From Ignavibacteria bacterium (GTDB taxonomy: Bacteria > Bacteroidota > Ignavibacteria > Kapaibacteriales > UBA961): 40,572 nucleotides of DNA. The first letter of the stretch is position 1. Every line of letters starts with the position of its first letter. The notes beneath the pieces are model-generated. The model was not told the origin of the DNA, made no database searches, and saw nothing but the letters and a program-made list of their open reading frames with translations. The stretch spans positions 1-40,572 of the forward strand of contig CANLII010000022.1 in the NCBI GenBank assembly GCA_947491315.1, read 5' to 3'. This document shows, one piece after another, positions 1 to 40,572 of the stretch. The translations under genes and the position numbers were made by a program.

Positions 1-30
1 TTTTTCTGTTATTCCCGTAAATTGTGTCCT

Positions 31-1251
31 ATGAAAAGAATGACTCGATATATCACGCGCCCAATATGGCTACTTTCTTTGGTGAGTTTATTTTCGGATA
101 TCACCTCTGAAATGATTTACCCAATCATGCCGATATATTTACAATCAATTGGGTTTTCGATAGTATGGATTGGAACTCTGGAAGGTATTGCAGAAGCTAT
201 TGCAGGTCTTAGTCAAGGATATTTTGGCAAAGCGTCTGATTTAGCTGGGAAGAGAATGCCCTTTGTGCGACTTGGTTATGCCTTGACTGCTTTGTCAAAA
301 CCAATCATCGGAGTATTCAGAGATCCATTTCTCATATTGCTGGCAAGATCAGCGGATCGCTTTGGGAAAGGCATTAGAACAGGTGCTCGTGATGCGATTC
401 TATCCACTGAAACGACTAATTCGCATAAAGGGAGAGTATTTGGATTTCATCGTTCCATGAATACCACTGGTGCAGTGATTGGATTATTACTTGCTTTGGG
501 TTATTTGTATTATAATCCTGGAGATTATCAGGCATTGTTTCTTTTTTCAGCAATTCCGGCAATCATTTCTGTCGCACTCTCTTTTTTTATCACTGATTCA
601 CAAGTTCATCTTAGCAAACCAAATCCCGAAATATCTGCTTTTACTTTTCTGAATTATTGGAGTAAAAGTTCGAATGAATACAAAAGAATTGTTACTGGAT
701 TGCTTGCCTTCACACTATTCAATGCTTCAGACTTTTTTCTTTTGCTCAAGATGAAGCAAGATGGACTGGATGATATTTCCATTATTTCCATTTATATCTT
801 TTACAATTTGGTCTATGCTGTTACGGCATTGCCACTTGGCATATTGGCTGATCGCATCGGCCTCAAAGCGATGTTGATCATTGGCTTATGCGCATATGCA
901 GTTTTATACTTTGGAATGGCTTTGATGTCCGGTGGAACCCCATTCTTGTTTCTCTTTTTTGCATATGGCATATATTCATCGGCAACCGAGGGAATTAGCA
1001 AAGCATGGATTTCAAATACATGTGAATCGCAAGATTTGGGAACTGCACTTGGCACATTTCTTGGATTTCAAAGCATCACTCTGATGATTGCGAGTATTTT
1101 GACGGGGATTTTGTGGTCATTGATTGGTGCGAATACAACCTTCCTCATTGTAGGCAGCATTACAACACTCTTGATATTCTATTTTCTCACCCTGAAAAAT
1201 CCGGGGCATGTCTGGTTGGCACAAGACAATCCGGATCCGCTAGACGATTGA
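31..1251 (+). CDS. MFS family transporter (12 TM)
   Basis: Inner-membrane secondary transporter of the major facilitator superfamily; the substrate cannot be told from sequence. About 406 residues, the usual length for a 12-helix MFS protein. The start of helix 1 (RPIWLLSLVSLFSDITSEM), the loop 2-3 signature around DLAGKR and the helix 4 stretch DRFGKGIRTGARDA are typical of a bacterial efflux-type MFS clade. The second half begins near residue 215 after a hydrophilic central loop. I chose the ATG at 31; a TTG at 22 and an ATG at 43 are in the same frame, and the frame is open to the window edge, but homologues of this type begin near this Met. Its TGA stop directly abuts the stop of the convergent methyltransferase gene. 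Confident for the family, not for the cargo. Confidence 0.85.
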   Translation: MKRMTRYITRPIWLLSLVSLFSDITSEMIYPIMPIYLQSIGFSIVWIGTLEGIAEAIAGLSQGYFGKASDLAGKRMPFVRLGYALTALSKPIIGVFRDPFLILLARSADRFGKGIRTGARDAILSTETTNSHKGRVFGFHRSMNTTGAVIGLLLALGYLYYNPGDYQALFLFSAIPAIISVALSFFITDSQVHLSKPNPEISAFTFLNYWSKSSNEYKRIVTGLLAFTLFNASDFFLLLKMKQDGLDDISIISIYIFYNLVYAVTALPLGILADRIGLKAMLIIGLCAYAVLYFGMALMSGGTPFLFLFFAYGIYSSATEGISKAWISNTCESQDLGTALGTFLGFQSITLMIASILTGILWSLIGANTTFLIVGSITTLLIFYFLTLKNPGHVWLAQDNPDPLDD

Positions 1252-2043
1252 TTATTTCTTTTTCAAAATGAAAATTCCGCAACCATAATTGCAGTGACAA
1301 TTATGTGTAATCATTTCATCTGTCACATGAATGTCTTCATGGAATTCTCCTACATCATCTACATAAGAGAATGAAGAAATATCAAATTGTTCGCTCAAGA
1401 GATTTTGCAAGTAAGCCAATGAAAAAACGCGATGTGCATTGAATTCTATTCTTTGAGGTCCGATTGGAACCGAGAAATAAAAAGTCCCTCCCTGTTTGAG
1501 CATCATCGTAATATTCTGAATCGCTTTGAGATATCCCCAATAATCAATTGGATCGCCATATCGTCCCAAACCGAAATGCTCAATTGCATGAAGCGAAGAA
1601 ATCGAATCTGTATAACTCAATAGATCTTCAGGTAATTCCATGAGATTCGCCTGCCTGAAGGAGATATTTTTCACCGAACGTTCAATTGGTCTGATATCGA
1701 GTAATTCAATGTGTCGATACGATGCAACATGCGCAATGAAGCCATCGGTTCTTGACCCGATATCGACATGCTTTTCGGGACTTGCCTCATGTATTTTTCT
1801 TGCGATGAAGAGATCCTGATGGAAATAATGTCCTTTCATCACTCCGCCTTGATCATCCTTATCGGTCAAAATCGGAAATGGCGTTCCGAAAGAAAAAGTC
1901 TGATCACTTCCCTTTTGTTTCTTCAATTCAAGGAAATCATGCTCATACCAAGAGGACTTTTTAGGTGATAATGCTTCAAGAAATCTCTTGGCATCAAATC
2001 CAAAATACAGGAGGCGCTTATAAATAGTGCGGGCAAAGCTCAT
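1252..2043 (-). CDS. DUF268-type class I SAM-dependent methyltransferase
   Basis: Predicted cytoplasmic methyltransferase of about 263 residues. It carries a Rossmann-like motif I region (KHVDIGSRTDGFIAHVA, about residue 92), a following acidic strand (ELLDIRPI) and a conserved SSLHAIEHFGLGRYGDP segment typical of the DUF268 group, then a GGTFYFSVPIG strand. DUF268 proteins often sit in glycan or surface-polysaccharide contexts, but none is visible here and the substrate is unknown. The ATG at 2043 is preferred over an adjacent in-frame TTG at 2046. The gene is convergent with the MFS gene with no base between the two stop codons, so any terminator must lie inside coding sequence. A stretch of 90 bases separates it from the TonB receptor gene upstream. 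Confidence 0.8.
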   Translation of the reverse strand: MSFARTIYKRLLYFGFDAKRFLEALSPKKSSWYEHDFLELKKQKGSDQTFSFGTPFPILTDKDDQGGVMKGHYFHQDLFIARKIHEASPEKHVDIGSRTDGFIAHVASYRHIELLDIRPIERSVKNISFRQANLMELPEDLLSYTDSISSLHAIEHFGLGRYGDPIDYWGYLKAIQNITMMLKQGGTFYFSVPIGPQRIEFNAHRVFSLAYLQNLLSEQFDISSFSYVDDVGEFHEDIHVTDEMITHNCHCNYGCGIFILKKK

Positions 2044-2136
2044 CAATCATTCCGACAAAGTAAAGACCGTTCATTTCTTGCAATTTACAGAAAATGAACG
2101 GCGAATACATAGTACCTAACGGGATTCAGTAAAATA

Positions 2137-4536
2137 TCAGTGGAGTTGAAGTGACAAAACGAAGTTTCTGCCTGGGGAGACAATACCCGAGGTATATGGC
2201 CTATAGCGTTGATCGGTTATATTCTCAATACCTGCATTCACTCTCAAAGTAGAATGAATATCATAGCCAACTTTAAGATTCAGTGTATACCAAGCGGGTG
2301 AATATGGTTTACCATTCATATCCACGGCATAGATCTCAGGTTTTCCAATTTCCTCAAATGGCATAGTTTCAAAAGATCGTTCAGCGGAAAATTGCACTCC
2401 GAAATCCACTATAAACGAGCCCTTTTTATAGCGCAATGAAGACATACCAAATAATGGAGGCGCATGACGAGAAGGTGATTTTGTACCATCATCCATTTCT
2501 TCCTCACCAATTTGATAATTGATATCTGTATGAAAGGACAAACCATATCCAAACTTGGCTTCAAGTCCACATTGTAAGCCCCAAACAAAAGCCGTGGCAG
2601 CATTTTGAATTGCTTGAACGCGACTCAATTCTCCATCATACAGTATGCTGTCTTGTCCATTGAGTGTATAATCTCTACGAACCAATGCATCATTCAATAT
2701 GGTATAGTATCCCGCAATATCAATCTTTACTTTATCAGAGAAAATTTTTGTCAATCCAATATCTCCATTCAATGCATGTTCTGCCTTCAATGAAGGATTA
2801 GGAACTACTACATATCCTGCTTGTATATCAAAGACCTTCCCCATATCATCGATATTTGGGGATCTGAATGCAGTAGCAATATTGGCAGATAGGGACAAAT
2901 CACTGGATATACGATGCACTACTCCTGCATTACCTGTCAATGACATATTGCTTAGCGATGTAGCAGTGAATGGGAATGGGTAAAAAGTCGTATCAAATGT
3001 CGCATTGATACCATAATGCGAGAATCTCAAACCGGATTGAATATTGGTTTTCTCATCCAATGCATAATTTCCTGTTAGATAAGCTCCGAAGCTGAGCCAA
3101 TCTGAATTTGGATACCGTGATGGACCAATAAATGTATCCCCATTGACGATATTTTGATTGATACCCATTGATTGCACATCATTCAATACACCTTCCAGTC
3201 CATAATACCATTGTACTTCACCAATGGACTTAACCATATCAATATTGAATGAATAAGCATCAACTTGTTCTGTGCGAATTTCGCGAATATTCATATGTAT
3301 ATCCCGACTGATTCGGCTTTCTTCAAAAAATTGATAAGCCAATCGAATCTGCATGGAATCATAAAATGCATGATGTCCTGCATGCTGAATGGACAAAGCA
3401 TGCATATTCCAGATTTGCGGACCATATTTCCATTCCCCATATCTTGGAAGTCCGTTTTTATAGCGAATATGTCTGTCATATCTGTCATATTCACTTGTCT
3501 TCGAAAGATGTAATCCATATTCAATACGCCAGTCTTCATGTGGAGTATAGAGGAATTTTTGCATGATATTCAATTGAGAATAACCCGATGGAATCTGCAA
3601 TTGTTGATCAGGATTCTGTATGATGCTATCCTTGTCACCTATTCTCTTCACTGAGAAAGGCCTGAGATATTCACTTGGTCCATAAGAACCCATGGACAAA
3701 TCACCATAATTGCTATGAGTGATGCTTGTCACGCTTGCAAATTCTTTCCAACCGATTCTGAAATCGGCATGACCCGTCATTTCATTATTGGCCGAAGAAT
3801 ATCGTGAATGAACATTCCAATTCATATTGGGCGAATCATCATCCGACAGCATTGGTGATAATGTCTGAAAACTCATCACACCGCCAATTGCATCGCTCCC
3901 ATAGATCACAGAACTTGGGCCGAATAGCACCTCTGTTCTTTCGATTACAAATGGATCGAGTGAAATCACATTCTGAATATTCCCTGCTCTGAATATCGCA
4001 GTGTTCATTCGAATTCCATCAATGCTATAGAGCAATCTATTCGTGGCAAAACCCCGTATCATGGGACTTCCACCACCTTGCTGACTTTTTTGTATAAATA
4101 CTTTGCCTGAAGCACCCAGTAAATCAGCTGCCGTTTGTGGATTTTTTAAAGCTACTTCCTGCAGTGATATGCTTATGCTTTTTTGAGATTGATCACTCGA
4201 TTGCTGACTCCACCTACTTGCCGCAATCACAATATCATCGAGAGAAATACCCATTTCATCCAATGCAATAATGGTATCGGTCATTGGTATTTGAGAGATT
4301 CTAAAACCTTTTGTTTTAAATCCATGGGCTCGAATCGAAAAACTATCTTGTATTGATAATGCTGAAATAATGATGGTACCATCCACATTCACGCGATGCC
4401 ATTTCTTGGTTGAATGGTCAAGTAGAATAGCATGTGAAATATGGCTTTGATCCTCGGCATTGACTATGGTGAGCTTTTGCGCATTGATTTGCACGCATAT
4501 GAATAGCATCACCAAGAAGCTAAGTAGAAAGTTCAT
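2137..4536 (-). CDS. TonB-dependent outer-membrane receptor
   Basis: Outer-membrane active-transport receptor of 799 residues. In order: a signal peptide (MNFLLSFLVMLFICVQINAQ), a short carboxypeptidase-regulatory-like domain (about 20-95), a plug domain (about 100-235) with the conserved run GGGSPMIRGFATNRLLYSID followed by RTEVLFGPSSVIYGSDAIGG, then a 22-strand-type barrel. The C-terminus ends in SGIVSPGRNFVLSLQLH, giving the terminal aromatic strand. The plug resembles hemin/hemoglobin and siderophore receptors of Bacteroidota, but the ligand is unproven. It is preceded, 53 bases away on the same strand, by a small exported protein gene, and the two are probably co-transcribed. No cobalamin riboswitch or obvious Fur box was recognised upstream. 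Confidence 0.9.
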   Translation of the reverse strand: MNFLLSFLVMLFICVQINAQKLTIVNAEDQSHISHAILLDHSTKKWHRVNVDGTIIISALSIQDSFSIRAHGFKTKGFRISQIPMTDTIIALDEMGISLDDIVIAASRWSQQSSDQSQKSISISLQEVALKNPQTAADLLGASGKVFIQKSQQGGGSPMIRGFATNRLLYSIDGIRMNTAIFRAGNIQNVISLDPFVIERTEVLFGPSSVIYGSDAIGGVMSFQTLSPMLSDDDSPNMNWNVHSRYSSANNEMTGHADFRIGWKEFASVTSITHSNYGDLSMGSYGPSEYLRPFSVKRIGDKDSIIQNPDQQLQIPSGYSQLNIMQKFLYTPHEDWRIEYGLHLSKTSEYDRYDRHIRYKNGLPRYGEWKYGPQIWNMHALSIQHAGHHAFYDSMQIRLAYQFFEESRISRDIHMNIREIRTEQVDAYSFNIDMVKSIGEVQWYYGLEGVLNDVQSMGINQNIVNGDTFIGPSRYPNSDWLSFGAYLTGNYALDEKTNIQSGLRFSHYGINATFDTTFYPFPFTATSLSNMSLTGNAGVVHRISSDLSLSANIATAFRSPNIDDMGKVFDIQAGYVVVPNPSLKAEHALNGDIGLTKIFSDKVKIDIAGYYTILNDALVRRDYTLNGQDSILYDGELSRVQAIQNAATAFVWGLQCGLEAKFGYGLSFHTDINYQIGEEEMDDGTKSPSRHAPPLFGMSSLRYKKGSFIVDFGVQFSAERSFETMPFEEIGKPEIYAVDMNGKPYSPAWYTLNLKVGYDIHSTLRVNAGIENITDQRYRPYTSGIVSPGRNFVLSLQLH

Positions 4537-4589
4537 GTTGACTCCAAAAATGAATAAGCTTGATGCACTTTAGCATCATATATGTAAGC

Positions 4590-5120
4590 TTATATCATCC
4601 TTGGAGGAGGAATGGAAGGTTGATTGAAATATTGAGGATTGGTGGAATCATCATACCCGATGAAAACGGACCGCACTTCCATCAAAGTATGTTCATCAAC
4701 ACATGAGGAAATAGGAGGATGGAGGACTTTAAAAATATCTGAATAGACAATAAGAGAAGCATCGCTTCCTGCTTCATCTTTCAGATAACTCTTGATGAAT
4801 GAGAGTATCCGCTTATTGATGGAAGTTTCTTTTGCATCATGAAGACATTGATAGATAATGCTATCACCCATTATTTGTGATGATATCACATCATACATTA
4901 TACCGGATAATTCAAATTCTCTTTCATGTTCCCATGCGAGAATTGTGTGAATTTGATCTTTATGTACAATGATATCAACCACATCTTTCTTTGCATATGC
5001 TTGAAGACATTCACTCATTTCATTTTTTGCAATTCCTTTTTCATGTTGCAAATACATAATGGTTCCTGTAAAAGGAATACTCATTGATAAAAGCAATATG
5101 AATGATATTATGACTTGCAA
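4590..5120 (-). CDS. small exported conserved protein, TonB-receptor neighbour family
   Basis: A 176-residue protein of unknown function. An N-terminal hydrophobic segment (about 2-24) acts as signal peptide or anchor. The core contains the pattern WEHEREFELSGIMYDVI then GDSIIYQCLHDAKET, which I recognise from short conserved hypothetical proteins of Bacteroidota often encoded beside TonB-dependent receptors. The tail is proline-rich (SIPPPRMI). The start is uncertain: the only upstream start candidate is TTG at 5120, while an ATG at 5084 would remove half of the hydrophobic segment. It lies 53 bases upstream of the TonB receptor on the same strand, so a partner role, such as a metal- or receptor-linked periplasmic factor, is an inference from context only. 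Confidence 0.65.
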   Translation of the reverse strand: MQVIISFILLLSMSIPFTGTIMYLQHEKGIAKNEMSECLQAYAKKDVVDIIVHKDQIHTILAWEHEREFELSGIMYDVISSQIMGDSIIYQCLHDAKETSINKRILSFIKSYLKDEAGSDASLIVYSDIFKVLHPPISSCVDEHTLMEVRSVFIGYDDSTNPQYFNQPSIPPPRMI

Positions 5121-5202
5121 GGATTGAGAAGAATACTGAGAATATGACTATTGCGAGAACAAAAATGGTATTTTTTCGTAAATTCGCATCACAAATTTAA
5201 TT

Positions 5203-5286
5203 GCCCGGATGGCGAAATTGGCAGACGCGCTATATTCAGGTTGTAGTATTCGAAAGGATGTGCAGGTTCAAGTCCTGTTCCGGGCA
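5203..5286 (+). tRNA. tRNA-Leu (anticodon CAG)
   Basis: An 84-nt class II tRNA. The acceptor arm pairs 5203-5209 (GCCCGGA) with 5279-5285 (TCCGGGC), with discriminator A at 5286. The anticodon stem 5230-5234/5242-5246 encloses a 7-nt loop with CAG at 5237-5239, so it reads CUG. A variable arm and the T-arm GGTTCAAGTCC follow. The 3' CCA is not encoded. Translating through it gives the familiar artefact peptide starting MAKLADAL, which must not be taken as protein. A TATTTTTT run about 30 bases upstream may be its promoter element. Confidence 0.95.
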
Positions 5287-5290
5287 CGCT

Positions 5291-6435
5291 ATGTTCCAAC
5301 CCGAACTGAAAGGGTTCTACTATCGGGGATATATTTCTTTTTTCTTCTGATTCCATTCTTTTCTTCCTACTCTCAAACTCCTGATCTTCGCTCGGCTTTC
5401 CAGAAAGGCAAACAAGCCATGAGTATTGGTGAATATGCCAAAGCAATTCAGTATTTCGAAACATGGACTCTCGCCATGCCAAAAGATGCTCAAGCTTTCG
5501 TTCATCTTGCATCATGTCAGGCAAGAATGGGCAAAGACAGCGCAGTTATTTTCGCGCTTGAACAATCATTGCAGGCCGGACTCAATGAAGTGTTTTTGAT
5601 TGAACAAGACACCATTCTCAGACAATTCATTCAATCGAAATCGCAACTCGCAATGAATTTGTCTTCGGCATTTTGGGGTTCAGACAATGCATGGACCGCT
5701 TTGATTCAAAATGCACATGAGCAGTCTGATCAAAGGCGATTTCCCATTGCTTTCGCGGAACAAAAAAGACTCGCCAGATATCGCATTTTATTTCCCAAGA
5801 ACTATGATTCAACAAAAACATATCGTGCCATAGTACTTTTGCATGGGAATGGACTCGAACCTGTTTTTATGCTGAAATGGGCCGAACGATTTGAATTGAA
5901 GGATCATATCATCATCGCTCCCGAGGCACCCTATATGGCATTCAAGGAATCCATCCAATCGGGAGCCATGAAATTATCGGGTAGAGGTGAGGATCTTTCT
6001 TTCCCGGATTCCTTGCAAGAGAATGTGATCAATCAAACGGCAGAATGGTATGTATCAACACTGAATCAAGCGAAAAAAACATTACCAATTTCAAATGATC
6101 CACAGATTGTGATGGGTTTTTCCCAGGGCGGATTCTTTGCATCTGTTTTGATGAGCCGATATCCTGAGTCATTCTCAAGTGCCATCACATTATGCGGAAG
6201 CATGTTTCCAGAAGGAAGAATCGAGGAACATCTCGCAAAGGTGAAATCTCTCAATCGCGATATACTCATTGTGCATGGTCGGCAAGATGCAACTGTCCCC
6301 TTTTCGGTTGCCGAATCATTTTCCAAGCAATTGTTGAATGCACAAATCAATCATCGATTCATTCCCTTCGATGGTGGACATTGGCCGGCTGATGATCTCT
6401 TGGATGAAATCAAAGATTGGATTGAATCACATTAA
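5291..6435 (+). CDS. exported TPR / alpha-beta hydrolase (esterase-like), 5' end frameshifted
   Basis: Probable periplasmic or exported serine hydrolase. A TPR-like helical pair (segment coded by about 5380-5600) precedes an alpha/beta-hydrolase domain of the phospholipase/carboxylesterase type. The nucleophile elbow is GFSQGG with Ser at 6121-6123, the acid is in VHGRQDATVPF and the His in GGHWPADD. The 5' end is abnormal. In the main frame there is no ATG, GTG or TTG between the end of the tRNA (5286) and ATG 5419, yet a signal-peptide-like stretch (LLIPFFSSYSQ) is encoded there. An ATG at 5291 opens a 19-codon frame ending at TGA 5348-5350; a -1 shift at 5338-5344 joins it to the main frame, giving about 381 residues. 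Alternatives are one missing T, a non-standard start, or initiation at 5419. The stop overlaps the convergent vWA gene by 4 nt. Confidence 0.7.
5338..5344 (+). promoter_or_regulatory. candidate -1 frameshift heptamer (T TTT TTC)
   Basis: In the frame opened by ATG 5291 the codons read TCT TTT TTC TTC TGA, so 5338-5344 fits the X XXY YYZ slippery pattern and a stop codon follows one codon later. A -1 slip enters the long hydrolase frame in the middle of its signal peptide. The same T6 run is also a classic place for a one-base sequencing loss, so function is unproven. Confidence 0.3.
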
Positions 6436-8618
6436 ATCAAACCACTTCTTTTGCGCAGGAACCATTCGATGGCAAAAGCTGAAATTGCAATCATCAAGAG
6501 CCACAAATTATTCCACAATGCTATTTCTGATTCTCTCACGATCGATGTTTGATTGAATCTTGGATGCTTTTTCAAATCTTCAATAAATCCTGAAACCGTA
6601 TTCGGGGTATAGAATTTCCCTCCCGTGATTTCAGCCATGGATCTTAATAATGGAGCATTCATTTTCAGATTCAGATATTCGGCTGATTCTGCTCCGATGA
6701 TGAATCTACCATCATCCTTTCCTAAAACACCGCCTTTACTTGCCGATCCTTGATAGAAATAATCACCTGCAGGTAAACCTGAAATGGATGCCGAATATCT
6801 ACCTGCGCCCATATTTGCCAGTCTGATTTCTCGCTTCGTACCGGGTCCGGAAATATTCACAGATACTGTTGCATCATCCACAGGATCAAGAGAAGCATTA
6901 TATACTTGTGCAATCATCTCAACCTTTTCTCCACCGATATAGAATTTTCTGGAAGATCGAATCTTGACGAGTTTTTCTTTTTCCGAAGCACCAATCCATT
7001 GAATGCTCTGATCAATGAATGAGGACAAAATATCGGGTGATTCACTTGATCCACGAGCAATATCGGGTGCCATGCCGAGTAATTTCCAGCGATAGATTCC
7101 ATAACCAAGAACAGCAAGAGAACGATTCCCCGCAAATGTGCGCGTCATGATCAGTGGCTCGGGTACAGGAGAAGAACCGATGCGAATGCTCGAAAGAATC
7201 TCAGATTCTGGCTTTACATCAATGAATGTCTCTGTCTTGAAAATCGGCGGTAGCGAATTCCACAATTCTTTGTCACGCTCATCACCATTGATGCGCATGA
7301 TCGGACTCGATATTCCACTTTCTTGAATATCGGGAGTTACACTATATTCTTGCTGAGATGAAGAAGTGACCGAAAATGGAAGAAATGGTTCCAAGACTTT
7401 GAGTTTCTGATAATCAACGGATTGAGAAGCTATAAACATGATCGGCTTTCCCTGCTCCATTTCCTTCTTGATCATCTGCATGATCGAAGCAGGTGTGGAG
7501 GCAATCGGAAATCCTATAAGTATGACGGACTCAGCATCTGCAAGCGATTGAGCAGTTGGCGCAGGAGGATAAAATTCGGTTCCCTGTTTATGTATATGCA
7601 TCTTGATCGTGGATTCCGGTATGCGTTCCAAAACCGATTTAATGAATGTGACATCAGGTGAAGGCGAACCGGCAAATACACTGATGATGCGCTTTTGCTT
7701 AAGCACTTTCATGAATTCCGACAATTCATTGTTTTTCAGCGTGAGTTCATTGCCTGATGTAGAGACTCTTGCGGTGATTTTGTGAATTCCCTGCTGAGTC
7801 GGAATGGTTTGGACAGATACAGAATAAGTTGAGATTCCGGGTTTTAGTGAGATTTGTTCTTTGCCAATCTGCGCTCCATTATCATATACCGTTACTATTG
7901 CTTGAGATTCATTCGGAAATCCTGTCGCTCGAATGGTCACCGCAATTGGTACTTTCATTCCGGCATAGACAATTTCATTCACCAAAATAGACTGTACTGA
8001 AGCATCTTTAGGGTCGAGTGAATCGCCAATTCCAACAGTGAATATTGGTTTTCCAAAATATTCAGACTCATACATCGGATTGGCTCCGGCATTCATAGCT
8101 CCATCCGTGAAAAGGATTGCGGCCTGGACGGCATCGGATTCATCAGCTTCATTGAGAAATTTGAATGCCTTAGTGATATTGGTATATAAACTCTTTGCGG
8201 GGATAGAATCAGCTTGTGAAAGCGAAGAAATATTCCCTTTGACATCTTCGCCAAATATCACGATTTCAATATCATCTTCATCCAGACTCTCCAGTTTTGC
8301 CGATGCCAAAGCTTGTTTCATGGCTTTCGCTCGATCAATGCTGCCATCCTTTATTGCCATTGACAAAGATTTATCAATTACGATTGCCAATCGAGGATCC
8401 GATAGTGAAGCGCGAATCATCGATAAGACAGGTTCAAATAAAGCAAAGAGAATCAGCGACAAAGCCAAAGCCCGCAGAAAACCAAGCATGAAGCGCCTCA
8501 TTTTTCCGAGTGGAGGATTCGTCACATGATAAGACCACCAGGAAAGAGCAATTCCTGCCAAAGCACAAAGTGCAAAAACCCACCAAAAACCTGTTATGCC
8601 GAGTGTATAGGAATTCAT
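6432..8618 (-). CDS. membrane-anchored vWA-domain protein
   Basis: A 728-residue envelope protein. Two N-terminal membrane segments (about 8-28 and 42-62) precede a von Willebrand A domain with MIDAS motif DKSLS (Asp82, Ser84, Ser86) and the later FTDGAMN aspartate. Beta-rich Ig-like regions follow (about 210-310 and 540-650), with a glutamine-amidotransferase-like stretch between them, and a C-terminal membrane helix (LWLLMIAISAFAIEWFL). This order matches the large BatA-like or amidotransferase-like vWA membrane proteins common in Bacteroidota and Chlorobiota, whose exact role is not established. The long domain between the N- and C-terminal helices should be periplasmic. It is transcribed alone, divergently from the GAF protein gene, across about 200 bases. 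Its stop overlaps that of the hydrolase gene. Confidence 0.78.
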   Translation of the reverse strand: MNSYTLGITGFWWVFALCALAGIALSWWSYHVTNPPLGKMRRFMLGFLRALALSLILFALFEPVLSMIRASLSDPRLAIVIDKSLSMAIKDGSIDRAKAMKQALASAKLESLDEDDIEIVIFGEDVKGNISSLSQADSIPAKSLYTNITKAFKFLNEADESDAVQAAILFTDGAMNAGANPMYESEYFGKPIFTVGIGDSLDPKDASVQSILVNEIVYAGMKVPIAVTIRATGFPNESQAIVTVYDNGAQIGKEQISLKPGISTYSVSVQTIPTQQGIHKITARVSTSGNELTLKNNELSEFMKVLKQKRIISVFAGSPSPDVTFIKSVLERIPESTIKMHIHKQGTEFYPPAPTAQSLADAESVILIGFPIASTPASIMQMIKKEMEQGKPIMFIASQSVDYQKLKVLEPFLPFSVTSSSQQEYSVTPDIQESGISSPIMRINGDERDKELWNSLPPIFKTETFIDVKPESEILSSIRIGSSPVPEPLIMTRTFAGNRSLAVLGYGIYRWKLLGMAPDIARGSSESPDILSSFIDQSIQWIGASEKEKLVKIRSSRKFYIGGEKVEMIAQVYNASLDPVDDATVSVNISGPGTKREIRLANMGAGRYSASISGLPAGDYFYQGSASKGGVLGKDDGRFIIGAESAEYLNLKMNAPLLRSMAEITGGKFYTPNTVSGFIEDLKKHPRFNQTSIVRESEIALWNNLWLLMIAISAFAIEWFLRKRSGLI

Positions 8619-8764
8619 TGTAACTATTGATTATAAGGAATGATTGATCGCTGAAACAATCAAACAGGATGACCCATTGCAAAGAATACGAAAAGCAATT
8701 TGAGAAATTTATGTGGAATCTTTTCAAGTACCATTTTTTTTCAGTGTTTATGGGTCATTTTGAT

Positions 8765-8772
8765 TAGTTTTG
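8765..8772 (+). promoter_or_regulatory. Bacteroidota-type -7 element (TAGTTTTG)
   Basis: TAGTTTTG matches the TAnnTTTG consensus of primary sigma factors in Bacteroidota and lies 58 bases upstream of the GAF protein start. No convincing -33 TTTG was found, so confidence is modest. Confidence 0.35.
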
Positions 8773-8822
8773 CAGTGCAGCATTTACCCTCTCAAATCGT
8801 TACAGCATAACGATAAAATATT

Positions 8823-11051
8823 ATGTATAAGCGTACCTTTTCGCTCAAGAAGATCCTTGTTCCTGGAAGCACGACCGAGGTATTTTCTCTGGCAGCCGTT
8901 ATTCTCGGTTTGCTCATCGCTATTTTTATCGATGAGATTCCAATTCGTCTGATTGGCGCTTGCGTGGCCATTCTTGGGGGAGTTGGACACTATATGATTG
9001 TTTCACAGAAGCTCAGCGATTCATTTGACTCGCATAGAGTGAGCTCCTCTATCCCACCTGAATTTCGGGTGACGGTGATTCCTGGTCAAGGTGGAAAGCG
9101 TATGGTCTTCGATGGTTTCGAAGGCACATTCGACGATACGCGCGCCGCGGAAATGGAGAAGAAACGAAAAAAACCTTTGCCTGCCGTGCAATCTAGACTC
9201 TTTGACAAACAACCTGAAATCACGGAAAGTGTGGGAGAAGAACAAGTTACATTGAAAGTAACCCTTAAAGCACCCCCGACTATTCACACTGAAACAGAAA
9301 TCGAAGAACAAGTCATTCAATCAGATGATTTCACCGAGGGTGTGAGGATCATGCGCAAAGAGCCGGAGATTCCTGCCGGCATGACGGTGATTCCGCAGGA
9401 ACGAGTGTCTATTCGGGAAATAGTGGATACAGCACAAGATTCCGAGTTATCTCTAACCGAAGAGATCAATCAAGTAGCTCCGGAATTCATTTCGGAGGAA
9501 GAAATCATTGAGGAGCAATTCGAGACCAGTCACCGCAGAGCCGTTTTGGACATCTCCCTTCAGGATTTCATGGAAGAAGATATCGTCATTCCAACCGAGC
9601 CTAGGAAGGAATTCGATCATCTTCTTTCGAGAGTATTGATGGCGATTCGATCAGTGATTGATGCAAGAACCGCAGGTTATGCATGGATCAATCATGAAAA
9701 GCAACAGCTCGTGATTGAGTCTTATGTCACAGAAACTAAAGAACAATTCACATCGCAGAGAAAATTACCATTCGGCAATGATGTCATCACGCAAATCGCT
9801 ATGTCTGGCAAGCCGGAAATTCTCACCGAAATTCATCCTTCTTCAGAACTCGACCTCTTAAATTATTATACCTCGAATGCCAAAACGATGTCATTCATCG
9901 GGGTACCCGTATATTTCAATGGCATGGTCATTGGTGTTCTCTTTGCCGATTCCGATCAACAAGATGCCTATGATGCGCTCAGTGTGGGCTTCCTTGGACA
10001 TTTCACAAAATTGATTGCCGGTCTTGTTCAGAGTTATACAGGAAAGTATGATCTCTTGCAATCCAGCAGAGCATTGGATGCCATTACGCGTTTCAGATCC
10101 ATTATTTCTTCTTCGGGAAATGGCATTGCGGATCTCAGTTCTGCATTGCTTGAGGCAACAAGTGAAGTCGTGGATTTCACTACGATGGGAATTGGGATGT
10201 TCGACTATGAGCAAGGCGCTTGGACTATATTTCAGGTGTATTATCGCAATCCCGAAGCCGCAAATATGGCGGGATCTCACATCGATTTGGAATTATCGCT
10301 GATAGGTCAAACAATCTTGAGCGGACAGTCCACAATGATGTCCGATATCGATGAAACAATCATGCGCATAAGTCCAGGTGAATCACCAATGCATGGCGGG
10401 TTTTTTGCCGCACTTCCCTTGCGTTCACAATCACATAATTATGGCGCATTGTTTATAGAAAGTCAATCAGGAATTATTCCACAGCAAGATCTCACAATCG
10501 CGCAAATGTTGGCAGAACAAACAGGCACAATCATTGAGCAGTTGCGATTCCATGAACTATTCAGATCCACAGCACTTCTCGATGAAACACGTGGAATATT
10601 CAATGAAACCGCATTTTTACAGCGCATTCAAGAAGAAACGGCAAAGACCAGAGAATTCGGTTATCCATTATCATTGGCACTCATAATGATGGATAGATAT
10701 GATTCATTTGCGGAGTCTGAAGGTCTCAAAGAATCATTATTGCTACATATCCTCAAGAAAATTAAAGCTAATGTGAAGGATTTCGACATCATCGGTGAAA
10801 TCGATGAATCCACGATTGCAATTCTACTTCCCGGTCAAACACTGGATAAATCTCAAATGTGGGGCGAGCGTGTTCGGAAAGACATTGCATCAGCGATTGC
10901 CGATATTGATGGCAAGCGCTTGACAGTGACCATCTCGATTGGTCTCGCTCAGGCAAGTTCATATGATAAAGCTGATGGACTATTGCGCAATGCACAAACC
11001 GCATTGAAACTCGCATCCGACAAAACTAATGCAGTGGTGGTGTATAGTTGA
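8823..11051 (+). CDS. membrane GAF-GAF protein with degenerate GGDEF domain
   Basis: A 742-residue signalling-type protein. Two membrane helices (about 18-36 and 40-57) are followed by a long acidic, probably disordered linker (about 70-255). Two GAF domains follow (about 262-405 and 415-575; for example MSFIGVPVYFNGMVIGVLFA in the first), then a GGDEF-fold domain (about 585-742). The diguanylate-cyclase signature is lost: where GGDEF should precede the strand AILLPG the sequence reads roughly IDEST, and no RxxD inhibitory site is evident. It therefore probably does not make c-di-GMP and may act as a sensor or scaffold. The ligand of the GAF domains is unknown. Its TGA is one base before the uppP ATG, so it heads the uppP-cyclase-deoC cluster. 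Confidence 0.8.
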   Translation: MYKRTFSLKKILVPGSTTEVFSLAAVILGLLIAIFIDEIPIRLIGACVAILGGVGHYMIVSQKLSDSFDSHRVSSSIPPEFRVTVIPGQGGKRMVFDGFEGTFDDTRAAEMEKKRKKPLPAVQSRLFDKQPEITESVGEEQVTLKVTLKAPPTIHTETEIEEQVIQSDDFTEGVRIMRKEPEIPAGMTVIPQERVSIREIVDTAQDSELSLTEEINQVAPEFISEEEIIEEQFETSHRRAVLDISLQDFMEEDIVIPTEPRKEFDHLLSRVLMAIRSVIDARTAGYAWINHEKQQLVIESYVTETKEQFTSQRKLPFGNDVITQIAMSGKPEILTEIHPSSELDLLNYYTSNAKTMSFIGVPVYFNGMVIGVLFADSDQQDAYDALSVGFLGHFTKLIAGLVQSYTGKYDLLQSSRALDAITRFRSIISSSGNGIADLSSALLEATSEVVDFTTMGIGMFDYEQGAWTIFQVYYRNPEAANMAGSHIDLELSLIGQTILSGQSTMMSDIDETIMRISPGESPMHGGFFAALPLRSQSHNYGALFIESQSGIIPQQDLTIAQMLAEQTGTIIEQLRFHELFRSTALLDETRGIFNETAFLQRIQEETAKTREFGYPLSLALIMMDRYDSFAESEGLKESLLLHILKKIKANVKDFDIIGEIDESTIAILLPGQTLDKSQMWGERVRKDIASAIADIDGKRLTVTISIGLAQASSYDKADGLLRNAQTALKLASDKTNAVVVYS

Positions 11052-11052
11052 C

Positions 11053-11895
11053 ATGGATATACTTGATGCAATTTTACTTGGAATAGTGCAAGGTCTCACG
11101 GAATTTTTACCCGTGAGTAGTACCGCACATTTGACCATCGTTGGAAAGATATTGGGTATTGTTTTATCAGGCGAACAGTGGACAGCGCAAGTGGCAGTGA
11201 TGCAACTCGGAACGCTTGTCGCTGTATTGATTTATTTCAGATATGATATTCTCTCCATGCTCACTTCTTTTGTCAAAGAAAATGTGAGTGGTACTAGATT
11301 ACCGGTTAAAGAACAATCTCAACATTCCCGCATGGCATGGCTGATCATTTTTGGTTCGATACCGATTGTGTTTTTTGGTCTATTGCTCAAAGACATCATC
11401 GAGGGCGACATCACCAAAAATCTCTTTCTGATTGGTTCGATGCTCATCATCGTTGCTTTTTTCATGGCACTTGCCGAGAAGAAAGCAAAGTATACTACAT
11501 CAATGCAGAATATTAAGCTCAAGGATGCAATGATCATTGGTCTTGCTCAGGCGATGGCATTAATTCCGGGTACATCCAGATCAGGAGCCACGATTACGGC
11601 AGGTTTATTTCTTGGTTTGGAGCGCGAAGCAGCCGCAAGATTTTCATTTCTACTCAGCATTCCCGCAATACTTGGTAGTGGATTATTGCAAATGGTGAAA
11701 GTGATTCCGATGCTCACCGATCAGAATATCGTCTCGCTTGCGATTGCAACCATTGTTTCCGGAATCAGCGGTTATGCAGCGATAGCATTTCTTCTCACAT
11801 ATTTGCGCACCCGATCCACCGGCGCATTCATCATCTATCGAATCATACTTGGCGTGATATTATTCATTGTAGCCGGAATCGGACTCATCCAATAA
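11053..11895 (+). CDS. uppP: undecaprenyl-diphosphatase (UppP/BacA)
   Basis: Integral membrane phosphatase that converts undecaprenyl diphosphate to the monophosphate carrier lipid for peptidoglycan and O-antigen synthesis; family members confer some bacitracin tolerance. About 280 residues, multiple membrane helices. The signature (E/Q)xxxE is present as Q13-GLT-E17 in QGLTEFLPVSSTAH, and the second motif is PGTSRSGAT. The ATG at 11053 is chosen because the protein then begins MDILDAILLGIVQG, the usual start; an in-frame ATG at 11029 would add eight residues inside the preceding gene. It starts one base after the GAF gene stop and ends two bases before the cyclase gene, so translational coupling is likely. 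Confidence 0.95.
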   Translation: MDILDAILLGIVQGLTEFLPVSSTAHLTIVGKILGIVLSGEQWTAQVAVMQLGTLVAVLIYFRYDILSMLTSFVKENVSGTRLPVKEQSQHSRMAWLIIFGSIPIVFFGLLLKDIIEGDITKNLFLIGSMLIIVAFFMALAEKKAKYTTSMQNIKLKDAMIIGLAQAMALIPGTSRSGATITAGLFLGLEREAAARFSFLLSIPAILGSGLLQMVKVIPMLTDQNIVSLAIATIVSGISGYAAIAFLLTYLRTRSTGAFIIYRIILGVILFIVAGIGLIQ

Positions 11896-11897
11896 CC

Positions 11898-12656
11898 ATG
11901 AAGCTTACCTCAATCATACAAGTGGACGACAAAAACATGGAATGTGATTTCATGCAGGGGATCAACTGCTCATTTCATGTGAAGTCCGGGACCGATAATC
12001 CTAATGCATTTCATCTTCCGAATCCGGATTTCAAACCATTTCAAATTGGTGATTTCATCGGCTCAACAATGGAAGGTGGTTCTGTCAATTGCTCGATCTT
12101 ACATTTGGCTCCTCATGGAAATGGCACACATACAGAAAGCGTTTGGCATATCGCAAAAGAGGAATTCCCTATTTCGCAAGTATTCGAGCGCTGGCATTTC
12201 ATATGTAAGCTCGCAACGATTCTGCCAACAATGAATAAACATGGACAATTGCATATTTCCCGACATGATATTGCGAATGTATTGCAAGATTCCAATCCCG
12301 AAGCACTCATCATTCGATCATCTCGAAAGTCGGAAAAGACAATGTGGTCAGGGAATAATCCACCTGCATTTGAACCAGACGGTTTGGCACTTCTTGCGCA
12401 AAAGGACATTCTTCATCTTCTAACGGATTTACCATCTGTTGATCCCGAGATGGATGGTGGCGCACTTTCGGCTCATCGTACATTTTGGCAATATCCCGAG
12501 AATACAAGAACCAATGCCACCATCACCGAAATGCTGAATGTACCCGAATATGTTGAAGATGGAATCTATCTCGTACAATTCGGTATTGCCCCATTACATA
12601 GCGATGCCAGTCCAAGCATGATCACACTCTATCCACTCAACGATATATCCTCATGA
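11898..12656 (+). CDS. cyclase family metal-dependent hydrolase (kynurenine formamidase-like fold)
   Basis: A 252-residue cytoplasmic protein of the Cyclase family (PF04199-type). The metal-binding motif normally written HxGTHxDxPxH appears as HGNGTHTESVWH (His73, His78, Glu80, His84), so the usual Asp is Glu and the Pro is Val. I recall GTHTE variants from a Bacteroidota subgroup of the family, so this is probably a subgroup feature and not damage. Family members hydrolyse amides or lactones such as N-formylkynurenine, but no tryptophan-degradation gene is present and the substrate is unknown. Its stop overlaps the deoC start in an ATGA arrangement (4 nt). Confidence 0.8.
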   Translation: MKLTSIIQVDDKNMECDFMQGINCSFHVKSGTDNPNAFHLPNPDFKPFQIGDFIGSTMEGGSVNCSILHLAPHGNGTHTESVWHIAKEEFPISQVFERWHFICKLATILPTMNKHGQLHISRHDIANVLQDSNPEALIIRSSRKSEKTMWSGNNPPAFEPDGLALLAQKDILHLLTDLPSVDPEMDGGALSAHRTFWQYPENTRTNATITEMLNVPEYVEDGIYLVQFGIAPLHSDASPSMITLYPLNDISS

Positions 12657-13330
12657 GTATCACAAAAGCACAATTTGCTCGCATGATTGATCATACTTTG
12701 CTTAAAAATACTGCGATTCGCAAGGATATTGAATTGCTATGCTCGGAAGCTCTGGAGTTTGGATTTGCCAGTGTATGCGTGCATCCTTTTTATGTGGGAA
12801 TGTGTTCGAGCATTTTACATAAGTCTTCGACAAAAGTGTGCACCGTTATCGGCTTTCCCCATGGCATGCATAGAACAGGTGTAAAAATCGCCGAGACCAG
12901 GCAAGCAATACATGATGGAGCGCAGGAGATTGATATGGTGATTCAAGTCGGTGCTCTCATTGATGGTGATAAAGATATAGTCTGGAATGATATTCGTTCA
13001 GTGGTCGATACAGCCCATCAATCCGGTGCCGTCGTGAAAGCAATCATCGAGACATCCGTGTTGAATGAAGAACAAAAAATCAGTGCATGTGAAATTGTCT
13101 CTGATGCAGGTGCCGATTTCATCAAAACATCCACAGGATTTGCAGGTGGAGGGGCTACCATCGAGGACATACGATTACTCAGATCATATGTCGATCCCGA
13201 TATTCAAGTAAAAGCATCAGGTGGAATTCGCACATTCGAACAAGCATTGGCAATGATACAAGCAGGTGCAACCCGAATCGGCACAAGTTCGGGTGTGGCG
13301 ATGCTTCGTGACCACGAACCCATGGTTTAA
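12653..13330 (+). CDS. deoC: deoxyribose-phosphate aldolase
   Basis: Class I aldolase that splits 2-deoxyribose-5-phosphate into glyceraldehyde-3-phosphate and acetaldehyde in deoxynucleoside catabolism. At 225 residues it is the normal length. Key residues are visible: Asp94 in EIDMVIQVGAL, the Schiff-base Lys158 in DFIKTSTGFAGGG, and Lys187 in VKASGGIRTF. It overlaps the cyclase stop by 4 nt, so it is translationally coupled. No other deo genes are adjacent. Its stop codon lies inside an 18-bp perfect palindrome (13320-13337). Confidence 0.95.
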   Translation: MSITKAQFARMIDHTLLKNTAIRKDIELLCSEALEFGFASVCVHPFYVGMCSSILHKSSTKVCTVIGFPHGMHRTGVKIAETRQAIHDGAQEIDMVIQVGALIDGDKDIVWNDIRSVVDTAHQSGAVVKAIIETSVLNEEQKISACEIVSDAGADFIKTSTGFAGGGATIEDIRLLRSYVDPDIQVKASGGIRTFEQALAMIQAGATRIGTSSGVAMLRDHEPMV

Positions 13331-13337
13331 ACCATGG
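13320..13337. repeat. 18-bp perfect palindrome over the deoC stop
   Basis: CCATGGTTTAAACCATGG is self-complementary over 18 bases and contains the deoC TAA at 13328-13330. An outer inverted pair, AACCCAT (13317-13323) and ATGGGTT (13343-13349), surrounds it. No U-tract follows, so it is either a weak terminator or processing hairpin or an operator between deoC and ettA. Confidence 0.5.
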
Positions 13338-13363
13338 TTAATATGGGTTTGATGGGATATTCG

Positions 13364-13371
13364 TATTTTTG
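13364..13371 (+). promoter_or_regulatory. Bacteroidota-type -7 element (TATTTTTG) before ettA
   Basis: TATTTTTG, preceded by TTCG, lies 45 bases upstream of the ettA ATG. The same 12-mer TTCGTATTTTTG also occurs upstream of valS, which supports a shared promoter element. No clear -33 box was found. Confidence 0.42.
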
Positions 13372-13408
13372 AGCATAAAGTTCCATTCATTGCGGAAGCA
13401 TATAATTC

Positions 13409-15082
13409 ATGGTCGACAATAAAATCATTTTCTCAATGATCGGTGTGAGCAAGGTTTTTAAACCAAGCAAAACCGTTCTTAAAGATATTTATCTTTCCTT
13501 TTATTATGGCGCAAAAATCGGTGTACTTGGTCTGAATGGCGCCGGTAAATCATCTCTACTCAAAATCATTGCAGGTATGGATCAGGATTATCTGGGACAA
13601 ATCACAAGCAATAAAGATGTGACTTTCGGTTATCTCTCTCAAGAACCGGAAATGGATCCCGAAAAAACCGTCAAAGAAATTGTTCAAGAAGGCGTTCAAG
13701 AAACCGTAAATCTTCTGAAAGAATATGAAGAGATTTCCGCCCAATTCGCAGATCCCGATGCCGATTTCGATGCACTCATGAATAAGCAAGCCAAATTGCA
13801 GGAGCGTATCGATCATGTAAATGCATGGGATCTTGATTCACGACTTGAGCTGGCGATGGAAGCGCTGCGCTGTCCACCGGGAGATACAAAGATCGATCTA
13901 CTTTCCGGTGGTGAAAAAAGACGCGTCGCATTGTGCCGATTGCTCTTGCAACAACCATCTGTTTTGCTCCTCGATGAGCCGACGAATCACTTGGATGCTG
14001 AAACGGTTGCATGGCTTGAAGTACATTTACATAAATATCCCGGAACTGTTATCGCCGTAACGCATGATCGTTATTTCTTGGACAATGTTGCCGGATGGAT
14101 CTTGGAACTCGATCGTGGTCAAGGCATTCCATTCGAGGGAAATTATTCTTCATGGCTTGATCAAAAACAAAAGCGTCTAGCCGTAGAAGAAAAGCAAATC
14201 ACTGCCAAGCAGAGAGTCATGCAACAAGAATTGGAATGGGTGCGCATGAATCCAAAAGGAAGACATGCGAAAAGCAAAGCCCGTATAGCATCCTATGAGC
14301 GCATGGTGGAAGAGCAACAAGAAGTACGCAATGATGACATGGAAATCTATATTCCACCCGGACCACGCCTTGGTTCTACCGTCATTGTTGCCAATGACCT
14401 TGCAAAAGGTTTTGGTGATAAACTGCTCTTTGAACATTTGAGTTTTGATCTTCCTCCTGGTGGCATCATCGGTGTGATCGGAGCCAATGGCGCGGGTAAA
14501 TCAACATTATTCAAAATGATCACCGGACAAGAAACACCGGATGGTGGAACAATAACGATTGGTGAAACCGTGAAACTTGGATATGTGGACCAGAATAGAC
14601 CACTTTCCAATGAGAAAACAATATGGGAAGAAATTTCCGGTGGCGATGATCTCATCAGACTTGGCGCTAAAGACATGAATTCACGCGCCTATGTATCAAG
14701 ATTCAATTTCAATGGCACCGATCAACAGAAAAAATGTAGTGTGCTTTCCGGCGGTGAACGCAATCGCGTGCATCTTGCGAAAATGCTCAAAGAAGGTGCA
14801 AATGTGCTCTTGCTCGATGAGCCGACCAATGATTTGGATGTTAATACACTTCGCGCACTCGAAGAAGCATTGCTCAATTTTGCCGGTTGTGCCGTTGTGA
14901 TTTCTCACGATCGTTGGTTCCTTGACCGCGTGTCTACACATATTCTCGCATTTGAAGGAGATAGTTCTATTGTTTGGTATGACGGTAATTATTCCGAGTA
15001 TGAAGAAGATCTTCATAAAAGACTTGGTACATCTGCTGATCAACCACATCGATTGAAGTATCAAAAACTCACACGCGATTAA
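13409..15082 (+). CDS. ettA: energy-dependent translational throttle protein EttA (ABC-F)
   Basis: Ribosome-associated ABC-F ATPase that binds the E site and gates the first elongation step according to ADP/ATP ratio. At 557 residues it matches the EttA length. It has two nucleotide-binding domains with Walker A GLNGAGKSS (about residue 44) and GANGAGKST (about 362), signatures LSGGEKRR and LSGGERNR, Walker B LLLDEPTNHLD and LLLDEPTNDLD, and an EttA-type arm and linker rich in Lys and Glu (about 240-300). No membrane domain is present. It is the first gene after a promoter-like element and is followed two bases later by rsmD, so it probably leads the run of co-directional genes to 19756. Confidence 0.95.
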   Translation: MVDNKIIFSMIGVSKVFKPSKTVLKDIYLSFYYGAKIGVLGLNGAGKSSLLKIIAGMDQDYLGQITSNKDVTFGYLSQEPEMDPEKTVKEIVQEGVQETVNLLKEYEEISAQFADPDADFDALMNKQAKLQERIDHVNAWDLDSRLELAMEALRCPPGDTKIDLLSGGEKRRVALCRLLLQQPSVLLLDEPTNHLDAETVAWLEVHLHKYPGTVIAVTHDRYFLDNVAGWILELDRGQGIPFEGNYSSWLDQKQKRLAVEEKQITAKQRVMQQELEWVRMNPKGRHAKSKARIASYERMVEEQQEVRNDDMEIYIPPGPRLGSTVIVANDLAKGFGDKLLFEHLSFDLPPGGIIGVIGANGAGKSTLFKMITGQETPDGGTITIGETVKLGYVDQNRPLSNEKTIWEEISGGDDLIRLGAKDMNSRAYVSRFNFNGTDQQKKCSVLSGGERNRVHLAKMLKEGANVLLLDEPTNDLDVNTLRALEEALLNFAGCAVVISHDRWFLDRVSTHILAFEGDSSIVWYDGNYSEYEEDLHKRLGTSADQPHRLKYQKLTRD

Positions 15083-15084
15083 GC

Positions 15085-15663
15085 ATGAATATCACGAGCG
15101 GTCGTTTGAAAGGAGCAAAAATCGGTCCGGTGAACCATGACGGAGTGCGCCCGACAACCGACCGCATGCGACAAGCCATATTCAATGCGATTTCGCATCA
15201 AATAGATCTTGCAAGTCCAAACATGGAAGTGCTTGATCTTTGCGCGGGAACGGGAGCGCTCGGACTCGAAGCCCTCAGCAGAGGAGCAAAGCGATGCATC
15301 TTCGTGGAGAAGAATCCACTCGTGGCTGAAGAAATTCGCAAAACAATGAATGCATGCGGAATCAATAAGGAAGAATCTCCTATTGCCATATCAGATGCTG
15401 TCGCATTTCTTGAAGGCATTGATTCACCAAAGTATCCGGCTTCCATACCCAAATCTTGGGATTGCATTTTCTGCGATCCACCCTATGCGGAGCGATTGCT
15501 CAATCCTGTGACCGATGCAATTATCAGAAAAAATGCATTGAAAAAAGGTGGAATTTATGTGGCTGAACATGATCTCATCGAAACAATCACACACAAAGAA
15601 CTCACGCTATTGACCACACTTACATTTGGTGTGACACAGGTGGACATTTTTCAATCACTCTGA
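15085..15663 (+). CDS. rsmD: 16S rRNA (guanine(966)-N(2))-methyltransferase
   Basis: Methylates G966 of 16S rRNA using S-adenosylmethionine. 192 residues, typical. The N-terminus [12 protein letters not shown] and [14 protein letters not shown] are family hallmarks; motif I is [18 protein letters not shown] (about 49-67) and motif IV the catalytic DPPY (in FCDPPYAE, about 132). The start ATG is two bases after the ettA stop, suggesting co-translation of two ribosome-related genes. Confidence 0.95.
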
Positions 15664-15670
15664 AACAATC

Positions 15671-16315
15671 ATGGATTTTGCATCTCTCATAGATATCTTC
15701 TTGCATCTCGATAAACATTTAGCTGATTTATCAATGCAATATGGCATTTGGATGTATGGTATTTTGACGCTCATCGTGTTTTGTGAAACAGGACTCGTCG
15801 TCACTCCATTTCTTCCAGGTGATTCCCTACTCTTCGCGATTGGTACGCTCTGTGCGGGAGGTACTTTGAATCCACTCATCATTGCACCATTATTGTTGAT
15901 TGCAGCAATTGCGGGTGATAATGTGAATTATGCAATGGGAAGAACGATTGGAAACAAAGCATTCTCGAATCCAAATTCCAAGATTTTCAGAAAATCCTAT
16001 CTTGAAAAAACGCAATCTTTCTATACCGATTATGGTACCAAAACAATCGTCATTGCACGCTTTGTGCCTATCGTCAGAACATTTGCTCCATTCGTCGCCG
16101 GTATCGGTTCCATGCCTTATTCAATATTTCTCGGTTATAGCATCGCAGGCGGAATATTGTGGATCGTTTCTTTGATCACTGCCGGATATTTTTTCGGAAC
16201 GATTGAGATTGTCAAAAACAACTTTTCACTCGTTGTTCTCGCCATCATCGCACTCTCAGTTCTTCCGGCAATCATTGGGGCAATCAAACATAGAAGAACA
16301 AAAAAAGTATCATAA
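15671..16315 (+). CDS. DedA family membrane protein
   Basis: Polytopic inner-membrane protein of the DedA (SNARE-associated/VTT) family, 214 residues. Recent work links such proteins to undecaprenyl-phosphate or phospholipid flipping and to membrane homeostasis. Visible signatures are [21 protein letters not shown] (about 38-58) and the conserved [20 protein letters not shown] stretch (about 134-153) with its essential arginines, plus C-terminal hydrophobic helices and a basic tail. Seven bases separate it from rsmD. A role in carrier-lipid recycling alongside the nearby uppP is possible but not shown. Confidence 0.9.
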
Positions 16316-16333
16316 ATTTCATTGGAGTTCATC

Positions 16334-16804
16334 ATGGCAAAGCATTTGGGTTTAGATGAGAAAGACAGAGATGCAATTATTTCAGGTTTATCGGCATTAC
16401 TTGCAGACACTTACTCTGTATATCTCAAAACACATAATTTCCATTGGAACGTGACGGGTCCGATGTTTGTTACCCTGCATACATTATTCGAAACGCAATA
16501 CACTGAGCTTGCTCTTGCAGTTGATGAAATTGCTGAAAGAATTCGTGCCTTGGATGCCTTTGCTCCCGGTTCTTTCAAGGCATTTCAAGAATTGACCTGC
16601 ATCCCTGAAATGGATGATATCCCAAATGCAGAAACTATGGTTGCATTGCTCGTTGAAGATAATGAAGCGATTGTTCGCACCGCTAGAGCATTGATTCCAA
16701 TTGCTGAAACAGCACATGATACACCAACTGCGGATCTTGCGACCAGTCGTATACAAATCCATGAAAAAACTGCATGGATGTTGCGATCACTCATTAATGG
16801 CTAA
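16334..16804 (+). CDS. dps: Dps/ferritin-like DNA-protection protein
   Basis: Iron-storing mini-ferritin that protects DNA by oxidising Fe(II) with hydrogen peroxide; family members form a dodecamer. 156 residues. The ferroxidase ligands are in place: His37 and Trp38 in HNFHWNVTGPMF, His49 in TLHTLFE, and Asp64 and Glu68 in AVDEIAERI. The ATG at 16334 is chosen over an in-frame TTG at 16322 because a Shine-Dalgarno-like GGAG at 16324-16327 sits six bases before it. This is one of few clear SD sites in the window. The next gene is msrA, 3 bases downstream, which fits an oxidative-stress unit. Confidence 0.93.
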   Translation: MAKHLGLDEKDRDAIISGLSALLADTYSVYLKTHNFHWNVTGPMFVTLHTLFETQYTELALAVDEIAERIRALDAFAPGSFKAFQELTCIPEMDDIPNAETMVALLVEDNEAIVRTARALIPIAETAHDTPTADLATSRIQIHEKTAWMLRSLING

Positions 16805-16807
16805 AGC

Positions 16808-17458
16808 ATGAAATTCATTCATTGCATGATATTATTGTTGATTACTCTGGCTTCCTGCAAAGCAGAGACTCCACAAACACACATCTTAACAGAAGACATG
16901 AGCATTAAACCTGAATTCACCGATACAACCGCAGTTGCAACATTCGGAGCCGGATGTTTCTGGTGCGTGGAAGCAATCTTCCAAGATCTCAATGGTGTGT
17001 ATTCCGTAGAGAGCGGATATATGGGTGGCGAGAAAAAAGATCCAACCTATAAAGAAGTCTGCACCGGCACAACTGGTCATGCCGAAGTGTGCCGAATCGT
17101 CTATGATCCACGCCTATTGACATTCAAGGATTTGCTTGAGGTGTTTTGGCAAACCCATGATCCCACAACGCTTAATAAACAAGGCAATGATGCGGGAACG
17201 CAATATCGCTCAGCCATTTTTTATTATTCCGAAGATCAAAAGAAGGAAGCGGAATTTTATACATCAGAATTGGACAAATCAGGCGCATTTTCCGATCCTA
17301 TAGTGACCACGCTTGAACCGGTTGACACATTCTATCCCGCAGAGGAGTATCATCAGAATTATTTCAATCAAAATGGTGATCAACCCTATTGTTCATTTGT
17401 GATCAAACCAAAAGTTGAGAAATTCAAGAAAGCATTTTCTTCACGATTGAAGCAATAA
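16808..17458 (+). CDS. msrA: peptide methionine sulfoxide reductase MsrA, predicted lipoprotein
   Basis: Repairs methionine-S-sulfoxide in oxidised proteins. 216 residues. The catalytic motif is GAGCFWCVEA with nucleophile Cys50, followed by the family segments GYMGG, YKEVCTGTTGHAE and DPTTLNKQGNDAGTQYRS. The N-terminus has a hydrophobic segment ending in a lipobox-like LASC (Cys17), so the enzyme is probably exported and lipid-anchored, unlike the cytoplasmic MsrA of many bacteria. No MsrB domain is fused. It lies 3 bases after dps and 2 bases before the dehydrogenase gene. Confidence 0.93.
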   Translation: MKFIHCMILLLITLASCKAETPQTHILTEDMSIKPEFTDTTAVATFGAGCFWCVEAIFQDLNGVYSVESGYMGGEKKDPTYKEVCTGTTGHAEVCRIVYDPRLLTFKDLLEVFWQTHDPTTLNKQGNDAGTQYRSAIFYYSEDQKKEAEFYTSELDKSGAFSDPIVTTLEPVDTFYPAEEYHQNYFNQNGDQPYCSFVIKPKVEKFKKAFSSRLKQ

Positions 17459-17460
17459 TC

Positions 17461-18237
17461 ATGCATCATGCACTCATCACGGGAGCATCTTCCGGAATTG
17501 GTTTGGAACTAGCCCATATCATGGCGCGTGAAGGACATCATTTGATTCTCTCAGCAAGAAATGTTCTTGCCTTGGAAGAACTCGCGAGTACATTACGCGA
17601 GATGCATCGTGTGGATGTGCAAGTGATTCCATGTGATTTATCTAATTCGCGTTCAGCATTTGCTTTTCACCAAACAGTTAAAGAGCGCAATCTCTCCATT
17701 GATTGTCTGGTCAATAATGCCGGATTTGGTTTGCTTGGTGATTTCAAAGATCAAGACCCCGACATGCTTCATCGCATGATTGAGCTGAATTGTTCATCGC
17801 TCATGGTATTGTCCAGACTCTTTGCAGTTGATCTCATCGCATCGAAAGGCAGAATTCTGAACATTGCATCCGTTGCGGCATTTTATTCGGGTCCTCTCAT
17901 GGCAGTGTATTATGCCACGAAAGCATTTGTGGTCAGCTTTTCGGAAGCACTCAATTTTGAATTGCAAAAACATGGCGTAAGTGTAACCGCCCATTGTCCG
18001 GGACCCACTCATTCCAATTTTCAAGAAAGAGCCGGCATGCATAATACTTCGCTCTTCACTCTTCTTCCCGTCCCTGATTCCAAAACCGTTGCAGAACATG
18101 CCTATCGCGCAATGATGAAAAGAAAATCTCTTGCGATTCACGGCATTGTCAATCGCATGATGTTGTCTTTCGGCGCACTTAGCCCGCGTTCACTTAAAGT
18201 ACGGATGGTTCATGCATTCCAATCCTCCAAGTCCTGA
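17461..18237 (+). CDS. short-chain dehydrogenase/reductase (SDR)
   Basis: NAD(P)-dependent oxidoreductase of the classical SDR family, 258 residues. The cofactor motif is TGASSGIG (residues 7-14), followed by LVNNAG (about 88) and the catalytic Ser/YxxxK with SVAAFYS and YYATK (about 139-157). The C-terminal part resembles the DltE/YqjQ-like SDRs of unknown substrate. Its last 26 bases overlap the photolyase gene in another frame, which indicates tight coupling with that gene. Confidence 0.88.
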   Translation: MHHALITGASSGIGLELAHIMAREGHHLILSARNVLALEELASTLREMHRVDVQVIPCDLSNSRSAFAFHQTVKERNLSIDCLVNNAGFGLLGDFKDQDPDMLHRMIELNCSSLMVLSRLFAVDLIASKGRILNIASVAAFYSGPLMAVYYATKAFVVSFSEALNFELQKHGVSVTAHCPGPTHSNFQERAGMHNTSLFTLLPVPDSKTVAEHAYRAMMKRKSLAIHGIVNRMMLSFGALSPRSLKVRMVHAFQSSKS

Positions 18238-19756
18238 AACGCCAATTCTCCGCCTCATTCTCGGCGATCAATTATCACACTATCACTCATGGTTCAAAGA
18301 AGTGCGTGATGATGTGGTCTATCTCATGGCTGAGGTACAAAGTGAAGCGAGTTATGTTAGACATCATATCCAAAAAGTTCTCGGCTTTTTTCAAGCCATG
18401 CGAATATTCGCCGAGGAATTGGAACAGAAAGGACATCGCATCATCTATGTGAAATTGGATGTTGAATATAATCAGGGATCTCTTTCAGCGGAATGTCTGC
18501 ATCAGATCAAACTCATCAATGCTTCGCACTTTGCCTATCAAGAACCCGATGAATGGAGATTGAAAGAAGAATTGCGCAAGATGTGCGATAAACTCACATT
18601 CCCTTTTGAATGCGTCTCAAGCGAACATTTTTTGAGTGATGATGAACTGTGGAGTAAAGTGTTTAAGGGTAAGAAAACACGCATCATGGAGAATTTTTAC
18701 AGATTCATGAGAAAGCAGCATGGAATCTTGATGAATGATGCTGAACCTATGGGAGGTGCATGGAATTTCGACAAAGAAAATCGTAAATCAATTCCAAAAA
18801 CTATTGAAATCCCCGAGCCATTCTGTTTTGATCATGATGTCACCGAGCTTGCTTCCATGCTCGAGCGCATGCAGATTCAAACAATCGGGAGTGTTGATTA
18901 CAAGCATTTTCCTTGGCCGAAGAATAGAGATGAATCACTGGAATTGATGCGCTTTTTCAATGAGCATTTATTACCAAATTTTGGTCGATATCAGGATGCA
19001 ATGACCAATAGATCTTGGTCATTATTCCATTCCCGAATCTCCTTTTCTCTGAATACGAAAATGTTGCATCCGCTGGAGGTGATCAATTCAGCGATCGATG
19101 CGATGCATGCGAATCCCGCATTGATTTCCATTGAGCAAACCGAAGGTTATGTTCGCCAGATTCTTGGCTGGCGAGAATATATGCGAGGAATCTATCGCGA
19201 GTATATGCCGGAATATGCCTCGCTGAATGCATTCAATCATCAGCGTGCTTTGCCGGAATGGTTTTGGACAGGTGATACTCCGATGCATTGTCTTTCCATG
19301 ACCATCAAGCAATCACTCGACCATGCATATGCGCATCATATCCAAAGACTCATGATAACTGGCAATTATGCATTGCTTGCGGGCATCAATCCCGATGCGG
19401 TGGATGAATGGTATTTGGGAATATATATGGATGCAATCGAATGGGTGGAAATGCCGAATACACGCGGCATGAGTCAATTCGCCGATGGTGGAATCGTTGG
19501 CACAAAACCCTATGTCTCCAGCGCATCCTATATCAATTCAATGAGTGATTATTGCAAGAGTTGCAGATTCGATCCCAAGAAAAAAATCGGCGAGGATGCA
19601 TGTCCATTCAATAGTTTATACTGGCATTTTTATCATCGCAATCGCGAGATGCTCGGGGGTAATAATCGAATCGGGATGATGTATGCAGTTTGGGACAAAA
19701 TGCAGAACAAAGAAGAGATTCTTGAGCAGGCGGAGTTGCATCTCAAAACACTTTGA
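18212..19756 (+). CDS. iron-sulfur cryptochrome/photolyase (FeS-BCP, PhrB-like (6-4) photolyase)
   Basis: Light-driven DNA repair flavoprotein of the FeS-BCP class, 514 residues. The N-terminus RLILGDQLSHYHSWF is the usual start of this class. Four cysteines that would hold the [4Fe-4S] cluster are Cys360, Cys448, Cys451 and Cys464; their spacing (88, 3, 13) equals that of Agrobacterium PhrB as I remember it (350, 438, 441, 454). FAD-domain segments such as EGYVRQILGWREYMRGIY and ITGNYALLAGINPDAVDEWYLG are present. It overlaps the SDR gene by 26 nt and ends back-to-back with the CrtW gene, the two stops forming TGATCA. Its placement after dps and msrA supports a light/oxidative-stress theme. 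Confidence 0.92.
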   Translation: MHSNPPSPETPILRLILGDQLSHYHSWFKEVRDDVVYLMAEVQSEASYVRHHIQKVLGFFQAMRIFAEELEQKGHRIIYVKLDVEYNQGSLSAECLHQIKLINASHFAYQEPDEWRLKEELRKMCDKLTFPFECVSSEHFLSDDELWSKVFKGKKTRIMENFYRFMRKQHGILMNDAEPMGGAWNFDKENRKSIPKTIEIPEPFCFDHDVTELASMLERMQIQTIGSVDYKHFPWPKNRDESLELMRFFNEHLLPNFGRYQDAMTNRSWSLFHSRISFSLNTKMLHPLEVINSAIDAMHANPALISIEQTEGYVRQILGWREYMRGIYREYMPEYASLNAFNHQRALPEWFWTGDTPMHCLSMTIKQSLDHAYAHHIQRLMITGNYALLAGINPDAVDEWYLGIYMDAIEWVEMPNTRGMSQFADGGIVGTKPYVSSASYINSMSDYCKSCRFDPKKKIGEDACPFNSLYWHFYHRNREMLGGNNRIGMMYAVWDKMQNKEEILEQAELHLKTL

Positions 19757-20422
19757 TCATTTCATCGAATAGAGTTTCCACCAAGGAGTGCGGGGCGATG
19801 AATGATGCTCATGATGATATCCAAAGAAATAACATGTGAGCATGGCATAGAGATGATTCTTTTTGAGCGTTCTCGCATTATGCGGTTCCATATCATGCGT
19901 ATGAGGAGTGCGATGCGGAATATAAGTGCCAAAAGTGAATAATTGCAAAGCGCCAAGAAGAGAAGGAATAACCCAGAATATCCAGATATTGATTTCCGGT
20001 GCGATAAATTTCAGAAGATTAAAGAGCGCTCCCATGACAATGAGCTGAGAGATTGTCGTATAGCGAATCATGAATCGCAAAAACCAGATCACATAATTCT
20101 GCGAGATGTCATAATCGGGATCTTTTTCCGTTCCGGGAAAAGTATGATGCGCCATGTGATTTGTGATGAGCCGCTTATAATTCATCCCCGCAAATAAAAA
20201 GCAGGCAATCCAACCGAGAGAATTATTGATCCGCTTATTCAGAGATACCGTTCCATGCATTGCATCATGAGCGGTGATGAAGAGTCCGACACTCAGATAA
20301 GTCTGCAAAGCCACATGAATCCACATCCACATGGAAAGTGGATTCCATTCCAGCATCAATAACATGTATGCCGAATGAGATAACCAGGAGATGACAATGA
20401 ACAAGGCAATGAAGACACCCAT
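19757..20422 (-). CDS. crtW: beta-carotene ketolase-like membrane di-iron oxygenase (CrtW family)
   Basis: Predicted integral-membrane, non-haem di-iron oxygenase that adds 4-keto groups to carotenoid rings; it is otherwise annotated simply as a fatty acid desaturase. 221 residues with hydrophobic segments around His boxes HDAMH (His52, His56), HMAHH (His89, His92, His93) and HHEHH (203-207). The ends FITAHDAMHG, LFTFGTYIPHR, CYFFGYHHEHH and TPWWKL match CrtW better than acyl-lipid desaturases. No other carotenoid gene is in the window, so the substrate ring is inferred. It is convergent with the photolyase with zero spacing, and 91 bases downstream of accD on the same strand. Confidence 0.78.
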   Translation of the reverse strand: MGVFIALFIVISWLSHSAYMLLMLEWNPLSMWMWIHVALQTYLSVGLFITAHDAMHGTVSLNKRINNSLGWIACFLFAGMNYKRLITNHMAHHTFPGTEKDPDYDISQNYVIWFLRFMIRYTTISQLIVMGALFNLLKFIAPEINIWIFWVIPSLLGALQLFTFGTYIPHRTPHTHDMEPHNARTLKKNHLYAMLTCYFFGYHHEHHSSPRTPWWKLYSMK

Positions 20423-20513
20423 GTTCGACCTGTGGATACACTGTGGAAAATCTTGTATAAAACTCCTACAATCAGCTCACAATGCGGATTTCAGATTATA
20501 CACATGATGTGGA

Positions 20514-21356
20514 TTATTTGTCGATAAGCATACTCAACACTGAATGCAGTGTTTCTCGCATGTCTTTTCTGTGCACAATCATATCCAGAAATCCATGCTC
20601 GAGCAAAAACTCTGAACGCTGGAAACCTTCGGGTAGTTTCTTGCGAATGGTTTGTTCAACCACGCGGGGTCCGGCAAAACCAATGAGTGCTTTCGGTTCT
20701 GCAATGATCAAATCTCCGAGCATCGCATAAGAAGCGCTCACTCCACCCGTGGTTGGGTCCGTGATCACGGAGATATATGGCAATTTATGTTCGGCTAGCT
20801 CACTCAATACCGCGCTAGTCTTAGCCATTTGCATGAGTGATAATGCCGCTTCCTGCATCCGCGCTCCACCAGAAGTGGAAATCACGATGAATGGTAGCCT
20901 TTCCTTGATTGCTCTTTTTGCCGCTCGATAGAATTTTTCACCGACCACAGAACCCATGCTGCCGCCCACAAAACCGAAATTCATACAGGCAAAAGAGATG
21001 CGTCGAGCATGAATATTTCCATAACCGATCGTAAGTGCATCATGCAATTCAGAGCGTTTTTTTGCATCACGCAATCTATCCACATAGGACTTTGTATCAA
21101 CAAATTTCAAAGGATCCGTTGAAGTCACATTGATATCTGTTTCCGTGAAACTTCCTTCATCAAAGAGAATATCAACATATTCCTTGACTGTGATTCGAAA
21201 ATGATGATCGCATTTATTGCATGTATAGAATTGCTCTTCGAATTGCTTGCGATAAATCATGTCATTGCAGGAAGGACATTTCACAAAGAGTCCATCTGGC
21301 ATATCCCTTTGCTCAGTCTGCTCGATATTCTTCTTGGATCGCAAAAACCATGACAT
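20514..21356 (-). CDS. accD: acetyl-CoA carboxylase carboxyltransferase subunit beta
   Basis: Beta half of the carboxyltransferase that moves CO2 from biotin to acetyl-CoA, giving malonyl-CoA for fatty-acid synthesis. 280 residues. An N-terminal zinc ribbon has Cys27, Cys30, Cys46 and Cys49 (KCPSC and TCNKC), followed by the crotonase-type core with STSGGARMQEAALSLMQMAK and DPTTGGVSASYAMLGD. It lies 21 bases downstream of the phnC-like gene on the same strand. accA is not in the window. Confidence 0.95.
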   Translation of the reverse strand: MSWFLRSKKNIEQTEQRDMPDGLFVKCPSCNDMIYRKQFEEQFYTCNKCDHHFRITVKEYVDILFDEGSFTETDINVTSTDPLKFVDTKSYVDRLRDAKKRSELHDALTIGYGNIHARRISFACMNFGFVGGSMGSVVGEKFYRAAKRAIKERLPFIVISTSGGARMQEAALSLMQMAKTSAVLSELAEHKLPYISVITDPTTGGVSASYAMLGDLIIAEPKALIGFAGPRVVEQTIRKKLPEGFQRSEFLLEHGFLDMIVHRKDMRETLHSVLSMLIDK

Positions 21357-21377
21357 AACTATTCTCTCTTCTATTGA

Positions 21378-22148
21378 TTATCTAATTTCAACTTCAACGG
21401 CATCTTCACCGTAAATTTCCTTGAAACGCTCATCGGTAATTTCTTTTGGATCTCCATCAAACATGATAATGCCATCTTTGAGCGCTATGGCTCTCGTAGC
21501 ATATCTTCTCACAAGACTCATGAAATGTAAATTACAAAGCACTGTCTTTCCAAGTTTTTTATTGATTGCCTCAAGATAATTCATCACGGAATGTGATGTT
21601 GCCGGATCCAAACTCGCGACCGGTTCATCCGCCAAAATGATGGAAGGATCTTGCATCAATGCTCTTGCAATGGCAACGCGCTGTTGCTGTCCGCCACTCA
21701 ATGCATCAGCTCGGATATGTGCTTTCTCGACAATGCCAACAATTTCAAGATTTCGTAGCGCTCTTGCACGATCTTCATCGGAAAATTGACCAAGTATCGA
21801 ACGCCATATAGAAGCGCTTCCAAGCATTCCACTTAGTACATTATCCAGTACGGAACGCCTTTTCACCAAATTGAAATGCTGAAAAATCATTCCGCATTCT
21901 TTGCGATGCTTTCGCAATTCCTCGCCTTGCAATCCGGTGATGTCTTTTCCATGAAACAATATCTTACCGGATGTGATTTCATGCATGCGATTGATGCATC
22001 TCAGCAAAGTGGATTTACCACTTCCGCTCAAACCAATAATGGCAACAAATTCGCCTTCAGCAACATCAAAAGAGATCTTTTTCAATGCTGTATGACCATT
22101 CGGATAGGTCTTGACGATATGTTGAATGGAAAGCAGAATGGGATTCAC
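21378..22148 (-). CDS. phnC: phosphonate-type ABC transporter ATP-binding protein (PhnC-like), orphan
   Basis: Cytoplasmic ATPase subunit, 256 residues. Walker A is GLSGSGKST (about 38-46), the signature ALSGGQQQRVAIARAL, and Walker B IILADEPVASLDP. The segments CGMIFQHFNLVKRRSVLDNVL and NLHFMSLVRRYATRAI are characteristic of PhnC. The start is GTG at 22148, close behind an in-frame stop. Permease (PhnE) and binding protein (PhnD) genes are missing next to it; accD follows after 21 bases. Either the partners are encoded elsewhere or the ATPase has been recruited to another role. Confidence 0.85.
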   Translation of the reverse strand: MNPILLSIQHIVKTYPNGHTALKKISFDVAEGEFVAIIGLSGSGKSTLLRCINRMHEITSGKILFHGKDITGLQGEELRKHRKECGMIFQHFNLVKRRSVLDNVLSGMLGSASIWRSILGQFSDEDRARALRNLEIVGIVEKAHIRADALSGGQQQRVAIARALMQDPSIILADEPVASLDPATSHSVMNYLEAINKKLGKTVLCNLHFMSLVRRYATRAIALKDGIIMFDGDPKEITDERFKEIYGEDAVEVEIR

Positions 22149-22305
22149 CAGTGACTACAATAACAGGTGGCAAAATTACGATTTTTTTTTCAGCTTGTCC
22201 CATGCCATTGGTTTTATGGCAATGCTCTCATACAAATACCGTAATATTGTGGTGTTGTAGCATATATTTCGATTGCATTTATGGCAATCAACCTCATAAA
22301 AACCC

Positions 22306-23625
22306 ATGTCTTCCACGGAAACTCTTAGTCAAAAAGCCATCTTTCGTTTTTGGTATCCTTTATCGGCCACTTGGCTTATGATGGCAGCCGAAGGACCTTT
22401 ATTGACATCCATGATTGCCCGTTTGGATGATCCCAAACATAATCTTGCTGCTTATGGAGTGGCCACTGCAATTGCGATGATCATTGAATCTCCGATCATC
22501 ATGATGCTTAGTGCATCGATTGCACTCGTAAAAGATTCCGTATCATATTATGCTCTTCGTGGTTTTCTCATCAAATTGAATATTCTGGTAACAATTGGCA
22601 TGCTTATCACGCTGATTCCACCAATATTCAATGCACTTGCCTATTCTCTTTTGAACGTATCGCCCGATGTTGGCGAATTGATGTATGGATGTCTTGCCGC
22701 AATGGTCTTTTGGCCCGCCGCAATCGGCTTTAGAAGATTTTGGCAAGGACTTCTGATTAGGGCACATCAAACGCGGAAAGTGGCGATTGGAACAGTGGTT
22801 CGACTTCTCACCATGTTCTTATCGGCAATTACGCTTGTGAATTTCTCTGATTTTCCAGGCACATTGATTGGTGGGATTTCACTTACGGTTGGGGTAATTT
22901 GCGAGTCCATTGCAACGCGCATCATGGCGCATGAGACGATTCAGGCAATCAAGAATGAGCCGGAACATTTCACGGAAGCACCGCTAACAAATAGGTCCAT
23001 GATTTCGTATTATACACCCCTTGCACTCACATCATTGATCGGTATGGGGTCAATGCCCATCATTACATTCTTCATTGGAAGAAGTCCGATGTCGCTTGAA
23101 TCACTTGCTGTATTACCCGTTATCGAATCCTTCGTATTTATTTTCCGTAGTGTGGGATTTGCATATCAAGAAGTAGGATTGGCACTACTTGGTCCGAGAA
23201 ATGAGCAGAATAAACCACTGCGGAAGTTTGGTTTGAGTGTTGGACTCACCGCTTCAAGCATTTATGCTTTGCTTGTCTTTACTCCGCTGATACATCCCGT
23301 TTTATCGGGTTTATATGGTCTTTCCGATGAATTGGCCTCATTTGCAATAGTACCTGCAAGGATTGTATTCTTTCTCCCATTCCTCGCCATCAGCTTTGCA
23401 TATCTTCGATCCATCATGATGAATAATCGTAGAAATGCAATTGTTACTTATTCCACAATCATTGAAGTGGGCGGAATGATTACATTGATTTTTCTTACCA
23501 CGACATTTTTTCACCCCGTTGGAATCATAGCCGCGTCGATTGGATTGAGTTTCGGCAGACTCGGCGCACAGTGGTTTTTATTGTGGATGTACAAAAAAGT
23601 GATGCGCAAAGATTTAGAACAATAA
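22306..23625 (+). CDS. polytopic membrane protein, MOP/MATE-like (ANKH-like) transporter
   Basis: A 439-residue protein with about twelve hydrophobic helices. The start FWYPLSATWLMMAAEGPLLT and the stretch LAAYGVATAIAMIIESPIIM resemble bacterial proteins of the MOP flippase superfamily close to progressive ankylosis (ANKH) homologues. Substrate and direction of transport are unknown. It is transcribed divergently from the phnC gene across 157 bases and overlaps the convergent propeller-lipoprotein gene by 12 nt. I am sure it is a membrane transporter-like protein, less sure of the subfamily. Confidence 0.65.
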   Translation: MSSTETLSQKAIFRFWYPLSATWLMMAAEGPLLTSMIARLDDPKHNLAAYGVATAIAMIIESPIIMMLSASIALVKDSVSYYALRGFLIKLNILVTIGMLITLIPPIFNALAYSLLNVSPDVGELMYGCLAAMVFWPAAIGFRRFWQGLLIRAHQTRKVAIGTVVRLLTMFLSAITLVNFSDFPGTLIGGISLTVGVICESIATRIMAHETIQAIKNEPEHFTEAPLTNRSMISYYTPLALTSLIGMGSMPIITFFIGRSPMSLESLAVLPVIESFVFIFRSVGFAYQEVGLALLGPRNEQNKPLRKFGLSVGLTASSIYALLVFTPLIHPVLSGLYGLSDELASFAIVPARIVFFLPFLAISFAYLRSIMMNNRRNAIVTYSTIIEVGGMITLIFLTTTFFHPVGIIAASIGLSFGRLGAQWFLLWMYKKVMRKDLEQ

Positions 23626-24867
23626 ACCTCTTTTCTTCTGAACGGCCACCACACCTGATTTATCCTTGCAAGGAAGAGCAATCGTCGAACCATTCAAGAC
23701 AGCTGGAAATGGAAGGAAATCGGCTTGGGCTGAATTTCCTTTGTCTGCGAATGAGAATTGTGATTCAAGAATTCCATCCTTATCGAACAAAAAGAAATCC
23801 GCCGCAGATTGCTCATGTTTTGCAAGCAATCCGATATTCGTTTTACTGATGAGCAATGGAGCGATTGCTTGCGCGGAAACATATACATGCCAGCGTTTTT
23901 GTCCATCATGCGTATAACCCATTAGCAATGTTCTTGCCTTTTCGGCTATGCGAGGTTCGGATGAAACGATATAGAGAGATGAATCATCGGAAGAAAGAAA
24001 ACGAGGTGTTTCCGTGAGCACTTTTTCCCAGCATTTGGTGCCTTCATCGCGGAAGCAGAAAAGCGCCGGTGTTTTTCGACCATTATCCATGCATTGACCA
24101 CCAACAAATATCCTATCATTATGTACAACAGGTTGCGTGGTGAGTCGTACAAATGGCAAAACTGCTTTCCAGCGAGTCTTTCCATCGGGATTATAACAAA
24201 GCACTGTATCAGTACCTCCAACTTCATTCATCGAATGTGAAGCATACAGATTTCCTGATGCATCAGCACTGATTGTGCGCACGGGAGTTGAGGCGCGGTC
24301 TTGTCGCCATTTGACTTTACCGGTAAAATCCACTTTGAAGAGCGTGGTATCACCAGAGGCAACGATGCCATCTTTCACCGACAATAAATCCAGCCAAATG
24401 ATTGGTCCTGCATGCGCCGAAAGCAATTTCTTGCGCCATTGCATGATGCCATCAGGAGAAACTTTAATCATATAACCGGTGGTGCTCACGCAATACAAAT
24501 TGCCGGATGTGTCGCGACACATTCCGGATGCCACAAATCCATTTCCTTCGGATACTTTCAATGTCCATTTCACAAGCGATGAATTCCCCACTCCTACAAA
24601 ACCACTTTCGGTTGCAAAAGCAACATTCACCTCATCAATGGCCATGAGCGAAGATAATCCGAGAGAATCACTCACGGGAAATTGCTCAAATATTGCTGTT
24701 TCCGCGGTGAATCTTTCGGCAACAGACATGAAATTGTTTGAGCGATCAGCTCCACCGCCAAGATTAGTGCGCACCATTGAAATGGCATCATTTTCCGATT
24801 GATGTTTACTGCAGGAAATGCTGACAAAAGCTGTGAAGACCCATGCGCAAAGAAGGAGTATTTGCAT
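23614..24867 (-). CDS. PQQ-like beta-propeller lipoprotein
   Basis: A 417-residue predicted lipoprotein: signal peptide with lipobox VSISC (Cys19), then repeated strands of the PQQ/BamB-like propeller type, for example VKWTLKVS, MQWRKKLL, VKWRQDRA, TRWKAVLP, TKCWEKVL and KRWHVYVS, each preceded by a turn such as PDG, TG or DG. No catalytic residues are recognised. BamB-like proteins act in outer-membrane protein assembly, but this link is only structural. Its ATG shares one base with the stop of the upstream PBP4 gene (TAATG), so the two are translationally coupled and may act together in the periplasm. Confidence 0.78.
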   Translation of the reverse strand: MQILLLCAWVFTAFVSISCSKHQSENDAISMVRTNLGGGADRSNNFMSVAERFTAETAIFEQFPVSDSLGLSSLMAIDEVNVAFATESGFVGVGNSSLVKWTLKVSEGNGFVASGMCRDTSGNLYCVSTTGYMIKVSPDGIMQWRKKLLSAHAGPIIWLDLLSVKDGIVASGDTTLFKVDFTGKVKWRQDRASTPVRTISADASGNLYASHSMNEVGGTDTVLCYNPDGKTRWKAVLPFVRLTTQPVVHNDRIFVGGQCMDNGRKTPALFCFRDEGTKCWEKVLTETPRFLSSDDSSLYIVSSEPRIAEKARTLLMGYTHDGQKRWHVYVSAQAIAPLLISKTNIGLLAKHEQSAADFFLFDKDGILESQFSFADKGNSAQADFLPFPAVLNGSTIALPCKDKSGVVAVQKKRGLLF

Positions 24868-26699
24868 TATTGTGAACCTTTCAAGGGTAAGGCATAACTG
24901 AAATTTGCAATGGCTTCACCGATTCTGTTTTCGAGTTGTTTATACTCACCGACAGATGGACCATTCAAAATGATGGAGAAAATCAATTGTTCACCGTCTT
25001 TTGTATAGGAATAACCCGAAAGAGCACTTGTATTACTCAGAGTGCCTGTCTTTGCGCGCAAATTACTTGCCGCATAGGTGCCTGACATACGCTTTCTCAA
25101 TGTTCCGTCCACTCCCGCAACGGAAAGTGAATTTTTGAAATCCTGTCCGAATGGCAATTTCAAAGCGCGATTCAGAAGCATAGTTTGTACTGCGGCGGAG
25201 AAAAGATTCTTTCTGCAAAGACCGCTTCCATCATAGATACAAATACCATCTACCGGAATTCCATTGTCAGAGAGCACGCGTTTAACGGTTTCCGTCGCAA
25301 CTTTGCCCGTATTTTTTTGTCCACCTGCCGATGCACCCACAAGTTTATACACATGTTCTGCGAGGAAATTATCGCTGTTTTTATTGACCAATCCAATAAG
25401 ATAACTAAGTGGATGCTTGAATTCTCCAATGATCTCTGCATTCTCAGGCATAACTTTTCTTGCAATGATTCCTTTGACAGAAATACCCGCAAGTTTTAAT
25501 TGATGCTTGAGCACGCCTGCCACGAACATATCTGGATATTTCATTGTAAGATAGGATGTGGCCGAACCTCTTCCACTTACTGAAACAACCTGCATACCAT
25601 TTGTAGAGCCACTTGTAGAAATACTGACACGCGCTTTTTTACCTTTGCGAGATTTAGGAGCTTTTGGAACATCACCCACATAGGTTGAAAGTTCAATCAA
25701 ATATGGATCAAGAAAAGCACGCTTTTTGCCTTTCTTTTTCTCTTTTGTTGATTTCTTCTTTTCGGATTTCTTGGATTTCGCTGCTTTGCTTTTCTTTTTT
25801 GAAGGTTTTGCAACTTCTTTTTTCTTACTTGATTTCTTGCCTTTGACTTCAGCTTTTGTACTCTTTTTTGCAATCACCGGTGCTTTTGAAGAAAGACCCG
25901 AGCGAGATAGTGCAATCCCATCTGATTGAGGGATAATAGATACTTCCCCGGAACGAACTTCAACGGCAAATCCATTGCGATTCATGCCTAGAGCAGTAAT
26001 TGGAGCGAGTGGTTCAACGATTTCATTATCACCGCTATAAATATGTCTTTCGGTTATATCATCAAAATAGGTGGCATCCGCATAGATATTCCCTTCAATT
26101 GCCGTGATTCCTTTCTTTGCAATTTCTCTCACCAAGTCTTTGATGTCTTGCACCGATAAGGTTGGATCACCATAACCTTTCAAATACACATCACCCTTCA
26201 CGATGCCATTCTCAATAGGAGCATTAGTACATACTCTCGTTGGCACCATATAATCCGCACCGAGTAATGCATAAGCAGCAAATGTAGGGAAGAGCTTGGT
26301 GGTAGAAGCAGGAGTCAAATACTGATCGGGATTCTTCTCATAGAAAATCTCATTCTGCTGAGAAGACATGATGCGAATGCTGATTTTGCTGTTTTGGGTT
26401 ATGCCCGATTGATCAATCAGTGATTGAATTTGCGATCTGAATGCAACAATGGAACGAGTACTGTCTTCAGAAGTGAGTTCGGAACCTCTTTTTGTGATGC
26501 TTTTGGTTGGGATTGGTTCAGGAACATTACAAGATGCACCGATGAGCGGAATTTTATCGGCTACGACGATGGATACGATCACCCCGAGGACGATTGCAGT
26601 GGCTATTATTCTACCCCATGCAATTCTGCTCGAAAGCGAACGGGTCTTGCGGGATGTCCTTGTTTTTTGGACACGACGGGACCTTGACTTTGAAGTCAT
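24867..26699 (-). CDS. dacB: D-alanyl-D-alanine carboxypeptidase/endopeptidase (PBP4, family S13) with Lys-rich insert
   Basis: Periplasmic peptidoglycan peptidase of the PBP4/DacB type, 610 residues. A basic N-terminus and one membrane anchor (about 30-47) precede the catalytic fold. Active-site motifs are STTK (Ser132-Lys135), SDN (442-444) and KTG (550-552). Between the first and second motifs, about residues 272-327 are a low-complexity Lys/Ser-rich run with nearly every second residue Lys, and a further basic patch sits near 349-356; E. coli PBP4 has folded insert domains in this part. The basic run may bind anionic wall polymers, which is inference. It is coupled by TAATG to the propeller-lipoprotein gene. 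Confidence 0.9.
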   Translation of the reverse strand: MTSKSRSRRVQKTRTSRKTRSLSSRIAWGRIIATAIVLGVIVSIVVADKIPLIGASCNVPEPIPTKSITKRGSELTSEDSTRSIVAFRSQIQSLIDQSGITQNSKISIRIMSSQQNEIFYEKNPDQYLTPASTTKLFPTFAAYALLGADYMVPTRVCTNAPIENGIVKGDVYLKGYGDPTLSVQDIKDLVREIAKKGITAIEGNIYADATYFDDITERHIYSGDNEIVEPLAPITALGMNRNGFAVEVRSGEVSIIPQSDGIALSRSGLSSKAPVIAKKSTKAEVKGKKSSKKKEVAKPSKKKSKAAKSKKSEKKKSTKEKKKGKKRAFLDPYLIELSTYVGDVPKAPKSRKGKKARVSISTSGSTNGMQVVSVSGRGSATSYLTMKYPDMFVAGVLKHQLKLAGISVKGIIARKVMPENAEIIGEFKHPLSYLIGLVNKNSDNFLAEHVYKLVGASAGGQKNTGKVATETVKRVLSDNGIPVDGICIYDGSGLCRKNLFSAAVQTMLLNRALKLPFGQDFKNSLSVAGVDGTLRKRMSGTYAASNLRAKTGTLSNTSALSGYSYTKDGEQLIFSIILNGPSVGEYKQLENRIGEAIANFSYALPLKGSQ

Positions 26700-26772
26700 T
26701 CTATCTCAGATTTCGTATGTAAGTATCGATTGGATTATGCCTTTCGGGTGCTGCTTCCTTCAAGGCGGTGTA

Positions 26773-26780
26773 CAAACTTA
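26773..26780 (-). promoter_or_regulatory. Bacteroidota-type -7 element (TAAGTTTG) before dacB
   Basis: On the minus strand TAAGTTTG matches TAnnTTTG, about 73 bases upstream of the dacB ATG and directly downstream of an A/T tract. The 212-base divergent gap also holds the valS promoter element. The -33 box is weak. Confidence 0.35.
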
Positions 26781-26857
26781 AAATTTTTTTTGAATAAAGG
26801 CCATATTTCCTAGAATTAATCCCATTCTTCAGACCCCGCACAGAGCAAAAGATTTCG

Positions 26858-26865
26858 TATTTTTG
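26858..26865 (+). promoter_or_regulatory. Bacteroidota-type -7 element (TATTTTTG) before valS
   Basis: TATTTTTG preceded by TTCG, identical to the element in front of ettA, 54 bases upstream of the valS ATG. The expected transcription start would leave a leader of about 40 bases with no obvious T-box or attenuator. Confidence 0.42.
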
Positions 26866-26911
26866 CGCTTCATAATTTGAGTTCATTCAAAGTCCGAAAA
26901 CCATTTCACAC

Positions 26912-29602
26912 ATGAGCGAATTGTCCAAATCATATGATCCCTCGGGGATTGAACAAAGCACCTATGAGCGCTGGTTGCAATCAGGCATATTTTCATCAAG
27001 TCCAAATGCAGATAAAAAACCCTATTCCATTTTGATGCCTCCACCGAATGTGACGGGTGTACTTACGATGGGACATGTTATAAACAATACGATTCAGGAC
27101 ATCTATATCCGCAGACATCGTATGGAAGGTATGGAAACATGTTGGTTCCCTGGCTTGGATCATGCGGGAATTGCCACACAGACTAAGGTTGAGCAACAGC
27201 TTCGCGAATCGAAATTGACTCGTCATGATTTGGGCAGAGAGAAATTTCTCGAGAAAGTATGGGAATGGCGCAATCAATATGGCGATATCATTCTCAAACA
27301 AATGCGCTCCATCGGGGTTTCATGCGATTGGAATCGCACCTTGTTCACGATGGATGAATCAGCTTCCAATGCCGTTCGCGAGACATTCATCAGACTATTC
27401 GATGAAGGCTTAATTTATCGCGGAAAGCGCATCATTAATTGGTCGCCCATGGCTCAATCAGCCTTGAGTGATGAAGAAGTATTATTCCGTGAAGTCAAAG
27501 AACATATTTATACGCTGCGCTATCATTTTGAATCTGGAAGTGGCTGGCTGAATGTTGCAACCGTTCGACCCGAAACGATTTTCGGTGATGTGGCCGTTGC
27601 GGTGAATCCAAATGATGAGCGTTATAAGCATCTGATTGGGACTAATGTCATTGTTCCAATCACAGGCAAAGCAATTCCGATCATTGGTGATGATTATGCC
27701 GATCCAACATTCGGAACTGGTTGTGTGAAAATCACGCCGGCACATGATCCGAATGACTTTGAAGTTGGGATCAGACATTCCCTTCCCATGCCGAATGCCA
27801 TCAATGCGGATGCAACGCTCAATGAATTAGCAGGTGAATTTGCAGGTCTTGATCGCTTCGATGCACGCAAAAAAGTGATGGAACGCTTGAAAGAACTTGA
27901 TCTCATCGAAAAAGTGGAAGACTATACGCATAATGTTGGATATTCAGAAAGAGGCGGTGAGCCTGTTGAACCATATCTCAGCGATCAATGGTTCGTGAAT
28001 ATGAAGCCACTCGCCGAACCCGCTCTGAAAGCCGTTCTTGAGGGAGATATCAAGTTTTATCCGAATCATTGGGTGAAAACCTATGAGCATTGGATGTCAG
28101 GAATTCGTGATTGGTGTATTTCCCGTCAATTATGGTGGGGGCATCGCATTCCCGTCTATTATGCCGAAGATGGTACATTCACAGCAGCGGCATCCGAAGA
28201 ACAAGCACGCCAAAAATTAGGTTTGCCAATAGATGCAAAACTCGTGCAAGATCCCGATGTACTTGATACATGGTTTTCTTCTTGGCTTTGGCCGATGACT
28301 ACCATGCATTGGCTTGCCGATGGAAAAACAGAAGATACTGATGACATGGCATTCTATCTGCCATCGAATTTACTCGTCACCGGACCCGATATCATCTTCT
28401 TCTGGGTTGCCCGAATGATCATGGCTTCTTTGAAATTCACCGGAAAGATTCCATTTCGCGATGTGTATTTTACGAGCATCATTCGTGATAGCAAAGGCAG
28501 AAAGATGTCGAAATCACTCGGCAATTCTCCCGATCCACTCAATGTGATTGACAAATATGGCGCTGATGCACTTCGCTTCACGATTGTGTATCTGGCTCCT
28601 CTCGGAACAGATGTACGACTCGAAGTAAAAGAGCAAGATGTGCCCCAAGTTGAACTTGGAAGAAATTTCGCGAATAAAATTTGGAATGCCGGACGCTTCC
28701 TGATGATGAAGCGCGAGGAGAATCCATTCGCCGGTGAGAAATCAATTCTTTCCGAAGATGAATTGACTGCGGCGGATAAGTGGATTCGCTCACGCTATCA
28801 TTCCACGATCAAGAATGTGGGCGATCATTTGAATAATTATCGCATCACCGAATATTCTCGCACATTGCATGAATTCATTTGGAGAGATTTCTGCGATTGG
28901 TATGTGGAGATACTCAAATCACAAATCAATGCAAGTGAAGATTCAGAAGCCAAAGCGCGCATGGTGCATTTTGCGATGAGCATATTTGATGGAACAATGC
29001 GACTTCTCCATCCCGTGATGCCATTCATATCAGAGACTTTGTGGCAAGAGTTAGCTACAGAAAAGTCAACAGACATGATTTGCAATGCGCTCAATCCGCA
29101 ATTCAAACAAGAATATGTGAAGCAGGATGTGGAAGAATCGTTTGCACTTCTCCAAATGCTTGTTGAAGAAGTGCGTAAAATGCGTTCACTTGCCAATATT
29201 CAAAATCACCAGAAATTACCCTTGATTTTGCGTGTTCCCGATGCCGAACTTTCCGCATTTCTCATGGCACAATCATCCACCATTTCCTCACTCGGAAGAG
29301 CAAGTGCGATCACGATTGCACCGAATGCAGACAAACCGGACAATGCTTTGTCATCCGTTATTCGAGGTATCGACATCTTCATCGAAACAGCCGGTGCGAT
29401 TGATCAAGAAAAAGAAAAAGCGCGATTGACCAAAGAAGCGGATCGTCTTTCAGGACTCATTCGCTCGATCGAAGGTAAACTCAATAATCCTGGATTTGTG
29501 TCAAAAGCGCCCGAACAAGTCGTTAAAGCAGAACAAGAAAAACTAGATTCCATCAAAGACTCTTATGCAAAGATTCTAGAAAATCTTTCATCACTAGGAT
29601 AA
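26912..29602 (+). CDS. valS: valyl-tRNA synthetase
   Basis: Class Ia aminoacyl-tRNA synthetase that charges tRNA-Val, 896 residues. PPPNVTG is followed by the HIGH-type motif, here TMGH (52-55): the first His is Thr. KMSKSLGNSPDP is canonical (about 530). The editing domain carries TVRPETIFGDVAVAVNP and GTGCVKITPAHDPNDFEV. The C-terminal coiled coil (about 830-896), rich in Lys and Glu, is the usual ValRS arm. The gene follows a promoter-like element and runs toward yidC, 29 bases downstream, and tyrS, forming a likely three-gene unit. Confidence 0.96.
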   Translation: MSELSKSYDPSGIEQSTYERWLQSGIFSSSPNADKKPYSILMPPPNVTGVLTMGHVINNTIQDIYIRRHRMEGMETCWFPGLDHAGIATQTKVEQQLRESKLTRHDLGREKFLEKVWEWRNQYGDIILKQMRSIGVSCDWNRTLFTMDESASNAVRETFIRLFDEGLIYRGKRIINWSPMAQSALSDEEVLFREVKEHIYTLRYHFESGSGWLNVATVRPETIFGDVAVAVNPNDERYKHLIGTNVIVPITGKAIPIIGDDYADPTFGTGCVKITPAHDPNDFEVGIRHSLPMPNAINADATLNELAGEFAGLDRFDARKKVMERLKELDLIEKVEDYTHNVGYSERGGEPVEPYLSDQWFVNMKPLAEPALKAVLEGDIKFYPNHWVKTYEHWMSGIRDWCISRQLWWGHRIPVYYAEDGTFTAAASEEQARQKLGLPIDAKLVQDPDVLDTWFSSWLWPMTTMHWLADGKTEDTDDMAFYLPSNLLVTGPDIIFFWVARMIMASLKFTGKIPFRDVYFTSIIRDSKGRKMSKSLGNSPDPLNVIDKYGADALRFTIVYLAPLGTDVRLEVKEQDVPQVELGRNFANKIWNAGRFLMMKREENPFAGEKSILSEDELTAADKWIRSRYHSTIKNVGDHLNNYRITEYSRTLHEFIWRDFCDWYVEILKSQINASEDSEAKARMVHFAMSIFDGTMRLLHPVMPFISETLWQELATEKSTDMICNALNPQFKQEYVKQDVEESFALLQMLVEEVRKMRSLANIQNHQKLPLILRVPDAELSAFLMAQSSTISSLGRASAITIAPNADKPDNALSSVIRGIDIFIETAGAIDQEKEKARLTKEADRLSGLIRSIEGKLNNPGFVSKAPEQVVKAEQEKLDSIKDSYAKILENLSSLG

Positions 29603-29631
29603 TTCACAGAGATAATTTCATAAAGCCCATT

Positions 29632-31500
29632 ATGCAAAATCAACCACTCGACAAACGCAGTATCATCGGATTCGTACTCATTTCGCTCATCCTCACCGGA
29701 TGGCTTTTATGGATGAGTACCAATGAAAGAAAAGTCAATCCAACAGAAACCAAAACCGAAGTGAGTAAAAAAGCTCCAAGTTCGGCTCAGGAAGCCAAGA
29801 AGAAGTCTGCAGCAACGCTTTCTTCGACTTCGACCGGTGGACAAGAAGAAGATTTCATTCGCATTGAGACTGATCTATTAAAGATCATGATCAGCACAAA
29901 AGGTGGTTCCATTGCTCGATGGGAAATGAAGAATTACACCTCTTGGCATGATAAAACCTATCCCGGTTTTCCCGTGCAATTGATTTATCGTGGTCAGCGT
30001 GAAGCCACAATTTCTTATGTGAACAATGATGGAAAGAAAGTTGACTCGAAGTCCATGCACTTTGCATTCACGAATGCAGAGCGTTCCTACACATTGAAAG
30101 GTAATGAGTCCATCACGATCACTGCTGTACATGAACTTGCACCTGGTAGTGCGATTGTCAAGACATTCACCATCAGTGGTAATTCCTATGCATGCACGGC
30201 GGAAGTTGAGCTTCAAAACATGGAGCAATTCATGCCGCAGCGCACTTATGACATCACATGGAAAGGTGGTTTGAAATTCCAGGAACAGAATTCCGTGGAT
30301 GAATCAAATACAGCAATTGCTCTCACAAGCGTGAATGGCACGATCGATGAATTTGATGCAACGGAATATGCTCAGCCAACTTCCGTGCAAAGTGCCGGCG
30401 AGATAAATTTCATCGCTACAAGAACCAAATATTTTGTTGCAGCGATCATTCCACAGAAAAAAGATCCCAATGCAATTGCCTTCATGGAAGGTGTCAAAGA
30501 AGGAGCGCCGAATGAAGGAAATCTCGAAAAATACTCACTTGCCTATCGCAATCGGTATAAAGGTGGTATACAAAAAGATGCATTCACGATATTCATCGGA
30601 CCTCAAGTTTACGATACGCTTCAGGCATATGGTCTGGAAAAGACAATCAATTTTGGAACATTCTATGGCGTGAAATGGCTCGTGGCACCGATTGGTGAAT
30701 ATGTCATTTTACCGACGCTTTCCTTCTTGCATACATTCATTGCCAATTATGGTATTGTAATCATTCTCTTCTCTTTCCTCATGAAAATTGTACTGCAACC
30801 ATTCAGTGCTTCGCAGATGAAATCCATGCAGAAGATGAAGGCCGTGCAACCATTATTGCAGAAAGTGCAAGAGAAGTACAAAGATGACCGTACGGAGATC
30901 TCCAAAGAAACAATGAAAATTTATTCTGAATATGGTATCAATCCTGCGGGTGGCTGTTTGCCGATGATTATGCAGATGCCGATTTTGATTTCCTTGTGGT
31001 CAGTGCTTGGCAGTTGGATGGATATTCGTCACCAGCATTTCTTTGGTTGGATCAGTGATTTGTCCGCACCTGATGTGATCCTGGATCTTGGTTTCAAATT
31101 GCCACTCTTCCAAGTTGACAAACTCAGTGGATTGGCATTGCTCATGGGTATTGCGATGTTCATACAGCAAAAGATGACTGTGACAGATCCGAATCAGAAG
31201 TCGATGGTATATATAATGCCCATCATGTTCATCTTCATGTTCTCCGGTTTTCCATCCGGTTTGAATGTTTATTATTTTATCTTCACTGTTCTTGGAATTC
31301 TACAGCAAGTTTGGATCACAAAATTCTCCAAGAAAAAAATTACTTTGGAAGATATGAAGCGAGCCCCTAAGAAAGAAGGTTGGTTTGCTAAGCGCATGCG
31401 CATGGCGCAAGAACTTGCTCAGCAGCAACAGAATGCACAAGCGGGTGGTAGCAATAAGCGTAAACCAATTGGAAATTCCTTACCAAAAAAGAAGAAGTGA
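29632..31500 (+). CDS. yidC: membrane protein insertase YidC
   Basis: Inserts and folds inner-membrane proteins, alone or with SecYEG. 622 residues, typical for long Gram-negative YidC. An N-terminal membrane helix (about 9-27) and a low-complexity linker (about 35-75) precede the large periplasmic domain (about 80-355), then the five-helix core (about 360-570) with NPAGGCLPMIMQMPILISLW and MFSGFPSGLNVYY. The tail is basic (ends in PKKKK), suited to ribosome contact. Placed between two synthetase genes; its TGA overlaps the tyrS ATG by one base. Confidence 0.95.
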   Translation: MQNQPLDKRSIIGFVLISLILTGWLLWMSTNERKVNPTETKTEVSKKAPSSAQEAKKKSAATLSSTSTGGQEEDFIRIETDLLKIMISTKGGSIARWEMKNYTSWHDKTYPGFPVQLIYRGQREATISYVNNDGKKVDSKSMHFAFTNAERSYTLKGNESITITAVHELAPGSAIVKTFTISGNSYACTAEVELQNMEQFMPQRTYDITWKGGLKFQEQNSVDESNTAIALTSVNGTIDEFDATEYAQPTSVQSAGEINFIATRTKYFVAAIIPQKKDPNAIAFMEGVKEGAPNEGNLEKYSLAYRNRYKGGIQKDAFTIFIGPQVYDTLQAYGLEKTINFGTFYGVKWLVAPIGEYVILPTLSFLHTFIANYGIVIILFSFLMKIVLQPFSASQMKSMQKMKAVQPLLQKVQEKYKDDRTEISKETMKIYSEYGINPAGGCLPMIMQMPILISLWSVLGSWMDIRHQHFFGWISDLSAPDVILDLGFKLPLFQVDKLSGLALLMGIAMFIQQKMTVTDPNQKSMVYIMPIMFIFMFSGFPSGLNVYYFIFTVLGILQQVWITKFSKKKITLEDMKRAPKKEGWFAKRMRMAQELAQQQQNAQAGGSNKRKPIGNSLPKKKK

Positions 31501-32723
31501 TGAGCATGTTTCCTACACTTAATGAACAGATGGACATATTGAAATCCGGTGCTGCGGAAGTATTACCGGAGGATGAGATTGTCAAGAAGATTGAATATTC
31601 ATTAAAGCACAATAAACCCATGATTATCAAATTGGGATGCGATCCATCGCGTCCGGATTTGCATATCGGTCATGCTGTTGTACTGCGCAAGATGAGACAA
31701 TTTCAGGATATGGGACATCATGCTATTTTGATTGTGGGTGATTTTACCGGCATGATTGGCGATCCCACTGGTAAATCCAAAACGCGACCTGCTCTTACAT
31801 TGGAGGAGACGCGCGCGAATGGTCAGAGTTATTTCGATCAGGCATCGCAAATTTTGTCGGAGAATAATCTCACGATTAAATACAATTCCGAATGGCTCTC
31901 CGAGATGTCCTTTGCGGATGTAATCAAACTCTCCTCACAATATACTGTTGCCCAGATGCTTGAACGCGATGATTTTTCCAAGCGTTTCAATGCGAATGAA
32001 CCACTCAGCATTCATGAATTTTTATATCCACTTGCGCAGGCAATGGATTCGGTTGCGATCAAGTCTGATATTGAGCTTGGCGGAACTGATCAAAAATTCA
32101 ATTTGATTGTCGGCCGAGAAATTCAGAGGGCCTATGGCGTGATGCCACAAGGCATTATCATCATGCCTATTTTGGAAGGCACCGATGGCGTGGAGAAAAT
32201 GAGTAAATCATTGGGAAATTATATTGCCATCAATGATACGCCGCGTGAGATGTTCGGCAAGGTGATGTCCATACCCGATACCATGATCACTCGTTATTAT
32301 CAATATGCCGCTATGGCTTCGCAAGAAGAAATCACGAATATGTCCGCCGGTTTGGTAGATGGCTCCATGCATCCCCGCGCGGCAAAAGTGGAAACCGCGA
32401 TGCGTACCGTTGCACTCTATCATGGAGCAGATGCCGGCAAAGCCGCATTTGAGGAATTCGAAAGAATCTTCGTGAAGAAAGATGTACCAGATGTGATTGA
32501 TGATCATATCGTGAATGATCTCGGCGATAATCCCCTCATCGTGGATGTGATGGCACATACCGGCATGGTCGCCTCCAAAGGCGAAGCACGCCGACTCATT
32601 CAAGGCGGTGGTGTTAGCATTGATGGCGAAAAAGTGCAAGATATTGCGCAGACGATTGATCTTTCTTCACCTAAAATCATTAAAGCCGGAAAAAGAAAGT
32701 TTTTGAGAGTGATGAAGGGGTAA
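31500..32723 (+). CDS. tyrS: tyrosyl-tRNA synthetase
   Basis: Class Ic synthetase that charges tRNA-Tyr, about 407 residues. The HIGH motif is intact in LHIGHAVVLRKM, the KMSKS loop is EKMSKSLGNYIAI, and the C-terminal S4-like RNA-binding domain (ASKGEARRLIQGGGVSIDGE, about 345-400) is present. The length and KMSKS form match the second bacterial TyrRS type. I take the ATG at 31500, which overlaps the yidC stop as TGATG; ATG 31506 and GTG 31497 are in the same frame. It is followed by a hairpin-repeat-rich spacer. Confidence 0.95.
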   Translation: MSMFPTLNEQMDILKSGAAEVLPEDEIVKKIEYSLKHNKPMIIKLGCDPSRPDLHIGHAVVLRKMRQFQDMGHHAILIVGDFTGMIGDPTGKSKTRPALTLEETRANGQSYFDQASQILSENNLTIKYNSEWLSEMSFADVIKLSSQYTVAQMLERDDFSKRFNANEPLSIHEFLYPLAQAMDSVAIKSDIELGGTDQKFNLIVGREIQRAYGVMPQGIIIMPILEGTDGVEKMSKSLGNYIAINDTPREMFGKVMSIPDTMITRYYQYAAMASQEEITNMSAGLVDGSMHPRAAKVETAMRTVALYHGADAGKAAFEEFERIFVKKDVPDVIDDHIVNDLGDNPLIVDVMAHTGMVASKGEARRLIQGGGVSIDGEKVQDIAQTIDLSSPKIIKAGKRKFLRVMKG

Positions 32724-32724
32724 G

Positions 32725-32744
32725 CTCCTCGGCTTCGCTCGGAG
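32725..32744 (+). repeat. hairpin repeat copy 1 (core TCGGCTTCGCTC)
   Basis: Stem CTCC/GGAG encloses the 12-base core TCGGCTTCGCTC, followed by TGCA. It begins two bases after the tyrS stop and may also serve as its terminator, although no T-run follows. A truncated relative, TCCTCGGCT, starts at 32751. Confidence 0.6.
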
Positions 32745-32773
32745 TGCAAATCCTCGGCTATACGCATAAACTG

Positions 32774-32797
32774 CTCGTTGAGCGAAGCCGAGACGAG
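32774..32797 (-). repeat. hairpin repeat copy 2 (inverted orientation)
   Basis: Stem CTCGT/ACGAG encloses GAGCGAAGCCGA (32780-32791), the reverse complement of the copy 1 core. The stem differs from copies 1 and 3 but is still complementary. Confidence 0.6.
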
Positions 32798-32816
32798 AAT
32801 CTGATATGTATATGTA

Positions 32817-32836
32817 CCCCTCGGCTCTGCTCGGGG
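32817..32836 (+). repeat. hairpin repeat copy 3 (core TCGGCTCTGCTC)
   Basis: Stem CCCC/GGGG encloses a core differing from copy 1 at two bases and is again followed by TGCA. Compared with CTCC/GGAG the stem change is compensatory, which supports a conserved structure. Confidence 0.6.
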
Positions 32837-33138
32837 TGCATAATAAAAGAATGAGGTTATGCATTCAGAATGCAAATGTATTCTGCATTAGGTACTTAAT
32901 AATTTTCCATTTCATTCTTCAATTCATCTATTCTTTCATTTCATTGGATATTTAACATTCTTCATTCTGAGTAAGATCCCAAATCGCCATCCAGGCAACC
33001 CCTTTGGCTTAAAACATCAACAATATTAACAAGCTGTTGCAAATGATATAGATAGAAATTCATACAAACCAATGAAAACAATCAAGGTGTCAAATAGAAA
33101 TAGTTACGAAATTCAACCATATTTAACTTAACGAAAAT

Positions 33139-35328
33139 CTACTGTACTTTTGTTCTCACTATGATCTGGACTGTTCGACAATAAAAGCGGCCTTCAGGAT
33201 GTTCATTATCATATAACAAAGTAGAACTACCAACCCCTTTTGCAATGATATCTGTTCTTTTCAAAAGTTTCTTTGTTTCTTGTGCTCGCTTGTCAGCTAG
33301 TTCTCTATTATATTCTATACTTCCTGTACGATCTGCATAGCCATAGATTTCAATTTCAGAGTTAAAACGTAATCTGTTTCCAATGAAATCTATAATCTGT
33401 TTATTCATACCTTCTATTTTTGCTTGATCAAAATCAAACAAAATCAGACTAAACCTCTCGATTTCATAATCACCTTCCATTTCTCTTCGTTTTTCTTGCA
33501 CTGTTTTAACATTTACTTTCAAATCATTTGCAATACATGTTTGTATAGTACCACGAATATCTTCAACCGTAAAAGCACTTTTAATCACTTCTGGAAATTG
33601 AGGGGTTATCTTTTGATTCGATGATAATGCCCAATCTAAGTTTGTTGGTACATCTTTACCTTTTTTCACAAAGGTAAGATTCGGCATAGATGTTTGATTT
33701 GCTTTTATACTCCAATTGGCAATTGGTAATTCATTCTGGACAGAAATCTTAAAGCGTGCTATTGGAGGATTTGCCGTCCTATCAACTTTTTCAATAAAGA
33801 TGTATTCAAGTATCTTGGGATTATCCGAATACAATTCAACTCTTCTATTTTCAGCAATTTTATCCGGTTGTCCAATGGGCGTTGAGGGTTTTGAAGGAAT
33901 ACCAGTAGCTGAAAGTTTGAGTCTATCTTGACTGATTCCCCATACATCTATAAGATAATTCTCTACGGTATTCGCTCTCGCAATTGATAATTGCATATTC
34001 CCTTTTTCACTACCTAAATCCGAATTACAACCAGTAATAGTTAATACCGCGGTTGGATTCTCAATCATTCTCCTACCTACTATATTCAAAAGGTTATAAT
34101 AAATGGGAAGTGTTGAATCTCTGAATCGATCACTTACAACAAATGTAGATGCTGAAGACTTGTCTAATTTATTATATCTATCTGGCAATGTGCTTGAATT
34201 GTCCTCAAAGAAGACATAGTTCAGTAATGGATCCAATTCATTTGAAACGAATTCTTCGATTTTAAAGGTTGGATCCGGGACTTCAACTCCTTGATCATCA
34301 ACTCCAACTGCCAGGATACTACAAGAAATATTAGAAGGTCTTTGTGTATAGATAGTATCTGTTCTGACTGATGTTATTGTTTTCGTAGGTATACCACTTA
34401 TATTTTTAATATCATTTCTTTCATAGACAAGACCTGGTACATATTCAACTATCACACTATCTACTTGTAAACGCAAAGTGTCGATTTTATCTATTCGGAC
34501 TATATTCTCAATTAATTGTTGTTCTACTTTTGGTAATTCTTTGGGCGGCTCTTTTGGTGATACTGTAGGTGAATACTTTATCGATAATCCAAGTGATAGT
34601 GAATTAACGCTCCAATGTTGAACTAGTGGATCATTGATAATATTTGTTATGCCATGATAATACGTCAATTCAGGTTCAAGCAATAATGTTGAAGATGAAT
34701 TGAGTGGCAGAACATATGATAAAGAAAGGAGAGGAGCTACATATAAGGTATTAGCATTCTGTATTTGTCCACTGAAAACATTTCTTTCTCTTGAGTAGGT
34801 ATTTTGCCCATTTGCATTTATGAAAGTTCCAACATTTACAGGTGATATAATTCTTTCATATTGTTCATAGTCCTTTTGCAATAGATAAGATGCATTCAAA
34901 CCAAGACTTATAAAGAAGTTATCAACTATAGAGTATCGTAAAGATGGCTCGATACCGAATATTGATAGGCTTGAATTTATACTATGCTTAAACTCACCAA
35001 TAGTTGGAACACCAGATACTAATAATTGAATTGGCTCAATCACCGATAGCTCACCACCGATACTTCTGTACAATACTTTAGCTCCAAGAACTAAATCACT
35101 TTGTAAATGAGTATCATATACAAGGCCAATATTGATGCCAGATCCGAAGCCACTTCTATATCCCGGGGAGCAACTTGGACAGTCAGGTATTTTCATGAAA
35201 TCCGCATCATGAATATTCAGTGAGAATCCACCATATATTCCATATTTATCCCTTACTGGTTCTTGACCAAAAAGAGAATAACATTGAAATACACTTATGA
35301 ACAGTATTAGATGATATATTTTCTTCAT
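33139..35328 (-). CDS. outer-membrane beta-barrel protein with two OmpA-like domains
   Basis: A 729-residue envelope protein. Signal peptide (MKKIYHLILFISVFQCYSLFG), then an eight-strand-type barrel region (about 25-250), a linker with proline-rich PKEPPKELPK (about 260), and two OmpA-C-like regions. The first (about 425-505) has TITGCNSDLGSEKGNMQLS and a later AENRRVELYS. The second (about 625-729) has EIEIYGYADRTGS, YNRELADKRAQ and a final region like the usual NRRV. Such domains bind peptidoglycan, so the protein should tie the outer membrane to the wall; duplication is unusual. It is 11 bases downstream of the large T9SS-type gene, hence probably one transcript. Confidence 0.82.
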   Translation of the reverse strand: MKKIYHLILFISVFQCYSLFGQEPVRDKYGIYGGFSLNIHDADFMKIPDCPSCSPGYRSGFGSGINIGLVYDTHLQSDLVLGAKVLYRSIGGELSVIEPIQLLVSGVPTIGEFKHSINSSLSIFGIEPSLRYSIVDNFFISLGLNASYLLQKDYEQYERIISPVNVGTFINANGQNTYSRERNVFSGQIQNANTLYVAPLLSLSYVLPLNSSSTLLLEPELTYYHGITNIINDPLVQHWSVNSLSLGLSIKYSPTVSPKEPPKELPKVEQQLIENIVRIDKIDTLRLQVDSVIVEYVPGLVYERNDIKNISGIPTKTITSVRTDTIYTQRPSNISCSILAVGVDDQGVEVPDPTFKIEEFVSNELDPLLNYVFFEDNSSTLPDRYNKLDKSSASTFVVSDRFRDSTLPIYYNLLNIVGRRMIENPTAVLTITGCNSDLGSEKGNMQLSIARANTVENYLIDVWGISQDRLKLSATGIPSKPSTPIGQPDKIAENRRVELYSDNPKILEYIFIEKVDRTANPPIARFKISVQNELPIANWSIKANQTSMPNLTFVKKGKDVPTNLDWALSSNQKITPQFPEVIKSAFTVEDIRGTIQTCIANDLKVNVKTVQEKRREMEGDYEIERFSLILFDFDQAKIEGMNKQIIDFIGNRLRFNSEIEIYGYADRTGSIEYNRELADKRAQETKKLLKRTDIIAKGVGSSTLLYDNEHPEGRFYCRTVQIIVRTKVQ

Positions 35329-35339
35329 TATTATGGACT

Positions 35340-38300
35340 TTACTTTTGTATAATAAATCGTTCAATTGTGGACTGTGTTGGAGTCTGTAATTGAATAAAG
35401 TACATGCCTGTTATAAATTCTAATGAATCATATTGAAGATTCATTGGACCTTGCTGCAAGTCATGAACTGATTCATCAATGAGGAATCCTCTTGAGTCAA
35501 GAATCCGAACGGTGTGCTTTCCTTTTTCAAGCATATTTATTGATACATTGATCATTCCATCACTTGGGTTTGGATTGATACTCATAAGGGAAGTGTTCTT
35601 TGAAGTACTCACTAGTCTGGCTCCACCTTCATAACATACACCAAGTAGTTTGAATGTTCCATTTTTGATTGTTAATGGTACTATTCCACTATTTTCTTTA
35701 ACATTAAGTAATGTAAGTTCAGACAGTTCTGCATTTCCGAGACCAATATCGCATCTAAGAGTGATGATCTTTCCATTACCATTTGAAGATACCGGTACAT
35801 CTTTGATTGATATTGTTGCCAATGTATCATTAATAAAGTTAATAGTATGACTTCGAGGTGACAATAAGGATGGATTAAAGGCTACATCAATACTCATGGA
35901 AGTAAGTCCAGATTGATTGATATTCTGAGAATCTGTCAACTCAATTGGAATATCAATGATGTCTCCCGGATAACCTGTGTAATTTCCGACCATAACTACG
36001 GCTCTCGAATTAGCTGGAATACCAGTTATTAGAACAGTATCTTTCAGGAAACATGGATCACCTGTAACAAAGATAGTTTGAGTAGCCTGAACAGTATCCA
36101 GTGGTAAATAACTAAACTTAATCTCTTGAACTGCATTACCTGGTAGAGTAAATGGAATATTTGGGGATTGCAAACTGAATGGATTTGAAACTCCAGATAT
36201 TGTATTAACTGTAATATCTACATTTGAAAGATTCCTGATTTTCATAATACCCTCTCTAGAACTTCCAATTATAGAAGTAATAGAAAGATCATCAATCTCT
36301 ACTTTTGGGGATATTATAGTACCATTAACAGTTACGGGATAAATATTTCCGCATGTGTCTGATAATGTAATTTGTCTAGTGAATGGGCCGGCATTTTGTA
36401 AACCTTTAAAAGTAAATGATAGATTCTTTTGCTGCCCAACAAATAGCGAATCTTTCAATGAAGTGGTTTCAATAGTGGAGTCAGGGAAAATAGATATTGG
36501 AGCAAGGATATTTCCAGTATTCTGAATGTTGACATCAAATCCTTTTTCTTCATTCGGACATAACGTTCCAATATTGACTTCAGAGCTTACACTTAACATA
36601 GTCTCATTTTTTCTGCCATTTAGTTGTAAGCTGAATATACTATCCTGATCAGCATTGGAAAAGATTACCAATTCAGCGGTTTTATCGCCTCTAGATAATG
36701 GTGTAAATATGACTTTCGCTTGATAATTACTATCAGGAAGAATTGATACAGTTCTATTCCCAATGTATCTGAATTCCGAACTATTGCTACCTGAAACAGT
36801 AATATTGCTGATATCTAAGGTTGCTGCTCCATCATTTGTTATTGTTACATCAACTGTATCTGACTGTTCACAGAGCAAAGTCTTTATATTTCTAATTGAA
36901 GTTAAAATTGAAGGACTCTTTTTGATACCTTCTCCGAATAATTGAACAGTCGCAGGACTACCCGGGCCTTTAAAATAAAATTCAAGTGTTCCACTAGTTC
37001 TTCCAAGAGAAGATGGTGTAAATCTGAGGTTCAATTTTCTCTCTTCACCTGGTGCAAGTGTAAATGCTCCCCCGCCAGAAAGTGTTGAGAAGTCAAGATC
37101 ATTTGGGAATGAATGCTTTGTTGAATCTATAGTTATAGCAATGGATCCGATATTTTTAACTGTTCCAACATTCAATGAATCCTTATTTCTTTTCAATTCT
37201 ACTTTTCCAAAATCAATCAAAGTAGTTCCAATGGAAATACTCTGTTGCACACCATTTCCAATGATATCATAAACCAATGTATCAGATTGGGTAAAAATCA
37301 CAATTTCCGCGCTATGAGGCCCAACTCTTCGAGGCGTAAAACTAAACTCAGCAGCTCTGTTTCCACCAATAGAAATATCATACTTAGGGAAACCCGAAAC
37401 TAACTTAAATGCACTAGCATCTAGCCCACGGAAATACAGAGAATCAATTCTTAATTTCCATGTACCTGTATTTCGAATATATCCAGTGACAACTGAATCT
37501 TTATACTTTGAAAGTAAAACATTACCCATGTTTATATTTGAAGCAGAAGCAGAAGGAGCAACAATACTAAATGTCGCATCTGAAATATCTTCTTGTAAGC
37601 CTATTTCATCTATGCTCCAGAGAGTTATGACTCCATTATCCCAACCATGAAATGCAATATATTTTCCATCTTTTGAAAACTGGATATTGCTCACCTTGGA
37701 ATTGTGCTTAATTTCTTTCACTAATATTTGATTGGTAAAATCCCATACTTTGACTGTACTATCCCAAAAACAACTTGTAGCAAGATAAGTGTCATCCGGA
37801 CTAAAAGAAAGATTATCTGAGTTTTTATGTTCTATTTCTGAATACTCAACTTTGGAGGTTAGCTTAGACCATATTTTGATTGTGTCAGTAAAATCTTGAG
37901 GTTTTAAGTGAGAATAACTCTGGTCTTTAAATGCAATAATGTTTCCATCATTATTATAAGCTATCGATCCAACTACCGAGTAACCCTGAGGTATATTTTG
38001 CAGTGTATCTTTTGCAACTTTGTATACCAAAGTTGGATTAATGCCTCCAATATTGAGAAAATATTGATTTATTCCGCAAAGTCCCTTTTGCGTTGAATTA
38101 TAGTCTCTCCACCCATAAAGTCCCGCAATTGTTATCTCTTCAGGGTAAGTTGGATGAAACAATGTATGACTTATTAAATCATGCGTGGTCGGTGTAAATG
38201 GAATTGTACGACGCAAGTTAATACTTTGTAGATTGGAGATATCCCAGATATAAGCGTTTGGAGCAATTAAAGTATTATTAGGCGCCTCACCTCTTACAAG

Positions 38301-38999
38301 TAAATCTCCTGTGGAATTAAAGTTTAGGCTGGTAAGGTATCCATTTCTATTATTTGCATTTAATGGTCGATCTATAATTGGCCATGCTGATTGTCCATTT
38401 ACTTTATAATTCCATATTTCTGTTCTTTGACCATAACCAATGGCGATATAATCCCCTTGAGGGCTAAAACTTACAAAATTACCAATTGTCGTTTGCGATC
38501 CACCTCCAGTACCGTATCCAGGAATAGTATCAAGAAAGAATGAATATTCTACTTTTTTAGTCTTTGTACCCCAAACATTCGCTTTATATACCTTTGAAGA
38601 TTTTGTTTTATCAAAAGTGAAGTATAATAAATAATCACCATTTTTGCTAAAAGGTATGGGATTTGTATTAATAATCGGGTCTTTATCAACTATATTAAAT
38701 GTTGTATTCAGATCTGAACTCGATAATTGAATTACTTTCACCAAGCACTTAGTTGAAGTAGGTTTCGGTATATTTTTCCATGTGTAACTGAGGCCACTAG
38801 CAGTATCAATAAATTTCCAAGAATTCCCATTATCAAATGAATATTCCAATCGAACAAGTTCATTTGGAGAAATACCTGTCCATGTAATAATACTATCAGT
38901 ACCCACAACAAATGTTTCACCTCCATTTGGAAATGTAAGTTTCAATGTCTTTTTTGCTAGCTTCTTTTGATTTACTTTACCGCTTACAAAATATTCCAT
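35340..38999 (-). CDS. WD40 / choice-of-anchor-D surface protein with T9SS tail (3' part of a split gene)
   Basis: A 1219-residue frame without a signal peptide. In order: the end of an ASH domain (MEYFVSGKVN), a PNGGE module (about 22-95), a WD40-like propeller (about 100-470; SPDDTYLATSCFWDSTVKVWDF is clearest), several choice-of-anchor-D/ASH modules (about 480-1010), a cohesin-like module (about 1025-1130) and a type A T9SS C-terminal sorting domain (about 1145-1219, NPNPSDGMINVSI to the end). The frame stays open upstream of the first ATG through NVSYNAIDDGYHF and CP to the inverted repeat. That segment completes the ASH domain begun in the upstream frame. It is therefore best read as the distal three quarters of one gene with 39058-40251. 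Without its signal peptide this part could not be exported. Confidence 0.85.
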   Translation of the reverse strand: MEYFVSGKVNQKKLAKKTLKLTFPNGGETFVVGTDSIITWTGISPNELVRLEYSFDNGNSWKFIDTASGLSYTWKNIPKPTSTKCLVKVIQLSSSDLNTTFNIVDKDPIINTNPIPFSKNGDYLLYFTFDKTKSSKVYKANVWGTKTKKVEYSFFLDTIPGYGTGGGSQTTIGNFVSFSPQGDYIAIGYGQRTEIWNYKVNGQSAWPIIDRPLNANNRNGYLTSLNFNSTGDLLVRGEAPNNTLIAPNAYIWDISNLQSINLRRTIPFTPTTHDLISHTLFHPTYPEEITIAGLYGWRDYNSTQKGLCGINQYFLNIGGINPTLVYKVAKDTLQNIPQGYSVVGSIAYNNDGNIIAFKDQSYSHLKPQDFTDTIKIWSKLTSKVEYSEIEHKNSDNLSFSPDDTYLATSCFWDSTVKVWDFTNQILVKEIKHNSKVSNIQFSKDGKYIAFHGWDNGVITLWSIDEIGLQEDISDATFSIVAPSASASNINMGNVLLSKYKDSVVTGYIRNTGTWKLRIDSLYFRGLDASAFKLVSGFPKYDISIGGNRAAEFSFTPRRVGPHSAEIVIFTQSDTLVYDIIGNGVQQSISIGTTLIDFGKVELKRNKDSLNVGTVKNIGSIAITIDSTKHSFPNDLDFSTLSGGGAFTLAPGEERKLNLRFTPSSLGRTSGTLEFYFKGPGSPATVQLFGEGIKKSPSILTSIRNIKTLLCEQSDTVDVTITNDGAATLDISNITVSGSNSSEFRYIGNRTVSILPDSNYQAKVIFTPLSRGDKTAELVIFSNADQDSIFSLQLNGRKNETMLSVSSEVNIGTLCPNEEKGFDVNIQNTGNILAPISIFPDSTIETTSLKDSLFVGQQKNLSFTFKGLQNAGPFTRQITLSDTCGNIYPVTVNGTIISPKVEIDDLSITSIIGSSREGIMKIRNLSNVDITVNTISGVSNPFSLQSPNIPFTLPGNAVQEIKFSYLPLDTVQATQTIFVTGDPCFLKDTVLITGIPANSRAVVMVGNYTGYPGDIIDIPIELTDSQNINQSGLTSMSIDVAFNPSLLSPRSHTINFINDTLATISIKDVPVSSNGNGKIITLRCDIGLGNAELSELTLLNVKENSGIVPLTIKNGTFKLLGVCYEGGARLVSTSKNTSLMSINPNPSDGMINVSINMLEKGKHTVRILDSRGFLIDESVHDLQQGPMNLQYDSLEFITGMYFIQLQTPTQSTIERFIIQK
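38852..38941 (+). repeat. left arm of perfect 90-bp inverted repeat
   Basis: Exact reverse complement of 39062-39151 over 90 bases; paired positions sum to 78003. This arm is original coding sequence: on the minus strand it encodes the PNGGE module (about LTFPNGGETFVVGTDSI). The pairing stops at 38942/39061 and 38851/39152. Confidence 0.97.
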
Positions 39000-39057
39000 T
39001 GGGCAAGCATTATTGTCAAAAGTAAACTTCGTAAAATGATACCCATCATCTATTGCA

Positions 39058-40251
39058 TTATAACTTACATTTCCAAATGGAGGTGAAACATTTGTTGTGG
39101 GTACTGATAGTATTATTACATGGACAGGTATTTCTCCAAATGAACTTGTTCAAATTGACACTATCACCTTTTTTTAAAGTGAAATTCTTTGGTGTGATAG
39201 TAAACTTGGTATCAGTACTTGTAATATTATTGACTACTAAATCACCTGCAGTAGCTTTTATTTTTAAAGTCTTATTGACAGATTGACCAATGATTGCATC
39301 ATTGATACTCAGCTTTGAAGGTGTATACAGTATCTGAGGATTAACCGACTTACCATACATAACTTTTGCATTTGTCAGAACATTTGTAGAGTTAACCTTG
39401 AGAGTAATTACAGTTGAATCTAATTTACAATCAGGCTCCGAATTCCACTCTATTGTGCAGGGACTTCCACCTTGTGATAAATCTAAAATCTTTTTATAAA
39501 CAGCTTTAGCATCTTCGATCGTTGTCACATTTTCGAATACCTCACCACCAGTTCGAGTTGAAATTTCTATCAGTGAACCAGGAGCTCTCATTCCAAGTGT
39601 TACACAATAAATAACACAGTTCTGATTTATTGCTTGGTTTACTATTTCATCAACGCTTGGTGGTCTATTAGGTGCGCCATCAGTCAGAAATACAATAACT
39701 CTCTGATATTTTCCTGACTTCGATATTCTAAGTCCGCCAGCCGCAGGGTTGAGTAAAGCCATATCATAATCAGTACCACCGATTAGTCGCAACTGATTCA
39801 CTGCTTTCAGCAAAGCACTTTTGTCTGTAGTGAAATCTTGATTAGCATAATTATTATCACTGAAGCTTGTGATTGCACATTCATTATTTGTTCCTGGCAA
39901 AGCATTTATCCATGATATTGCTGCTGCTTGTGCAAGTTCTATATTGCTTGCTGAACCAAATGAATGGTACATGGAGAAACTGACATCCATTACGAGCACT
40001 GAAGACAATGATTTTTGTGGTGGTCCGGGAGGACAATCAACTTTCACAATTGACCGATTAACACCATTTTCAAGTATGGAAAGTTCTGATTTTTGGTGCT
40101 TTATCTGTGTACCCGCCTTGTCAAATGAATAGAACTTTGCTTTTATATTTGGATATGCACTTTTGTCAATATCAAATAATGAAATTGACTGAGACTGTAT
40201 TGCTTGATATGCAAATACAACAAGAAAGAAATAGAGTATGTTTTTTTTCAT
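39058..40251 (-). CDS. secreted vWA / ASH protein (5' part of a split gene)
   Basis: A 397-residue frame with a signal peptide (MKKNILYFFLVVFAYQAIQSQ), an N-terminal beta module (about 22-72), a vWA domain (about 83-250) with complete MIDAS residues (DVSFS at 89-93, Thr160, Asp191 in FLTDG) and the start of an ASH domain (about 262-366) that reads normally up to FTLKKGDSVNL. From there the frame enters the antisense of the 90-bp repeat, giving about 30 unrelated residues and a stop at 39058. The continuation of the ASH domain is in the next frame downstream (see 35340-38999). Removing 79 nt rejoins the two into about 1610 codons. As it stands the product would be secreted but lack the T9SS tail. 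Confidence 0.85.
   Translation of the reverse strand: MKKNILYFFLVVFAYQAIQSQSISLFDIDKSAYPNIKAKFYSFDKAGTQIKHQKSELSILENGVNRSIVKVDCPPGPPQKSLSSVLVMDVSFSMYHSFGSASNIELAQAAAISWINALPGTNNECAITSFSDNNYANQDFTTDKSALLKAVNQLRLIGGTDYDMALLNPAAGGLRISKSGKYQRVIVFLTDGAPNRPPSVDEIVNQAINQNCVIYCVTLGMRAPGSLIEISTRTGGEVFENVTTIEDAKAVYKKILDLSQGGSPCTIEWNSEPDCKLDSTVITLKVNSTNVLTNAKVMYGKSVNPQILYTPSKLSINDAIIGQSVNKTLKIKATAGDLVVNNITSTDTKFTITPKNFTLKKGDSVNLNKFIWRNTCPCNNTISTHNKCFTSIWKCKL
39062..39151 (-). repeat. right arm of perfect 90-bp inverted repeat (inserted copy)
   Basis: Inverted copy of 38852-38941 lying antisense inside the vWA gene. It contributes about 30 aberrant residues and a shift of 1 modulo 3. At its ends short homologies with the inferred original sequence remain: GAA at the 39151 side and AATGTAAGTT at the 39062 side (minus-strand sense). 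Confidence 0.95.
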
Positions 40252-40307
40252 ATTCGAAAAATAAATTGATTATCAGATTATAATTTTCAGAACTAAAATT
40301 CAGATTA

Positions 40308-40572
40308 CTACTTCACAAACCTTTCCATATACTCATCCTGCAGAGTCTTCACTTTGATCATATACATACCTTGCGACAATGATTGAACAGGTATGCGGAT
40401 GATCTCTGTTGATTGATAGGTTTGCTTATAATGTCTATGTCCAAGTACATCGTAGAGTTCTATGTCTATATCACCTGTGATTTCTGCATCCATCTTCACA
40501 TATAGATGATCTCCAGCTGGGTTTGGATACAGCGTAAATGGAGCTGAGCTTATTTCTCTGATGCCTGTGAGA
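40308..40572 (-). CDS. T9SS-secreted protein, C-terminal sorting domain (partial, runs off the window)
   Basis: Only the last 87 codons are inside the window; the frame is open to base 40572 with no need for a start. The visible part is a type A T9SS C-terminal domain: FTLYPNPAGDHLYVKM, then IELYDVLGHRHYKQ, IRIPVQSLSQGMYMIKV and a basic end (MERFVK). Such tails direct proteins across the outer membrane and are cleaved during surface attachment. The nature of the passenger is unknown. It lies 56 bases upstream of the split vWA gene on the same strand. Confidence 0.88.
   Translation of the reverse strand, partial: LTGIREISSAPFTLYPNPAGDHLYVKMDAEITGDIDIELYDVLGHRHYKQTYQSTEIIRIPVQSLSQGMYMIKVKTLQDEYMERFVK

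Follow-up and report, generated by a model that had tools for sequence, protein, structure and literature searches.

The window, that is the whole stretch of 40,572 nucleotides that was analysed, carries on its forward strand a tRNA-Leu(CAG) gene and, behind it, the open frame of a hydrolase. The features of the locus are listed below.

5159 to 5202, forward strand: conserved block 5' of the tRNA-Leu, beginning ACAAAAATGGTATTTTTTCG..., presumably the promoter of the tRNA.
5203 to 5286, forward strand: tRNA-Leu(CAG) as delimited by Infernal (ARAGORN places the end at 5287), Rfam RF00005 with 47.3 bits; under the explanation favoured below, it would also be the in-frame 5' part of the hydrolase gene.
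5209 to 5211, forward strand: ATG in the hydrolase frame close to the 5' end of the tRNA, an alternative start that would give MAKLADALYSG...
5260 to 5262, forward strand: GTG in the hydrolase frame, placed between the variable arm and the T arm; this is the start we prefer (M-QVQVLFRARYVPTRTERVLLSG...).
5291 to 5350, forward strand: short ORF of 19 codons, from ATG 5291 to TGA 5348-5350, the same in UBA961.
5308 to 5310, forward strand: GAA codon; the corresponding codon is an in-frame ATG in JZJ.24, F1-20, and K_Offshore.
5329 to 5376, forward strand: core and tail of the signal peptide, read as IYFFFLLIPFF-SSYSQ in the hydrolase frame (hydropathy peak 2.72).
5338 to 5344, forward strand: T TTT TTC heptamer in frame with ATG 5291, present in UBA961 and absent in JZJ.24.
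5371 to 6435, forward strand: mature hydrolase, with a TPR-like N-terminal part and an alpha/beta-hydrolase domain (Pfam, profile match, alignment).
6121 to 6123, 6286 to 6288, and 6379 to 6381, forward strand: presumed catalytic Ser, Asp, and His (alignment).

The encoded enzyme matches PF02230 (Abhydrolase_2) with a score of 61.8 bits against a gathering cut-off of 23, and its profile matches are TPR and carboxylesterase structures, the TPR being the N-terminal part. The columns of S254, D309, and H340 are invariant across 15 aligned proteins, and we take these residues to be catalytic from what is known of the family. No NCBIfam match came near a curated cut-off. The signal-peptide-like stretch is recognised through the hydropathy of its core, whereas the charge of its n-region varies with the start that is chosen. 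Compared with the carboxylesterase/phospholipase family of PF02230, the protein has the same domain and the same presumed Ser-Asp-His triad, and it adds the TPR-like N-terminal part and the signal-like stretch. The gene ends at 6435 and overlaps tail to tail, by four bases (6432 to 6435), with a convergent gene at 6432 to 8618 on the reverse strand. The enzyme family is ordinary; the beginning of its gene is not.

Indeed, the hydrolase frame contains no ATG, GTG, or TTG from 5287 to 5418, the first being the ATG at 5419. The earlier note had described an exported protein without an ordinary start behind the tRNA, and the empty frame scan bears this out. Its broader statement that the gene has no start in frame holds only if the tRNA is left out, because the frame is already open ahead of the tRNA-Leu and stays so right through the intact tRNA, in which ATG 5209, TTG 5218 (a further standard start), and GTG 5260 all lie in frame. 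Across the genome, open frames of at least 200 codons lie behind three of the 35 tRNA genes found, one of the 35 (a tRNA-Phe) being uninformative as it ends at a contig end; the distance from the tRNA to the first standard start is 19 nt for tRNA-Glu, 46 nt for tRNA-Cys, and 131 nt for tRNA-Leu(CAG). In the Rfam scan the tRNA alone exceeded its cut-off, with a weak rteR match below its own. The promoter scan returned four matches against 2.8 (sd 1.6) in shuffled sequences and the terminator scan one match against 1.3; between the tRNA and the hydrolase gene of the window no terminator-like site was detected by scan.

We then compared the locus with its close relatives. UBA961, which represents a second species, has 94% protein identity, an identical tRNA-Leu, and the same six Ts followed by TGA. 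The block at 5159 to 5202 is near-identical across the window, UBA961, F1-20, and K_Offshore. Three further congeners share the tRNA neighbour, namely JZJ.24, F1-20, and K_Offshore, and in each of them an ATG of the hydrolase frame stands 21 nt behind the discriminator base, at nt 106 in tRNA numbering; in the window and UBA961 this codon is GAA, and no standard start follows the tRNA in the hydrolase frame before nt 217. The congeners G001 and G004 (41% identity) have an ATG of their own and no tRNA within the fetched stretch. From 5419 on, the window and UBA961 differ with a dN of 0.027 and a dS of 0.256, i.e., with a low dN/dS over 337 codons. From 5287 to 5370, dN is 0.050 and dS 0.047, but these values rest on four changes, which is not enough for a judgement. 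The 57 nt between the tRNA and the heptamer (5287 to 5343) hold two differences, both non-synonymous in the hydrolase frame, so this segment appears to be without coding constraint; as a test between frames the segment was set aside as uninformative, both substitutions being non-synonymous in the two frames alike.

Two peculiarities emerged among these congeners. In F1-20 (L041, 2461 to 2484) and K_Offshore (L065, 2918 to 2941), the hydrolase ATG lies inside a strong terminator-like hairpin, AAACCCGCA-CTA-TGCGGGTTTTTT, with nine pairs and then a T run just behind the tRNA-Leu; it looks like the terminator of the tRNA, and start codon and termination would thus share bases. In JZJ.24 (L040, 177 to 261), the tRNA-Leu, close to a contig end, is a hybrid whose acceptor strands are mismatched, its 3' part resembling the CAG tRNA of the relatives and its 5' part unlike it. 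Judging from this sequence, the hybrid is probably a misassembly, and for JZJ.24 the sequence behind the tRNA alone was used in the comparisons.

The most informative orthologues are those of the family of genome G016, in which seven of the eight genomes have the hydrolase gene. In six of the seven (SKYG14, KatS3mg040, SKW269, KatS3mg039, SKW43, and SSF3), the hydrophobic core starts at most one codon from the tRNA end, in the frame continuous with the tRNA. In all six the tRNA reads ...V QVRLLFRA in this frame, followed by LIIAGAVVSGVAQ in SKYG14, LVLVAAMLLPLQAQ in KatS3mg040, LCVLVVISAIASAQ in SKW269, LGMLILFCPLAAQQ in KatS3mg039, LFVCAFAASLGAQ in SKW43, and LFIGVVLLLLSNPAIAQQ in SSF3. Despite the differing DNA, the highest hydropathy over 10 residues falls, among the three frames, in the tRNA-continuous one in 6/6 cases (2.36 to 3.43; the next best frame reaches 2.34, in SSF3). 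KatS3mg039 and KatS3mg040 are single-contig genomes.

Ordinary starts are scarce in these six genomes. SKW43 has no ATG, GTG, or TTG from the tRNA end until nt 151 (tRNA numbering), i.e., none before the core. The sole start behind the tRNA is a mid-core GTG in SKYG14 (nt 103) and SKW269 (nt 100). In KatS3mg040 (GTG, nt 88), KatS3mg039 (ATG, nt 91), and SSF3 (GTG, nt 100), a start lies at the front of the core or inside it, leaving no positive charge (K or R) before the core; calling a start usable in three of these five genomes is a matter of judgement. The starts common to the six genomes, the window, and UBA961 lie only within the tRNA-Leu, at ATG nt 7, TTG nt 16, and GTG nt 58. The ATG corresponding to 5209 occupies an identical position in 8/8 loci that read straight from the tRNA. 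In the seventh genome, MAG-305, the gene is in phase with the tRNA and a GTG at nt 151 lies between the tRNA and its own core.

The survey was extended to 35 of 42 hydrolase loci, those left out being seven weak ones (L074 to L080). The pairing of tRNA-Leu and hydrolase is widespread: for 22 of the 35, a tRNA-Leu lies on the same strand and no more than 1.5 kb upstream of the match, one of them being the JZJ.24 hybrid. When 197 genomes of the class were searched with the tRNA-Leu peptide, 80 of them yielded a total of 81 matches; open frames of at least 250 aa were found in eight of the 81, and six of these are this hydrolase. The non-hydrolase loci inspected were G082, G035, G073, and G100. 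Two were rejected as further cases: the long frame of G082 runs upstream only, and that of G035 (L082, reverse complement of 966 to 1778, open through a tRNA-Leu(CAG)) is glutathione-peroxidase-like, as named by eye, with an ATG of its own. The frame through the tRNA and its starts are ordinary for this tRNA type and also occur in relatives without the overlap, so openness of the frame alone means little.

Other loci show further arrangements. ZLKRG46 is in phase with the tRNA, but with an ATG before the core; in ZLKRG33 and SW_29 the tRNA is followed by the gene in a different phase and with an ATG of its own; and tRNA and gene are separated by a T-run hairpin and a stop in SRR5676438_bin.0 and NC_groundwater_806. 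On a tree of 15 rows, hand-picked from the loci and with the "start in tRNA" label assigned by us, at least two changes (gains or losses) of this state are required, which places it in two separate branches of the class.

Taken together, these comparisons suggest that the hydrolase coding sequence begins inside the tRNA-Leu gene. This explanation has the best support because the orthologues in the family of G016 leave almost no alternative. The case is strong for that family, where initiation inside the tRNA is likely, and moderate for the window, where we hold it probable on balance that translation starts within the tRNA-Leu(CAG) gene, with GTG 5260 as the most likely codon. The start problem can thus be explained without a frameshift. 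The 3' part of the tRNA would encode the charged n-region of the signal peptide of the enzyme, and translation would run through the T arm and the acceptor strand into the hydrophobic core and then into the mature enzyme. GTG 5260 is more likely than ATG 5209 judging by the shape of the signal peptide: from the GTG, the n-region would have nine residues in the family of G016 and 23 in the window, and from the ATG 26 and 40, respectively. Although the downstream ATG is gone in the window lineage, dN/dS relative to UBA961 is low from 5419 on.

Some points weigh against a start inside the tRNA. A folded and processed tRNA should be poorly accessible for initiation, and the 23 residues predicted for the window would make an unusually long n-region. 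The case of the window is less certain than that of the family of G016, as its clade comprises two genomes here, the n-region is long, and the stretch from the tRNA to the core is without measurable constraint. The possibility that the tRNA is a pseudogene or relic was rejected: it scores above the Rfam cut-off, and a second CAG tRNA turned up neither among the 35 tRNAs of the window genome (G000; five tRNA-Leu with five anticodons) nor among ten long tRNA matches in G016 (again five tRNA-Leu with five anticodons). Thus, its function as a tRNA is most likely required, and it is no dispensable relic.

If the gene starts inside the tRNA, processing of the tRNA 3' end would cut the start codon off the hydrolase message. 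The message would then be translatable only before the 3' cut, making tRNA and message exclusive fates of one molecule. From the sequences we propose, tentatively and with more doubt than confidence, that a single transcript has two such fates: when cut, it would give the only leucine tRNA of the cell that reads CAG, and when left uncut, it would serve as mRNA for an exported hydrolase, with both the start codon and the n-region of the signal peptide made of tRNA sequence. In that case, the output of hydrolase would report on tRNA maturation. Use of the tRNA start, preference of GTG over ATG, competition with tRNA maturation, and export are all what we infer. The suspicion in the earlier note of a joint tRNA-mRNA transcript was, in our judgement, right.

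Four other explanations were considered for the window. The earlier note had pointed to a programmed -1 frameshift, in which translation from AUG 5291 would slip, by programme or fortuitously, on T TTT TTC and yield MFQPELKGFYYRGYISFFFLLIPFFSSYSQ... We confirmed that ATG 5291 opens 19 codons up to TGA 5348, that the canonical heptamer at 5338 to 5344 lies in this frame with the stop one codon on, and that its -1 frame is the hydrolase frame; moreover, the site is identical in UBA961 and the product would carry a charged n-region. However, TTTTTTC occurs 14 times on each strand of the window (28 on both), which makes the heptamer weak evidence, and the best fold of the next 80 nt has -7.7 kcal/mol and begins 45 nt downstream (single fold, no shuffle control). 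Site and architecture are kept only in UBA961: JZJ.24 has neither a counterpart of ATG 5291 nor the heptamer, F1-20 and K_Offshore have no need of slippage, and the six genomes of the G016 family would be left unexplained. We therefore regard slippage as unlikely.

A non-standard start codon behind the tRNA (ATA 5329, for example), possibly on an mRNA left almost leaderless by tRNA 3' processing, is similarly improbable. Leaderless messages exist in many bacteria and ATA 5329 is retained in UBA961, but a signal peptide starting there would be without positive charge. Moreover, in the six genomes of the G016 family the first codon behind the discriminator base is CTG, CTT, or CTC, of which CTG alone is known as a rare start.

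The start could also have been truly lost in the window lineage, leaving a decaying gene with little expression or a cytoplasmic form from ATG 5419. The GAA in place of the ATG of the sister species and the seeming lack of coding constraint in 5287 to 5343 speak for such a loss. Against it, the presumed catalytic residues and the low dN/dS over 337 codons are kept in two species, and the signal core and the DLRSAF motif 5' of 5419 are retained, with changes relative to JZJ.24 at third positions. Orthologues starting at the Met of 5419, which in the earlier note would have removed the need for any shift, were not seen among the close relatives, where the signal stretch and (D/E)LRSAF are kept upstream; ATG 5419 as the start is disfavoured by this conservation. 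We give decay little credence. Finally, a base missing from the assembly at 5338 to 5343 (the one T lost in sequencing of the earlier note) would suit a homopolymer run in a draft genome and is highly improbable, since the same run of six Ts and TGA recur in UBA961, a second species assembled separately.

Among known systems, E. coli tufB is a bacterial tRNA-mRNA cotranscript with a protein gene behind tRNA genes. As in that type, the protein gene here lies directly behind a tRNA, presumably on one transcript; in the tufB type, however, the start codon follows the tRNA and both products can come from one transcript, whereas here processing would remove the start. In animal mitochondria, as here, tRNA and protein genes share bases: a study of metazoan mitogenomes states, in its passage on overlaps, that these usually involve tRNA genes, with atp8/trnG overlaps of 5 to 6 bp (PMC8245539). 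As far as that passage goes, the mitochondrial overlaps concern a few bases at gene ends, while in this bacterium 27 nt (from GTG) or 78 nt (from ATG) would be shared, including the start codon and a working n-region. Phage attachment sites also overlap tRNA genes, and the part of the source that deals with them describes no protein start in a tRNA (PMC10865867). In the open-licence literature, we found no precedent for a bacterial protein gene starting in a tRNA, which is weak evidence of novelty.

If this explanation is correct, a bacterial tRNA gene present in a single copy also supplies the first codons of an exported protein, and in some environmental bacteria one DNA stretch would serve both a tRNA and a protein start. 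Gene annotation would normally discard such a reading as a spurious tRNA ORF. A signal peptide may then recruit ready-made sequence from a neighbouring RNA gene, and how the cell splits one transcript between tRNA and mRNA would be testable.

Further observations concern transcription and processing around these tRNAs. At L069, around 2798, an ATG lies two bases after the discriminator base of the tRNA, so that tRNA 3' processing would give a near-leaderless mRNA. In five genomes of the G016 genus, 8 to 9 nt separate tRNA-Ser from tRNA-Leu and nothing lies between tRNA-Leu and the gene; given this tight spacing, one precursor RNA would be the simplest source of tRNA-Ser, tRNA-Leu, and hydrolase, and a promoter inside a tRNA is conceivable there as well. 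Upstream of the tRNA-Ser, four genomes (L115 to L118) carry a TATTTTTG motif, which in our view resembles what we take to be the TAnnTTTG promoter element of Bacteroidota.
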